In this document: piece after piece, positions 1 through 54,460 of the stretch
Layout of the letters: the number at the start of each line of letters is the position of its first letter
Numbering within the stretch: position 1 is the stretch's first letter
Origin: Alphaproteobacteria bacterium
Lineage (GTDB): Bacteria; Pseudomonadota; Alphaproteobacteria; UBA2966
Assembly: GCA_018650465.1 (NCBI GenBank)
Contig: JABIFY010000057.1
Location: 1 to 54,460, forward strand
DNA: 54,460 bases
Direction of reading: 5' to 3'
Program-made: the position numbers and the translations under genes
The notes under the pieces: generated by a model
Told to the model about the DNA's origin: nothing
The model's database searches: none
The model's input: the letters and a program-made list of their open reading frames with translations, nothing else

Positions 1-1094
1 TCTTCCATCATCATTCGCATGGTGTGATCAACATCCACCAGAACCTGCGGTGCCAAATAAGGCGTCCCTGGTTTGTCAGCCGGAAAAGTTGATGCGTCAA
101 TCAAGGTCGCGGCACCCTGACCCACAGCCTCAGCAACCTGGGCCCGGACAAAGTCTGCCGCTTTGGCGCTGACCATGGGACCGAGATTTGTCGCCGCCAG
201 GGTCGGATCACCCAGAACATATTTGGCAACCAGCGCGGCGGCACCTGTGACAAATGCAGAATAGAGATCCTTGTGCACATAAATGCGTTCAATGCCGCAA
301 CAGGATTGGCCGCTGTTGAAAAAGGCCCCGTCAACAACATTTTCGATGGCGTGTTCCAGGTCAGCATCTGCCCGCACGTAGGCTGGATCCTTACCGCCCA
401 GTTCCATACCTGTGGCGATGAATTTGCGTGATACAGCTTGCTGAATGGCATGCCCGCCCGTGACAGAACCTGTGAAATTAACAAAGCTCACACGATCATC
501 GGCCACCAGCGTCGCGGTTTGATCGTGATCAAGATTTACGTATTGAAAAACCCCCTCCGGCAATCCAGCCGCGGCAAAAGCATCGGCAAACCGTTCGGCG
601 CACAGAGGCGTTTGATGGGAATGTTTCAGGACGACGGCATTTCCCGCGGCCAACGCGGGAATGATGCCGTTGACGGCGGTCAGGTAAGGAAAGTTCCAGG
701 GGGCCAAAATGGCCACCACACCCAGAGGGACCCGACGGATAAAGCGGTTAAACCCTGGTTGCTGATCCGGCACAACATCTGCAAGGGCTTGCGGGGCAAT
801 CGCAATCATATGCCGGGCGCGCTCTTCCAGGCCGCCGACTTCCCCCGGTGCCTGGCTGATGGGACGCCCCATCTGCCAGGTCAATTCTTGTGCAATGCGA
901 TCCTTGTCAGCGACCAAAGCATCAATTGCCCGGGACAAAATAGCTTGTCGGTCTGAAAGTGGCTGGGCCTGCCAACTTTTTTGCACGGCAACGGCTTTCG
1001 CCAGGACAGCGTCAATTTCGTTGGTGGCCGTATAGGGCCGTTCACAGTAAATGCTGCCATCAACAGGTGATATGGTCTGGAAGGTTTTTGCCAT
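1..1094 (-). CDS. NAD(P)-dependent aldehyde dehydrogenase (3' end outside window)
   Basis: Reading the minus strand from ATG at 1094 gives 364 uninterrupted residues that run off the left edge, so the C-terminal quarter is missing. The ALDH superfamily signatures are in order: Rossmann segment with APWNFP (about residue 128), FTGSVTGG (about 206-213), general-base Glu231 in MELGGKDP, and the catalytic cysteine in NSGQSCCGIER (Cys265/266). The family oxidises aldehydes to acids with NAD(P). The gene begins 37 bases after the stop of a glutamine-synthetase-like gene on the same strand, so they are probably one operon. By family knowledge this pairing fits gamma-glutamylated amine (puu-like) catabolism; the substrate itself is an inference. 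Confidence 0.93.
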   Translation of the reverse strand, partial: MAKTFQTISPVDGSIYCERPYTATNEIDAVLAKAVAVQKSWQAQPLSDRQAILSRAIDALVADKDRIAQELTWQMGRPISQAPGEVGGLEERARHMIAIAPQALADVVPDQQPGFNRFIRRVPLGVVAILAPWNFPYLTAVNGIIPALAAGNAVVLKHSHQTPLCAERFADAFAAAGLPEGVFQYVNLDHDQTATLVADDRVSFVNFTGSVTGGHAIQQAVSRKFIATGMELGGKDPAYVRADADLEHAIENVVDGAFFNSGQSCCGIERIYVHKDLYSAFVTGAAALVAKYVLGDPTLAATNLGPMVSAKAADFVRAQVAEAVGQGAATLIDASTFPADKPGTPYLAPQVLVDVDHTMRMMME

Positions 1095-1131
1095 TCAAGG
1101 TCTCAACAGAAAGCTGGATTGATATCGGAGT

Positions 1132-2499
1132 TTAAATTATTTCGAAGTAGCGCTGCATTTCCCAGTCCGTGATAGCCTTGCGGAATTCGCGTTCTTCCCA
1201 TTCACGTGACTGAGCATAATGCTCAACAAAATCGGCGCCGAATAATTCAACAGCAGCGTCGGAAGTCTTCAATCGACCGGCGGCTTCAATTAAAGTTTTT
1301 GGCAAACCGTATTCTTCGGCAAAAGTCCTGGCATAGGCATTCCCGGCAACAGGATCGCCTGGTTCAATTTTGTTTTCGATGCCCCAAAGACCTGAGCCAA
1401 TGCTGGCGGCAATTGCGATATATGGGTTTATATCAGCAGCTGCAATCCGGTATTCGACGCGTTGGGATTTTTCCGTTCCGGGTATCGCCCGCAAGGCTGT
1501 GGTGCGGTTGTCGATGCCCCAGGTCGCATCTGTCGGTGCCCAAAAGCCTGGGATCAGTCTTGAATAACTGTTTACGGTACAGGCAATCATGGACAAAAGT
1601 TCGGGCATCAGGCGTTGCTGTCCACCGACAAACCAGCGCATTTGATCTGACATATTATGCGGCTTCGATGCATCGTGGAAAACGGCACGACCATCCTTGC
1701 CTTGCAGGGAAATATGGATATGTCCGGATTGGCCGGGATAATCCGGAGACCATTTGGCCATAAAGGTTGCCATCAGCCCCTGTCGTTGAGCCAGGATCTT
1801 TATGAAGGTCTTGAACAGGGCAGCCTTGTCACCCGCATTCAAGGCTTCATCATAAACCAAAGCGGCTTCAAGAACACCCGGCCCGGTTTCCGTATGCAGA
1901 CCCTCGATGGGAAAATCCATTTTGGTGCAGAGCTCAAGATAATCGTGATAGATCTCGGCATGCACTGAATTGCGCAGAACCGAATATCCGAAGTTCCCTG
2001 GCGTCAGGGTATTCAGGTTTTTGAACCCCTTTTCACGCACACTCTCAGGTGTTTCGTCAAAAAGGAAAAACTCAAACTCACAGGCAGCGGAGGCGGCCAG
2101 ACCCATATCATCTGCCCGTTGTAACACCCGACGCAGCGTGCCGCGTGGACAAATCGTTTCTGCCCTCTCCGTGAATTCACACAGGAAAAAAAGTGTGTTT
2201 TCTTCAAAAGGAATTTCACGACAGGTTTCCGGCAAGACTTTTACCCAGGCATCGGGATAGGCCGTATGCCAGCCGGTGTACACAGCGCTGTCATAAAGCT
2301 GGTCATCGGAATCCCAGCCCAGCACTACATCACAAAACCCAAATCCGCTTTCGAGGGCCGAAAAGAATTTGCTGCGATTGATATACTTGCCCCGCAGGAT
2401 GCCATCCATATCGAACACACCCAACTTGATGTAATCAATATTTCGCTCTTCAACAATTGCATGGGCATCTGCAGCCGTTTTGACTTGTCTTGCATCCAT
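1132..2499 (-). CDS. Glutamine synthetase-family ligase (PuuA/GlnT-like)
   Basis: The 455-residue product has the length and domain order of type I glutamine synthetase relatives: an N-terminal beta-grasp half (IKLGVFDMDGILRGKYI) and a C-terminal catalytic half with ATP/metal-binding signatures such as TFMAKWSPDYPGQSGHIHIS and EYRIAAADINPYIAIAA. The divergent D-M-D-G-x-L-R-G motif is typical of the gamma-glutamylpolyamine synthetase/GlnT-like branch rather than housekeeping GlnA. I chose ATG 2499 because AGGCG lies about 9 bases upstream and the homologous core begins there; an open frame continues to 2652. With the ALDH gene downstream it likely gamma-glutamylates an amine before oxidation. 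The amine is unknown, and a role as an ordinary nitrogen-assimilating GS is less likely. Confidence 0.9.
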   Translation of the reverse strand: MDARQVKTAADAHAIVEERNIDYIKLGVFDMDGILRGKYINRSKFFSALESGFGFCDVVLGWDSDDQLYDSAVYTGWHTAYPDAWVKVLPETCREIPFEENTLFFLCEFTERAETICPRGTLRRVLQRADDMGLAASAACEFEFFLFDETPESVREKGFKNLNTLTPGNFGYSVLRNSVHAEIYHDYLELCTKMDFPIEGLHTETGPGVLEAALVYDEALNAGDKAALFKTFIKILAQRQGLMATFMAKWSPDYPGQSGHIHISLQGKDGRAVFHDASKPHNMSDQMRWFVGGQQRLMPELLSMIACTVNSYSRLIPGFWAPTDATWGIDNRTTALRAIPGTEKSQRVEYRIAAADINPYIAIAASIGSGLWGIENKIEPGDPVAGNAYARTFAEEYGLPKTLIEAAGRLKTSDAAVELFGADFVEHYAQSREWEEREFRKAITDWEMQRYFEII

Positions 2500-2678
2500 C
2501 GTGGTACGCCTGACTATTTGTTCTTGATCCCGGCGTTCCTGAATGTTTGTGTCAGGAGCAACCATGTTGAGGATATCAGAAACATGACCCGGTGTCAGAT
2601 GGCTGCAATTTACAAGGCGAACACCCAAACCGCCAGGCAACGTGCTTCGCATTTTTTATAAATTTGGCCAAACGTGGG

Positions 2679-3083
2679 TTAAACATCTTCAGGTGGCCTT
2701 CCCTCAAACATGGTTATTCCATCAGGGATAACTTCCCAAGTTGCCTTGGAGCCCACGAAAATATGTTGTCCAATTTGAATGTCTGGATCTCCGTTGACAC
2801 AACCGAGCGTCACGCCATGAATCCTTCCATCATGTACACCACAAAGAGTGGAACCACATCGGCTACAAAACCGCATACCAAAGCCATGAATACCAACATA
2901 AGACGTTAAAAGCTCTTCGCCTGTGAGCCACCTGAACTCGTCAGGATCGACCAGCGCATAAGCCGACGCCTGCGAGCTAAAGGCTTTGCGGCACCGGGAA
3001 CAATGACAAGACCTGGCATCCCTTAGTCTTCCAGCGACTTCGTATGTAACATCTCCACAGAAACACTCACCGGATATCGTCAT
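2679..3083 (-). CDS. GFA/CENP-V domain protein (glutathione-dependent formaldehyde-activating-like)
   Basis: A 134-residue protein with the zinc-binding pattern of the GFA family: CFCG near residues 7-10, CHCSRC at about 26-31, then CSRCG at about 77-81. This fold is known from S-(hydroxymethyl)glutathione synthase, but most short members have no proven reaction. The start at 3083 is preceded by GAGG about 10 bases upstream; the frame extends to 3131 without a better signal. It sits on the same strand as the GS-like gene, 179 bases upstream of that start, so co-transcription is possible. Function beyond zinc and probable thiol-adduct chemistry is not assignable. Confidence 0.85.
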   Translation of the reverse strand: MTISGECFCGDVTYEVAGRLRDARSCHCSRCRKAFSSQASAYALVDPDEFRWLTGEELLTSYVGIHGFGMRFCSRCGSTLCGVHDGRIHGVTLGCVNGDPDIQIGQHIFVGSKATWEVIPDGITMFEGRPPEDV

Positions 3084-3265
3084 TGACAACCTCAAATATT
3101 CGTTCAGCAGCCCATAGGATTGCGACCTCACGCAGCTCAGCCTGGATCGATCCAGTCTGCTGTTTTCATAACATCCAACTGGCCCAAGACCCAGGTTTTA
3201 TCCGTCTATTAGCCATCACTATGCTCAAGGATATGATCGACGAGATCGGCGTCTCGTCCGCACCA

Positions 3266-3306
3266 AAAAACAAGGCGGCCTCGATATCGAAATCGAAGGC
3301 CGCCTT
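3266..3306 (-). terminator. Intrinsic terminator of tRNA-Pro
   Basis: On the minus strand AAGGCGGCC (3306-3298) pairs with GGCCGCCTT (3280-3272), a 9 bp arm extended by an inner TTCGA/TCGA pairing, followed by GTTTTTT. It lies about 40 bases downstream of the tRNA 3' end and is a textbook Rho-independent terminator. Confidence 0.85.
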
Positions 3307-3347
3307 GCCTGTATCCACCACCGCAAAACTCAGCGGCGGGGTAATGA

Positions 3348-3424
3348 TGGTCGGGGGAACAGGATTTGAACCTGCGACCGCTCGACCCCCAGCCGAGTGC
3401 TCTACCAGACTGAGCTACCCCCCG
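3348..3424 (-). tRNA. tRNA-Pro (anticodon GGG)
   Basis: The minus strand folds as a 77-nt tRNA. The acceptor stem CGGGGGG/TCCCCCG carries a G-T last pair, and the D-arm is GCTC...GAGC. The anticodon arm is CTCGG-loop-TCGAG with loop CTGGGGG, hence anticodon GGG (decoding CCC/CCU). The T-arm has GGTTCAAATCC, and discriminator A is followed by an encoded CCA. The C1-G72 first pair is the usual proline identity feature. It is a single-gene unit with its own promoter and terminator. Confidence 0.96.
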
Positions 3425-3467
3425 ATAATGGGATTTTCAAGCAAATCCTTAGGGTCGAAGCGGGCGC

Positions 3468-3496
3468 ACTATAACGCCGGTTCGGGGCCACTGCAA
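3468..3496 (-). promoter_or_regulatory. Sigma-70-type promoter for tRNA-Pro
   Basis: On the minus strand TTGCAG (-35, 3496-3491) is separated by exactly 17 bases from TATAGT (-10, 3473-3468). The predicted start is about 35-40 bases upstream of the mature tRNA 5' end, consistent with a short 5' leader removed by RNase P. Seen by eye only. Confidence 0.6.
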
Positions 3497-3620
3497 TGCG
3501 CCAGGGTCGCTAAAATACCCCAGAGTGTTTTCAATTTTGATTGAAACACCTAACGCCCGTAAACAGTTGCAAAGTATGGAAGATATGAGACGAGACGATT
3601 CCGGTAAGATTGGTATAGCT

Positions 3621-4085
3621 CTATCGTTTGCGTCTTATCAGAAGTTCTTTCAGGGCCTCAAGCTCGTCCACGACGGCCTGCAGTTCACGGCGTTTGAAAG
3701 CGCTGATTTGCAGCGATCCGTTACCAGTGTCATCGCCATTGCTGGCAGATGCCGCTTGCGATTCTGATGCGTTGGTCTCCGCACCACTCCCTGCAGACTT
3801 GCGTCCGGACGTTTCCCGTAGCAGTTTTTGCACACCCTTGATTGTATAACCATCATTGTACAACAGTGTTCGTATACGCTCCAGCAGCGCGACGTCTTCG
3901 GGGCGATAGTAGCGCCGACCGCCGCCACGCTTCATGGGCTTGATTTGCGTGAATTTGCTCTCCCAGAAACGCAACACGTGCTGCGGCACATCGAGCTCGC
4001 TGGCGACCTCGCTAATGGTTCTGAAGGCACTTGGAGATTTTCGAACCCGACGACCTTCGGTGTCACGTTCGGCAGCATTGCTCAT
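3621..4085 (-). CDS. MerR family transcriptional regulator
   Basis: A 154-residue protein. Residues about 20-90 form a MerR winged helix-turn-helix ([22 protein letters not shown], then [19 protein letters not shown]). A low-complexity Ser/Ala/Gly linker (about 95-125) and a C-terminal amphipathic helix rich in Glu/Leu/Lys follow. No metal- or drug-binding cysteines are visible, so the effector is unknown. In many alphaproteobacteria a MerR-type gene lies immediately after ihfA, as here (115 bases from ihfA). The ribosome site before ATG 4085 is weak. Confidence 0.9.
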
Positions 4086-4128
4086 AAGGTGAAATCTATT
4101 GTTAGCTGATTATTATTATTGCAGAAAG

Positions 4129-4158
4129 CTTGAAACTGGAAAACTTGAAACCGGAAAA
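4129..4158. repeat. 15-bp tandem direct repeat (2 copies) between ihfA and merR-like gene
   Basis: Two consecutive 15-base units, CTTGAAACTGGAAAA and CTTGAAACCGGAAAA, differ at one position and are followed by a partial third CTGG. They lie in the gap between ihfA and the MerR-like gene, 44 bases upstream of the latter's start, where an operator or simple replication slippage would both be plausible. Confidence 0.75.
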
Positions 4159-4199
4159 CTGGTTACAAAATGTGCCGGAAAAAGACGTTTCCGCATGCA

Positions 4200-4514
4200 C
4201 TATTTTGCGACAGGTTTCGACAAGGTCTGATTGATACGATCTTTCAGAACATGGGACGGTCGAAACACCAGAACACGCCGCGGCAGAATAGGAACTTCCT
4301 CCCCGGTTTTGGGATTGCGCCCAACACGCTGGCCTTTTTCGCGCACGTAAAAACTGCCAAATGATGACACCTTTACGGTTTCCCCACCGATCAAATGATC
4401 TGCGACTTCGTCCAGAATTGATTCAACAAGGTCCGCAGATTCATTGCGTGACAGACCAACTTCCTGGTAAACCGCTTCGCTCAGTTGAGCGCGGGTGACT
4501 GTTCTTCCCGACAT
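4200..4514 (-). CDS. ihfA: Integration host factor subunit alpha
   Basis: The 104-residue sequence is a full-length HU/IHF protein. It has the N-terminal helical dimerisation region ([20 protein letters not shown]), the beta core [17 protein letters not shown], the arm motif [17 protein letters not shown], which carries the intercalating proline, and the basic C-terminus. With IhfB it bends DNA at specific sites for recombination, replication and transcription control. ATG 4514 is preceded by GGAGGG at good spacing. Position next to fabH/plsX and a MerR gene is the usual alphaproteobacterial arrangement. Confidence 0.95.
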
Positions 4515-4654
4515 TGTAAAACCCTCCCGTCAGATAGTAACCCTAACGCCCTCTAATAAATGCGTCAATATCAAAGGGATGCGAGACGACGTTCAATTAC
4601 AATGAGATTCAAAAATAAAGCCGAAAAACCAGCCTGAAAGACGGTCGCGGGGGT

Positions 4655-5632
4655 TCAGTAGCGAACCAGACATGCACCCCAGGTGAATCCGCCACCCATA
4701 GCTTCCATCAACAACAAGTCACCAGACTTGATGCGCCCGTCGTCAACCGCGGCTTTCAAGGCCAAAGGCACGGAAGCAGCGGAGGTATTAGCATGTTGGT
4801 CAACGGTCACAATGACTTTGGCGGGATCAATCCCGAGTTTCTTTGCCGTGCCGTCAAGAATACGTTTATTCGCCTGATGTGGAACAACCCAATCAATAGA
4901 TTCTTCTTTAAGATCAACTAGGTCAAGTGTTTCCTTAACAACGGAACTCAAGTTTCTAACGGCGTGTTTAAAAACCTGGCTACCTTCCATCCTGAGAAAA
5001 CCGGTTGTCTGGGTCGATGATGGTCCACCATCGACATACAGCAAATCATGATGCCGACCATCTGAATGGAGTTTCGAGGCCAGGACGCCATGGTCGTCTG
5101 TCGTCCCATTACCCTCTTCAGCCTGCAGAACCACAGCGCCGGCACCGTCCCCGAACAACACACAGGTTGTGCGGTCTTCCCAATCCAGGATGCGAGAAAA
5201 GGTTTCAGCGCCAATAACCAGGGCTGTTTTTGCCTGGCCTGCCTTGATGAAATTGTCGGCTGTTGCCAGCGCAAATACAAATCCGGAGCACACCGCCTGA
5301 ACGTCAAAGGCAAAACCATGTGTCATGCCCAATTTATACTGCACAGTTGTTGCAGTTGCCGGAAAGGTTTCGTCTGGTGTTGCCGTGGCAACAACGATCA
5401 AATCCAAATCATCGACTGACAATCCTGCATTGTTCAGTGCATCTTTGGCCGCTTCCGTCGCCAGATCAGAAGTCAATTCACCGTCCGCGGCCACGTGCCT
5501 GCGGGTAATACCTGAACGAGAAATAATCCACTCGTCTGTCGTGTCGACAATGGTCGACATCTCGGCATTATCGATAATGCGTTCCGGCAAATAACTGCCA
5601 CAGCCCTTGATTCGCGACCGGATTACACTCAC
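4655..5632 (-). CDS. fabH: Beta-ketoacyl-ACP synthase III (FabH)
   Basis: 325 residues, the family length. The thiolase-fold catalytic triad is visible: Cys in [12 protein letters not shown], His in [11 protein letters not shown], and Asn in [15 protein letters not shown]; the C-terminal [14 protein letters not shown] is characteristic. It condenses acetyl-CoA with malonyl-ACP to initiate fatty acid synthesis. The start is GTG at 5632, one base after the plsX stop, indicating translational coupling with plsX. Confidence 0.97.
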
Positions 5633-5633
5633 G

Positions 5634-6713
5634 TCAAACTACCTTTGTCGAATTTTCAGGCTCCGCCACACTCTCGGGCATAACCGAATTTTCAGGTTCA
5701 ACGCCATCGTGATGTAAATCACGGCTGATGCGCTCTGCGAAATCACTTCGGACCATATCGACAGCAACGCCAATTGCGTTGGCAAAACCGATTGCATCCG
5801 TACCGCCATGGCTTTTGACGACGACGCCATTTAAACCAAGGAATACAGCACCATTATAGGCACCTGGATCGACCTTGGCCTTGAGGCGGTTCAAAGCCGG
5901 TTTGGCCAGCAAATAGCCCAGTTTGGACAACCACGAGCTTTGGAAGGATTCTCGCAGGAAGCTGGAATAGAGACGTGCGATGCCTTCTGCCGTTTTCAGG
6001 GCTACATTGCCGCTGAAACCATCCGTCACAAAAACATCCACTGTGCCTTCGCCGATGTGGTCTCCTTCGACAAAACCGTAGAAGTCGAAAGCAAAATCGC
6101 CATCACGCAACATCTGCCCAGCTAACTTGACGGTTTCATTGCCTTTTGCGTCTTCAACACCGACATTCAACAACCCCACAGTCGGTCGCTTGATGCCCAG
6201 TTCGATGCGGGCGCAAGCCGCGCCCATAATAGCAAACTGCACAAGGTTTTCAGCATCACATTTGACGTTGGCACCCAGATCCAGCATGGCACTCTCGCCG
6301 CGAATCGTCGGGAAGAAAGAAATCATCGCCGGACGATCAATATCGGACTGGGTTTTCAGCACGAATTTGGCCATGGCCATGAGGGCACCGGTGTTGCCCG
6401 CGGACAACACGCCCTGGGCGTCACCATCTTTGACGGCGTTGATGGCCAGCCGCATGCTGCTCTGCCGGCCGCGGCGCAAGGCCTGGGCTGGTTGATCATC
6501 ACTGCCGATGGCTTGGTCCGTATGACGAATTTCAGCCCGGCCTTTCAAGCCAGGCCGAGCATCCAGCAACGGCTTGATCCGCGCTTCGTCACCAAACAAT
6601 AATACGTCAAGGTCCGGATAGCGTTCACACGCAACGACAACGCCACTGACGACCATAGCGGGGCCACCGTCGCCCCCCATGGCGTCCAGAGCAACGACAC
6701 TACGTTTACTCAA
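5634..6713 (-). CDS. plsX: Phosphate acyltransferase PlsX
   Basis: 359 residues starting at a TTG codon preceded by GGAG. The N-terminal [13 protein letters not shown] motif and internal [17 protein letters not shown] and [12 protein letters not shown] are PlsX hallmarks. The enzyme makes acyl-phosphate from acyl-ACP for PlsY-dependent phospholipid synthesis at the membrane face. The C-terminal 25 residues form an acidic tail with an internal repeat (VEPENS, then AEPENS) encoded by a short DNA duplication, beyond the usual core. It sits between rpmF and fabH in the conserved order. Confidence 0.96.
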
Positions 6714-6749
6714 AACGGTTCACTCCGGTCATTTCCGGGTGATCCGAAA

Positions 6750-6935
6750 CTAGAGTGCTGCCGAGGCGTCGACTACTTCACGACCATTGTAATGGCCGCA
6801 TTCACCGCAGACGTGGTGTGGGCGCTTCAGTTCGCCACATTCCTGGCATTCTTCATGAGAAGTCGAAACCAGACTGTCATGTGATCGTCTTTGTCCACGA
6901 CGCGAAGTCGAGATCTTACTTTTAGGTACGGCCAT
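6750..6935 (-). CDS. rpmF: 50S ribosomal protein L32
   Basis: A 61-residue basic protein with [20 protein letters not shown] at the N-terminus and a zinc ribbon [18 protein letters not shown], so the four-cysteine (C+) form of L32. It is a structural component of the large ribosomal subunit near the peptidyl transferase centre. It is followed after 36 bases by plsX in the arrangement that couples ribosome and phospholipid synthesis genes in many proteobacteria. Confidence 0.97.
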
Positions 6936-7072
6936 AACTCAATTGTTCCTCTAGTCAGTTCCCGGTGCAATACAATATTACGCCGGTACGCTTTTTCACT
7001 GCCCTGAATTTCACCAAGCGGAAACCCAGAACCTTTTTCTATTGTCTCAGTCAGGCTTTTCAGTCGGACTTT

Positions 7073-7747
7073 TCAGTCAGATTTCAATGAAGCCAATACG
7101 GCGAACGGATTATCCCGAACGACATCACCTTCATCATTGCCACTCTGGGTCTTTTCCATTTCCACATCTTTATGACGCGGATAGGGATCCAGAGACAGAG
7201 ACAGGTTTTCAACAATCAACTCGCCGATTTCAACGACCCCGGCCCGTAAAATCTCGGGTGGATCCGCCTCTTCGGAATCAAAAACCATTTCACCGTCTTC
7301 GAGGCCTTCCAGCCAGTCATCGACGGTTTCTTCCTTCTTTTCTTTCTTCTTATCTCGTCTGCCGGAATGTCGCGGCGTTCCGGTGTCGATTACATCGGCC
7401 GGATCCGCGCCCTTGGGCAGGAAATCTACTTCAAATTCGTCAGACACCGTCGCCGCAACGGGCTCCAGTGTCACCACGCAAGACTGTACCACATCCGCCT
7501 TGAAGGCGACATGTAGATGTATCCCCTTGTAGGGACCGCGTTGTTGTCTTCGCGACAGCAGCGGCGACGCAGTAACGTCTGCCTGCAAACTGTCCAGCGC
7601 CAGTAAACCCATTCTGGCTGCCAGAGTTTCACGCTCAGCATCTGTTGCTGAAAACGCAATAACTTCCCCATCTTCCGAGATATTATCAACACGGATGATA
7701 CGGCTGAACTCTGCTTCCTGAATGACATTACCGTTGTTATCGGACAT
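7073..7747 (-). CDS. YceD/DUF177 family protein (23S rRNA accumulation)
   Basis: A 224-residue protein of the YceD (DUF177) family, usually encoded just before rpmF, as here. Recognisable are the central PLLSRRQQRGPYKGIHLHVAFKADVVQSCVVTLEPV segment (a shortened family motif with V-x-Q-x-C-V-V-T-L-E-P) and the C-terminal DNPFAVLASLKSD. Family members influence 23S rRNA levels. Between them is a low-complexity Lys/Glu stretch (about residues 130-150) that lengthens this copy. ATG 7747 is chosen because GGAGG lies about 9 bases upstream; an in-frame GTG lies at 7759. Confidence 0.88.
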   Translation of the reverse strand: MSDNNGNVIQEAEFSRIIRVDNISEDGEVIAFSATDAERETLAARMGLLALDSLQADVTASPLLSRRQQRGPYKGIHLHVAFKADVVQSCVVTLEPVAATVSDEFEVDFLPKGADPADVIDTGTPRHSGRRDKKKEKKEETVDDWLEGLEDGEMVFDSEEADPPEILRAGVVEIGELIVENLSLSLDPYPRHKDVEMEKTQSGNDEGDVVRDNPFAVLASLKSD

Positions 7748-7819
7748 ATCGTCCTCCACCGGTATCTGCTCCCCAAATATGGTAAGCGGGCGGCAAAATA
7801 CGCAATGCTTCGGTCCGGG

Positions 7820-8386
7820 TCAACGGCTTTTCTTAACGATTTCACCCAAGAAGGCGATTTTTCCGTCCAAAAGTGGCTCATAGCCCTGTTCACCTAGAAA
7901 ATCAGCCTGTTTGCGCACGTAATCGGCCAAGAATTTCGACTGTATGTCGAGCGTTTCCAAATCTATATCAACCTTGCCGAAGACATTCCGTTTCAGGGCA
8001 TCTTCCAGGGTCGCAGCCTCGATTGCAGTATCATAGGCATCAAGGCGTCCATAAAATGCTTTGGCCATGGCTTTCATATGTTTGCCTACGCGGACATCTG
8101 AAATACCGATCTGGCGCACATTGCGGTCAAAATCAAGAATCATGTAATCAAATATGGCCTGACCCAACTTGCCACTTTGCCTTTGCAGGGCATCTGGCGC
8201 TTTCCTGATATGTGCCAGGACCAGCCAGACATGCAACACGATCATGTCAAAACGACCATCGACCGTATCAGGCACACTGCGTTGTGCATAAAAGTCCGGG
8301 GTGCGGGCCTGGCTCACAGCCGCATCATAGATGGTGCGGGCATCTGCCTTGAGTTTTGAGGGCCTGAACAGGCTGCTAAGAAACAT
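7820..8386 (-). CDS. Ubiquinol-cytochrome c chaperone (Cbp3) family protein
   Basis: 188 residues with the family pattern: IYDAAVSQARTPDFYAQRSVPDTVDGRFDMIVLHVWLV in the first third (length-split motif Y-x-x-x-V-x-x-A-R, then D-x-V-D-G-R-F), then FDYMILDFDRNVRQIGISDVRVGKHMKAMAKAFYGR. These match bacterial relatives of mitochondrial Cbp3/UQCC1, which assist cytochrome b assembly into the bc1 complex. It is upstream of the YceD-like gene on the same strand (72-base gap), the usual alphaproteobacterial pairing, and divergent from bamE. Confidence 0.88.
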   Translation of the reverse strand: MFLSSLFRPSKLKADARTIYDAAVSQARTPDFYAQRSVPDTVDGRFDMIVLHVWLVLAHIRKAPDALQRQSGKLGQAIFDYMILDFDRNVRQIGISDVRVGKHMKAMAKAFYGRLDAYDTAIEAATLEDALKRNVFGKVDIDLETLDIQSKFLADYVRKQADFLGEQGYEPLLDGKIAFLGEIVKKSR

Positions 8387-8434
8387 GAGATATCAAACTT
8401 TTACATTATTCTGACATTGCAGACAGTGCTGTCG

Positions 8435-8463
8435 TTGACAGGGACCGGAAGGCAGTGCAATTT
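8435..8463 (+). promoter_or_regulatory. Candidate promoter for bamE
   Basis: A perfect -35 TTGACA (8435-8440) with 17 bases to CAATTT/AATTTT, a weak -10. It points toward bamE in the 156-base divergent gap. The -35 is convincing; the -10 is poor, so this is tentative. Confidence 0.4.
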
Positions 8464-8542
8464 TGCCCCAAGTGGTAATATGAACGATGTGCCTGCTGGC
8501 TGGACGCAGTGTCTAGCACGGGTTTAACCAAAACGATAGCTG

Positions 8543-9037
8543 ATGTTTTCTGACCTGACGATTTTACGAAAAAAAGCGGGCCGTGCGGCAATGACATCTG
8601 TTGTCGCCCTGGGCCTGTTAACGGCTGTCGGCGCCTGCACGCCCACCGAATATGTTCGCGGGTATGTCCCGACTGAAGAAACCATCAACAAGCTGAAGAC
8701 CGGCGTCGACAACAAACGCAAGGTCGTCCGCCTCGTCGGTTCTCCAACCAGCGTTTCGACTTTCGAAAGCGGTACCTGGTACTACGTTTCCCGCCGCAGC
8801 CAACAGCTGGCCTTTTTTGAAGAAGAATTACTGGACCAAGAAGTCGTGGCAATTGACTTTGACAAGAATGGCCTGGTCAAAGGCCTGCGCCGATATGCCA
8901 TGGACGATGCCCGCAACATCATCCCTGTGGGTCACAAAACGATTTCACATGGTCGAGAGATGGGTATTATGGAACAATTGTTCGGCAACCTCGGTCGTTT
9001 CACCAATGACAGCGGCAGTGGCGGCGTGTCGGAGTGA
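8543..9037 (+). CDS. bamE: Outer membrane assembly lipoprotein BamE (SmpA/OmlA)
   Basis: 164 residues. The N-terminus is a lipoprotein signal peptide with lipobox AVGAC (Cys about residue 32). The SmpA/OmlA core follows: YVRGYVPTEETINKLKTGVDNKRKVVRLVGSPTSVSTFESGTWYYVSRR (abridged pattern G-Y-V then V-x-x-x-x-G-S-P). BamE is a periplasmic-side lipoprotein of the BAM complex that inserts outer-membrane beta-barrels. The start at 8543 lacks a good ribosome site; ATG 8591 also leaves a complete lipoprotein signal. A Gly/Ser-rich C-terminal tail ends the protein. It is monocistronic, with a shared bidirectional terminator downstream. Confidence 0.93.
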   Translation: MFSDLTILRKKAGRAAMTSVVALGLLTAVGACTPTEYVRGYVPTEETINKLKTGVDNKRKVVRLVGSPTSVSTFESGTWYYVSRRSQQLAFFEEELLDQEVVAIDFDKNGLVKGLRRYAMDDARNIIPVGHKTISHGREMGIMEQLFGNLGRFTNDSGSGGVSE

Positions 9038-9090
9038 CAGTAATCAGCCCTGGATATCGCTGAATATTAATTTTTCTGTATTGCTGAACA

Positions 9091-9132
9091 AAAAAACCCC
9101 GCGCCGGTTTCCCGACGCGGGGTCTTTTGTTT
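9091..9132. terminator. Bidirectional intrinsic terminator between bamE and hppA
   Basis: CCCCGCG (9097-9103) pairs with CGCGGGG (9116-9122). The plus strand continues with TCTTTTGTTT, and the minus strand with TTTTTTTG after the same stem. It therefore can end both bamE (+) and hppA (-) transcripts, which converge here. Confidence 0.88.
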
Positions 9133-9141
9133 CAGACTTTC

Positions 9142-9207
9142 GTCTGGCTTGGCGCAATCTCAGAGAAACAAGTCTTGTTGTTTCGTCAAAGATTGCGCAA
9201 ACCAGAC
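9142..9207 (-). other. Long nested hairpin in the hppA 3' untranslated region
   Basis: Arms of about 18 bases (9142-9160 with 9190-9207, one bulge) enclose a second perfect 7-bp hairpin GAAACAA/TTGTTTC (9165-9171 with 9178-9184). It lies between the hppA stop and the terminator and encodes no protein. It could stabilise the mRNA 3' end; no known RNA family was recognised. Confidence 0.7.
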
Positions 9208-9214
9208 AATCCTG

Positions 9215-9233
9215 ACGCTTTCAACGAAAGCGT
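9215..9233 (-). other. Perfect 8-bp hairpin one base after the hppA stop
   Basis: ACGCTTTC (9215-9222) and GAAAGCGT (9226-9233) are perfect complements around a 3-base loop. No U-tract follows on the minus strand, so it is not itself a terminator. Confidence 0.7.
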
Positions 9234-9234
9234 T

Positions 9235-11307
9235 TTAGTGAGCAAGCATCGCCAGAAGCAGCAGAGCCACGATGTTCGTGATCTTGATCATCGGGTTCAC
9301 AGCAGGACCAGCGGTGTCTTTGTAGGGATCACCTACGGTGTCACCGGTTACCGCAGCGTGGTGGGCGTCTGAGCCCTTACCGCCGTGGTTGCCGTCTTCG
9401 ATGTACTTCTTGGCGTTGTCCCAGGCACCGCCGCCAGCCGTCATGGAGATGGCGACAAACAGACCTGTTACGATTACGCCCATCAACATTGCACCGACAG
9501 TCGCAAACGCGGCGCCCTGCCCGGCAATGAAGAAGAAGACGTAGTAAACAACGATAGGTGCCAAAACCGGCAGAAGTGAAGGCAGCATCATTTCCTTGAT
9601 GGCGGCTTTGGTCAGCAAATCAACAGCACGACCATAATCGGGTTTGGCTGTGCCTTCCATGATACCAGGGATTTCCTTGAACTGGCGGCGAACTTCCACC
9701 ACAACAGAACCGGCAGCACGGCCCACAGCAGTCATCGCCATGGCACCGAACAGGAACGGCAACATACCGCCAATGAACAGGCCAACAACGACAAACGGGT
9801 TGCTGAGGGAGAAGTCGACAACAACGTCCGGGAAGAACGCCTTGAGGTCTTCTGTGTAGGCTGCAAACAGCACCAGGGCAGCCAGACCAGCAGAACCGAT
9901 GGCATAACCTTTGGTGACAGCTTTGGTGGTGTTACCAACAGCGTCCAGGGCGTCAGTGGTTTTACGCACTGATTCGTCCATTTCAGCCATTTCAGCAATA
10001 CCGCCAGCGTTATCTGTTACCGGACCGTAGGCATCAAGGGCAACAACCATTCCGGCCAGGGCCAGCATGGCAGTCGCTGCAATCGCGATGCCGAACACAC
10101 CAGCCTGCATGTAAGTAACAATGATACCGGCACAAATAATGATGGCCGGGATCGCAGTCGCTTCCAAAGAAACCGCCAGACCCTGGATCACGTTCGTGCC
10201 GTGACCGGTTTCAGAAGCTTTGGCAATCGAACGAACAGGACGGTATTCGGTTGAGGTGTAATATTCGGTCACCCAAATGATCAGACCAGTAACCACCAGA
10301 CCAGAAACTGCACAGATGAACAGGCTCATACCCGTGAAGGTTTGACCGGCCACTGTCATTTCAGTGCCCATACCCAGGACATATTCAATGGTCGGGTAAA
10401 TGGCTACTGCTGAAAGCACAGCTGAAACCACAAAACCTTTGTACAAGGCACCCATGATGCTCTGACTGGCGCCAAGCTTCACAAAGAAAGTACCAATGAT
10501 CGAGGTAATGATGCAAACGCCACCAATGGCCAAAGGCAAGGACATGGTTGCAGCACTCAGGGCACCATCGCTAACGAAGAAGATCGAGGCCAGAACCATG
10601 GTTGCAACAACTGTCACAGCATAGGTTTCGAACAGATCAGCAGCCATACCGGCACAATCACCAACGTTATCAGCGATCACGGCAGGGTTACGGGGATCAT
10701 CTTCGGGAATACCAACTTCAACCTTACCTACCAGATCAGCACCAACGTCAGCGCCTTTGGTAAAGATACCACCACCCAGACGGGCGAAGATGGAAATCAG
10801 GGAAGCACCGAAGCCAAGGGCGACCATGGAGTCAATAAGGACACGACCACTGACGTCCATGCTCAGCAAAGCGCCGTAGTAACCACCGACGGCCAACAGG
10901 GCCAGACCGGCAACCAGCATGCCGGTAACGGCACCCGCTTTAAAGGCGACGTCCAGGCCTTCAGCCAGGCCCGTACGGGCGGCTTCAGCTGTACGCACGT
11001 TCGCGCGTACAGAGACGATCATGCCGATGTAGCCAGCAGCGCCTGAAAGAATGGCACCAATAGCAAAGCCAATGGCAGCCATAGAGCCAAGGGCTGCATA
11101 AGCAATAATGAAAACGACAACGCCTGCCATGGCAATTGTCCGGTATTGACGGTTCAGGTAGGCAGATGCGCCTTCCTGAATGGCGCCAGCAATTTCTTGC
11201 ATGCGTTCGTTACCGGCGCTGGCGGCCATGATCGAACGACTGGCATAGATGCCGTAAAGTACTGCTAAAACTCCGCAGCCGATTACGAACCACAACAACA
11301 TTGGCAT
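9235..11307 (-). CDS. hppA: Membrane-bound K+-independent proton-translocating pyrophosphatase
   Basis: 690 residues of a multi-spanning membrane protein (about 16 segments). It carries the pyrophosphate-binding signatures [18 protein letters not shown] and [19 protein letters not shown]. The motif GNTTKA with Lys462 is the diagnostic residue of the K+-independent H+-PPase subclass (Ala in K+-dependent forms). It couples cytoplasmic pyrophosphate hydrolysis to outward proton pumping. ATG 11307 is preceded by AAAGGGA. Transcribed alone, with an unusually structured 3' untranslated region. Confidence 0.97.
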
Positions 11308-11552
11308 GGTTGGTATCCCTTTATGTTAATTCAGATTATTTGGTTAAAGCCCCGCGGCCCCGTAAAAAAGACAAAATCAGGTCAATTCGCGACAAAAAGT
11401 CACTCATCCCCCCAAAAAACAGGAAAGCCGCACTTAAAGTCGGGCGGGAACATAAGCGAGAACGACGAAAAAGGCAACCGCAAGCAGAGCGCTATGTTGC
11501 GCCGCAGCAACCCGAACCAAAATTCTCCCGAAAGTAGCTTTGATATCGCTCT
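11308..11552. other. hppA upstream / MFS downstream gap, no gene seen
   Basis: This 245-base gap contains T-rich stretches on the minus strand and an unspectacular TTGACC-like hexamer that may be part of the hppA promoter, but no matching -10. Small open frames crossing it on the plus strand overlap the hppA start and look like chance frames. Confidence 0.5.
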
Positions 11553-12731
11553 TTAAACAGCGAGACGGGCTTCTTTTCGGCGCTTCAACATTAACCAAAG
11601 TGTCGCCAGGAAAGATATGCTCAGGAAGGGGATAGCGACAAGATTCAGCGACTCCCACCCCATGAAGTGAAAGATAGAACCAGAAGCCAATGAGGCCAGC
11701 GCCACTGTTCCGAAGACCAGCAAATCATTTACACCCTGGATTTTGAATCGTTCGCTTCCGGTTCCAACTTCGGTCAGCAACGTGGTGCCGCCAATAAACA
11801 GGAAGTTCCAGCCGACACCAAGAATAATAAGGCCAATAAAATATTGATGCAGTTCATGTCCGGTCATGGAAATGGCGACACAGCCTGCAAGCAAGACAGC
11901 GCCGACCAGCATGACATTCAACACACCATACCGCTTTATCACAGCACCTGTGATAAATGACGGGCCAAACATGCCGACAACGTGGGCTGTAATCACATCA
12001 AATGCCGCCCCGCTTCCGTGTTCATGTGCCACCATGGATAAGGGTGTCGAAGTCATTATCAGGCTCATGACGCCATACCCCACCATGGCACCAATAACTG
12101 CGACAAAAAATGTCGGCTCTTTAACGATTTCGCTCAGCGGTCTTCCAGGTTGTTTCTTTTCAGCCGCTGTCAGCGTGGGAATGCGCACGAACATCATCAA
12201 CAACCCAGCGACCAAGGCCAGGCCAATAACAGATATATACGACCCGAGATACAAATTGGGTGCGAACAGGTCTTGCGTCAATTTAACGCTTTGGGGGCCC
12301 AAAAAAGCAGCAACAACGCCACCAAGCATGACTAGAGAAATCGCAGTTGCCTTAAATTGAGAACTTGAGACATCAGCGGCGGCGAACCTGTAGGTTTGAA
12401 CAAATGAATTGTTCACCCCATATATTCCTGTTCCCACACAAAACATCCAGAAATTCTGGGCGTATATGGCATAAGAGCAGATTGCAGCGCCTGTCATGCC
12501 AATAAGCAACCCGACCAGGTAGCCACGTTTGCGCCCGATCGCCCGCATCAAGTTTGCTGCAGGCATGGTACCCAGCATGGTACCAATCATCACGGTCGCA
12601 ACAGGCAGGGTCGCCAATAGTTTGTTATCTGCAAGGGAGTAGCCAATCAACGCCCCAATTGCGATCAGGATCGTGTTGTTCGTATTCGCAAATGCCTGAC
12701 AAATCACAAGAAGAGTGACGTTGCGTTTCAT
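11553..12731 (-). CDS. Major facilitator superfamily transporter
   Basis: A 392-residue protein with 12 predicted membrane segments. It has an MFS A-like motif in the loop after segment 2 (AANLMRAIGRKRGYLVGLLIG) and a central cytoplasmic loop around residues 195-210 (AEKKQPGRPLSEIVKEP). The substrate cannot be read from sequence. It follows the FliL-like gene at the end of the riboflavin/thiamine block, so a cofactor-related cargo is a weak inference. The start is uncertain: ATG 12731 is chosen, but in-frame TTG 12740 with GGTGGAG upstream and GTG 12755 are alternatives. TATAGT at 12767-12762 could be its -10. Confidence 0.88.
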   Translation of the reverse strand: MKRNVTLLVICQAFANTNNTILIAIGALIGYSLADNKLLATLPVATVMIGTMLGTMPAANLMRAIGRKRGYLVGLLIGMTGAAICSYAIYAQNFWMFCVGTGIYGVNNSFVQTYRFAAADVSSSQFKATAISLVMLGGVVAAFLGPQSVKLTQDLFAPNLYLGSYISVIGLALVAGLLMMFVRIPTLTAAEKKQPGRPLSEIVKEPTFFVAVIGAMVGYGVMSLIMTSTPLSMVAHEHGSGAAFDVITAHVVGMFGPSFITGAVIKRYGVLNVMLVGAVLLAGCVAISMTGHELHQYFIGLIILGVGWNFLFIGGTTLLTEVGTGSERFKIQGVNDLLVFGTVALASLASGSIFHFMGWESLNLVAIPFLSISFLATLWLMLKRRKEARLAV

Positions 12732-12829
12732 ATGTTCCAAAGCGAATTTCTCCACCGGCCAACTATACAGGTCTGCCGGTTCTGTTTCAGGACTTGAAGC
12801 TATTTCAGGATCAGGTCGGGTAAGGACTT

Positions 12830-12862
12830 GCCCAGACGGCGAAGCTAGCGTCCGTCTTTGGC
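12830..12862 (-). terminator. Hairpin downstream of FliL-like gene (possible terminator)
   Basis: GCCCAGACGG (12830-12839) and CCGTCTTTGGC (12852-12862) pair with one mismatch. The minus strand lacks a clear U-tract after the stem, so it may be a weak terminator or an mRNA end-stabilising hairpin at the close of the rpiB-thiL transcript. Confidence 0.35.
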
Positions 12863-12881
12863 GTGCAAATAATATAATCTT

Positions 12882-13328
12882 CTAATTAGAGGATAAAATC
12901 ATCTTTGTCACGAGCACACCGTCAACGACTGTTTCGCCATACAATTCAATTGCCGTCTTGTACATGTGCTCTTTGACCGCCCTGATGTCTATACCAGGTA
13001 CGCCATCCTCACGGCCAACTTTTTCTTTATGCAGTTTCTTCATGATCATGTCGCGGTAAAAAGGCAATTCGGCAAAAACCATGTCTGAGTCCGAGCGATC
13101 CTTGAGCACGATCTTGGCGTCCATAAACATGTAATGGGAAAATTTCCGGTTCCGGGCTATCGGCAGGCTGACACCATCAACGGCGACGTAACCAGGCACT
13201 TTTTCAAATGTCAGGCCTTCTTCTGACAATTGTTCAAAGTTACCCAACACAAGAAAGATCGTCCCCCCTGCTGCGGCCAGCAAGAAGATAAAGACAAATG
13301 CAGCGATGATGATCTTTTTGGAACTCAA
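12882..13328 (-). CDS. Single-pass membrane protein, FliL-like pattern
   Basis: 148 residues: a basic N-terminus, one membrane segment (about residues 5-27, IIIAAFVFIFLLAAAGGTIF), then a periplasmic domain. The domain has the pattern hydrophobic strand - RNRKFSHYMFMDAKIVLKD - PFYRDMIMKKLH - helix - ELYGETVVDGVLVTKMI. This resembles FliL-type stator-associated proteins in layout, but no flagellar genes are nearby, so the name describes shape only. It lies 95 bases after thiL on the same strand and is probably the last gene of that transcript. A second protein with the same pattern lies at 52871-53461. Confidence 0.8.
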   Translation of the reverse strand: MSSKKIIIAAFVFIFLLAAAGGTIFLVLGNFEQLSEEGLTFEKVPGYVAVDGVSLPIARNRKFSHYMFMDAKIVLKDRSDSDMVFAELPFYRDMIMKKLHKEKVGREDGVPGIDIRAVKEHMYKTAIELYGETVVDGVLVTKMILSSN

Positions 13329-13423
13329 GGTTCACCCGATGAAATTGTTGGAGTTACTTATTGTTTTGGACTATGCCATATGTTGCACTTTTCATCCAGG
13401 CCTATCCGTGCGTCAGGCGTTAA

Positions 13424-14428
13424 TCAAAAATGGCTAAAGCCTCTGTTAATGACCGGCAACAAAGTACCATCCTTGCCTTTGACATCTACTGACCCACCTG
13501 AAACAACCTTCCCGATCGGCGTAAGGGCCAAATTGAGTTTGCGGGAAATGTCACTAATAGTCTTTGTTTCTGATGCCGGGGCTGTAAAGGCGAGTTCATA
13601 ATCTTCACCACCAGTCAACAATTTCAATTTTGCCGTTTCCTTGTTTCCGATAACACGAACGGCTGCATCCGAAGCCGGAATAGCAGACAAATCAAGTTCA
13701 AGCCCAACGCAGCTGACTAAAGCGATATGTTCCAGATCGCCGATTAAACCGTCGGATATATCGACTGCAGACGTAGCAATACCAACCAGTGCCTGGCCCA
13801 GGGCGAGGCGTGGTTCCGGGCATTGAAGACGGGCAACAAGTTCATTCGTTTCTGCTCTGGAAAGACCGGTCAGATCGCCGGACGTATCATGGGTATCATT
13901 GTTTCGAACAAGCTCCAGTCCCAGACCTGCATCGCCAATAGTGCCAGAAACATAAAGGATATCTCCCGGCATCGCACCCTGTCGACGCAAGGCCTGCCCC
14001 TTTGCCACGTGCCCGAGAGCGGTCAGAGATAAAACCAGAGGTCCGGCAGTCGACACGGTATCTCCACCACACAGACCAATGCCAAATGTTCGCTGGTCGG
14101 CGGCAAGGCCATGGGCAAATCGCTGCAACCAGCTTTCGCTGGTCGTTGCAGGTCGAACCAGTGTCAATAAATAGCCAAGTGGTTTCGCGCCCATTGCGGC
14201 CAAATCAGAAAGATTGACCCTTAACAGTTTTTGGGCGACCAGATTGGCTGCATCAGCGGGGTAGAAATGAACATCTTCAACCATGGCATCAACCGTGGTC
14301 ACAAGTTCACATCCAGCAGGCAGGTCAAGTATTGCGGCGTCATCGGTCAAGCCAAGTGCGCCGGGTATCGAAGAGGCCAGAGGAGAAAACAGATCGGCGA
14401 TCAAATCGAATTCGCCGCGCCGCGCCAC
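13424..14428 (-). CDS. thiL: Thiamine-monophosphate kinase
   Basis: 334 residues, the family length, starting at GTG 14428 with AAGGA upstream. Motifs: GEFDLIADLF at the N-terminus, GLTDDAAILDL (metal/ATP), TTVDAMVEDVHF (phosphate-binding), VNLSDLAAMGAKPLGYLL and GLCGGDTVS. The enzyme phosphorylates thiamine monophosphate to the active diphosphate. It starts 4 bases after the nusB stop, and nusB-thiL is a widespread pairing. Confidence 0.96.
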   Translation of the reverse strand: MARRGEFDLIADLFSPLASSIPGALGLTDDAAILDLPAGCELVTTVDAMVEDVHFYPADAANLVAQKLLRVNLSDLAAMGAKPLGYLLTLVRPATTSESWLQRFAHGLAADQRTFGIGLCGGDTVSTAGPLVLSLTALGHVAKGQALRRQGAMPGDILYVSGTIGDAGLGLELVRNNDTHDTSGDLTGLSRAETNELVARLQCPEPRLALGQALVGIATSAVDISDGLIGDLEHIALVSCVGLELDLSAIPASDAAVRVIGNKETAKLKLLTGGEDYELAFTAPASETKTISDISRKLNLALTPIGKVVSGGSVDVKGKDGTLLPVINRGFSHF

Positions 14429-14432
14429 AGCG

Positions 14433-14930
14433 TTATTCCTTGCCTTTTGCTTTAGCTGGCGAGTTATCTTTCAACTCGCCAGGCCGAAGGTCCCGGCTTA
14501 GTCGATCCAGCACACCATTTACAAATCCAGGTTCCTGGTTTTCATAAAAGGAATGGGCCACATCAACATACTCATTAATTATAACCAGAGACGGCACGTC
14601 GACGCGGGCCATAAGTTCATAGGTTCCGGCACGCAATATCTGGCGCACTGTTCGGTCCAGTCGGTTGGTCGCCCAGCCGCCTGACAGGGCCCCGCCGATT
14701 TTTTCATCAATGGTATCAAGTTGACCGTGAACACCGTTAACAATGTCGGTAAAAAAATCTGGATCAGCGTCGGCGTATTCCACGCCTTCTATTTCTGAAC
14801 CCAGCCGGATGTCGATAAATTCCTGAATAACGATGCTTGGCGTGCCATCAGCAGCTTCGATCTGGTAAAGGGCCTGCACAGCCCCCAGCCGCGCCGCGGA
14901 ACGGCGCACGCCTTGTGAATTTTCGTTCAT
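14433..14930 (-). CDS. nusB: Transcription antitermination factor NusB
   Basis: 165 residues, all-helical. Typical are RSAARLGAVQALYQIEAAD at the N-terminus, LDRTVRQILRAGTYEL, and VIINEYVDVAHSFYENQEPGFVNGVLDRL (core motif I-N-E-Y-V-D-x-A then F-V-N-G-V-L-D). NusB with S10 binds boxA RNA for rRNA antitermination. Its ATG overlaps the ribH stop by four bases (ATGA), the usual coupling between ribH and nusB. A short Ser/Lys C-terminal tail follows. Confidence 0.96.
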   Translation of the reverse strand: MNENSQGVRRSAARLGAVQALYQIEAADGTPSIVIQEFIDIRLGSEIEGVEYADADPDFFTDIVNGVHGQLDTIDEKIGGALSGGWATNRLDRTVRQILRAGTYELMARVDVPSLVIINEYVDVAHSFYENQEPGFVNGVLDRLSRDLRPGELKDNSPAKAKGKE

Positions 14931-15388
14931 CGAGGTGGCAAAATCTGGCGTTTGACATCAATCATGCGGATCGCGGCACCAGCGGCAAATCCACCTTTGT
15001 TGCCTTGCTCCGGGTTGGCACGATACATGGCTTGTTCCTTGTTTTCACAAGTCAGCACACCATTGCCAACAGCGACAGAAAAATTCAGGGCAATGTCCAT
15101 CAAACCACGTGTCACTTCCTGACAGACGTGATCATAATGGCTGGTTTCGCCACGGATCACGCAGCCAAGAGCCACATATCCGTCGAAACGACGGCGCCCG
15201 CCAACAAGTTCAAGTGACCGTACTGCCATGCGAATGGCACCAGGTATTTCAAAAGCACCAGGTACTGAAACCCGTGTATAGGTGCCACCTGACTTGCCTA
15301 TTTCCGCCAACGCGCCTTTGACTAATTCTTCCGATACATCGGGGTAGAACAGCGAATCAATGACCAGCAGATAAGGACCTTCATCCAT
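14927..15388 (-). CDS. ribH: 6,7-dimethyl-8-ribityllumazine synthase
   Basis: 153 residues with the lumazine synthase core: VPGAFEIPGAIRMAV, DGYVALGCVIRGETSHYDHVC (containing the active-site His), and NGVLTCENKEQAMYRA. It condenses the RibD product derivative with 3,4-dihydroxybutanone 4-phosphate and typically forms icosahedral assemblies. It lies between the ribBX gene (89 bases) and nusB (4-base overlap). Confidence 0.96.
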   Translation of the reverse strand: MDEGPYLLVIDSLFYPDVSEELVKGALAEIGKSGGTYTRVSVPGAFEIPGAIRMAVRSLELVGGRRRFDGYVALGCVIRGETSHYDHVCQEVTRGLMDIALNFSVAVGNGVLTCENKEQAMYRANPEQGNKGGFAAGAAIRMIDVKRQILPPR

Positions 15389-15477
15389 CGTCTTGTACCT
15401 TTAATCTGAAATAACCGTTATCAAGCTACGACTTACACGTTTACCAATGCTTACCAACCACAATAACTGTGGAAAAG

Positions 15478-16593
15478 CTATCTTTCCAGCGTTGGGAGGG
15501 ACCGTTGATCAACAATCTTCAATCCATAGCCTTCAATACCGACAACACTACGTTTGGTATTGGACAGCAAAACCATTTCCTTAACCCCCAAATCAGCAAT
15601 AATCTGGGCACCGATGCCGTAATCGCGTAATTGTTGGCCATCGTCAATAGGTTGTCCCAATCTCAGACGCACCTGATCTGAAAGGCTTGTCCGACGAGGC
15701 TCGCGCAGCAAGACAACAACACCTCGCCCTTCTTTTTCGATCTCCCGCATGGCTGATTCAAGCTGCCAGCCTGCCGGCCCATCTTCAGCCAGAACATCGT
15801 TCAGGACGGAATGGGCGTGCATACGAACAAGCACAGGTTCGTCTCCGCTGATATCACCTTTTACAAGGGCGATATGTTCTGCATATTCGACTTTGTTGAC
15901 ATAGACATGCAATTTAAAATCACCGCCGTACCGACTGTTGAAATCTGTTTCAATCGTCTTTTCGACCAGTTTGTCGTTGCGTCGGCGATAGGCAATCAAG
16001 TCAGCGATGGTGCCAACTTTCAGGCCATGGAACTGGGCAAATTTCACCAGATCCGGCAACCGCGCCATGGTGCCATCGTCATTCATGATCTCACAAATCA
16101 CGCCAGACGGGTTCATGCCGGACAATCTGGCGATATCAACTGCGGCCTCTGTGTGACCGGCCCGCACCAATACACCACCATCCTTGGCCACCAACGGAAA
16201 GACATGGCCGGGGCTGTGAATATCGGCAGCGCCCTTGCCGGGATCAATGGCAACTTCAACTGTCTTCGCCCGATCAGCAGCGGAAATACCTGTTGTTACG
16301 CCTTCAACGGCTTCGATTGAAACAGTAAAGGCGGTACCGTGTCGGGTGCGGTTGTGGGCCGCCATCAAAGGCAGGTCCAGTTCCTTGACGCGGTCACTCG
16401 ACAGGGTAAGACAAATCAGGCCACGACCATTTTTGGCCATGAAATTAATGACTTCAGGCGTCGCCATTTCAGCCGGAATAACAAGATCACCCTCATTTTC
16501 CCGGTCTTCATCATCCACCAGAACAATCATGCGACCGGCACGGGCTTCTGCCAGAAGCTCCTCCGGGGTGGACAAAAACTCGTGGTCACTCAC
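15478..16593 (-). CDS. ribB: 3,4-dihydroxy-2-butanone-4-phosphate synthase with degenerate GTP cyclohydrolase II-like domain (RibBX type)
   Basis: 371 residues starting at GTG 16593 with GGAGGAG upstream. Residues 10-200 are a complete DHBP synthase ([13 protein letters not shown] at 25-36, [20 protein letters not shown]). Residues about 210-371 align by length and by [20 protein letters not shown] to GTP cyclohydrolase II. However, the zinc-cysteine segment (C-x10-C-x-C) is replaced by [18 protein letters not shown] (about 259-276) with no cysteine. This matches the described RibBX variant of proteobacteria, so a separate active GTP cyclohydrolase II should be encoded elsewhere. It sits 5 bases after ribE. 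Confidence 0.94.
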
Positions 16594-16598
16594 GTCAG

Positions 16599-17195
16599 TT
16601 ACTCCTCCGCCAGCCGCGCCACATAGCGCGCCAGCACATCTATTTCCAGATTGATAACATCACCGGCAGCGGCATCACCAAACGTTGTGACCGTCTGCGT
16701 GTGGGGGATCAGATTGACCCCGAATTGATTGCCCTCGACCTCGTTCACCGTCAAGGAAACACCGTTCAAGGTGACCGAACCTTTGGCAGCAATGAATTTA
16801 GCCAGCCTGTCAGGTGCCTTGAATGTGTATCTTTGAGAATCGCCTTCCGGCGTGATCGAGACGATATCAGCCATACCATCTACATGGCCGCTGACTATAT
16901 GTCCGCCCAGTTCATCACCGACCCGCAAGCTTCGCTCAAGGTTGATTTTTGTGCCCACGTCCCAACCACCCAGGTTGGTCAGGGACAGGGTTTCACCGGA
17001 GGCATCAACAGCGAACCAGCCGCCGTCATTGTCCGTGCCTTTGTCAACGACGGTCAGGCATACACCTGAACAGGCGATGGACGCGCCGATATCAAAGTCA
17101 TCCGGGTCAAAGGCTGTGTTAATGACAAATCGTGTGTCGCCACGTTTTTCCACGCTGCGTACATTTCCCTTGTCTGTGATTATTCCGGTAAACAT
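16599..17195 (-). CDS. ribE: Riboflavin synthase, alpha subunit
   Basis: 198 residues made of two similar lumazine-binding barrels, each with the motif G-A-S-I-x-x-x-G-V-C-L-T / [11 protein letters not shown]. The N-terminus MFTGII is diagnostic and fixes the start at ATG 17195, although the frame is open to 17237. It dismutates two lumazines to riboflavin and the RibH substrate. It begins 10 bases after the ribD stop. Confidence 0.96.
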
Positions 17196-17205
17196 CTTTG
17201 ATCTT

Positions 17206-18357
17206 TCACTCTGTTCTTGCCGCAGGCAGCACGTCATAGACTTCCATCAAGTCCGGGCCAATTTCCTGCACATCAATCCGTTTGAAACGCGGGGCCTGGT
17301 GCAACCCGTCAACACCAAAGCTTTGTGCCGCCGGAACACCATCGCCACCCATGACCATCGGTGCATGAAACCAGACCAGTCGGTCAACCAGCCCGCTTCG
17401 AAAAAAACCGGCATCCAGACGCCCGCCTGCCTCGACAAGCAAACGGGTGATGCCCCGACTTTTAAGCGCCCTCAGGGCCTGATGCAAGGACGGACGACCA
17501 TCTTCGTCTGCATCTACAGTAATCAGTTCCACACCGGCATCTTGAAAGACCCTGGCCCGCGTAGAATCGACACTCGTCAGGGTGATAATCCAGGTCTGAA
17601 TTTCCTTTGCGGTCGCCACCAGTTTAGAGGTTAGCGGGGTCGCCAGTCTTCCATCCAGAACAACCCGAACCGGTGAGTGGGCAATCATTCCAGGTAAACG
17701 ACAGGTCAATTCCGGGTTGTCACCTCGCACTGTGCCCGAACCAACCATGATGGCGTCATGTGTCGCCCGCAGCAAATGGCCTCTGGCGCGCGCTTCCGGG
17801 CCTGTTATCCATTGGCTTTCGCCGGTATGGGTAGCAATACGACCATCCAGCGTTGTTGCCGTCTTAATCGTAACAAAAGGCCGGTCTCGTTCAACCGTTG
17901 AAATAAACCCGGCATTCAGGGCCAGCGCCTCTTTCTCACAGATGCCGACGTCAACATCCAAACCTGCTTTTTCCAGAAGTTTGAGGCCCCCGCCATCCAC
18001 GCGGCTGTCCGGGTCCTTGCAAGCCACGACGATGCGTTCGACCCCCGCATCGATCAAGGCCTTTGCGCAAGGAGGCGTTTTCCCCTGATGTGCACAAGGC
18101 TCCAATGTAACATAGGCCGTCGCCCCTTTGGCCAGGGGACCCGCCATTTTTAATGCTTGGGTTTCAGCATGAGGCCGGCCACCTGACATCGTGTGGCCAC
18201 GCCCAACTACCCTTCCTGCCAATCCGGTTTTGATACCGAGATCAAACCGGACCAGGACACACCCAACCGCAGGGTTAGGTGCAACTGTCCCAAGAGCGCG
18301 CCGGGCCAAGCCCAGCGCGGCTTTCATATAAGCGCGATCTCCGGCGTCAATCCTCAA
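17206..18357 (-). CDS. ribD: Bifunctional diaminohydroxyphosphoribosylaminopyrimidine deaminase / reductase
   Basis: 383 residues. The N-terminal zinc deaminase domain shows the family opening ([17 protein letters not shown]), [18 protein letters not shown] and [14 protein letters not shown]. The C-terminal RibD reductase domain starts near residue 155 with [17 protein letters not shown]. It carries out two successive steps of riboflavin synthesis. The start is TTG 18357, overlapping the nrdR stop by 11 bases; ATG 18327 would remove part of the first helix. Confidence 0.95.
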
Positions 18358-18823
18358 TGCCGTTCATGCCGCGCAGGCCACTGAGGCCACCGACAAATTC
18401 CTCAAAATCCTTGGCTTCGCGGAAGTTTCTGTAAACGGAAGCAAAACGCACATAGGCCACCTGATCCAGGTTAGCCAAAGCTTCCATAACGATTTCACCA
18501 ATGATGTCCGACTGAATATCACTTTCGCCAAGGCTTTCCAGACGCCGCACGATGCCGTTGATCAAACGATCAACGCGTTCCGGTTCTACCGGTCGCTTGC
18601 GGGTGGAAATACCGATGGACCGGGCCAGCTTATCGCGATCAAAGGCGACGCGTTGACCATTTTTCTTGACCACGGTCAGTTCACGCAATTGCACGCGTTC
18701 GAACGTCGTAAACCTGGAACCACAGCCTGGACAAAGACGGCGACGTCGAATGGCGGAGTTATCCTCCGTCGGTCGCGAATCCTTCACCTGCGTATCGTCG
18801 TTGCCACAGAACGGACAGCGCAT
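18347..18823 (-). CDS. nrdR: Transcriptional repressor NrdR
   Basis: 158 residues: a zinc ribbon with [15 protein letters not shown] and [13 protein letters not shown] at residues 3-45, then an ATP-cone domain beginning [16 protein letters not shown]. NrdR senses ATP/dATP and represses ribonucleotide reductase genes. It lies between glyA and ribD, the standard place in this class. Confidence 0.97.
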
Positions 18824-18881
18824 GGCCTCCCCTTTCTAAACTTTATTCAGTCGTCTTTAATTCGATTAACTCAAAAACTCT

Positions 18882-20198
18882 TTAATTACCTTCGCCGTAG
18901 ATCGGGAACCGGGCACACAAAGCGATAACTTCCGCACGGGTCGTTGCTTCCTGCGCGGCATTGCCATCTTCCCCGTTGGCGGCCAGGCCGTCCAACACAT
19001 CTGCGATCATACGCCCAACCTCGGCAAATTCCGCTGTGCCAAATCCGCGCGTTGTCGCCGCTGGCGTGCCAACACGTACACCGGAAGTCACTGTCGGCTT
19101 TTCCGGATCAAAAGGCACACCGTTTTTGTTACATGTTATATGTGCGCGTTCCATGGCAGCTTCCGCTGCTTTGCCCGTCAGGCCTTTTGAGCGCAAATCA
19201 AGCAATTGCAAATGCGTATCCGTGCCACCTGAAACCAGGTCAACACCGCGTGCACCAAGTGCATCACCCAGCGCCCTGGCATTATCAACAACCGCCTGGG
19301 CATAGACTTTAAATGACGGTTGCAGTGCTTCGCCCAGGCCAACTGCCTTCCCGGCGATCATCTGCAGCAAGGGGCCGCCCTGAATGCCCGGAAAAATCGC
19401 CGAATTGATTTTTTTGGCAATGGCTTCATCATCCGTAAGGATCATACCGCCACGGGCGCAACGCAAGGTCTTGTGGGTTGTCGTCGTGACAACGTCCGCC
19501 AAACCAAAGGGACTTGGGTGTACGCCACCGGCAACCAGACCAGCAAAATGCGCCATGTCGACCATCAGTATTGCGCCGACATCATCCGCAATGGCCCGGA
19601 ATTTTTTGAAATCAAAAGTGCGGGGATAGGCAGAGCCACCGGCCACAATAATTTTTGGTTTGGCCTCGGCCGCCTGCTCTGCCAAAGCATCATAATCAAT
19701 CAGGCTATCTTGCTGGCGCACACCATATTGCACGGCATTAAACCATTTACCGGACTGGTTCGGTGGCGCGCCATGGGTCAGGTGACCACCAGCTGCCAGC
19801 GACAAACCCATGATGGTATCGCCTGGCTTGGCCAACGCCATAAAGACGGCCTGGTTGGCCTGGCTGCCGGAATGGGGCTGAACATTGACAAAGCCACAGC
19901 CAAACAATTCTTTTGCCCGGTCAATGGCCAGTTGCTCGATAATATCTACATGCTGACAGCCGCCATAATAGCGGCGTCCGGGATAACCTTCGGCATATTT
20001 ATTGGCCAGGATCGTGCCGGTGGCTTGCAGAACAGCAGCACTCACAATGTTTTCCGAGGCAATCAGTTCAATCTCATTTTGCTGACGATCCAGCTCCTGA
20101 TTGATGGCACCAAAGACAGCCGCATCCGTATCAGCGAGATTGCCTGAGAAAAAATCTTTAGTTGTCCCTGGGTTTTCAGCGACAGCGGTAGAGGACAT
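18882..20198 (-). CDS. glyA: Serine hydroxymethyltransferase
   Basis: 438 residues. Motifs: [59 protein letters not shown], and the PLP-lysine site [16 protein letters not shown]. It interconverts serine and glycine with tetrahydrofolate, feeding one-carbon units to purines and thymidylate. A 10-20 residue acidic N-terminal extension precedes the core. It is 47 bases downstream of rpiB and 58 upstream of nrdR. Confidence 0.98.
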
Positions 20199-20245
20199 GG
20201 CTTTGTTTTCCTGCGTGAATATTATCGAATTAGAAATTATCGAAA

Positions 20246-20686
20246 TTAGCTAAGTTCAATCTTGTCGACCCGGCGTTCATGCCGCCCGCCTTCAAAATCG
20301 GTGGTGAAAAATGCAGAGACGGCGTCACGTGCTGTCTCAATGCCTATAATTCTTGCGCCCAGAGCCAGAACATTGGCGTTATTATGCTGGCGCGCGAGTT
20401 TTGCGGTTAAACCATCGTGGCACAGGGCCGCCCGCACGTTGGCATGTCGATTGGCCGCAATTGAAATGCCGATCCCGGAACCACAGATCGCAACACCATA
20501 GCGCGCTTTGTTATCTTCGATCGCCTGACCAAGGGCATGGCCAAAATCAGGATAATCGACGGAATCATTGCTGTTTGTGCCCAGATCAAGCACATCAAAG
20601 CCCAACCCTTCAAGGTCAGCTTTAAGCATTTCCTTTAATTCATAGCCACCATGGTCTGCGGCTATGGCAACGATTTCGCGAGACAT
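20246..20686 (-). CDS. rpiB: Ribose-5-phosphate isomerase B
   Basis: 146 residues of the RpiB/LacAB fold: [17 protein letters not shown] at the N-terminus, [15 protein letters not shown], and the catalytic [16 protein letters not shown]. It interconverts ribose 5-phosphate and ribulose 5-phosphate, the latter being the RibB substrate encoded in the same operon. First gene of the run to thiL; ATG 20686 has GGAG about 14 bases upstream. Confidence 0.96.
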
Positions 20687-21044
20687 CTGCCCATAATCTC
20701 CTGATTGGCCTTTTGATTACCATATGTCGGTTCGCCACGCCAGTATCACACTATAGAAGGTTTGTAGGCATTTGTTGTGAATGGTCAGATTAATTGCCTT
20801 TTTTGCTCTAAGCGGCGGAATTAAGCGTGTTGCCTGGCTCGACGAAATGCGGCTACACTCGGATTAACGGGCCGGTCCAGTATCTTACGCGACAAAACCC
20901 TGAGGCAATCAGGCAAGCGGCAGATATTCAAATACGGATTTAGGCCAGCCACCTTCGCCAAACGGCGGGGTATCGTTTCTGAAACGGTCGGTAATGCAGG
21001 GGAACCCTGCCCGGCCAGATACTGAGTTTACAGGGAGAATTTAA
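20687..21044. promoter_or_regulatory. Divergent intergenic region between rpiB and the Liv-type binding protein gene
   Basis: 358 bases without a gene. For the minus direction there is a -10-like TATAGT at 20755-20750 but no convincing -35. For the plus direction a better pair is listed separately. A leader of about 180 bases precedes the binding-protein ATG; it has short GC-rich inverted pieces (GCAGGGGAACCCTGC near 20996-21010) but matches no riboswitch known to me. Confidence 0.5.
20830..20859 (+). promoter_or_regulatory. Candidate promoter for the Liv-type binding protein
   Basis: TTGCCT (20830-20835), 18 bases, then TACACT (20854-20859). It would give a 5' leader of about 180 bases before the ATG at 21045. 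By-eye prediction. Confidence 0.4.
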
Positions 21045-22259
21045 ATGAAGACCATTTCAACTCGTGCCGCACTTGCGGGTGTTGCTGCAGCAATGCTGGT
21101 CGCAGCACCGGCACTAGCCGATGTCAAAATTGGCTCGCTGGGTGCCATTACCGGCCCGATCGTGAGCCTGGTAAAAGAAATCAATCTCGCCGAACAAGCT
21201 GCCATTGATGAAATCAATGCTGGCGGTGGCATTAACGGCGACAAGGCCGTCATCGTCTTTGGCGATACCGGCTGTAACTCACAAACGGCTGTTGATGCGG
21301 CCAACAAACTGGTCAATATCGAACAGGTCGTCGGCATCGCCGGTGCGCTTTGTTCCGGTGCAACAATTCCTGCTGCCAGTAACGTTGCCGTGCCAGCTGG
21401 TGTTGTGATGATTTCCCCGGCCTCAACATCGCCTGAAATCACCAACCTGAAAGATAACGATTATCTTTATCGTACTGCACCTTCAGATGCATTCCAGGGC
21501 GGCGTATTGGCCAAGCTGGTTCTCAGCAAGGGCATCAAGAAAGTCGCACTGACATACATCAACAACGATTATGGTGTTGGTCTTGCCGGTACTTTTCGTT
21601 CAACCTACAAAGCTCTGGGCGGCATCATTACCGCTGATCAGGTCCACGAAGAGAAGAAGCAGTCTTATCGTTCGGAACTGGCTTCACTGGCATCCGGTGG
21701 TTCCACCAAACTTGTCCTCATCGCCATGGGCGAAGGCAGTGGCATGACCATGATCCGTCAGTCGCTTGAAGGCGGCATGTTTGACACCTTCATCGGTGCT
21801 GATGGCATGCATACCGACAAGATGGTTGAAGGACTTGGAGCAGACAATGTGCGCGGCAAACTGTGGGGCACATTGCCTTCCGCAAAGCCTTCCAAGCAAT
21901 TGGATAACTTCAAAGCCATGTATGGCGACGGCAAGAAGTTCAAGTTTGGCTCACCGTTCACTGCACAAGGCTATGATGCTGTAATGCTGGTTGCCCTGGC
22001 TGCACAGATGGCTGGTTCTTCAGATCGTACCGCGATCCGTGACAACCTGCGTAAAGTTTCAAACGCACCTGGCATGATCGTTGGACCAGGCCAGTGGGCC
22101 GAAGCTGTTGCTGCCATCAAGGCTGGCAAAGACATCAACTACGAAGGCGCTTCTGGCAGTCATGAATTTGATGCCAAAGGTGAAGTCGCCGGCGTATTTG
22201 CTGAATACCAGGTTGAAGGTAACAAACTGGTCGACAGCGCTCCACTCGATCTCAAATAA
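21045..22259 (+). CDS. Branched-chain amino acid/aromatic-type ABC transporter substrate-binding protein (LivK family)
   Basis: 404 residues with a clear Sec signal peptide (residues 1-25, cleavage after APALA) and a periplasmic-binding type I fold. Signatures: DVKIGSLGAITGP at the mature N-terminus, NAGGGINGDKAVIVFGDTGC, GIAGALCSGATIPAA, and TYINNDYGVGLA in the second lobe. A strong AGGGAGAA ribosome site precedes ATG 21045. It would deliver ligand to LivHM-FG permeases; a full livGFHM operon lies 4.3 kb away on the other strand. The downstream 3-hydroxybenzoate-hydroxylase-like gene suggests an aromatic acid ligand (inference). Confidence 0.94.
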   Translation: MKTISTRAALAGVAAAMLVAAPALADVKIGSLGAITGPIVSLVKEINLAEQAAIDEINAGGGINGDKAVIVFGDTGCNSQTAVDAANKLVNIEQVVGIAGALCSGATIPAASNVAVPAGVVMISPASTSPEITNLKDNDYLYRTAPSDAFQGGVLAKLVLSKGIKKVALTYINNDYGVGLAGTFRSTYKALGGIITADQVHEEKKQSYRSELASLASGGSTKLVLIAMGEGSGMTMIRQSLEGGMFDTFIGADGMHTDKMVEGLGADNVRGKLWGTLPSAKPSKQLDNFKAMYGDGKKFKFGSPFTAQGYDAVMLVALAAQMAGSSDRTAIRDNLRKVSNAPGMIVGPGQWAEAVAAIKAGKDINYEGASGSHEFDAKGEVAGVFAEYQVEGNKLVDSAPLDLK

Positions 22260-22304
22260 GCCTTTCAAAAAGGCACGGCTGTCTGTTTTCAGGCAGCCAA
22301 CCTG

Positions 22305-22340
22305 CCTCCCTCCGCACCAGCGGTGGGAGGTATTTTTTTT
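22305..22340 (+). terminator. Intrinsic terminator after the binding-protein gene
   Basis: CCTCCCTCCGC pairs with GCGGTGGGAGG (one T-T mismatch) around ACCA, followed by TATTTTTTTT. A smaller hairpin, GGCTGTCTG/CAGGCAGCC, precedes it. This separates the abundant binding-protein message from the following flavoprotein gene. Confidence 0.88.
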
Positions 22341-22423
22341 ATCGATCGTGCCAGTTGGCTTGACCTGATGCGGTTCAAGACCGACCATTGCGCTCCTGAA
22401 TTTATCTGCTTCGAGGACACATC

Positions 22424-23629
22424 ATGAGTACGAACAACGCGCCTGCCCTTCCCGTCCTGATCGTCGGCGGTGGCATTGGCGGCCTGGCGGTGGCTGTTGC
22501 CCTGTCAAAAAAAGGCATCGCGAGCCAGGTCCTGGAACAGTCAGAAGTCTTCGCCGAAATTGGCGCGGGTATTCAACTGGGGCCAAACGTCTTCCGCGCC
22601 TTCCGCGCCCTCGGTGTTTATGACGCTGTCTGTGACAAGGCGGTCTTCGTTGATGACCTGATCATGATGGATAGTGTCTCTGGTACGCCGATCAAAAAAA
22701 TACCTTTGGGGGAGACAATCCGTGAGCGTTTCAAGGACCCCTATGCCGTCATCCATCGCGCCGATCTGCACCAGGCGTTTGTGTCCGCCTGTGAAGCCTC
22801 GGCGCTGATTACGCTGACAACAAACACGTCCGTTGAAAGCTATGCCCAGGCCGGTGACGTGGTCACTGTGACGACCAAAGGCGGTAATGAGATCAAAGGC
22901 TGTGCCGTCATCGGGGCGGACGGATTATGGTCGTCCGTACGGGCGCAAATGCATGGCAATGAAAAGCCACGTGTCTCTGGCCACATTGCTTATCGCGCTG
23001 TCCTGCCCATTGACGAAGTTCCGGAAAGCGTAAAATGGAATGCGGCCACCTTGTGGGCCGGTCCGCGAAACCATCTGGTGCATTATCCCTTGCGCAATTG
23101 GGAACTATTCAATCTGGTCGCGGTTTTTCACAGTGATCGCTATGAAGAAGGCTGGAACGCTGTCGGGGCCAAGGACGAAATGATGCGCTGTTTTGAGGGC
23201 GTAGATGAACGCCCCATGAGCATGCTGAAGAAAGTTGATAGCTGGCGCATGTGGGTCCTGTGTGATCGTGATCCCATCGAGGACTGGAGCGACGGCCGCG
23301 TTACCCTGTTGGGTGATGCCGCCCACCCCATGTTGCAATATTTTGCTCAAGGTGCTTGCATGGCGTCGGAAGATGCTGTCTGCCTTGCCAACATGGTTGA
23401 ACAATCCGAGGGCGACTTTACGGCGGCCTTTTTGGCCTATCAAAAAACCAGATATCTGCGTACCGCACGCGTGCAAATGACGGCCCGTTTCCTGGGTGAC
23501 GTCTATCATGCTGCCGGACCTGTGCGTGAATTGCGCAACATGGTTTTTGGCGGTATCACACCTGAAGATGCTGATCCCCACGCCGGTCTCGCCTGGCTCT
23601 ATGGCGGAGGCCTCAGCACGGCAGGCTAA
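22424..23629 (+). CDS. FAD-dependent monooxygenase, 3-hydroxybenzoate 6-hydroxylase-like
   Basis: 401 residues of the group A flavoprotein hydroxylases. The FAD dinucleotide fold GGGIGGLA is at 15-22, the DG motif is VIGADGLWSSVR, and the second FAD motif with flanks reads GDAAHPMLQYFAQGACMASEDA. The last, with the whole HPMLQYFAQGACMA string, is characteristic of 3-hydroxybenzoate 6-/salicylate hydroxylases, which para- or ipso-hydroxylate aromatic acids with NAD(P)H and O2. No gentisate dioxygenase is in the window, so the pathway cannot be completed here. Downstream MaoC gene is 46 bases away. Confidence 0.9.
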   Translation: MSTNNAPALPVLIVGGGIGGLAVAVALSKKGIASQVLEQSEVFAEIGAGIQLGPNVFRAFRALGVYDAVCDKAVFVDDLIMMDSVSGTPIKKIPLGETIRERFKDPYAVIHRADLHQAFVSACEASALITLTTNTSVESYAQAGDVVTVTTKGGNEIKGCAVIGADGLWSSVRAQMHGNEKPRVSGHIAYRAVLPIDEVPESVKWNAATLWAGPRNHLVHYPLRNWELFNLVAVFHSDRYEEGWNAVGAKDEMMRCFEGVDERPMSMLKKVDSWRMWVLCDRDPIEDWSDGRVTLLGDAAHPMLQYFAQGACMASEDAVCLANMVEQSEGDFTAAFLAYQKTRYLRTARVQMTARFLGDVYHAAGPVRELRNMVFGGITPEDADPHAGLAWLYGGGLSTAG

Positions 23630-23675
23630 TCCTTTTCAACAATCACCAATCATAATAAATTTGTGGAGCACCAAA

Positions 23676-24140
23676 ATGGCAGTCAATAATTTCGCCAACA
23701 TCGCAGAAATGAAAGAAGCCGTGGGCACAGCAATGGGCCCCAGTGAATGGGTCACCATCGACCAGGACCGCATCAATAAATTCGCCGAGGCCACCGGCGA
23801 CCATCAGTGGATTCATGTGGACGTGGAACGCGCCACAAAAGAACTGCCGACCAAAGGCACCATCGCCCACGGCTTTCTGACATTCTCCCTGTTGCCCATG
23901 ATGAACTACGAACTCTATCAGCTGGAAAGTGCCGTGCACGGCATCAACTATGGCAGCAACAAACTCCGCTTCCTCAACATGGTCCCCTCGGGCTCCCGCG
24001 TGCGCGGCCACCTGACTTTGAAATCCGTCGAGATGCACAAGAGCGGCGGCTATCAGGTCATCGCCGAAGTCAGCGTCGAAATCGAAGGCCATGACAAACC
24101 CGCCCTGATCGCCGAAACGATTGCGGTGTTGTACGAGTAG
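23676..24140 (+). CDS. MaoC-like (R)-enoyl-CoA hydratase
   Basis: 154 residues with the hot-dog hydratase-2 signature: DRINKFAEATGDHQWIHVD, containing the catalytic Asp and His, then GTIAHGFLTFSLLP. ATG 23676 has GTGGAG upstream; the frame is open further back into the preceding gene but without homology. It hydrates trans-2-enoyl-CoA to (R)-3-hydroxyacyl-CoA. Short spacing to the flavoprotein suggests one transcript, and the pair may act on an acyl-CoA or aromatic degradation route; substrate unknown. Confidence 0.92.
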   Translation: MAVNNFANIAEMKEAVGTAMGPSEWVTIDQDRINKFAEATGDHQWIHVDVERATKELPTKGTIAHGFLTFSLLPMMNYELYQLESAVHGINYGSNKLRFLNMVPSGSRVRGHLTLKSVEMHKSGGYQVIAEVSVEIEGHDKPALIAETIAVLYE

Positions 24141-24165
24141 GTACGGGACCAATTGAGCAGCACAG

Positions 24166-24223
24166 CCAAAATCGGTGCCTGGCACGAGCGACTTCGCGAA
24201 GATGCCTGGCTCCGATTTTGGCG
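24166..24223. repeat. REP-like hairpin element, copy 1
   Basis: A perfect 11-bp outer inverted repeat, GCCAAAATCGG (24166-24176) with CCGATTTTGGC (24213-24223), encloses TGCCTGGCAC, the 10-base palindrome CTTCGCGAAG (24193-24202), and TGCCTGGCT. The 42-base core (24174-24215) recurs in inverted orientation at 26452-26493 with about 8 differences. It lies 25 bases after the MaoC gene. Non-coding. Confidence 0.85.
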
Positions 24224-24261
24224 GTAGTTTCCGCCCCCGCAACACGACCAACTCGCAGGCA

Positions 24262-24290
24262 CAAAAAAACCCGCCGGAATAACTGGCGGG
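24262..24290 (-). terminator. Intrinsic terminator of the proline-rich hypothetical gene
   Basis: On the minus strand CCCGCCAG (24290-24283) pairs with CCGGCGGG (24277-24270) around TTATT, followed by TTTTTTTG. It ends the transcript of the gene at 24320-25201. Confidence 0.88.
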
Positions 24291-24319
24291 GCTTACGGGT
24301 TGGTCGATCTGAATTTGCT

Positions 24320-25201
24320 TTAGGTCCGGCGAGATTTTTTATCTTTCCAGACACTGTTGTAAAACAAATCCTTGAAACGTGGGTTTTCCGGCAGCGGATA
24401 ATAATCCGGGTCGTCCAGATCCTCTGGTCGATCAGGCACCATCGTCTGACTAACCGCAATCTGCTCTGGCAGTTTCGGAAATTTCTGCGTTGCCAAGGCG
24501 ATGGCTTCATCCGGCCAGACCTCGTGTACATTTTCCTTGTAGGCCATGGCCGGATAAATCTTCTCACCCAAATCCAATGACTGCCCATCGAGTCGTACCA
24601 GGGGCGGCAATTGCGGTTTACCATTGGCCGAGGTCGGCAAAGTAAATTGCGCAGGCGGTATAGCAGTGGATTGCGGTGCTTCATAGGCTGGCACAACAGG
24701 TGCAGCTACCGGTGCAATTGGGTCTGGCCGGACAGCATCCTGTTTAATGATCAGGGAAGTCAGTCCGGTATCTTGTCCTTGCTGAAGTTTTCCGGATAGT
24801 CGTATTCTCATTGATGACGCAAGCCGTTCACCAGAAGTATTCACAAAGCCAGTCTCACGCATTTCCGGTATGATCGGGTTTTGTGATTTTTGATCAAGTT
24901 GTGAACTACTGTTTCCAGAAGATGATCCGAGTGCGTTTATTTTACCTTGAATTTTCCTAATTTTCCGTTGAACAAATTCGATGGCGAGCAGCGCCTTTCC
25001 TTTCTTTACTTCAAGGCCATCATAGATCCTTTTTAGATCTGCTCTTTTCTGTGTTCCAGGTTTGGCACCTGTGTAATTGCTATACGCTTGTGTCGTCCTT
25101 GTCTTCAAATCTTGAAACTCTAAACCTTTCTTTAGAAGCAATTGATTGTTTGCGGTGAGTGCCAATTTCAAATCGCTTAGTTCAGTAGATACGCCGGGCA
25201 T
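24320..25201 (-). CDS. Hypothetical protein with N-terminal charged helices and Pro/Ala-rich linker
   Basis: 293 residues, no family recognised. Residues 1-92 are highly charged and helical, probably coiled coil (LLLKKGLEFQDLKTR; KKGKALLAIEFVQRKIRKIQ). Residues 93-110 are Ser/Gln-rich, and 159-193 form a Pro/Ala/Val linker. The C-terminal 90 residues are acidic and Pro-rich with DLDDPDYYPLPENPRFKDLF. No signal peptide, membrane segment or enzyme motif is visible, so a cytoplasmic scaffold-like protein is possible. Composition is more AT-rich than the flanking core genes. An intrinsic terminator ends only 15 bases upstream of ATG 25201, and the ribosome site is weak, so the true start could be downstream. 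Confidence 0.65.
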   Translation of the reverse strand: MPGVSTELSDLKLALTANNQLLLKKGLEFQDLKTRTTQAYSNYTGAKPGTQKRADLKRIYDGLEVKKGKALLAIEFVQRKIRKIQGKINALGSSSGNSSSQLDQKSQNPIIPEMRETGFVNTSGERLASSMRIRLSGKLQQGQDTGLTSLIIKQDAVRPDPIAPVAAPVVPAYEAPQSTAIPPAQFTLPTSANGKPQLPPLVRLDGQSLDLGEKIYPAMAYKENVHEVWPDEAIALATQKFPKLPEQIAVSQTMVPDRPEDLDDPDYYPLPENPRFKDLFYNSVWKDKKSRRT

Positions 25202-25215
25202 TGATTTTTCTTTCG

Positions 25216-25241
25216 AAAAAAAAAGACCGCATGAAGCGGCC
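25216..25241 (-). terminator. Intrinsic terminator between the two islet genes (possible attenuator)
   Basis: On the minus strand GGCCGC (25241-25236) pairs with GCGGTC (25230-25225) around TTCAT and is followed by nine T residues (25224-25216). It lies downstream of the membrane-protein gene and ends 15 bases before the next start codon, leaving no room for a promoter between. Confidence 0.85.
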
Positions 25242-25361
25242 TTGGGATTGTTTGTTGGTAATATCTTGGTGATCAGGCATCAATATTTCTTACATCGTTT
25301 TCTTCCATCCAATTGTTCGCGTTGCAGTTTGGCCACAGCCGTAGAATGGTTCAATTCAAAC

Positions 25362-26234
25362 TTAGGAACCAAACAAACTCACGCCGGTAAACAGATATAT
25401 GTAGTACATGATCTGCCCAGTTAAATTCGTGATATTATCATTTATCAAATAAGCACCTCGCAGGTTCCCAATTTTCCTGAGTTTGACTCCATGGATATCA
25501 GACTCTGAAATCATGGAAACATGCTGACCGTCTATAGTTTTGAGTCGAGGGTCTGGACCTCCCAAAACGACATCGGGATAGTAATAGTCACCTTCCTCGC
25601 CTTTAATGCAAAAAAATCTGTATGCCGGAACAAACAAGGACAGCTTGCGGTCCCCTTCGCAAATATCTTTGGACGGCTGGTAAACAATTTTTGTTATGTA
25701 GGTACTGGGTCTTGCCCGATCGACCAGCACGTAATCACTTGTCGATATTTTGTCATTCTTGAAGTCCCTTGGGTCATATTCGATAACATCGTATTGGCAA
25801 AATTGCGGGCAAAGAAGATCATTGTTTTGAATGAACAGGTCCAAATTCCCAGCGTCGCGGGAGGGTATAAAAAAAAGGCCTGCCAGACTGACAAGCACCA
25901 AAAAAACTCCTGACCTCAAATTCACTTGCTCCACAGTCCTTAGATCAAAGACCAAAAGGAACCACGTTACGAATAGACTGCAAAAAGATATGTTCACGGC
26001 AATTTCTTGCGGCAGGTTGGTATAAGTCGACAAATCGTATGGCATGTAGGAATGGACATATTCCGCAACAAAATAAAGGGCCATGAGAAGTGCCCCCAAA
26101 GTTCGTCGTCCAACAGCTATTTGGTGCAGACCAGGCACGATAATAAACAGGACCAGCCTGGTTGCATATTTACCTGTCCGGGCAATTGTCCAGTCAGGCG
26201 GCAGGAGGGACATTTTTGAATTCAAAATTTCCAT
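25362..26234 (-). CDS. Polytopic membrane protein with S26 signal peptidase-like domain lacking the serine nucleophile
   Basis: 290 residues. Four N-terminal membrane segments (about 24-38, 44-62, 79-97, 107-123) include PGLHQIAVGRRTLGALL, as in polytopic SPase relatives. A soluble domain (124-268) and a fifth membrane segment (270-288) follow. The soluble part shows SDYVLVDRARPSTYITKIVYQPSK (abridged: D-Y-V-L-V-D, then Y-I-T-K-I-V-x-x-P-x-x-D), matching the general-base Lys segment YIKRIVGLPGD of LepB (Lys182 here), and ISESDIHGV like the late S26 motif. The S-M-x-P nucleophile motif is absent. Catalysis is therefore doubtful; the S26 assignment is tentative. Not a paralogue duplicate of the canonical lepB at 36503. 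Confidence 0.65.
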   Translation of the reverse strand: MEILNSKMSLLPPDWTIARTGKYATRLVLFIIVPGLHQIAVGRRTLGALLMALYFVAEYVHSYMPYDLSTYTNLPQEIAVNISFCSLFVTWFLLVFDLRTVEQVNLRSGVFLVLVSLAGLFFIPSRDAGNLDLFIQNNDLLCPQFCQYDVIEYDPRDFKNDKISTSDYVLVDRARPSTYITKIVYQPSKDICEGDRKLSLFVPAYRFFCIKGEEGDYYYPDVVLGGPDPRLKTIDGQHVSMISESDIHGVKLRKIGNLRGAYLINDNITNLTGQIMYYIYLFTGVSLFGS

Positions 26235-26535
26235 ACCTACCTATATGCAAGGTTCAGGCGCTTTTTTTTGGTAATATCCACGATTTTATTGTTGGCAAAT
26301 GAGAAAAGGTGTTTGTTGTAATTTTCTCGCGACCTACCCCACCACATCTTTTTGCATAATATATGTTTTATACGTACTCGTCAAGTGAGTGTTTACACAA
26401 TTAATAAACCTTTTATTGGCATTATGAATTGGATACGCGGCAACCAATAAACGGAGTCAGGCAGCTTCGCGAAGGTGCTTGTGCCAGACACCGTTTTTCC
26501 TGGGTGTGTCTAAACAGCCGAAATTGCCCCTGCCC
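26235..26535. other. AT-rich intergenic stretch upstream of islet membrane gene
   Basis: 301 bases without a gene: an AT-rich segment (26270-26430) that should contain the promoter of the membrane protein, then REP-like copy 2 (26449-26496) and the end of the liv operon. No clear -35/-10 pair stood out. Confidence 0.5.
26449..26496. repeat. REP-like hairpin element, copy 2 (inverted relative to copy 1)
   Basis: AAACGG (26449-26454) pairs with CCGTTT (26491-26496). The inner arms are AGTCAGGCA and TGCCAGACA, and the same 10-base palindrome CTTCGCGAAG sits at 26464-26473. The core is the reverse complement of copy 1 with about 8 substitutions, while the flanking outermost bases differ yet still pair. 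It lies about 20 bases beyond the liv operon 3' hairpin. Confidence 0.85.
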
Positions 26536-26549
26536 CTACCGTTTCGGCT
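26516..26549 (-). terminator. Hairpin spanning the livM stop codon (possible terminator)
   Basis: AGCCGAAA and TTTCGGCT (26542-26549 and 26516-26523) are perfect 8-bp complements; the 18-base loop contains the livM stop (26536-26538). On the minus strand it is followed only by GTTT, so termination would be weak or assisted by the adjacent REP-like hairpin. Confidence 0.45.
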
Positions 26550-27501
26550 TTGCGTCTTTGCCGCCGGGGTGGCGTTCGGGCAGGATACCCGCTCCCCACT
26601 TTTGCAGGACGATGTTGAGCACCAGGCCGATGATGAACATACGCATATAGGGCACGCGTACGGCAAATTCGCCGGTCAGGCTGAAGGCCTGGATGACCAT
26701 TTCGGACATGGACCAGAGCGACCAGATAATAAGCGCGCCCAACAGAACGCCCTTGTTGTTGCCGCTGCCGCCGACGATCATCATCACCCAGACCAGAAAC
26801 GTGGTGAGTAGTGGTTCGGTGGCTTCAATGCCGATGAACTTGAAATAGTGGGCACTGAGTGCACCGCCCAGGCCCATGATGGATGAGCCAATGATGAAGG
26901 CTTCCAGACGCAGGCGTTCAACATTTTTGCCTGAGGCACGGGCGGCCAGTTCGTTGTCCCGGATGGCCCGCATGATGCGGCCCCAGGGAGAATGCTGGCC
27001 GCGTTCCAGCAGCAGGTAAACAACCAACAGAATGCTCAACACAAGGGCCAGGAATGCCAGGGGGCCGGCAAGACCGCCGAGGCTTTCAAAAGGTTTTGGG
27101 ATGTTGGAAATGCCACGGGCACCATTGGTGGCCCACATTTCATTTTTCAAAATCAGACGCAGGATTTCAGCAATACCAATGGTGGCGATGGCCAGGTAAT
27201 CACTTCGCAACCGAATGCAAATCTTGCCAACGAAGAAGGCGATAATGGCCGACGTAATCATGGCGGCAATGGCCCCAACCCAGAAGGGCATGTCGAATCC
27301 ACCGAGATGTTTGCTGGCTTCTTCCGTCGTCATGATGGCGGCTGTGTAGGCACCAATGGCGAAGAAGCCGGCGATACCCACATTGAACAGGCCGGTAACA
27401 CCCCAGTTCAGGTTCAGCCCCAGCCCCATGACGCCATAAATGGCGATCATGGTCAGCAACGTTATTGCGTAGCTGGAATAGCCCATCATCTGGTCTGACA
27501 T
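26536..27501 (-). CDS. livM: Branched-chain amino acid-type ABC transporter permease LivM
   Basis: 321 residues with about 8-10 membrane segments. It has the LivM/H permease signature GVTGLFNVGIAGFFAIGAYTAA near residue 35-56 and the EAA-like loop MRAIRDNELAARASGKNVERLRLEAF (abridged core A-I-R-D-N-E-x-A-A). It pairs with LivH in the inner membrane. Its ATG overlaps the livH stop (TGATG), indicating coupled translation. It is the last gene of the operon. Confidence 0.95.
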   Translation of the reverse strand: MSDQMMGYSSYAITLLTMIAIYGVMGLGLNLNWGVTGLFNVGIAGFFAIGAYTAAIMTTEEASKHLGGFDMPFWVGAIAAMITSAIIAFFVGKICIRLRSDYLAIATIGIAEILRLILKNEMWATNGARGISNIPKPFESLGGLAGPLAFLALVLSILLVVYLLLERGQHSPWGRIMRAIRDNELAARASGKNVERLRLEAFIIGSSIMGLGGALSAHYFKFIGIEATEPLLTTFLVWVMMIVGGSGNNKGVLLGALIIWSLWSMSEMVIQAFSLTGEFAVRVPYMRMFIIGLVLNIVLQKWGAGILPERHPGGKDAKPKR

Positions 27502-28400
27502 CAGTAGACCCTCCCGCGGAACAGGCCGCTGGGTCGCCAGATCAACATGATCACCATGATGGCGAAGGCAATGCCGGTCTTATAGCCGGGCGACAACAAT
27601 GGTCCGTCGCCAAGCCAGGGATAGGCTGAAATTTCTTCAGCAATACCAATGACCATGCCGCCTGCCATGGCACCATAGGCCTTGCCGATGCCGCCTAAAA
27701 TCGCGGCAGCAAAAATCGGCAGGATCAGGTCCCAGCCTGCATTGGCATGAATTTGCGAATCCCAGCCAATGAACACTCCGCCGATAGCGGCAAGCCCTGC
27801 CCCGATGATCCAGGTGGCCTGAACAACTTTTTCGGTTGAGATACCAGCCAGTCGTGACAGTTCCGGCGAATCACTGACGGCCCGCATGGCCTTGCCGATT
27901 TTGGTTCTGGACAGGGTCCAGTGAATACCCAGCATGATGCCAATAGTAATGAGCATCATCCAGATATGACGTTCGGCAATGCGGAAGCTGTCAAAGAACA
28001 CCAGCGGCATGGTGATGCCGGAGGAATAGGTTTCCGTATTCACGCCCCATACGACCATGATCAGCGAGCGCAACATCAGGGCCACACCAAACGACGCGAT
28101 CACAACAATGATCGTGGATTTCTCTCGCAACGGTTTGTAAAAAACCCGGTCGATACCCAGGGTCACCACAATGGTGCCGATGACGGCAAAAGGCAGCGCC
28201 AGAATTGGCCCAACGCCCAGAAAGCCGATGGCCGAGAAAGCGACGAAAGCGCCCAGGGTCATCATATCGCCATGGGCGAAATGGGCAAATCTGAGAATGC
28301 CAAAGACCATGGAGACACCAATAGCGCCCAAGGCATAAATTGATCCCAAAACAATGCCGGGTATCAAATAGAAATTCAGAAAAAGTAGTAGATCACCCAC
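27501..28400 (-). CDS. livH: Branched-chain amino acid-type ABC transporter permease LivH
   Basis: 299 residues, GTG start at 28400 with GGGAGG upstream, 3 bases after the livF stop. Features: GSIYALGAIGVSMVFGILRFAHFAHGDMMTLGAF (family motif, central part G-I-L-R-F-A-H-F-A-H-G-D), then TKIGKAMRAVSDSPELSRLAGI, the ATPase-contact loop. About 8 membrane segments. Forms the transmembrane pore with LivM. Confidence 0.95.
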   Translation of the reverse strand: MGDLLLFLNFYLIPGIVLGSIYALGAIGVSMVFGILRFAHFAHGDMMTLGAFVAFSAIGFLGVGPILALPFAVIGTIVVTLGIDRVFYKPLREKSTIIVVIASFGVALMLRSLIMVVWGVNTETYSSGITMPLVFFDSFRIAERHIWMMLITIGIMLGIHWTLSRTKIGKAMRAVSDSPELSRLAGISTEKVVQATWIIGAGLAAIGGVFIGWDSQIHANAGWDLILPIFAAAILGGIGKAYGAMAGGMVIGIAEEISAYPWLGDGPLLSPGYKTGIAFAIMVIMLIWRPSGLFRGRVY

Positions 28401-28403
28401 GAT

Positions 28404-29111
28404 TCAACCTCCCAGAAACATTTCGGCGACCTCACGGTCGGCGATAAGCTCGGGTCCGCTGCCTTCGTGCCGGTTCTGGCCGTCGACAAGTACGTAACCG
28501 CGATGTGAAATAGCCAAGGCTTGCTTGGCGTTTTGTTCAACCATCAGAACAGGTGTTCCGGCAGCATTAACCTGAATGACCAGTTCAAAAATTTCCTGGG
28601 CATATTTGGGCGAAAGACCCGCTGTGGGTTCGTCCAGCATCAAAACCTGAGGCTCCAGCATCAAGGCCCGGCCCATGGCCACCATCTGGCGCTGACCACC
28701 CGACAAGGTGCCCGCTGCCTGATTGCGTTTTTCCAGCAAGGGCGGAAACAGCTCGTAGACATTTTTCAAACGACCTTCGAGCGGACCATCAAAAGTAAAG
28801 GCACCCATCTCAAGATTTTCTTCCACCGAAAGGTTCGGAAAAACATTGTTTGTTTGCGGCACAAAGCCAACGCCCTTGCCGACGACTTCTTCCGGCGGCA
28901 TGCCGGTAATGTCGTGGCTGCCCATGGTGACTTTGCCGCTATGCATCACCAGCAAGCCAAACACGGCTTTCATGGCCGTGGACTTGCCAGCCCCATTGGG
29001 ACCAACGATGGAAACAATTTCGCCCGGATCAAGTTTCAGAGACACATTGTGCAGGATGTTGGCGTCACCGCCATAACCAGCCGTGACATCGATCAGTTCA
29101 AGAACACTCAT
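28404..29111 (-). CDS. livF: Branched-chain amino acid-type ABC transporter ATP-binding protein LivF
   Basis: 235 residues, single ABC domain: Walker A GPNGAGKST, Q-loop FVPQTNNVFPNLSVEENL, signature LSGGQRQMVAMGRAL, Walker B VLMLDEPTAGLSP, H-loop VEQNAKQAL. Its ATG overlaps the end of livG by four bases. Cytoplasmic energising subunit. Confidence 0.95.
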   Translation of the reverse strand: MSVLELIDVTAGYGGDANILHNVSLKLDPGEIVSIVGPNGAGKSTAMKAVFGLLVMHSGKVTMGSHDITGMPPEEVVGKGVGFVPQTNNVFPNLSVEENLEMGAFTFDGPLEGRLKNVYELFPPLLEKRNQAAGTLSGGQRQMVAMGRALMLEPQVLMLDEPTAGLSPKYAQEIFELVIQVNAAGTPVLMVEQNAKQALAISHRGYVLVDGQNRHEGSGPELIADREVAEMFLGG

Positions 29112-29932
29112 GCCGTGGCCTCCGTCGTTTGCGAGCCCAGATAGGCTTCCAGCACACGGTCATCTTTTCGGATATCGTCCATATGTCCCTGGGTCAGCAC
29201 ACTGCCCGCAGCCATAACCACAACCGGGTTACACAGGCGGGCGATCATGTCCATGTTATGTTCAACAATACAAAAGGTAATGCCGCGTTCCTGGTTCAGG
29301 CGTTGAATTTTTTCACCCAGCTGGTTCAGCAAGGTCGGGTTCACGCCAGCGCCCGGCTCATCCAGCAACACAACTTCAGCTTCCGACATCATGGAGCGGC
29401 CAAGCTCAAGTAATTTTTTCTGGCCGCCGGAAAGATTACCTGCCAATTCGTCACGAACCTGTGTCATGCCGAGAAATTCAAGGGTTTCTTCCGCCAGTTC
29501 CTGAACTTCAGCTTCGCGTTTGGCGACGGCCCCTGGCATAAACCAGGTCTTGAACAGGTTCTCGCCGTCCTGGTCGGCCGGGACGGCCATCAGGTTTTCC
29601 AGCGTGGTCAGGCCGTGAAATTCGTGGGGGATTTGAAAGGTACGCACCAGACCTTTGTGGAACAACTCGTGCGGCTCCTCTCCCGTGACGTCTTTGCCAT
29701 GCAGCAGGACAGTACCAGAATCGGGCTTGATAAAGCCTGTAACGATGGTGAAAAGTGTGGTTTTTCCGGCCCCGTTAGGTCCGATCAAACCGGTTATCGA
29801 TCCTTTGTTGACATCAAAAGAGCATCCGTCAACGGCATGAACACCGCCAAAACTCTTGGATATATCCTGGATCGAGACGACAGGTTGACCGTCGGGGGTA
29901 CCGCCAAATGCGGCGTTCGTATCCAAACTCAA
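29108..29932 (-). CDS. livG: Branched-chain amino acid-type ABC transporter ATP-binding protein LivG
   Basis: 274 residues, TTG start at 29932 with GGGAG upstream. Walker A GPNGAGKTTLF, a LivG-type insertion after FHGLTTLENLMA, signature LSGGQKKLLELGRSMM, and Walker B VVLLDEPGAGVNPTL with Glu retained. Within the LivG family the insertion region and EHNMDMIARL H-loop are standard. First gene of livGFHM; no binding-protein gene is in this operon. Confidence 0.95.
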   Translation of the reverse strand: MSLDTNAAFGGTPDGQPVVSIQDISKSFGGVHAVDGCSFDVNKGSITGLIGPNGAGKTTLFTIVTGFIKPDSGTVLLHGKDVTGEEPHELFHKGLVRTFQIPHEFHGLTTLENLMAVPADQDGENLFKTWFMPGAVAKREAEVQELAEETLEFLGMTQVRDELAGNLSGGQKKLLELGRSMMSEAEVVLLDEPGAGVNPTLLNQLGEKIQRLNQERGITFCIVEHNMDMIARLCNPVVVMAAGSVLTQGHMDDIRKDDRVLEAYLGSQTTEATA

Positions 29933-29998
29933 AATTGTTCTCCCAAGCGCGGCTATTATTTATTTGTGCCACATCACTTGGTTAAGCCGTAATGGATT

Positions 29999-30217
29999 TC
30001 AGGCAAGAATTCCACCTGAATCAGGTTTTTTTCTGTCTTTGTTCATGACGTATTCAAGTTTGCGTACTGCATTTTTGCTGAGAAGATGCTTGCCCGCATT
30101 GGCTGGCCCGACAATCGACGCCTCCATGCCCGTGACAGGGTCAACGGCTGTCACTTTCACGGAATTCCCAATGCGGTGCATTTCAATCAGATAATCACCG
30201 TCACCACCTCGGCTCAA
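29999..30217 (-). CDS. Small conserved protein (DUF6898-like)
   Basis: 72 residues: GDYLIEMHRIGNSVKVTAVDPVTGMEASIVGPANAG (core pattern Y-L-I-E-x-x-x-x-G-x-x-V-K-V-x-A-V-D-P-V-T-G) and KNAVRKLEYVMNK. I recall this short protein as conserved near hemA in Rhodospirillales-like bacteria under DUF6898; function unknown. The start appears to be TTG 30217 with GGGGATT upstream. It lies 43 bases after hemA on the same strand, so probably co-transcribed. Confidence 0.75.
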   Translation of the reverse strand: MSRGGDGDYLIEMHRIGNSVKVTAVDPVTGMEASIVGPANAGKHLLSKNAVRKLEYVMNKDRKKPDSGGILA

Positions 30218-30260
30218 TCTTTAATCCCCCAACTTTTATCCTTCAACTCTCATGTGGCTC

Positions 30261-31472
30261 TCAGGCGGCCCTTTGCAGACCGATGCGGCCCCAGATTGCA
30301 CACATGGCTTTCACAAGATCGTCCATCATTTCATCCGTATGCAACGGTGTCGGCGTAAAGCGCAAGCGTTCCGTGCCGCGAGGCACAGTCGGATAATTGA
30401 TAGGCTGAACGTAAATGCCGTGCTCGTCCAGCAGCATGTCCGACGCCTGTTTACACAGCACCGGATCAGCTACCATGACGGGCACGATGTGGCTAACACT
30501 GTCCATCACTGGCAAACCGGCATCCTTGAACAAACGTTTCAGGCGGGCGGCTCGTTCCTGGTGGCGCTCACGTTCTACTGTCGACTGCTTGAGATGTGTC
30601 ACACTGGCGAGGGCACCGGCTGCAATAACCGGGCTAAGAGACGTCGAAAAGATAAAGGCCTGAGCAAAAGAGCGAACGGCATCCAGCATGGCAGCAGGAC
30701 CGGCCACATAACCACCGCCCACACCAAAGGCTTTGCCCAGCGTGCCGTTAATGACGTCGACGCGATCCATGACACCATCACGTTCGGCAACACCGCCACC
30801 GCGTTGACCATAAAGCCCAACTGCGTGGACTTCATCCAGATAGGTCATGGCGTTATATTTGTCAGCCAAATCACAGAAAGCCTCGATGGGGGCGATATCG
30901 CCGTCCATGGAATAAACAGATTCAAAGGCAATGATTTTAGGCCGATCCAGCGGCTCTGCTTTCAATTTGGCTTCCAGATCATCCAGATCGTTGTGCTCAA
31001 AAATCTTGCGGTCGGTCTCGGCGTGGCGAATGCCTTCAATCATGGAGGAATGGTTCAGGCTGTCAGAAAAGATGACACAGCCCTTGAGCAGTTTGCCCAA
31101 TGTACTGAGGGCAGCTTCATTGGCATTATAGCCAGAGGTGAAGATCAATCCGGCTTCCTTGCCATGCAGATCTGCCAAGGCTTCTTCCAGCAAAACATGA
31201 TAATGGTTGGTGCCGGATATATTGCGTGTGCCGCCTGCCCCGGCGCCCACTTCCCCCAATGCCTGACGCATGGCCTCCAGAACCTTTGGATGCTGGCCCA
31301 TGCCCAGATAGTCGTTACTGCACCAGACTGTCACTTCGCTGGTTTCACCATCGACATAACGGGTCGCGCGCGGAAAATCACCGGCATGCCTGGCCAGTTC
31401 AGCGAAAACCCGGTAACGGCCTTCCTGCTTCAATTCGGCAATACGATCTGCGTAAAACTGTGTGTAATCCAT
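30261..31472 (-). CDS. hemA: 5-aminolevulinate synthase
   Basis: 403 residues of the alpha-oxoamine synthase PLP family. Motifs: [48 protein letters not shown], and the PLP lysine in [19 protein letters not shown]. It condenses glycine and succinyl-CoA, the first step of heme synthesis by the C4 route used by alphaproteobacteria. ATG 31472 is preferred over in-frame GTG 31487. Divergent from ridA. Confidence 0.97.
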
Positions 31473-31660
31473 AACCTGGCGCTCCACCTGATGCCACCAA
31501 CAATAATAATTCTAATTCATATACCCCGAAAAAGCTTGTCAGCAAATGCGTCGCGATGACGCAGACGAGATTAAGCTCTTTTGACATCAGCAACCCAAAC
31601 ATATCACAGGGCAGTTGCCGGAAAATTACTTTAGGTTTAAAATAATCTTCACTTCCTAAT

Positions 31661-31674
31661 CAAGATACATCTTG
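31661..31674. promoter_or_regulatory. 14-bp palindrome in the hemA-ridA divergent region
   Basis: CAAGATACATCTTG is a perfect palindrome-like inverted repeat (6-bp arms, 2-base centre) about 50 bases before the ridA ATG. A related half, GATATGCACCCTGTTTT, follows. It could be an operator, but no known regulator motif was recognised. Confidence 0.35.
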
Positions 31675-31721
31675 TTTTCCTGATATGCACCCTGTTTTGG
31701 CTCTATAGCGGACATAAATCA

Positions 31722-32117
31722 ATGCAAACCTTGTTGCCTGAAGGCTGGCCCCGGCCCAGCGGATATTCTCTTGGCGTCGCGGCGGAAGGTCGCCAAATTC
31801 ATGTGGCTGGCTTGATTGGCTGGTTACCGGATGGCAGTTTCCCCTCCTCGACACTGGGTGGCCAGGTCCGTCAAGCCCTGCAAAATACGGTCGATGTGCT
31901 GGCCGAAGCCGGTGCCGGACCTGAACATGTGGTGCGTCAAACCTGGTATATCCGTGACCGCGATGACTATATCGCAGAAATCAAGGATATAGGTGCTGCC
32001 TGGAAAGACATCATGGGCAAGAATTTTCCGGCCATGGCGGTAGTCGAAATTTCACGTTTGATCGAGAGCAACGCCTTGGTTGAAATAGAGACCTACGCCG
32101 TACTGCCAACGGACTAA
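31722..32117 (+). CDS. RidA family protein
   Basis: 131 residues of the YjgF/YER057c/UK114 fold: GGQVRQALQNTVDVLAEAGAGPEHVVRQTWYI (core V-R-Q-A-L-Q-N then V-V-R-Q-T-W-Y-I) and FPAMAVVEISRLIESNALVEIE near the C-terminus. Archetypal RidA proteins deaminate reactive enamines/imines; here the usual C-terminal Arg-Val motif is replaced by VEISRL, so it belongs to a variant subgroup. Followed after 4 bases by an EamA permease reading frame. Confidence 0.9.
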   Translation: MQTLLPEGWPRPSGYSLGVAAEGRQIHVAGLIGWLPDGSFPSSTLGGQVRQALQNTVDVLAEAGAGPEHVVRQTWYIRDRDDYIAEIKDIGAAWKDIMGKNFPAMAVVEISRLIESNALVEIETYAVLPTD

Positions 32118-32121
32118 GGCA

Positions 32122-33000
32122 ATTTCCTCACGACTACCACTTAAAGGTCTTGTTCTACTGATCGGCCTGACACTGGTTTGGGGGGCTAGTTGGCCCATCA
32201 TGAAGATCGCTGCCGAGGGCATGCCTGTCTTTGTTTATCGCTTCATCTCGGCCTTTGGTGCCAGCATTTTCATGTTGATTGTGACCAAAGCAACAGGCCA
32301 TTCCCTGGCCCTGCCCCGACGTTTGTGGCGACCGATCTTGCTGGTCGCTTTTTTTAACGGCTTTACCTTTCTGTTTTTATCAGCACTTGGCTTGCTGATC
32401 CTACCTTCGGGCCATGCTGCCGTGATGGCCTATACCATGCCTTTGTGGGCTTTCCTGATCAGCATTCCCGTCCTGCACGAGCGCCCGCAAGCCATGCAGT
32501 GGATCGGCCTGGCCCTTGGCATGGCCGCCATTGCGGTATTATTGATCGATAGTCTGCACGGGGAAGACAATGCTGTGACGGGGATATTTGTCATGGGAGG
32601 CGCCGCGGTTTGCTGGGCCACGGGAACCATTATTGTCAAAAAAGTTGATTGGCAGCAGCCCATGTCACTGATCGTGACCTGGCAATTCCTGCTGGGTAGC
32701 TTGCCCTTTGGATTGTTAATGCTAAAGGATTTACCAGGCCTGGAGTGGCCTCCGACAGATGTGGTTCTGGCTGTTGTTTATACCGTCGTACTGGCCCTGG
32801 GCTTTGGCTTTTGGGCCTGGTTCAAAATCGTTGAAATGGTGCCAGCGTCCGTTGCCTCATTGTCCGTATTGGCCATTCCGGCCATCGGTGTAGCGTCCGG
32901 TGGGTTTATCCTTGGGGAGGTAATCGGGATGACTGAAATTATCGCTTTGGCATTGTTATTGGGTGCCCTGGCGACAGTCGTCCTGCCAAAGCCGCAATAG
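32122..33000 (+). CDS. EamA/DMT family transporter with probable non-canonical (ATT) start
   Basis: 292 residues if read from 32122, with ten membrane segments and two EamA repeats. The first ATG in frame is 32200, but it falls inside transmembrane helix 1. Upstream codons encode LPLKGLVLLIGLTLVWGASWP, the standard first helix of this family. Between the ridA stop and 32200 no ATG, GTG or TTG exists in frame; ATT 32122 follows AAGG at the ridA stop. Translation coupled to ridA from ATT is the best explanation. Cargo unknown (amino acid or metabolite export is common). Confidence 0.82.
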   Translation: MSSRLPLKGLVLLIGLTLVWGASWPIMKIAAEGMPVFVYRFISAFGASIFMLIVTKATGHSLALPRRLWRPILLVAFFNGFTFLFLSALGLLILPSGHAAVMAYTMPLWAFLISIPVLHERPQAMQWIGLALGMAAIAVLLIDSLHGEDNAVTGIFVMGGAAVCWATGTIIVKKVDWQQPMSLIVTWQFLLGSLPFGLLMLKDLPGLEWPPTDVVLAVVYTVVLALGFGFWAWFKIVEMVPASVASLSVLAIPAIGVASGGFILGEVIGMTEIIALALLLGALATVVLPKPQ

Positions 33001-33020
33001 CTTCTATCCCAATCCGAGGG

Positions 33021-33527
33021 TCAGCGACCACCAAACCTTAGCTGATCTGCCCAGAAGCGCTCCAGGGTGCGTAGCGACTGGTTAATGCCGTCCAGTGCTT
33101 CATTTTCGATCACACCTTCATTCAGGGCGACGACATGCTTGTGGTAAAGTTTTTCCATGAATTTGTGCAGCACCAAGCCCTTGTCGCTCAACTTGATACG
33201 CACTGAACGCCGGTCATGGGCAGAGCGTTCCTGATCGACAAAGCCGTTTTCAACCAGTTTTTTCAGATTATAAGTCACGTTGGAACCAAGGTAATAACCA
33301 CGCGTGGTTAATTCACCGACGGTCATCTCATCTTCGCCAATATTATACAATATCAGAGCCTGAACGTTATTGCAGTCCTTGATATCTTCGCGGTCCAGCT
33401 CAGCCTTGACCACATCAAGAAATTGCCGGTGCAAGCGCTCAATAAGCTGCAAGGCCTCGAGATACAGCCCTTTGCCGGTCTCGACCTTTTCTTCAGAATT
33501 TTCGTTGGTTGTGCCGTTATCCGACAT
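33021..33527 (-). CDS. MarR family winged-helix regulator (LdtR-like)
   Basis: 168 residues. Helical dimerisation ends flank a winged HTH: VGELTTRGYYLGSNVTYNLKKLVENGFVDQERSAHDRRSVRIKLSDKG (key parts Y-Y-L-G-S-N-V-T-Y-N-L-K-K-L-V and D-R-R-S-V-R-I). The G-S-N-V-T-Y-N-L-K-K-L-V recognition helix resembles LdtR-type regulators of Rhizobiales, which control cell-wall and stress genes. The start is ATG 33527 directly after GTG 33530, with GAGG upstream. It converges with the EamA gene and precedes no obvious target. Confidence 0.88.
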   Translation of the reverse strand: MSDNGTTNENSEEKVETGKGLYLEALQLIERLHRQFLDVVKAELDREDIKDCNNVQALILYNIGEDEMTVGELTTRGYYLGSNVTYNLKKLVENGFVDQERSAHDRRSVRIKLSDKGLVLHKFMEKLYHKHVVALNEGVIENEALDGINQSLRTLERFWADQLRFGGR

Positions 33528-33676
33528 CACTGGCGACCTCTTTATCGTTGCTGAACATGCGCTTGTCGTACCCCTGTCATTCTCAAGGTTAATCTAACCA
33601 AATATTGTCTCTGCCGCCAGCAAGATTGCGTCTCAAGATTCGAATGACTGTTTGATCTCGTTATTTTGTCAGGCAA

Positions 33677-34579
33677 TCAGCCCAACAGCAGAACAAGAAT
33701 TCCTGCAATAACCAATAGTATGCCGGTAAATTCCAGACGCGTCGTGCGTTCCCTGAAAACCAGGTGAGCGGCGATAAAGGTAAAGACCAGCTCGACCTGG
33801 CCCAGGGCGCGCACATAAGCAGCGTTCTGGATCGTCATAGCTGTGAACCAGCCAACCGAGCCCACCATACCTGTGACACCCACCCAGCTCGCAACTCGCC
33901 AACTGCGTAATACCCGGACAAATTCACCGGGCTCACGCAAAATCAGATAGATCCCCATCATGATCGTCTGAAACCCCAGTACCCAGGCCAGGGTAAAAGC
34001 CGCCTGAATAAGAAACCCGTCCCCGCCCAGGCTGAGGGAAGCTGCGCGGTAGGATACGGCCGAGACACCGAAACAAGCACCTGAGGCCAAGCCGATCAGG
34101 GCCGTGCGTTCCGTCCAGGCAAAAACAATACGTCCCAGACTGATGCCGCTTTGGGCGGACGACAGGGCCACAACCCCAGCCAGACTGATCAGAATGGCGA
34201 TTATCGCCGACGTCGATAACGGGTCCGCGAGGATCACCGCCCCGAAAATGGCGGTTTGCACGGTTTCGGTCTTTGAAAAGGTCGTGCCCACGGCAAAGTT
34301 TCGAAAGGAAAACAAATAGACCAGCAACGCCGTCGCCAACATTTGCGCCGTACCGCCAACGGCTGCATACAAGGCAAAATCCACATTCAGCGATGGCATC
34401 TCGAATTGCGGCATCTGCCCCAGCACCAGCACATACGCCACAGCAAACGGCGCAGCATAAATAAACCGTGCATAAGTCGCCCCGCCCGTACTCAGCCGGT
34501 CTTTGAGGTACTTTTGCAGCATTGAACGCAGGTTCTGAAAGAACGCCGCGCCGATGGTTATGGGGATCCAGAGTTCCAT
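33677..34579 (-). CDS. EamA/DMT family transporter
   Basis: 300 residues, about ten membrane segments in two repeats; segments include VGGTAQMLATALLVYLFSFRNFAVGTTFSKTETVQTAIFGAVIL (abridged: second repeat boundary has T-F-S-K-T-E). This G-T-x-x-S-K-T-E pattern is of the drug/metabolite transporter superfamily. Substrate not inferable. It stands alone between the MarR gene and era. Confidence 0.88.
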   Translation of the reverse strand: MELWIPITIGAAFFQNLRSMLQKYLKDRLSTGGATYARFIYAAPFAVAYVLVLGQMPQFEMPSLNVDFALYAAVGGTAQMLATALLVYLFSFRNFAVGTTFSKTETVQTAIFGAVILADPLSTSAIIAILISLAGVVALSSAQSGISLGRIVFAWTERTALIGLASGACFGVSAVSYRAASLSLGGDGFLIQAAFTLAWVLGFQTIMMGIYLILREPGEFVRVLRSWRVASWVGVTGMVGSVGWFTAMTIQNAAYVRALGQVELVFTFIAAHLVFRERTTRLEFTGILLVIAGILVLLLG

Positions 34580-34742
34580 GGCGGGATTATGCCGGAAATT
34601 TTCGGGAGCGGAAGAGATCGGGGATGGAAATGGTGCGCTTCATACCGGCGAAAGTCAGTATCCATGGTGAGTGGAACATATTTTATGCCTGAAAAAAACT
34701 CACCACGTCATGGATTCGCTGAATGACAATGAAAACAATTTT

Positions 34743-35675
34743 CTAATTCTTCGGGAAATCCAGGCCCATTTCACGGTAACGTTCCGGGTCGTCGAGCCAG
34801 TTTTCGCGGACTTTGACAAACAAAAATAGATGCACGCGGCGGTCCATCTGGGCTTCGAGGTCTTTGCGGGACATTTCGCCGACTTTTTTGATAAGTGAGC
34901 CGCCCTTGCCCAGCACGATGCCCTTGTGATTGGCACGGCTGACATAGACAACCTGCGAGACTTTGGCGGAGCCGTCTTTTAGTTCTTCCCAGGCTTCGGT
35001 TTCTACGGTCAGCTGGTACGGCAATTCCTGGTGCAGGTTAAGAAACAGCTTTTCGCGGGTGACTTCGGCCGCAAGGTAGCGCATCGGGGCCGTTGCGATC
35101 TGATCTTCCGGGTAAAGCCACGGGCCTTCGGGTACGGCTTTGGCGAGGAACTTGCCCAAATCCTGCACACCATCGCCGGTCAGAGCCGAGATCATGAAGA
35201 TGTCGCTAAACAAAGGGCCGCCGTCATCCATTTTTTCCGCACTTAGTTTGTCGGCCAGTTTCAACAATTCCGGGCGCTCAACTGCGTCAACCTTGTTAAT
35301 CAGCAACAGGGCTTGTTTGCCGCGTTTCCGCAGGGCATCGAGGATCACCTGAGTATCGTCATTATTGGCTTTGACCGGACGGCGGGAATCGACCAGCAGA
35401 GCCACGACATCGGCGTCTCCTGCTCCCGACCATGCATCGCTCACCATGGCGCGTTCCAGTCGCCGCTTGGGTTCGAAAATCCCTGGCGTATCGACAAAGA
35501 TCATCTGGCTTTGATCTTCAATGGCAATACCCGTCAGGCGCGCCCGGGTGGTTTGCACCTTGGGGCTGACGATAGCCACTTTAGCCCCCACCAGAGCATT
35601 CAGCAGAGTTGATTTTCCGGCATTGGGGGCGCCGATCAGGGCAACATATCCGCAGCGCGTCGCTTGCGTACTCAT
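34743..35675 (-). CDS. era: GTPase Era
   Basis: 310 residues. GTPase motifs: G1 GAPNAGKSTLLNAL, G2 region TTRARLTGI, G3 DTPGIFEP, G4 NKVD; the C-terminal KH domain has GKGGSLIKKVGEMSRKDLEAQ (G-K-G-G loop binding 16S rRNA 3' end). Era matures the 30S subunit. It follows rnc by 111 bases, a gap that holds a perfect hairpin. The usual next gene, recO, is not present downstream. Confidence 0.97.
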   Translation of the reverse strand: MSTQATRCGYVALIGAPNAGKSTLLNALVGAKVAIVSPKVQTTRARLTGIAIEDQSQMIFVDTPGIFEPKRRLERAMVSDAWSGAGDADVVALLVDSRRPVKANNDDTQVILDALRKRGKQALLLINKVDAVERPELLKLADKLSAEKMDDGGPLFSDIFMISALTGDGVQDLGKFLAKAVPEGPWLYPEDQIATAPMRYLAAEVTREKLFLNLHQELPYQLTVETEAWEELKDGSAKVSQVVYVSRANHKGIVLGKGGSLIKKVGEMSRKDLEAQMDRRVHLFLFVKVRENWLDDPERYREMGLDFPKN

Positions 35676-35764
35676 GTCAGTTTTCTTTCATAGGAGCGTT
35701 TCCGGGCTTTACGGAAACGCAGCGTTGCGTAATCCACAGGGAATGTAACGGTATTAAAGGCAGT

Positions 35765-35791
35765 AGTGATTCCGAAATAATCGGAATCACT
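35765..35791. repeat. Perfect hairpin at the rnc stop (GATTCCG/CGGAATC family)
   Basis: AGTGATTCCGA (35765-35775) and TCGGAATCACT (35781-35791) are perfect 11-bp complements with loop AATAA. The rnc stop codon (35787-35789) is inside the arm. No U-tract follows on either strand. The core GATTCCG...CGGAATC recurs at 52845-52869. Confidence 0.8.
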
Positions 35792-36503
35792 TTAACTTGT
35801 TATACAAGGCTTCAGCGGCCAATTGTTCGGCTGCCCTTTTTGAACTGCCCTTGCCGGTCGTGGTGCCGAGGTTTCCAACTTCGACTTCGATGGAAAACAT
35901 CGGTGCGTGCGGCGGGCCTGAACGTTCGGTCTCGCGGTAAACCGGGGCCGGGGCATGGCGGGCATGAGCCAGCTCCTGAAGGCTTGTTTTGGCATCTTTT
36001 GGGGCCGTTGTCAGTTCTTCCGCGTGCTTATCCCAATATTCGTGAATAAAGCGCGCTGCGACTTCCAGGCCACCATCGATATACAGGGCCGCAATCACGG
36101 CTTCACAGGCGTTGGCCAATAAAGCGGGCTTGGCACTCCCACCTGAATTGCGCTCACCCCGTGCAAAGCGGATATGGAGCCCGAGATCGATCTCTTCCGC
36201 CACAACCGCCAGGGTTTCCCGGCGCACAAGGGCGTTATATCTCGTGGCCAGCTTGCCCGCATCAGCCTGGGGATAGGTTCTCAGCAGATGATCCGCAATC
36301 ACCAGACCCAATACCCGGTCACCCAGGAATTCCAGACGGTCATAATCCCGCCCTTCACCCAAGCGTGTGCTTTTACGCGTTGTGACGCTGGGATGCGTCA
36401 GCGCTTCTTCCAGTAAATCCGGGTTGTCAAAGTTGTGGCCCAGGCATTTCAGCAGTCCGCCGCGGTCTTTGGCAGGGCTCCTGTTACCGGTATCGTCGGC
36501 CAT
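35787..36503 (-). CDS. rnc: Ribonuclease III
   Basis: 238 residues: catalytic RNase III domain with YDRLEFLGDRVLGLV (signature with Glu and Asp metal ligands), NACEAVIAALYIDGG, and a C-terminal dsRNA-binding domain ending GKGSSKRAAEQLAAEALYNKL. Processes rRNA precursors and structured mRNAs. ATG 36503 overlaps the lepB stop (TGATG), so the longer open frame to 36572 is not used. Confidence 0.97.
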   Translation of the reverse strand: MADDTGNRSPAKDRGGLLKCLGHNFDNPDLLEEALTHPSVTTRKSTRLGEGRDYDRLEFLGDRVLGLVIADHLLRTYPQADAGKLATRYNALVRRETLAVVAEEIDLGLHIRFARGERNSGGSAKPALLANACEAVIAALYIDGGLEVAARFIHEYWDKHAEELTTAPKDAKTSLQELAHARHAPAPVYRETERSGPPHAPMFSIEVEVGNLGTTTGKGSSKRAAEQLAAEALYNKLK

Positions 36504-37288
36504 CAGTCTGTAATCGTCTGGAATAATCGACCGAAACGAATGGCCCCCGGCCAGCCCCAGACTTCCCACCATGACGCGCTGCCATTGGCCGAGAAAAACA
36601 GGATTTCTGCCCGCCCAACCAAATTTTCAGCGGGCACGAAGCCGACACCATGTTGATCCATCGGTACCCGGGAATCCGTTGAATTGTCCCGGTTATCACC
36701 CATGGCAAAGTAATGGCCAGCGGGCACTTCATAGATACTGGTATTGTCCAGCGGGCCACGCGGTGTCAAATCATAGGTCAGATATTTGACACCATTGGGC
36801 AAGGTTTCATCGAAAGTGGGGAAATTACGCTCAATCCCGTAGCGTTCGTCGTAGGGGTATGAGGCATAGGGGAAACTGTCCGTCGCCACTTTGGGTACAG
36901 CCTTGTCATTGATGTGCAGGAGTCCATTTTTGATCTGCAATTTGTCGCCCGGCAAACCGACAATGCGTTTGATATAATCCGTCGCGTTGTCGCGTGGCAG
37001 TTTGAAAACAACCACATCGCCGCGTTTAACAGGACTTTCAAATATGCGCCCGTCAAACGGTCCCATACTGAAGGGAAAGGAGTGCTTTGAATATCCGTAA
37101 GCGTATTTGGAGACAAACAGATAATCGCCCACCTGCAAAGTTGGCAGCATGGATTCGGACGGAATGTTAAAGGGTTCCCAGGCAAATGTCCGGATGCCAA
37201 TGGCGATCAACACCGCATAGAACACCGTGCGAATAGTCTCGCCCCAGGATTCGGTTGGTTTTTCCATCTTAGCGCTCTCATCAACCAT
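36503..37288 (-). CDS. lepB: Signal peptidase I
   Basis: 261 residues with one N-terminal membrane anchor (about 19-38). The catalytic Ser46 is in IPSESMLPTL and general-base Lys107 in YIKRIVGLPGD; box E is GHYFAMGDNRDNSTDSR. Removes signal peptides of Sec/Tat-exported proteins on the periplasmic face. Within the acpS-lepB-rnc-era transcript. Provides the active reference for the S26-like islet protein at 25362. Confidence 0.97.
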   Translation of the reverse strand: MVDESAKMEKPTESWGETIRTVFYAVLIAIGIRTFAWEPFNIPSESMLPTLQVGDYLFVSKYAYGYSKHSFPFSMGPFDGRIFESPVKRGDVVVFKLPRDNATDYIKRIVGLPGDKLQIKNGLLHINDKAVPKVATDSFPYASYPYDERYGIERNFPTFDETLPNGVKYLTYDLTPRGPLDNTSIYEVPAGHYFAMGDNRDNSTDSRVPMDQHGVGFVPAENLVGRAEILFFSANGSASWWEVWGWPGAIRFGRLFQTITD

Positions 37289-37327
37289 GAAGTAACTGCT
37301 CTATCCGTTTGTGAATATTATATTTTA

Positions 37328-37729
37328 TTATACGTCCGGCATAGCCGTAACGATGACAATGGCCTGGGCCATTGGCGGCTCGTCGGTGATGGTCAACTCA
37401 ATTTGTGCCTTCATACCCTCTGGCGTGATTTCCTTCAAGCGCTTAGCTGCACCACCGGTCAAAGCCATGGTCGGCTTGCCTGAGGGCAAATTGATCACCC
37501 CCATATCGCGCCAGAACACACCTTTGCGAAATCCGGTGCCCAGGGCCTTGGACATGGCCTCTTTGGCCGCATATCGCTTGGCATAGGACGCAGCGCGGTT
37601 CATGCGCTTATCGGACTTGGTGCGCTCCAGCTCAGTATAGATCCGATTGGTAAAGCGCTCGCCAAATCGCTCCAGCGTTTTTTCGATGCGCCGGATATCA
37701 ATCAGGTCGCTGCCCATTCCCAGGATCAC
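37328..37729 (-). CDS. acpS: Holo-[acyl-carrier-protein] synthase
   Basis: 133 residues, GTG start at 37729 giving [20 protein letters not shown]; the catalytic Asp is in [11 protein letters not shown], and the Mg/CoA helix is [17 protein letters not shown]. Transfers 4'-phosphopantetheine from CoA to ACP. It begins 9 bases after the pdxJ stop, matching the usual pdxJ-acpS pair. Confidence 0.96.
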
Positions 37730-37738
37730 TGTAGAAAA

Positions 37739-38497
37739 TCAGTTCTGCAGAGCAATACGTGCGCGGGCGCGGTCCATGTGGTCCCGCATGCGCCTGACGG
37801 CATTTTCCAGGCCGACGAAGATTGCTTCCCCGATCAGGAAATGGCCGATATTCAATTCCACCAGATTGGGGATTTCGGCAACTGCTTCTACTGTGTCGTA
37901 GGCCAAACCATGACCCGCATGGCATTCCAGGCCGATTTTCTCGGCGTGCGCCGCCGCAAGTGCCAGTCGAACCAACTCGGCATCTTGCTCCTCACCCGTT
38001 ACTTCGCAATATCTGCCAGTATGCAACTCAACAACAGGCGCGCCGATAGACCGGGCCGCATCCAGTTGGGCAAGATCTGGGTCAATAAACAAGCTGACGC
38101 GGCTGCCATTGGCGTTCAACTGATCAATAATGGGCTTGAGGTTGTTATGGCCGCCAATGACGTCGAGGCCGCCTTCTGTAGTCAGTTCCTCACGCTTTTC
38201 CGGCACGATGCAGACAGCGTGGGGTTTGTGGCGCAGGGCGATGGCCAGCATTTCATCTGTGGCGGCAATTTCCAGGTTCAGCGGCAGGTCAATTTCATTT
38301 GTCAGGCGCTGTATATCTTCATCGGCAATATGGCGGCGATCCTCCCGCAAATGGGCCGTAATACTGTCTGCGCCGGATTTGGCGGCCAGATGGGCGGCCC
38401 GGACCGGGTCAGGGGTATGAATACCACGGGCATTGCGGATCGTCGCCACGTGATCAATGTTGATCCCAAGACGTAGCGGCGGTGCTTCAGTTATCAT
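37739..38497 (-). CDS. pdxJ: Pyridoxine 5'-phosphate synthase
   Basis: 252 residues of a TIM barrel: LGINIDHVATIRNARG, PDPVRAAHLAAKSGADSITAHLREDRRHI (core A-D-S-I-T-A-H-L-R-E-D-R-R-H-I), and ECHAGHGLAYDTV near the C-terminus. Forms pyridoxine phosphate from 1-deoxyxylulose 5-phosphate and aminoacetone phosphate. Sits 77 bases after pyrE. Confidence 0.97.
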   Translation of the reverse strand: MITEAPPLRLGINIDHVATIRNARGIHTPDPVRAAHLAAKSGADSITAHLREDRRHIADEDIQRLTNEIDLPLNLEIAATDEMLAIALRHKPHAVCIVPEKREELTTEGGLDVIGGHNNLKPIIDQLNANGSRVSLFIDPDLAQLDAARSIGAPVVELHTGRYCEVTGEEQDAELVRLALAAAHAEKIGLECHAGHGLAYDTVEAVAEIPNLVELNIGHFLIGEAIFVGLENAVRRMRDHMDRARARIALQN

Positions 38498-38574
38498 TTC
38501 CGTTTTCCTCGTCGACCGTTTTCCAGCCCGATTTATACACCAGCCGCCAAATAAACGGAAATGGCAGATTTGCT

Positions 38575-39165
38575 CTATTTCAGGCCACGACTACCTGGCT
38601 TTATGGCAGGAATGGCTGCCAGTTCAGGCGGCAAGGCATCTGCTTCGAAGGAGGGCACCTTCAGGCCCGTCAGGGATACCAAAGGCACATCGCCGAGGCT
38701 GACATCACCGTCCGAGCGGTCGATCAGGCAACTGGCGGCAACAGTGTGCCCGCCGGCGGCATTGATGGCGGCAATGCATTCAAGGCTGGATTTGCCGGTG
38801 GTAACGATATCTTCCGCCATCAGGACGCGCGCACCAGGTTTCAGCTCAAAACCCCGGCGAAATGCAAATTCGCCGTCCACACGCTCGGTAAAGATACCAG
38901 GAACACCCAACTGACGAGCCATTTCGTAGCCAACGACAACGCCACCCATGGCCGGGGCTACGACGATATCGATACCACCCTCGCCGACTTCGGCGATAAC
39001 CTTGTCCGCCAGCGCCCGACACAACAAAGCCGCCCGTTCGGGATGGGACAATACCTTGGCGCACTGCAGATAGCGCGAAGAATGCAGGCCAGATGAAAGC
39101 AGAAAATGCCCTTCAAGCAGGGCATCGGTTTCGCGAAAGTGGTTCAGGACTTCATCCTGGTTCAT
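38575..39165 (-). CDS. pyrE: Orotate phosphoribosyltransferase
   Basis: 196 residues. GHFLLSSGLHSSRYLQCAKVL at the N-terminus, catalytic-loop region KPGARVLM, and the PRPP-binding VLMAEDIVTTGKSSLECI. It makes OMP in pyrimidine synthesis. ATG 39165 chosen; the longer frame to 39255 would overlap rsh. C-terminus is slightly extended (AIPAIKPGSRGLK). Confidence 0.96.
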   Translation of the reverse strand: MNQDEVLNHFRETDALLEGHFLLSSGLHSSRYLQCAKVLSHPERAALLCRALADKVIAEVGEGGIDIVVAPAMGGVVVGYEMARQLGVPGIFTERVDGEFAFRRGFELKPGARVLMAEDIVTTGKSSLECIAAINAAGGHTVAASCLIDRSDGDVSLGDVPLVSLTGLKVPSFEADALPPELAAIPAIKPGSRGLK

Positions 39166-39199
39166 GGCGGCTCTTACCTGTAAATTTGTGACTGGCGTT

Positions 39200-41356
39200 T
39201 CAGCTGCGGGCCCTGTCCACCGAACTGATGGACGGGTCTGCTCGCAAGGCGGCAATTATGTTGGTCAGATGTTTAACGTCGCGGACTTCAATATCCACGA
39301 TCATTTCGAAAAAGTCAGTAGATCGTTCGGTAATTTTCAGGTTCGAGATATTACCAAAATTTCGGGCGATGACGGCGGTCATTGTCGAGAGACTACCGGC
39401 GGCATTAACCATCACCACCGAAATACGTCCAACATGAGTGTCCGGGTCCTTGCCGTCAATTTCCCAGGCCACATCCAGCCAGCGCTCAGGCGTATCTGAA
39501 AATTGCTCAAGGGTTTCGCAATCAATGGTATGAACCGTCACACCCTTGCCCGTCATGACAATACCGACGATGCGATCACCAGGCAAAGGGTGGCAACAGC
39601 TCGCAAAATGCACCGCCATGCCCGGAATAAGCCCGCGAATGGGTACAGAATGGTCCCCGCCTTTGTGGGCCTTTTTGTTGCGGCCACGTACAAGTTGCAG
39701 CAAGTCGCCTGCACGGCGTCGGACTTTAAGGCCAGGGAATACCTTCTCCAAAACATAGCGAGACGTCATCTCCCCCTGCCCGACCTGGGCATAAACATCC
39801 TCAAGAGTTCGCTGACGCAGGGACTTCAGTACGCCTTCAATTGCCTTGTCGGTATAAGTATGCCCGCCTGCCCGGAATTCTTTTTCCAGGATAGCCTTGC
39901 CCAGATCAGCATATTGGGAGCGTTCCTGCTTGCGCACATAACGCCGAATAGCCGAGCGCGCCTTGCCGGTAACAACAAAGTTTTCCCATGTGGGCGATGG
40001 GGCTGCTACCTTGGAACGCAGGATATCGACCTGGTCACCATTTTGTAGCAAGGTTCTGAGTGGCGTCATGCGACCATTGACACGGGCGCCCACGCAGGTA
40101 TCTCCCACATTCGAATGAACCGCATAGGCGAAATCCACAGGCGATGCCCCACGTGGCATGGCGATCAGGTCGCCTTTCGGCGTAAAGCAGAAGACCTGAT
40201 CCTGGAACATTTCCAGCTTGGTATTTTCAAGAAATTCTTCAGGGTTCGACGCGTGATCCAGAATTTCCAGCAATTCCCGCAGCCAGCGGTAATTCTGGGT
40301 ATCAGGTGCACCTTCTTGCTGCTTATAGAGCCAGTGGGCTGCCACACCGATTTCGGCGATCTGGTGCATCTCGCGGGTGCGGATCTGGATTTCTACGCGC
40401 TGCTTTTCAGGGCCAATCACAGATGTGTGCAGGGACTGATATCCGTTGCGCTTGGGCGTCGAGATATAATCCTTGAAACAGCCCGGCACCATACGATAGG
40501 CCCCGTGAACGGTGCCGAGGGCCTGATAGCATTCTTCGACGGTATCGACCATGACACGGAAAGCCATGATGTCAGAAAGCTGTTCAAAGGTAACGTTTTT
40601 GCGCTCCATCTTGCGCCAGATTGAATAAGGTCGCTTCTCCCGGCCATAAATATCGGCCTCAAGCCCGCCCTTTTTCAGGGTTTCCTTCAATTCATCCGTG
40701 ATGACGTCGACAATGTTGGAACCCCGCTCGCGCAGGAACGACAGCCGCGCGTTGACAGATTCCCGGGCTTCAGGGTTAAGGTTGGCGAAGGATATGTCTT
40801 CCAGTTCATCCTTGATGTTCTGCATGCCAATGCGTTCAGCCAAGGGTGCGTAAATTTCCATGGTTTCCAGGGAAATACGGCGGCGTTTTTCTTCCTTCTT
40901 CAGGAAATGCAGGGTGCGCATGTTGTGCAGCCTGTCCGCCAGTTTGACCAGCAGCACCCTGATATCGTTGGACATGGCCAGCACAAGTTTGCGAAAATTC
41001 TCGGCCTGGCGGCTGGAATCCGAGGCTGAACTCATTTCCAGCTGCGAAAGTTTGGTCACGCCATCGACCAAAACAGCTATCTCAGAGCCAAATTTGCCTT
41101 CAATTTCTTCCAAAGTCGCGACGGTGTCTTCCACTGTGTCATGCAACAAAGCTGTAACGATTGTATTGCTGTCCAGTTTCAGGTCCGTGAGAATCCCGGC
41201 AACCTCCAGCGGATGGGTGAAATAGCTATCACCTGAAGCCCGTTTTTGGGTGCCATGCGCCTTCATGGAAAAGACATAGGCCTTGTTCAGCATTTCTTCG
41301 TCTGCATTGCCATCGTAGCTGCAGACATTTTCCACCAATTCGAACTGCCGGATCAT
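39200..41356 (-). CDS. Bifunctional (p)ppGpp synthetase/hydrolase (RelA/SpoT, Rsh)
   Basis: 718 residues. The HD hydrolase domain has HPLEVAGIL and ALLHDTVEDT intact, so ppGpp hydrolysis should be active. The synthetase domain has DIMAFRVMVDTVEECYQALG (abridged R-V-x-V), RNGYQSLHT and EIQIRT. A TGS domain (FCFTPKGDLIAMPRGASPVDFAYAVHS region) and a C-terminal ACT domain follow. Alphaproteobacteria usually have this single bifunctional Rsh. Start ATG 41356; the open frame to 41392 would enter the rpoZ terminator. Confidence 0.97.
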   Translation of the reverse strand: MIRQFELVENVCSYDGNADEEMLNKAYVFSMKAHGTQKRASGDSYFTHPLEVAGILTDLKLDSNTIVTALLHDTVEDTVATLEEIEGKFGSEIAVLVDGVTKLSQLEMSSASDSSRQAENFRKLVLAMSNDIRVLLVKLADRLHNMRTLHFLKKEEKRRRISLETMEIYAPLAERIGMQNIKDELEDISFANLNPEARESVNARLSFLRERGSNIVDVITDELKETLKKGGLEADIYGREKRPYSIWRKMERKNVTFEQLSDIMAFRVMVDTVEECYQALGTVHGAYRMVPGCFKDYISTPKRNGYQSLHTSVIGPEKQRVEIQIRTREMHQIAEIGVAAHWLYKQQEGAPDTQNYRWLRELLEILDHASNPEEFLENTKLEMFQDQVFCFTPKGDLIAMPRGASPVDFAYAVHSNVGDTCVGARVNGRMTPLRTLLQNGDQVDILRSKVAAPSPTWENFVVTGKARSAIRRYVRKQERSQYADLGKAILEKEFRAGGHTYTDKAIEGVLKSLRQRTLEDVYAQVGQGEMTSRYVLEKVFPGLKVRRRAGDLLQLVRGRNKKAHKGGDHSVPIRGLIPGMAVHFASCCHPLPGDRIVGIVMTGKGVTVHTIDCETLEQFSDTPERWLDVAWEIDGKDPDTHVGRISVVMVNAAGSLSTMTAVIARNFGNISNLKITERSTDFFEMIVDIEVRDVKHLTNIIAALRADPSISSVDRARS

Positions 41357-41379
41357 TGGGAGAACCGTCGACAAGACAT

Positions 41380-41412
41380 AAAAAACGCGCAACCGTCAGA
41401 CACGGTGCGCGT
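41380..41412 (-). terminator. Intrinsic terminator of rpoZ
   Basis: On the minus strand ACGCGCACCGT (41412-41402) pairs with ACGGTTGCGCGT (41396-41385) around a short loop, then a T-run (41384-41380). It lies 80 bases after rpoZ and 24 bases before the rsh start, so rsh needs its own promoter or readthrough. Confidence 0.85.
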
Positions 41413-41492
41413 TATTTTATTCGAATTCGCATTAGTTTTGGCTGCCGTTCGACGACACCCTTTTGTACTTGTCAGTAATCCCTGACGGTCGT

Positions 41493-41858
41493 TCACGCGC
41501 CCTCCGCGTCGCCGTCATCACTGTTATCAAGCGGTACTTCCGGTAAAGGCATGGGTGCATCGCTGTTTTCACCACCCCAGCCCTGACCGGCCATCAAGGC
41601 AGCCATATCATCTTCTTCAGGCTCATCGACTTCGACGTGCTTCTGGAAGCTGGAAATGACACCTTCGACCAGGTCTTCAACCAAAACGGTTTCATCCGCG
41701 ATTTCACGCAGGGCAATCACAGGGTTCTTGTCATTGTCGCGCTCAACGGTGATATCTTCACCGGACGAAATCTGACGGGCCCTTTGCGCTGACAACATGA
41801 CGAGGTCAAAGCGGTTGGGGATTTTTTCAATACAATCTTCGACGGTGACGCGAGCCAT
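41493..41858 (-). CDS. rpoZ: DNA-directed RNA polymerase subunit omega
   Basis: 121 residues: [53 protein letters not shown] (abridged core A-Q-R-A-R-Q-I), plus an acidic C-terminal extension typical of alphaproteobacterial omega. Stabilises beta' and contributes to a ppGpp site. First of the rpoZ-rsh block. ATG 41858. Confidence 0.96.
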
Positions 41859-42004
41859 CGTTGGTTCTCCGATTTAAACAAATGCTGTAAAGCATTAGAT
41901 ATGCAAGTCCGCGTCGCAAAGCAAGCATGTTAACACCCATTTATCAAAGAAAATGGCCTAAAATCGCAATGCCTTGTCAAAATGACAGCACATTCCGAGC
42001 CTGA

Positions 42005-42529
42005 TTACACCTCCAGTGGCACAGCAATTTGATCATCGGGTATGGCTTTGATCAATTCGGCGAGTGGTGTGCCGGTTACGGGATGACTCCATTCGGGGGC
42101 AAAATCAGCCATTGGCAGCAGAACAAAAGCACGATCATGCATACGTGGATGGGGAATTTCAGGCGCACCCTGGCCAATCCGAACCAGCTGACCATAGGCG
42201 ACAAGATCCAGGTCCAGCACACGGGCGGCATTGGGCTCGCCTCGCTCCCGACCAAACCGCCCTTCAATTTCGTGCAGCAACGCCAGCAGGGCCTCTGGTC
42301 CATGGCCCGTTTTCACTGAAATAACCCCGTTGATATACCAGTTTTGAGAAGACACAGGCACTGGCTCGCTTCGATACCAACGGGACTTTTTGACAACTTC
42401 TACACCGTTTGCCTTGATTTCGTTGACGGCAGCCTCAAGTGTTTGCACCGGCGTCCCAAGGCGTGAAGGTAAATTAGCACCCATGGCGATAAGTACATGT
42501 TCGTATTTTTTTTCAATTTCCGGGTTCAA
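42005..42529 (-). CDS. folK: 2-amino-4-hydroxy-6-hydroxymethyldihydropteridine pyrophosphokinase
   Basis: 174 residues: VLIAMGANLPSRLGTPVQTLEAAV at the start, a YRSEPVPVSSQNWYINGVISV strand, GRERGEPNAARVLDLDLVAYG (Mg-binding R-x-L-D-L-D), and IPHPRMHDRAFVLLPMADFAP. Pyrophosphorylates the pterin in folate synthesis. It starts at TTG 42529 (an ATG lies at 42484). Divergent from the NYN-domain gene. Confidence 0.95.
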   Translation of the reverse strand: MNPEIEKKYEHVLIAMGANLPSRLGTPVQTLEAAVNEIKANGVEVVKKSRWYRSEPVPVSSQNWYINGVISVKTGHGPEALLALLHEIEGRFGRERGEPNAARVLDLDLVAYGQLVRIGQGAPEIPHPRMHDRAFVLLPMADFAPEWSHPVTGTPLAELIKAIPDDQIAVPLEV

Positions 42530-42688
42530 TTAGCTAATTCCGTTCACGATAAACTGACTGCGACATAAAGTCCTTTGCCATTGATCAATTCGACATACCT
42601 ATATATCTACTACGGCCAAAGCAACGATAATATTTTCATACATTATTTCCCACATGACTTCAATTTAACCTTGCAAGAAGTTGATATT

Positions 42689-43321
42689 ATGGAATTTATT
42701 AAGACTGAACGCACAGCAATATTCATTGATGGATCTAACCTTTATGCCGCCGCCAGGGCGCTGGGATTTGACATTGACTATCGCCGCCTGCTTGAAATTT
42801 TTCGCGAACAGACCCGCGTCGTCCGCGCCTTTTATTATACCGCCTTGATTGAAGACCAAGAGTATTCGCCCATTCGACCGCTGGTCGACTGGCTCGATTA
42901 TAACGGCTACACGATGGTGACCAAGCCAACCAAAGAATTCACGGATTCTATGGGGCGGCGAAAGATCAAAGGCAATATGGATATCGAAATTGCCGTTGAC
43001 GCCATCGAAATGGCGGAACACCTGGATCATATCGTCTTGTTTTCCGGTGATGGCGACTTCCGTCGTATGGTGGAGGCCGTTCAACGCAAGGGCTTGCGGG
43101 TTACTGTTGTCAGTACGGTCCGCTCTCAACCGCCCATGATCGCCGATGAATTGCGTCGCCAGGCCGACGTCTTTATCGATTTAGTCGACTTGCAGCCGGA
43201 AATTGGTCGCAAGGGCGCCCGGCCGATGCCGGTTCAGCATCACGGTGTAGATGAAGATATGGCTCCTCACTCCACACCTGCTGATGCGGAATTGCCGGAC
43301 ACCGAAACTATTAATTCCTGA
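42689..43321 (+). CDS. NYN domain (LabA/DUF88) protein, putative RNase
   Basis: 210 residues: AIFIDGSNLYAAARALGFDIDYRRLLEIF (D-G-x-N acidic site), GNMDIEIAVDAIEMA, and HIVLFSGDGDFRRMVEAVQRKGLRV; the four acidic residues of the PIN-like NYN nuclease are present. Members act as endoribonucleases in RNA turnover. A C-terminal His/Pro/Asp-rich tail is probably disordered. ATG 42689 chosen; the open frame begins at 42575 without family similarity. In many alphaproteobacteria this gene stands divergent from folK. Confidence 0.92.
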   Translation: MEFIKTERTAIFIDGSNLYAAARALGFDIDYRRLLEIFREQTRVVRAFYYTALIEDQEYSPIRPLVDWLDYNGYTMVTKPTKEFTDSMGRRKIKGNMDIEIAVDAIEMAEHLDHIVLFSGDGDFRRMVEAVQRKGLRVTVVSTVRSQPPMIADELRRQADVFIDLVDLQPEIGRKGARPMPVQHHGVDEDMAPHSTPADAELPDTETINS

Positions 43322-43323
43322 TA

Positions 43324-44001
43324 ATGTCGGTCAAACCGATGACCGGGCGGACTGTCACGATTGCCAAAGCCCTTGCAGGCCCAGGCAAGGGTTGTGTCCT
43401 GTGCCCCCGCCTCGCCGCCTTTATTGATTCATACCGCGAAGCAAATCCCGACTGGCACAATGCGCCTGTGCCGGCTTTTGGTGATGGTGACGCGTGGCTG
43501 TTGATTGTTGGCCTGGCTCCAGGCCTGAAAGGAGCCAATCGAACCGGTCGCCCCTTTACCGGGGATGGCGCTGGCGACTTGCTCTATCCGACCCTGGTCA
43601 ACTTCAATCTGGCTGAGGGCGTTTATGACAAACGTCCGGATGACGGCCTGAAGCTGAAAGGTGTGCGTATTACCAACGCCGTGCGTTGTGTGCCTCCGGA
43701 GAACAAGCCCACAGGCCTTGAAGCCCGCACTTGCCGTCCCTTTTTGCTTGATGAAATGGCTGCGCTTAAAAACCTGAAAGTCTTGCTGGCCCTGGGTAAA
43801 ATCGCGCACGACGCCATTTTATCTACGTTCGACTTGCGTAAAGTCGATTATAAATTTGCCCACGCAGCCCAACACACCCTGCCCAACGGCCTGATCCTTG
43901 CCGACAGCTATCACTGTTCCAGATATAACGTAAATACAGGCCGTCTGACGCCAGCAATGTTTGCCGATGTATTCAAGGGACTTGAGCAGGCAGGAGTTTA
44001 A
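43324..44001 (+). CDS. Uracil-DNA glycosylase, family 5-like
   Basis: 225 residues. CVLCPRLAAFIDSYREANPDW (Fe-S cysteines start), LLIVGLAPGLKGANRTGRPFTGDGAGDLL (motif with G-L-A-P-G and R-T-G-R-P-F-T-G-D), TNAVRCVPPENKPTGLEARTCRPFL, and SYHCSRYNVNTGRLT (third region with H-C-S-R-Y-N). The pattern matches family 5 (UDGb-like) enzymes excising uracil and deaminated purines, with Cys19/22, 119 and 135 as candidate 4Fe-4S ligands. It starts 2 bases after the NYN stop. Confidence 0.92.
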   Translation: MSVKPMTGRTVTIAKALAGPGKGCVLCPRLAAFIDSYREANPDWHNAPVPAFGDGDAWLLIVGLAPGLKGANRTGRPFTGDGAGDLLYPTLVNFNLAEGVYDKRPDDGLKLKGVRITNAVRCVPPENKPTGLEARTCRPFLLDEMAALKNLKVLLALGKIAHDAILSTFDLRKVDYKFAHAAQHTLPNGLILADSYHCSRYNVNTGRLTPAMFADVFKGLEQAGV

Positions 44002-44196
44002 CCGGCCTGATTGCCGACCAACCCCATGTGACCCGCGCGGCCCGCCAGACCTATGGTCGCCACCGGAATGCCTGGTCCATGGCTGACGAGAAGGCTGGGA
44101 TTGCGGCTATGCAATAAACAAGGTTTGCCAGCGTCCGGATTGGTGATACATCAGGATAAAGGCAGGTCGCATTTGACGGAAATATCCCAACATTCA
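44002..44196. other. Intergenic gap with a short open minus-strand reading of unknown meaning
   Basis: 195 bases between the glycosylase and EamA genes. On the minus strand an open stretch of about 50 codons without ATG, closing with TAA near 44001, reads as a protein-like series (for instance ITNPDAGKPCLLHSRNPS and VATIGLAGRAGHMGLVGNQA) after an in-frame TGA. It may be a chance frame or a gene remnant; I do not recognise it. Confidence 0.3.
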
Positions 44197-45090
44197 ATGA
44201 TTGCACGATCTTCGGATTACCGGAGAGGCGTTGTACTTGTGGTACTGGCGGGTGTTTGCTGGTCTTCAATGGGCATTGGCATCCGGTTTATGGAAGTTGC
44301 CAATGTCTGGCAAATTCTGTTTTTCCGCTCCTGTGCCCTGATGCCGTTCCTGCTGCTTATCATAACGCTGCGTTCAAAAGGCAAACCGCTGGCCGCTATC
44401 CGCACCGCTGGCCTGGCGGGTGTTATTGGCGGCATGGCACTGGTCATGGCTTTTTCCGGCGGCATTTATTCCATTCAGACCACATCGGTTGCCAATGCCA
44501 TGCTCCTGTTTGCAGCAGCACCGTTGATCGCGGCTTTGCTGGGCCGGATGATTTTACGAGAGGTGGTGCGCAAGGCGACTTGGATCGCTATTGCTGTTGC
44601 CTTGATCGGTATAACGGCCATGGTCTGGGAGGGCATGTCGCTTGGCTATGTGAATGGCAATTTGGCCGCCCTGCTGTCAGCAACCGGATTTGCCGTTTTC
44701 ACAATTGCCCTGCGCTGGCGAAAACTTGAAGATATGATGCCCACGGTTTTTCTGGGTGGTGTCTTCGCGACGATTGTCTCCGGCCTGGTTTGTGCTTCCT
44801 CTGGCTACAGCCTGGATATTCCCGTCAACGATATCATGATTTCCTTGGCACTTGGTGTGTTTCAGGTGGGTGCAGGCCTGGTTCTTTACACGATGGGCTC
44901 GAAATCAGTTCCAGCTGCCGAGTTAGCCCTTTTATCGTTGGGCGAAGTCATATTGGGGCCCCTGTGGGTCTGGTTGTTCCTGGGCGAAACCGTTGGGCTA
45001 TACACATTACTGGGCGGTGCCATCCTGTTGGCCGCCATCGCCGGAAATGCCCTGTCAGGCCTGAGACGAAAGCCTGTTCCGATCTTGTAG
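44197..45090 (+). CDS. EamA/DMT family transporter
   Basis: 297 residues, ten membrane segments; EamA repeats with GVCWSSMGIGIRFMEVANVWQILFFRS (abridged first helix) and the second-repeat loop YTMGSKSVPAAELALLSLGEVILGPLWVWLFLGE (G-S-K, then L-G-E-V and L-G-E). ATG 44197 is used because homology starts there. It converges with the molybdopterin oxidoreductase gene after 10 bases. Cargo unknown. Confidence 0.9.
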   Translation: MIARSSDYRRGVVLVVLAGVCWSSMGIGIRFMEVANVWQILFFRSCALMPFLLLIITLRSKGKPLAAIRTAGLAGVIGGMALVMAFSGGIYSIQTTSVANAMLLFAAAPLIAALLGRMILREVVRKATWIAIAVALIGITAMVWEGMSLGYVNGNLAALLSATGFAVFTIALRWRKLEDMMPTVFLGGVFATIVSGLVCASSGYSLDIPVNDIMISLALGVFQVGAGLVLYTMGSKSVPAAELALLSLGEVILGPLWVWLFLGETVGLYTLLGGAILLAAIAGNALSGLRRKPVPIL

Positions 45091-45100
45091 GTCGTCGCAT

Positions 45101-45757
45101 TTAATCGAAGCGTTGTTCTTTCCAGGGGTCGCCATCGTTGTGATAACCACGGTCTTCCCAAAACCCGTATTTGTCTTTGTCGACAAATTCCAGGCGTTTC
45201 AGCCATTTTGAGGACTTCCAGAAATATTTGGCCGGGATCACCAGACGCATGGGCGCGCCATGTTCACGTGTCAGCCAGTCCCCTTCCCAACTGTGGGCTA
45301 GCATGACATCTTTTTGGGCGAAGACGTCCAGCGGCACATTGGTGGTGTAGCCATCGTGGCAATGCTGGATGATATGGGTGGCACCGGCGGCAGGCTTGAT
45401 CAAATCGAGCACATGCAAGGCCGAAACCCCGTCCCAGCGATTATCATAACGTGACCAGGTGGTGACACAGTGAATGTCCGTGATGAAGCTGGATTGCGGC
45501 AAGGCCATGAACTGCTCCCAGTCCCATTTGACCGGATTGTCGACCAGACCGTCGATTGTCAGATTCCAGTCTTTTTCCGGAATATAGGGCTGAATGCCCA
45601 GATCCAGTACAGGCCAGTTTTGCACCAGGTGCTGGCCAGGGGGTAAACGAACGCCATCGCCATGTCTAACCTTGCCAGGTATTTTGCCATCACGCGCCCA
45701 TTTTTCCTTGGTCGCGATCAGTTTTTCCTTGATCTTGCCGGTAATGCCGTCGGTCAT
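45101..45757 (-). CDS. Sulfite oxidase-like molybdopterin oxidoreductase
   Basis: 218 residues with the sulfite oxidase Moco fold. The ligating Cys is in ITDIHCVTTWSRYDN, and NLTIDGLVDNPVKW and HGAPMRLVIPAKYFWKSSKWLKRLEF (final family motif) flank it. There is no Tat or Sec signal, so it is probably cytoplasmic, unlike MsrP/YedY, and no heme partner is adjacent. ATG 45757 has AGAGGAAG just upstream, which decides it over ATG 45772. Substrate unknown. Confidence 0.9.
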   Translation of the reverse strand: MTDGITGKIKEKLIATKEKWARDGKIPGKVRHGDGVRLPPGQHLVQNWPVLDLGIQPYIPEKDWNLTIDGLVDNPVKWDWEQFMALPQSSFITDIHCVTTWSRYDNRWDGVSALHVLDLIKPAAGATHIIQHCHDGYTTNVPLDVFAQKDVMLAHSWEGDWLTREHGAPMRLVIPAKYFWKSSKWLKRLEFVDKDKYGFWEDRGYHNDGDPWKEQRFD

Positions 45758-45783
45758 GATCTTCCTCTGCATTCTGGTGTCAG

Positions 45784-46263
45784 CTAACCCTTGTCCCGCA
45801 TGAGTCGGGCCTTGTCGCGATTCCAGTCACGATCTTTATCTGCGGCCCGCTTGTCATGCATCTTTTTACCCTTGGCGATGCCCAGTTCCACTTTCGCAAT
45901 GCCGCGTTCATTAAAGTAGATCGAAAGCGGCACAACGGTAATGCCGGTGCGGTTTTTGTGGCCCACATAATTTGCTAACTGCTTTTTATGCAGCAGTAAC
46001 TTTCGTGGACGCAGGGGACTGTCCGCCTGAAAGGCAGTGGCCGGACCATAGGGTGGAATATGGGCATTCATCAAAAAAAGATCGCCATCCCGGTCGCTGG
46101 CAAAGGCTTCACCAATGGAAGCACTGCCCAGACGCAGAGATTTAACCTCCGGTCCGGTCAGCATGATCCCGGCTTCGACAGTGTCAGTGATAAAATAGTT
46201 GTGGCGAGCCTTGCGGTTAACGGCCACTGCGCGAGGGCCGTCCCCCTTTTTCTTTTTCGCCAT
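45784..46263 (-). CDS. smpB: SsrA-binding protein SmpB
   Basis: 159 residues: [31 protein letters not shown] (core N-R-K-A-R-H-N-Y, then G-x-E-V-K-S-L-R), [22 protein letters not shown], and a basic C-terminal tail [20 protein letters not shown]. It partners tmRNA in ribosome rescue. 14 bases after dapA. No ssrA gene in the window. Confidence 0.97.
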
Positions 46264-46277
46264 CAGACAAAATGTCC

Positions 46278-47153
46278 CTAGTTGAGCAAGCCGGCCGACT
46301 TCATGGCCACTTCAACCTGCTTTTTGGTTGCATCGGCGATCTCAACCATGGGCAGACGCAATTCACCAGTCGATCTACCCAGTAAACTAGTCGCATATTT
46401 GACAGGACCCGGGCTGGTTTCACTGAACAAGGCAATGTGGACTGGCAAAAGGCGGTCCTGGATGGCCAAAGCGGCAGCATAATCGCCAGCATCGCATGCG
46501 ACATGCATCTCAGTCAGCAGACGAGGGGCAATATTGGCTGTTACGGAAATACAGCCGTGTCCGCCATGGGCGCGAAAACCCAATGCAATGCTGTCTTCGC
46601 CCGTTAACTGGCAAAAATCTGATCCCATCAACATCCGCGCGGCACTTGCCCGCTCGAGACTGCCTGTCGCGTCTTTGACACCAACGATGTTTGGTAATTT
46701 GAATAACTCGCTCATGGTCTCCAGGGACATACTCACGACGGACCGACTTGGAACGTTATAAATAATGATTGGAATATTGATCGAATCATTGATCGCCTTG
46801 AAATGGGCATACATGCCAGCCTGGGTCGGCTTGTTGTAATACGGCATCACGATCAGAACCGCATCAGCCCCCGCTTTTTCAGCGTGCTGGGACAAATCAA
46901 CGGCTTCGGCTGTGTTATTGGATCCGGCACCTGCAATAACCGGCACCCTGCCATTGGTGGCCTCGACACACAACTCAACAACTCGTTTGTGTTCGTCATG
47001 GCTCAGCGTTGGCGATTCACCGGTCGTGCCGCAGGGCACCAAGCCGCTGCTGCCCTCGGAAATTTGCCAATCACAAAAGGCCTGAAAGCCTTTTTCATCC
47101 AAAGCGCCATCAATAAATGGCGTAATCAGCGCTGGAATTGAACCCGAAAACAT
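46278..47153 (-). CDS. dapA: 4-hydroxy-tetrahydrodipicolinate synthase
   Basis: 291 residues TIM barrel: [29 protein letters not shown] (Thr43/44), Tyr132 in IYNVPSR, Schiff-base Lys160 in IVGVKDATG. Commits aspartate semialdehyde to lysine/diaminopimelate synthesis. ATG 47153 with GGGACAGG upstream. Divergent from slt, a conserved alphaproteobacterial arrangement. Confidence 0.97.
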
Positions 47154-47190
47154 TGTCCTGTCCCTTACATCAAAGAATTCAACATAGTAT

Positions 47191-47211
47191 TTTCGGGCAA
47201 ACTACCCGAAA
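47191..47211. promoter_or_regulatory. Inverted repeat in the dapA-slt divergent region; slt -10 overlaps start
   Basis: TTTCGGG (47191-47197) and CCCGAAA (47205-47211) are perfect 7-bp arms with partly matching flanks (CATAGTA and ATCATAG). A perfect TATAAT at 47255-47260 overlaps the first slt ATG (47259), so transcription from it would begin near the second ATG (47268). Candidate operator/leaderless start; not proven. Confidence 0.4.
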
Positions 47212-47258
47212 TCATAGTGTTGCGGCAAGCATATGCCTGGATTAATTGAACGTATATA

Positions 47259-49313
47259 ATGTCAGACATGATCATCCCCCGCCTACCCTTACTGCTTTTT
47301 GTGGCAGCGATAACCTTTGCCGTGCCTGCCGTCGGCAATGAAGGTGTGGTCGGCAACGTAAATTCAGTTGTGACGGCCAGCAGCGATATTAAGACGGCCA
47401 GGTACAATACGCGGCTTTCAGCCCGTGATCTGAAACGCTACCGGGGTGCTTTTGCTGCCGCCAAAACCCATAACTGGAAATCCGCCCACCGCCAGGCAGA
47501 CCTCGCGAGCAACAGACTGCCTGCCAAGATTATTCGCTGGCTGGAATACAGGCGTACCGGTGCCAATGTCAGCTTCACGGCGCTGACAAAATTCATCCGC
47601 GATAACCCGGATTGGCCGCTGCAACATACTTTGCGCAAAAATGCCGAATATGCTCTCACCGGCAAAACACCCGATGCAGCCGTCGAGAGCTGGTTCAGGG
47701 ATCATGAGCCTTTGACCGGTGATGGCCTGCTGCGTCTGGCCGAAATGGCTTTGGCCCGAGGTAAAAAAAACGAGGGTCTTTCTTTGTTGCGCCGGGCTTG
47801 GGTGGAAGGAAGATTTCCAGGTAAGAGAGAACGTTCCATCTTGCGCAAACATCGAAAGAACCTGACAAAGAAGGATCACGCAGATCGCTTGGCCAGGTTG
47901 TTATGGGATCGCCAGCGCCGGGGTGCCCGGCGCATGATGCGCAGGGTCGACAAGGGCCACCGTGCCCTCGCCTTTGCCCGCCTTGCCTTGATGGAATTTG
48001 CTGGTGGCGTCGATGGTGCCATAGCACGTGTGCCGGAAGAATTACGGGACGATCCGGGACTGGTTTATGAACGGGTGCGCTGGCGTCGACGCAAGAACAA
48101 ATCGCTGGATGCAGCCGAGATGTTATTGCCGCCATCCATCGCCATCACGACCGCTGGTCCAAGACCTAAAAAATGGTGGCTGGAACGCCATATTTTGACG
48201 CGGCGATTACTGGCAAAGGACCGCCCTTCTGATGCTTATATCCTGGCGCGAGATCATGCCCAGACGGACCGGGGTGCAGTTGCTGAGGCTGAATGGCTGG
48301 CTGGCTGGATTGCCTTGAAAAAATTGCGTCGCCCCGAAATAGCCGCCGGTCATTTCCGAACGATATACAAAACCGTCCGCTTCCCTGTCAGCCAGGCCAA
48401 GGGTGCTTATTGGCTGGCCCGAGCCATGGAATTGCAGGGCAAGAGTGAACAGGCCCGCGAATGGTACGAAAATGCAGCGCGCCATCCGATGACTTATTAT
48501 GGTCACTTGGCTGTCCTTGCATTGGGGACAACGCAGACCACCAGTCTTGCACGTGATCCGCAGCCTGATGAGGCGCAATCCCTGAAGTTCGATCAGCAAG
48601 AACTTGTCGTGGCCGTTCGTCTACTTCACAAACTGAAGGAGAAGGACCAGATCCGCCCCTTTCTGACTGCCCTTGCCGACAATGCCAGCGATCCTGCGGA
48701 ATATAAACTGGTTGTCGATCTGGCCCGCGAAGTGGGCCGCAAAGACCGGGCTGTGGCTACTGCTAAACGCGCTGCCCGTTCAGGGGTGCTAATTGGCACA
48801 GCAAACTTTCCTGTGACAGATTACACCGGCCATCCCAACGTCGAAAAAGCGCTACAACTCGCCGTCACTCGCCAGGAAAGTCAGTTCGACATCAAGGCCC
48901 ACAGCCATGCCGGTGCTCTTGGGCTTATGCAGCTGATGCCCGCCACGGCCAAGTATGTCGCCCGCAAACATCGATGGCGTTACAGCAAGACCCGTCTGAC
49001 CCGTGATCCCGATTACAACAGTCGTCTCGGCACGGCTTATCTCGCTGAGTTACTTAAGATATATAAGGGTTCCTACATCATGGCACTGGCTGCCTATAAC
49101 GCCGGTACACCCCGGGTAAGAAGATGGGTGCGCGACTATGGTGACCCGCGCAAGCCTGATGTGGACCCTATTGACTGGGTCGAAATGATCTCTATTTCTG
49201 AAACCCGAAATTACGTCCAGCGTATCATGGAGGGTTTACAGGTCTATCGCCAAAGGCTGGCAGGATTTGACCAAAAAACCAGACTTGCTTTGTTACGCGA
49301 CCTGAACAGATAA
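47259..49313 (+). CDS. Soluble lytic murein transglycosylase
   Basis: 684 residues: signal peptide (LPLLLFVAAITFAVPAVGN), a long helical superhelix (about 60-500) with many Arg/Lys, then a C-terminal SLT domain. Catalytic Glu540 is in TRQESQFDIKAHSHAGALGLMQLMPATA (abridged core Q-E-S-Q-F, then G-L-M-Q-L-M-P-A-T-A), followed by LAAYNAGTPRVRRWV and ETRNYVQRI. Cleaves peptidoglycan to anhydromuropeptides in the periplasm. Starts at ATG 47259 or 47268; the latter fits a leaderless transcript. Confidence 0.95.
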   Translation: MSDMIIPRLPLLLFVAAITFAVPAVGNEGVVGNVNSVVTASSDIKTARYNTRLSARDLKRYRGAFAAAKTHNWKSAHRQADLASNRLPAKIIRWLEYRRTGANVSFTALTKFIRDNPDWPLQHTLRKNAEYALTGKTPDAAVESWFRDHEPLTGDGLLRLAEMALARGKKNEGLSLLRRAWVEGRFPGKRERSILRKHRKNLTKKDHADRLARLLWDRQRRGARRMMRRVDKGHRALAFARLALMEFAGGVDGAIARVPEELRDDPGLVYERVRWRRRKNKSLDAAEMLLPPSIAITTAGPRPKKWWLERHILTRRLLAKDRPSDAYILARDHAQTDRGAVAEAEWLAGWIALKKLRRPEIAAGHFRTIYKTVRFPVSQAKGAYWLARAMELQGKSEQAREWYENAARHPMTYYGHLAVLALGTTQTTSLARDPQPDEAQSLKFDQQELVVAVRLLHKLKEKDQIRPFLTALADNASDPAEYKLVVDLAREVGRKDRAVATAKRAARSGVLIGTANFPVTDYTGHPNVEKALQLAVTRQESQFDIKAHSHAGALGLMQLMPATAKYVARKHRWRYSKTRLTRDPDYNSRLGTAYLAELLKIYKGSYIMALAAYNAGTPRVRRWVRDYGDPRKPDVDPIDWVEMISISETRNYVQRIMEGLQVYRQRLAGFDQKTRLALLRDLNR

Positions 49314-49343
49314 ACAGCTGACACCAAACGGGGAAACAGTTAA

Positions 49344-50033
49344 ATGAACGCCAAACTAGAGAACATCTCGGCCTGCGTTTTTGATGCGTACGGAACACTA
49401 TTTGATGTCAATGCCGCGGCAGCCCATTGCGCCGATGACCTGGGTGATAAATGGCAACCGCTGGCAGACATCTGGCGGACCAAGCAATTGCAATATACCT
49501 GGCTTCGATCCCTGATGAAGCGGCATGTGGATTTCTGGCAACTGACAACTGATGCCCTTGATTATGCCCTGGACACCGTTGGTGTCAGTGATCCGGCCCT
49601 GCGGCAAAAACTTCTGGACCTATATTTACAGCTGGATGCCTATGTGGAAGTCAAGGATGTGCTGACCGCCTTGAAGGATGCCGGTCTGAAAACAGCAATC
49701 CTGTCTAACGGCTCCCCTGACATGTTGACGTCTGCCGTCCAGAATGCGGGTCTCGACAAATTGCTGGATGTCAGTTTGTCAGTTGAGGACGTCGGTATCT
49801 ACAAACCTGACCCGTCCGTCTACCAGATGGCCCTGGATCATTTTTCGATCACCCCACAAGAAGTATCATTTCAATCTTCCAACGCGTGGGATGCCGCTGG
49901 GGCCGCGACATTTGGTTTTCGGGTTGTCTGGGTCAACCGTTTTGACCAGGCACCTGAACGCCTGCCGGACCAACCCGATTTCGAAGTAAAAACACTGTCT
50001 GAGTTACCTGGAATTCTTGGTATCACTGCATGA
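49344..50033 (+). CDS. HAD type II 2-haloacid dehalogenase
   Basis: 229 residues. The nucleophile Asp14 is in VFDAYGTLFDVNAA; AILSNGSPDML is HAD motif II and YKPDPSVYQMALD carries the motif III Lys. The type II haloacid dehalogenase marker WRTKQLQYTWLRSLM follows. Hydrolyses 2-halo acids with inversion by family precedent; substrate here not known. Upstream GGGGAAAC ribosome site. First of three overlapping genes. Confidence 0.9.
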   Translation: MNAKLENISACVFDAYGTLFDVNAAAAHCADDLGDKWQPLADIWRTKQLQYTWLRSLMKRHVDFWQLTTDALDYALDTVGVSDPALRQKLLDLYLQLDAYVEVKDVLTALKDAGLKTAILSNGSPDMLTSAVQNAGLDKLLDVSLSVEDVGIYKPDPSVYQMALDHFSITPQEVSFQSSNAWDAAGAATFGFRVVWVNRFDQAPERLPDQPDFEVKTLSELPGILGITA

Positions 50034-50917
50034 CTGCTCCTGAAATACAGGCGAGTTATAATGCAGATGGCTACCGACTGAAACACTATGCGGCAAGTGA
50101 TGGCCTAAGACTTTCCTGGCGCGATTACGGGGAGCTTTTGTTCGATAAAGTGCCCATCGTCTGCCTCGCAGGACTAACACGAAATTCTGTTGATTTCCAT
50201 GAACTGGCTATGCATTTGAATGCAGCCGGACACCGTGTCATTGCGCCAGACTATCGAGGTCGTGGCCGGTCATCCTATGATCCGGACTGGCGCAACTATA
50301 ACCCCGTTACCCATCTTGGGGATGTCGATGCCTTACTGACGGTTTTGAATTTACACAAGGTCGTGATGATCGGCACATCCTTTGGTGGATTGTTGAGCAT
50401 GGTGTTGTCGGTTACCCGGCCCACTATATTAGCGGGTGTCATTCTGAATGACGTCGGGCCGGAAATTGATCCCAACGGCCTGGCACGAATTGCCGGATAC
50501 GTAGGTGCAAAGGTTGAATTCAGCGACTGGAATGAGGTCGCGCGTCGCATGATGCATTCTTACAGTGCCGCCTATCCTGATTTCACGGACGAAGACTGGA
50601 TGCGCGTGGCCCGCACCAGTTACCAAATCAACCACGACGGCATGATCGTTCCAGATTATGATCTCGCTCTGGGTAAAGCCTTGGCGGAGGCAGGTGGAAG
50701 CCCCGACATGTGGCCCTATTTTGCGGCCCTGCAATCCATACCCATACTTGGCATTCGTGGTGCCCTTTCCGACATCCTCAGCGCTGAAACCTTTCAGCGC
50801 ATGCAGGAAACCAATAAAGCTATGATTGCACTTGTCGTCCCCAATCGTGGTCACACCCCGGAACTCACTGAACCCCTTTGTCTGGAGGCCATTGATGAGT
50901 TTATCGCCAAACTCTGA
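50030..50917 (+). CDS. Alpha/beta hydrolase
   Basis: 295 residues, ATG overlaps the HAD stop by four bases. Motifs: oxyanion/N-terminal VCLAGLTRNSVDF, PDYRGRGRSSYDPDW, nucleophile Ser in MIGTSFGGLLSMVL (G-T-S-F-G-G), and His in VVPNRGHTPELTEP. It resembles haloalkane/epoxide-hydrolase-class proteins more than lipases; exact reaction unknown. Its end overlaps the next gene by 23 bases. Confidence 0.88.
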   Translation: MTAPEIQASYNADGYRLKHYAASDGLRLSWRDYGELLFDKVPIVCLAGLTRNSVDFHELAMHLNAAGHRVIAPDYRGRGRSSYDPDWRNYNPVTHLGDVDALLTVLNLHKVVMIGTSFGGLLSMVLSVTRPTILAGVILNDVGPEIDPNGLARIAGYVGAKVEFSDWNEVARRMMHSYSAAYPDFTDEDWMRVARTSYQINHDGMIVPDYDLALGKALAEAGGSPDMWPYFAALQSIPILGIRGALSDILSAETFQRMQETNKAMIALVVPNRGHTPELTEPLCLEAIDEFIAKL

Positions 50918-51908
50918 CAACCCCATATTTGTCCCGACTGTCGACGACGTGCACAGTGCGGCACATCAGCTGTCCGGTCTGGCCGTCCGCACCCCTTTGC
51001 TGGAGTCGCAATTGCTGAACGAGCGTGTTGGTGGGAGAGTTCTCATCAAAGCGGAAGTCCTGCAACGCACCGGATCATTCAAATTCAGGGGTGCCTACAA
51101 CCATATCAGTCGATTGAACGAAGCAAGTTTAAAGGCTGGCATCGTCGCGTATTCTTCAGGCAATCATGCCCAGGGCGTTGCGTTGGCAGCCCGCATGAAC
51201 AATTCTTCAGCGACCATTATCATGCCCGTCGACGCGCCCGAACTGAAGATCGCCAACACCAAAAAGTTTGGCGCGGAGGTTATCACTTACGACCGTTTTG
51301 GGGGAAACCGTGAGGCAATCGGTGAAGAGTTTTCCCGTAAAACCGGGGCTCATTTGGTTAAGCCTTATGACGACCCATGGGTCATTGCAGGTCAGGGAAC
51401 TGTCGGCCTTGAAATAGCGGAACAGTGCAAGGCTCAAAACATCGCGCCAGATGCCTTGCTTGCCCCCGCCGGTGGCGGTGGCCTGATCGCCGGGACATCA
51501 CTGGCCTTGTCGGCCGATTTTCCAGGCACATTAATCCATTCCTGCGAACCCGCAGGGTTTGACGACACAATGCGTTCACTGCTATCAGGAACACGGGTGA
51601 AAAATCAACCCGGCGGCAGCAGCATTTGCGACGCTATTGTGACACCAATGCCAGGTGAGTTGACCTTCGAAATCAACAACCGATTGCTTGCTGGCGGGTT
51701 TGCTGTCACGGATGAAGAAGTAGAATTTGCTATGGCGGTGGCCTTCCTGGACCTCAAGATAGTTGTTGAACCTGGTGGCGCTGTCGCCTTGGCCGCAATT
51801 CTTGCCGGCAAATATTCAGCAAAAGGAAAAACTGTTGTCGCCATAACGTCCGGTGGTAATGTCGACGCTGGCGCATTTGCGAAAGTTTTAGCTAAATACA
51901 AGACCTGA
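50895..51908 (+). CDS. Threonine/serine dehydratase (PLP-dependent)
   Basis: 337 residues of fold-type II PLP enzymes: PLP Lys in EVLQRTGSFKFRGAYNHI, YSSGNHAQGVALAA, PAGGGGLIAG, and VEPGGAVALAAIL. No C-terminal ACT regulatory domain, so it is the catabolic (TdcB-like) short type that converts threonine to 2-oxobutyrate. ATG 50895 chosen, overlapping the hydrolase. The three-gene overlap suggests a common transcript, though the biochemical link is not evident. Confidence 0.92.
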   Translation: MSLSPNSDNPIFVPTVDDVHSAAHQLSGLAVRTPLLESQLLNERVGGRVLIKAEVLQRTGSFKFRGAYNHISRLNEASLKAGIVAYSSGNHAQGVALAARMNNSSATIIMPVDAPELKIANTKKFGAEVITYDRFGGNREAIGEEFSRKTGAHLVKPYDDPWVIAGQGTVGLEIAEQCKAQNIAPDALLAPAGGGGLIAGTSLALSADFPGTLIHSCEPAGFDDTMRSLLSGTRVKNQPGGSSICDAIVTPMPGELTFEINNRLLAGGFAVTDEEVEFAMAVAFLDLKIVVEPGGAVALAAILAGKYSAKGKTVVAITSGGNVDAGAFAKVLAKYKT

Positions 51909-51933
51909 ACATTCTGCTGACCGAAAGCCAAAC

Positions 51934-52832
51934 ATGAAAAATTTCTCGCGAAAACTCTACCATTTTTAATTATTCTTGGTTTGTCATCTCCCGCAATTAC
52001 CGAACCAGTCCAGAATGTCAGCGGTGATACAATCCTGACCGGTAACCTGCTTCTGGCAGATGGAAAAAGCATGTTGGATGGCATTGCCTTGATCACGCAC
52101 GGCACCCTCGCCCACAGCAGCATGGAGATCATAAAGTCTCTGCAGGAAAATTTACAAACCGCGGACCATTCATCCCTGGCGATAAATCTCTCGCTGGCGG
52201 ATGCGGAACGGGAATTCATGTATGACTGCAAGGTTCCACATCGTCATCGCCATCAAGATGCTGTTATGGAAATTGAATCATGGGTTGGATGGCTCAAGGA
52301 AAAGGGTGCGACATCGGTGACAGTCATCGGTCACTCTCGTGGTGGCAACCAGACAGCGTGGTACGCAACAGAGCGCATTTCCGAAGCTGTCGATAAAGTG
52401 GTTTTAATTGCACCGGCAACATGGTCAAAAACTGCTGCCAGCCAAGCCTACGAAAGCCGATACAAGGTTTCCCTGGCCACACATATGGAAAAGGCCGATA
52501 ACCTGGTGCGGGACGGGCAAGGCGGCAGCATCATGTCACCGGTCGGCTTTTTGTATTGTGCGCAAGCTGACGTCACGGCTGATAGCTTTCTTGCTTACTA
52601 CCGACCAGACAAACGATTTAATACGCCTGATCTGCTGGCAGATATCCCAAGACCAACCCTGGTCGTGGCCGCAAGTGATGACAAAGTGATACGCGATCTT
52701 ATTTCACAAATTCAGAGTGGCCCATCTATGGACCACATCAAACTGGAAGTTGTGGACGGCGCCGGGCATTTTTTCAGGGATCTGTACGGCGAAGATCTCA
52801 GTGACTTGATTGTTGAATTTCTTGAAAACTAA
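51934..52832 (+). CDS. Secreted alpha/beta hydrolase with apparent one-base frameshift at the start
   Basis: From TTG 51981 the frame gives 283 residues with a serine-hydrolase core: ALITHGTLAHSSMEI near the N-terminus, nucleophile elbow VIGHSRGGNQTAW, VVAASDDKVIRD (acid), GAGHFFRD (His). Upstream in that frame lies FLAKTLPFLIILGLSSPAIT, a good signal peptide, but its ATG (51934) is out of frame: five A residues at 51937-51941 where six would give a continuous MKKFLAKTLP start. The gene is thus either translated from TTG 51981 without an export signal, frameshifted, or has a homopolymer error. Reaction unknown. Confidence 0.75.
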
Positions 52833-52844
52833 AATCGGGTTAGA

Positions 52845-52869
52845 GCAATTCCGTTTAAACCGGAATCGC
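52845..52869. repeat. Hairpin between convergent genes (GATTCCG/CGGAATC family)
   Basis: GCAATTCCG (52845-52853) and CGGAATCGC (52861-52869) pair 8 of 9, with TTTAAAC between; outer bases TTAGA/CCTAG extend it partially (11 of 14). It sits 12 bases after the hydrolase stop and just before the stop of the convergent gene (52871). No U-tract. Shares core with the rnc hairpin at 35765. Confidence 0.7.
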
Positions 52870-52870
52870 C

Positions 52871-53461
52871 CTAGCTTGAAGCGTCACACTGTACGTCGGT
52901 GAAGGTACCAAAGATTGTCGTCTTGCCACCAGTTGGGGAGCGACCCCATTCGACCCTCAAGCGCTTGACGACACGGGGTCCAAATGTTTCAAGGGCAATA
53001 TTGTAAAGTCGTTCTTCCGCTTCTGCATGGCCCACTTTTTTCTCGCGGACGCCAATTGGATTGTCATGTAGATCAAGCAAAAAAGCATCTGCCAGCTTGT
53101 AGCGGTTTTCACATACGATGGAGGCATGATCACGCGTGCGAAGCCACAAAATAATTGTGGCATGGTCATAGCTGATTATTTTTCGCCCGCGTACAATGGG
53201 TTGGGAAATCGACTCCATAACCACATCGCCCTTGGGTTTACTTGGAGCGATAACTCCCGCTGGCGGTTTTACAGGTGCCTTTGCGGCATCTTTTGCAGGC
53301 GCCTTTTTCTCTGTCTTATCGCTTGCTGCCAACGCCTGGTTTCCAGGTGCCACGACAACCAGCGACAATGCTGTACAGACAAGACCGGCAAGAAAATACT
53401 GCCGGAAAATCGTTCTGATAACTGACTCGAATTTCAGTAAGACTATTTGAATAGTTTGCAT
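52871..53461 (-). CDS. Secreted/anchored protein with FliL-like pattern
   Basis: 196 residues: N-terminal hydrophobic stretch (about 23-43, YFLAGLVCTALSLVVVAPGN), cleavable or anchoring; a Lys/Ala/Pro-rich linker; then a domain RGRKIISYDHATIILWLRTRDHASIVCENRYKLADAFLLDLHDNP. That line is abridged in function to: strand - D-A-x-L-x-D-L-H - helix with LYNIALETFGPRVVKRLRVEWG. The same order occurs in the protein at 12882. No enzyme residue is obvious. ATG 53461 is preferred over TTG 53485. Downstream of the HD-GYP remnant, same strand, 96-base gap. Confidence 0.72.
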   Translation of the reverse strand: MQTIQIVLLKFESVIRTIFRQYFLAGLVCTALSLVVVAPGNQALAASDKTEKKAPAKDAAKAPVKPPAGVIAPSKPKGDVVMESISQPIVRGRKIISYDHATIILWLRTRDHASIVCENRYKLADAFLLDLHDNPIGVREKKVGHAEAEERLYNIALETFGPRVVKRLRVEWGRSPTGGKTTIFGTFTDVQCDASS

Positions 53462-53557
53462 GTTGCTCTGCCCTGTCCGGAACAAGGTCTCATTCGTTCA
53501 TTTCGCAAAGCTTGATCATACAGACAAAATGTTGCTGAAGCGAATGAACAATATGGG

Positions 53558-54329
53558 TTATTTGTCAGACCAGCGTTCTTTGATTTCCATGATCTTGTCT
53601 GTAATCCCGAGAAACAACTCAAGCAATTCCGGATCGAACTTAATACCCGATTGTTCCCGCATAAATCCGACAGCCTCATCAAAAGTCCAAGCCTTTTTGT
53701 AGGGTCGATCAGAAAGCAAAGCATCAAATACGTCGCAGATTGCCGTAATTCGACCCTCGACCGGTATTTCTTCACCGGCCAGGCCGTTTGGGTAGCCACT
53801 GCCGTCATAATTCTCGTGATGGGTTAAAGCAACCGTCTGGGCCATCCGCATCAAATCAGAGTCACCTTCGGAAAGTATTTCTCCACCGATGATGCTATGG
53901 CTTTTCATTATTTCCCATTCATCCGCATCCAGTTTGCCGGGCTTCAGCAGAACGGCATCCGGGATTCCTATTTTGCCAACGTCATGCATCGGGCTTGCGT
54001 TCAGAATCACACTGACTTTCTCTGGTGACATCCCTGCCTTCAACGCCAGTTGTTCACAATATTTGCTCATGCGAATGACGTGAAATCCGGTTTCGTTATC
54101 TTTGTACTCTGCGGCCCGACCCAAACGCCGGATTACATCCAGTCGTGTTTCTTCAATATCTCGCGTTCGTTCCTGTACCTTGCCTTCCAGTTCCTTGTTG
54201 TGATCCCGAATTTTGTTGTGCATTAATCGAACGTCAAGGATATTGTAAATCCGGTTCAGGGCCTCGGCCTGTTCAAACGGTTTGTTGAGAAAATCCTTTG
54301 CCCCTTCGGCCAATGCCCTGTTGGTCGGC
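53558..54329 (-). pseudogene. HD-GYP response regulator, N-terminal receiver domain removed by IS insertion
   Basis: About 255 residues remain: the tail of a receiver domain (RALAEGAKDFLNKPFEQAEALNRI, containing the conserved Lys before Pro), a coiled linker, then an intact HD-GYP domain (ASPMHDVGKIGIPDAVLLKPG, THHENYDGSGYPNGL). HD-GYP proteins hydrolyse cyclic di-GMP under control of the phosphorylated receiver. Upstream of codon 'N-R-A-L' the frame reads directly into the IS element end, so most of the receiver is missing. The phosphodiesterase part may still be expressed from a TTG at 54313, but this needs testing. Confidence 0.85.
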
Positions 54330-54460
54330 CCCCTTTGAGTGGTCCAGAGTAAATGTTAGTGCATGACCGGTTTAAGGTCCATCGGGACGATGGCCTCTGG
54401 AGCCGGTGGGCGATAGCCCAGCGCACTGTGTGGTCTCTTGGTATTGTAGTGTTTTCGCCA
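54325..54460 (-). mobile_element. IS3-family element, 3' end (continues beyond window)
   Basis: A transposase C-terminus followed by a terminal sequence GGCCCCCTTTGAGTGGTCCA (read on the plus strand from 54328) that abuts the HD-GYP gene. The exact boundary is between about 54319 and 54330. The opposite end, terminal repeat and target duplication lie outside. Confidence 0.75.
54356..54460 (-). CDS. IS3-family transposase OrfB, C-terminal fragment
   Basis: 34 codons to TAA at 54356: WRKHYNTKRPHSALGYRPPA then PEAIVPMDLKPVMH. HYNTKRPHSALGYRPPAPE is the standard C-terminal end of IS3-group DDE transposases; the catalytic residues lie outside the window. Confidence 0.85.
   Translation of the reverse strand, partial: WRKHYNTKRPHSALGYRPPAPEAIVPMDLKPVMH

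What the first reader, a model, noticed from the sequence alone, without database searches (positions are those of the whole stretch)
24141..26535. Two-gene accessory islet bounded by inverted REP-like hairpins
Between a conserved catabolic cluster (+) and the livGFHM operon (-) lie two genes without recognised orthologues, each with its own terminator and AT-rich surroundings. Copies of one 42-base hairpin core occur in opposite orientation 2.2 kb apart, at 24174-24215 and 26452-26493, just outside both genes. This is the arrangement expected if the pair was captured by, or mobilised with, the hairpin element. It also separates a Liv-type binding protein from a Liv permease operon that may once have been adjacent.
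Basis: partly seen in the sequence, partly recalled or inferred. Interest (0 to 1): 0.6.

Follow-up and report, generated by a model that had tools for sequence, protein, structure and literature searches.

The report
Orphan gene-pair islet beside repeat hairpins
Two unknown genes at a variable spot in a marine alphaproteobacterial genome belong to a gene-pair family found only in this genus, with conserved outer ends and a highly variable middle, and the repeat hairpins beside them are ordinary mobile repeats that did not carry them in.

Summary
In detail: two inverted hairpins (24165-24222, 26447-26498) flank two genes without recognised orthologues, at GC 0.44 in a window of 0.52. The islet reading holds too. 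In the only congener held (G001), flanks at 80-83% DNA identity stop at the maoC and livM stop codons and enclose three unrelated genes, one matching candidate defence models.

The capture reading fails. The hairpins belong to a REPIN-like family (14 long and about 12 short copies, mostly inverted doublets) in a genome with one REP-type tyrosine transposase gene. G001's only strong hairpin copy sits at the same place behind maoC although its cargo differs, so the left hairpin belongs to the shared flank.

The gene pair is the more interesting part: about 11 loci, found in 2 of 385 Alphaproteobacteria, both of this genus. P2 is a membrane protein with a degenerate signal-peptidase-like domain. 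P1 has mostly unrelated heads and one conserved tail. Most copies share a promoter box and a terminator just before P1. Some copies keep both outer ends at 76-96% DNA identity while the middle is unalignable, which suggests allele exchange. Function is inferred: a polymorphic recognition or effector-immunity pair (about 0.3).

The parts
23676..24140 (+). maoC-like hydratase gene, left flank; DNA identity to G001 ends at its stop codon
   Evidence: PF01575 E 2.4e-23; 80% DNA identity over 4.4 kb ending at 24140
24165..24222 (+). left hairpin, long (A) type of the REPIN-like family; part of the shared maoC flank
   Evidence: a counterpart directly after maoC in G001 (C137:45549-45595)
24260..24291 (-). 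terminator-like palindrome behind P1; a decayed collinear counterpart exists in G001
   Evidence: 87% over 31 nt, 0 of 500 shuffles reach the score; resembles P1 ends of paralogues
24320..25201 (-). P1, 293 aa: variable head plus conserved C-terminal tail
24323..24613 (-). conserved tail of P1, shared by about 11 proteins of this genome
   Evidence: 38-58% identity to the window copy (alignment A4)
25223..25243 (-). terminator directly before the P1 start, conserved in position at 6 of 8 pair loci
25362..26234 (-). P2, 290 aa membrane protein with a degenerate S26 (signal peptidase I-like) domain
25449..25859 (-). S26-like domain of P2 with invariant Cys142, Cys146, Cys192, Cys209; catalytic positions replaced
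26337..26358 (-). family box TATGCAAAAAGATGTGGTGGGG at the -10/start region of the P2 promoter
   Evidence: 7 of 7 matches of the pattern in this genome lie upstream of P2 genes
26356..26384 (-). sigma-70-like promoter TTGACG-17-TATTAT of P2
   Evidence: 10 of 12 matches; aligned across paralogues
26447..26498 (-). right hairpin (long-type loop, closest to the C58 copy); no counterpart in G001
26536..27501 (-). livM permease gene, right flank
   Evidence: PF02653 E 5e-47; 94% aa identity to G001

Best explanation
Shown: the islet is one copy of a genus-restricted, multicopy two-gene family (P2 then P1), in a site between two convergent operons that holds other genes in the congener. The hairpins belong to an unrelated REPIN-like repeat family; the left one is part of the shared maoC flank and the right one is a separate copy, and neither looks like the means by which the pair arrived. 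Shown for some copies: the pair is a constant-variable-constant cassette. The promoter with the first ~50 codons of P2, and the P1 tail with the DNA behind it, are conserved, while the rest of P2 and the head of P1 are not. Inferred: the variable middle is exchanged by homologous recombination through the constant ends. Inferred, weaker (about 0.3): P2 is an inner-membrane protein whose degenerate signal-peptidase-like domain faces the periplasm and recognises the variable head of its partner P1; P1 carries its head on a common delivery or docking tail, and its synthesis is held back by a terminator just before it. The pair would then act as a polymorphic recognition or effector-immunity pair.
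For: Site: flanks 80-83% identical to G001, ending at both stop codons, with three unrelated genes between: a DUF2971 protein matching PADLOC PDC-S31 (E 3e-42), an ORF that looks protease-like by eye only, and a DUF5677 protein. Hairpins: 14 long and about 12 short copies, mostly as inverted A-B doublets in intergenic gaps, often convergent; one Y1 transposase gene, NF047646 at 81.8 bits against a cut-off of 80, flanked by hairpins sharing the GGTGCC-GGCAC core. G001's single strong hairpin stands directly behind maoC. Order there: maoC, A hairpin, degenerate B hairpin, terminator remnant, cargo. Order in the window: maoC, A hairpin, terminator, P1, P2, right hairpin. So the right hairpin is not the displaced partner of the left one. 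Family: P2 and P1 in 2 of 385 Alphaproteobacteria. Mosaic: C62a against C163 is 76-91% identical in DNA at the 5' end, 32-53% in the middle and 91-96% in the P1 tail; C58 against its G001 counterpart agrees at the 5' end (81%) and not beyond, with the P1 tail at 77%. P2 variable parts and P1 heads are similar in the same copies (Mantel p 0.005, or 0.016 without the G001 orthologue). P2: PF10502 above cut-off in one member, with Ser90 to His and Lys145 to Asn against E. coli LepB. Selection: dN/dS 0.23 (P2) and 0.43 (P1) at the C62a site.
Against: Only one congener is held, so gain and loss at the site cannot be polarised; a terminator remnant in G001 could mean that the pair was once there and was lost. 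Hairpins lie beside three of about eleven pair loci, more than random placement would give, although both favour gaps at operon ends. The co-variation test may reflect joint descent. The P2 structure model failed (mean pLDDT 38), so periplasmic placement of the domain rests on charges and cysteines. No toxin fold or secretion system was identified for P1. The S26 link of the window P2 runs through divergent family members.
Confidence: 0.75

Rival explanations
1. The two hairpins are the ends of one composite element (a stretched REPIN) that moves the gene pair with the genome's REP-type transposase.
For: Inverted orientation matches that of doublet partners; a REP-type transposase gene is present; hairpins also lie beside the pair loci at C58 and C69; DNA inserted between dimer partners has been described (PMC3733652).
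Against: The left hairpin is behind maoC in G001 with other cargo. Intact doublets are A-B, whereas the window hairpins both have A-type loops. The terminator remnant lies outside the B hairpin in G001 but between left hairpin and cargo in the window. Most pair loci lack these hairpins. At C58 the doublet is beside the pair only in G000.
Confidence: 0.07
2. The pair was at the maoC-livM site in the common ancestor and was replaced in G001 by three other genes; the islet is old there, not newly acquired.
For: A decayed copy of the P1-side terminator stands collinear in G001 (31 nt, 87%) with no minus-strand gene directly beside it; several other pair loci are syntenic in the two genomes.
Against: No P1 or P2 coding remnant is detectable in the G001 interval; the palindrome could be the original livM terminator, since several terminators of this genome share a TTTTTTTGTG tail.
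Confidence: 0.4
3. P2 is a membrane chaperone or export factor (pseudo-peptidase) for P1-type surface or secreted proteins, with no effector-immunity role.
For: P2 is related to signal peptidase I and its closest member lacks the catalytic residues; some P1 proteins carry an acidic, calcium-binding-like domain before the tail (PHROG 3677 E 2e-20).
Against: A general export factor would not need a hypervariable domain per partner.
Confidence: 0.3
4. The genes are decaying orphans without function.
For: One locus has only a P1 tail fragment (C68:99889-100029); one P2 is partly duplicated (C129).
Against: dN/dS 0.23 and 0.43 at the C62a site; invariant cysteines; promoter box conserved across strongly diverged copies.
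Confidence: 0.07

Closest known systems
REPINs / REP elements with REP-associated tyrosine transposases (PMC3116915; PMC3733652)
   Same: Intergenic inverted hairpin doublets with loops of different length, one RAYT-family gene flanked by hairpins with the same core, presence or absence between congeners
   Different: Low copy number (14 long copies), long units, no consistent GTAG or CGTC tag; excision not tested
Type I signal peptidase (S26, PF10502 / TIGR02227)
   Same: One P2 member scores above the Pfam cut-off and aligns to E. coli LepB around the catalytic boxes
   Different: Both catalytic residues replaced, four invariant cysteines, about four N-terminal membrane helices, hypervariable domain
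Polymorphic toxin-immunity modules such as CDI (own knowledge)
   Same: Two adjacent genes, constant ends, variable and co-varying middle, many copies, allele differences at one site between relatives
   Different: Conserved tail at the C-terminus and variable head, partner gene first, no known toxin domain, no known secretion system
Chromosomal variable sites with defence or orphan cargo (own knowledge)
   Same: Different cargo between the same two operons in two congeners
   Different: No integrase, tRNA or phage gene seen at this site; only two genomes compared

Membership tests
REPIN-like repeats | Two inverted hairpin copies form a short doublet | tested here: met
   A-B doublets at 12 non-window loci; not met by the two window hairpins themselves, which are 2.2 kb apart and both A-type
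REPIN-like repeats | RAYT gene in the genome, flanked by related hairpins | tested here: met
   C64:4863-5522, NF047646 81.8 bits against a cut-off of 80; its flanking hairpins share the core only
REPIN-like repeats | Mobility: presence or absence at otherwise equal sites | tested here: met
   about 200-bp doublet in C58, absent in G001; no excision data
REPIN-like repeats | GTAG or CGTC tag | tested here: not met
   flanking bases vary between copies
Composite element carrying the pair | Hairpins bound the pair on both sides at several sites | tested here: not met
   both sides only in the window; one side at C58 and C69
Composite element carrying the pair | Hairpins absent where the pair is absent | tested here: not met
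   hairpin behind maoC in G001 with other cargo
Type I signal peptidase S26 | Sequence homology to the S26 domain | tested here: met
   C157 member PF10502 26.4 bits against 22.9, TIGR02227 E 7.8e-7 but below cut-off; window P2 is linked to it only through the family
Type I signal peptidase S26 | Catalytic Ser and Lys | tested here: not met
   Ser90 to His and Lys145 to Asn in the C157 member; Thr at the Lys position in window P2
Polymorphic toxin-immunity pair | Constant and variable parts, co-variation of partners | tested here: met
   joint descent not excluded
Polymorphic toxin-immunity pair | Recognisable toxin domain | tested here: not met
   no significant Pfam, NCBIfam or PADLOC match for P1
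Polymorphic toxin-immunity pair | Toxicity of P1 and protection by P2 | not testable with these tools
   needs experiment

The most novel reading that the evidence does not exclude
A previously undescribed polymorphic two-gene system restricted to one marine alphaproteobacterial genus. Constant ends (promoter with P2 membrane anchor, and P1 tail) frame an exchangeable middle that encodes a pseudo-signal-peptidase recognition domain and its matching P1 head. About 11 alleles sit in one genome at operon ends.
Probability: 0.3. Interest if true: 0.65.

Novelty: new variant of a known kind. Interest (0 to 1): 0.4.

Why it matters
It separates two things that raw sequence invites one to merge: repeat hairpins that collect at operon ends, and gene cargo that turns over there. 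It also exposes an orphan multicopy gene-pair family with a mosaic like that of recognition or conflict systems, built on a signal-peptidase scaffold that has lost its catalytic residues. I found no description of such a pair (one literature search, turned up nothing close). Strain genomes of this genus could test allele exchange directly.

Tried and rejected
Structure prediction of P2 with four sequences gave mean pLDDT 38, so no fold search was made. PDB sequence searches with the P2 profile and the most S26-like member found nothing. A conserved RNA structure in the P2 leader was looked for: RNAalifold gave no pairs and Rfam nothing. Phage, plasmid and viral-contig searches for P1 and P2 were empty. 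The idea that the right hairpin is the displaced second half of the left doublet was rejected on element order. Co-duplication of hairpin and pair from C58 was rejected because the C58 P2 is only 28% identical to the window P2. The maoC dN/dS comparison failed through wrong coordinates and was not used. A BLAST search with the hairpin missed the G001 copy; the covariance model found it.

Full report
What is there. The window is contig C94 of a 4.8-Mb assembly of 163 contigs. Between maoC (stop at 24140) and livM (stop at 26536) lie, from left to right, a 58-nt hairpin at 24165-24222, a terminator palindrome near 24270-24292, gene P1 (24320-25201, minus), a terminator at 25223-25243, gene P2 (25362-26234, minus), the P2 promoter at 26356-26384 and a second hairpin at 26447-26498. 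The two hairpins are inverted relative to each other and 84% alike over 50 nt. The islet has GC 0.44 against 0.524 for the window.

The site is variable. In G001 the flanks align at 80-83% DNA identity and the alignment ends at the maoC and livM stop codons. The 3.1 kb between holds three other genes: a DUF2971 protein that matches PADLOC models PDC-S31 (E 3e-42), an ORF that looks protease-like by eye but has no family match, and a DUF5677 protein. So the islet reading is right in the sense that cargo differs between two congeners. With two genomes, gain and loss cannot be told apart.

The hairpins. A covariance model finds 14 long (A) hairpins and about 12 short (B) ones in the genome. Outside the window they stand mostly as inverted A-B doublets spanning about 130-190 bp, in intergenic gaps, most often between convergent genes. 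The genome has one gene of the REP-associated tyrosine transposase family (C64:4863-5522; 81.8 bits against a cut-off of 80), flanked by hairpins that share the GGTGCC-GGCAC core. This is the anatomy of REPINs (PMC3116915) and of REP heterodimers with different loop lengths (PMC3733652), without a constant GTAG or CGTC tag.

The hairpins did not bring the genes. G001 has one strong match to the hairpin model in its whole genome, and it stands directly behind maoC, where the window has its left hairpin. A degenerate second hairpin follows it, then a remnant of the terminator palindrome (31 nt, 87%, none of 500 shuffles as good), then the other cargo. The left hairpin and the terminator region are thus shared flank. 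The right hairpin has no counterpart in G001. Since the terminator lies outside the G001 doublet, the right hairpin cannot be the left one's partner pushed aside by the cargo. At the atp-operon locus C58 the pair is in both genomes while a doublet of about 200 bp next to it is only in G000. Most pair loci have no hairpin of this family next to them. Hairpins do lie at three pair loci (window, C58, C69), more than uniform placement would give, but both favour gaps at operon ends; this association is not fully explained.

The gene pair is a family. P2 relatives occur at about eleven sites of this genome and five or six of G001, and in none of the other 383 Alphaproteobacteria searched. The conserved tail of P1 has the same distribution. 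Phage, plasmid and viral collections gave nothing. Contig ends C27/C114 and C68/C157 overlap exactly and appear to join split loci. P2 is usually followed by P1 on the same strand, and commonly lies behind the end of an operon transcribed in the same direction: atpC, acrB, accA, a ketopantoate reductase gene, livM. Three G000 sites are syntenic in G001 with DNA identity on the flanks (C62a, C58, C69), and C83 matches a fourth.

Regulation. The region upstream of P2 is conserved across copies whose proteins share only 28-45% identity with the window P2: a TTGACA-17-TATATT-like promoter, the box TGTGCAAAAAGATGTGATGGGG, and CCCTGCATA just before the start. All seven matches of the box in this genome lie before P2 genes. 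No conserved RNA structure was found. Directly before the P1 start most loci (6 of 8) carry a small terminator, so P1 probably depends on read-through or on its own promoter (inference).

P2. The most S26-like member scores above the Pfam cut-off for peptidase S26 and aligns to E. coli signal peptidase I with Ser90 replaced by His and Lys145 by Asn (that these are the LepB catalytic residues is own knowledge). In the window protein the Lys position is Thr. Four cysteines are invariant. The poor model shows four N-terminal helices. Charge distribution and cysteines suggest that the domain faces the periplasm; this is inference.

Mosaic structure. C62a and C163 are 76-91% identical in DNA over the promoter and the first about 50 codons of P2, 32-53% (no better than unrelated) over the rest of P2 and the head of P1, and 91-96% over the P1 tail. 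At the syntenic C58 site the two species agree at the 5' end and in the P1 tail but not between. At C62a, by contrast, the two species have close pairs with lower dS than the neighbouring acrB gene (0.34-0.39 against 1.07), which suggests exchange between lineages. P1 heads are unrelated between most loci; where heads are related, the P2 variable parts tend to be so too (Mantel p 0.005, 0.016 without the orthologue). The window pair groups with C62a in both genes.

Interpretation. The well-supported part: a genus-specific multicopy pair with constant ends and variable middle, in a variable site, beside REPIN-like repeats that are a separate matter. The inferred part: exchange by recombination in the constant ends, and a matching pair in which P2 recognises the head of P1. 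Effector-immunity is one form, a pseudo-peptidase export factor another. Both need experiments. dN/dS of 0.23 and 0.43 at C62a says that the genes are under selection.

Noticed in passing
L082 (G001:C137:38000-50000), 4659-7308: At the equivalent site G001 carries a DUF2971 protein (PADLOC PDC-S31, E 3e-42), an ORF that looks protease-like and a DUF5677 protein, possibly a defence-type islet.
   Followed up: partly
L088 (G000:C64:3500-9000), 1364-2023: The only Y1/REP-type transposase gene of the genome, flanked by hairpins whose GGTGCC-GGCAC core matches the window hairpins.
   Followed up: partly
L056 3800-3930 and 6130-6290; L057 5410-5560 and 13480-13620; L066 6826-6965; L060 3660-3740: A second palindromic repeat (CCGTCACCCCGCACTTGATGCGGGGTCCATGC), resembling CGTC-type REPs, lies behind P1 at several pair loci and on both sides of the C62a pair.
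   Followed up: partly
L056 against L068 (C62a site): P2 and P1 have dS 0.34-0.39 between the two species while the neighbouring acrB has 1.07, as if the pair had been exchanged recently between lineages.
   Followed up: partly
L058:59-1447 (-): A P2 gene with a second copy of the S26-like domain fused behind the first.
   Followed up: no
L057:5701-7344, L065:3962-5371, L071:4994-6439: Three long P1 proteins carry an acidic LDLDGDG-type domain with glycine-rich stretches before the common tail (PHROG 3677, E 2e-20 for the first).
   Followed up: partly
window 25223-25243 and pair loci L056, L068, L060, L061, L057: A small terminator directly before the P1 start at 6 of 8 pair loci suggests that P1 is expressed by read-through.
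   Followed up: partly
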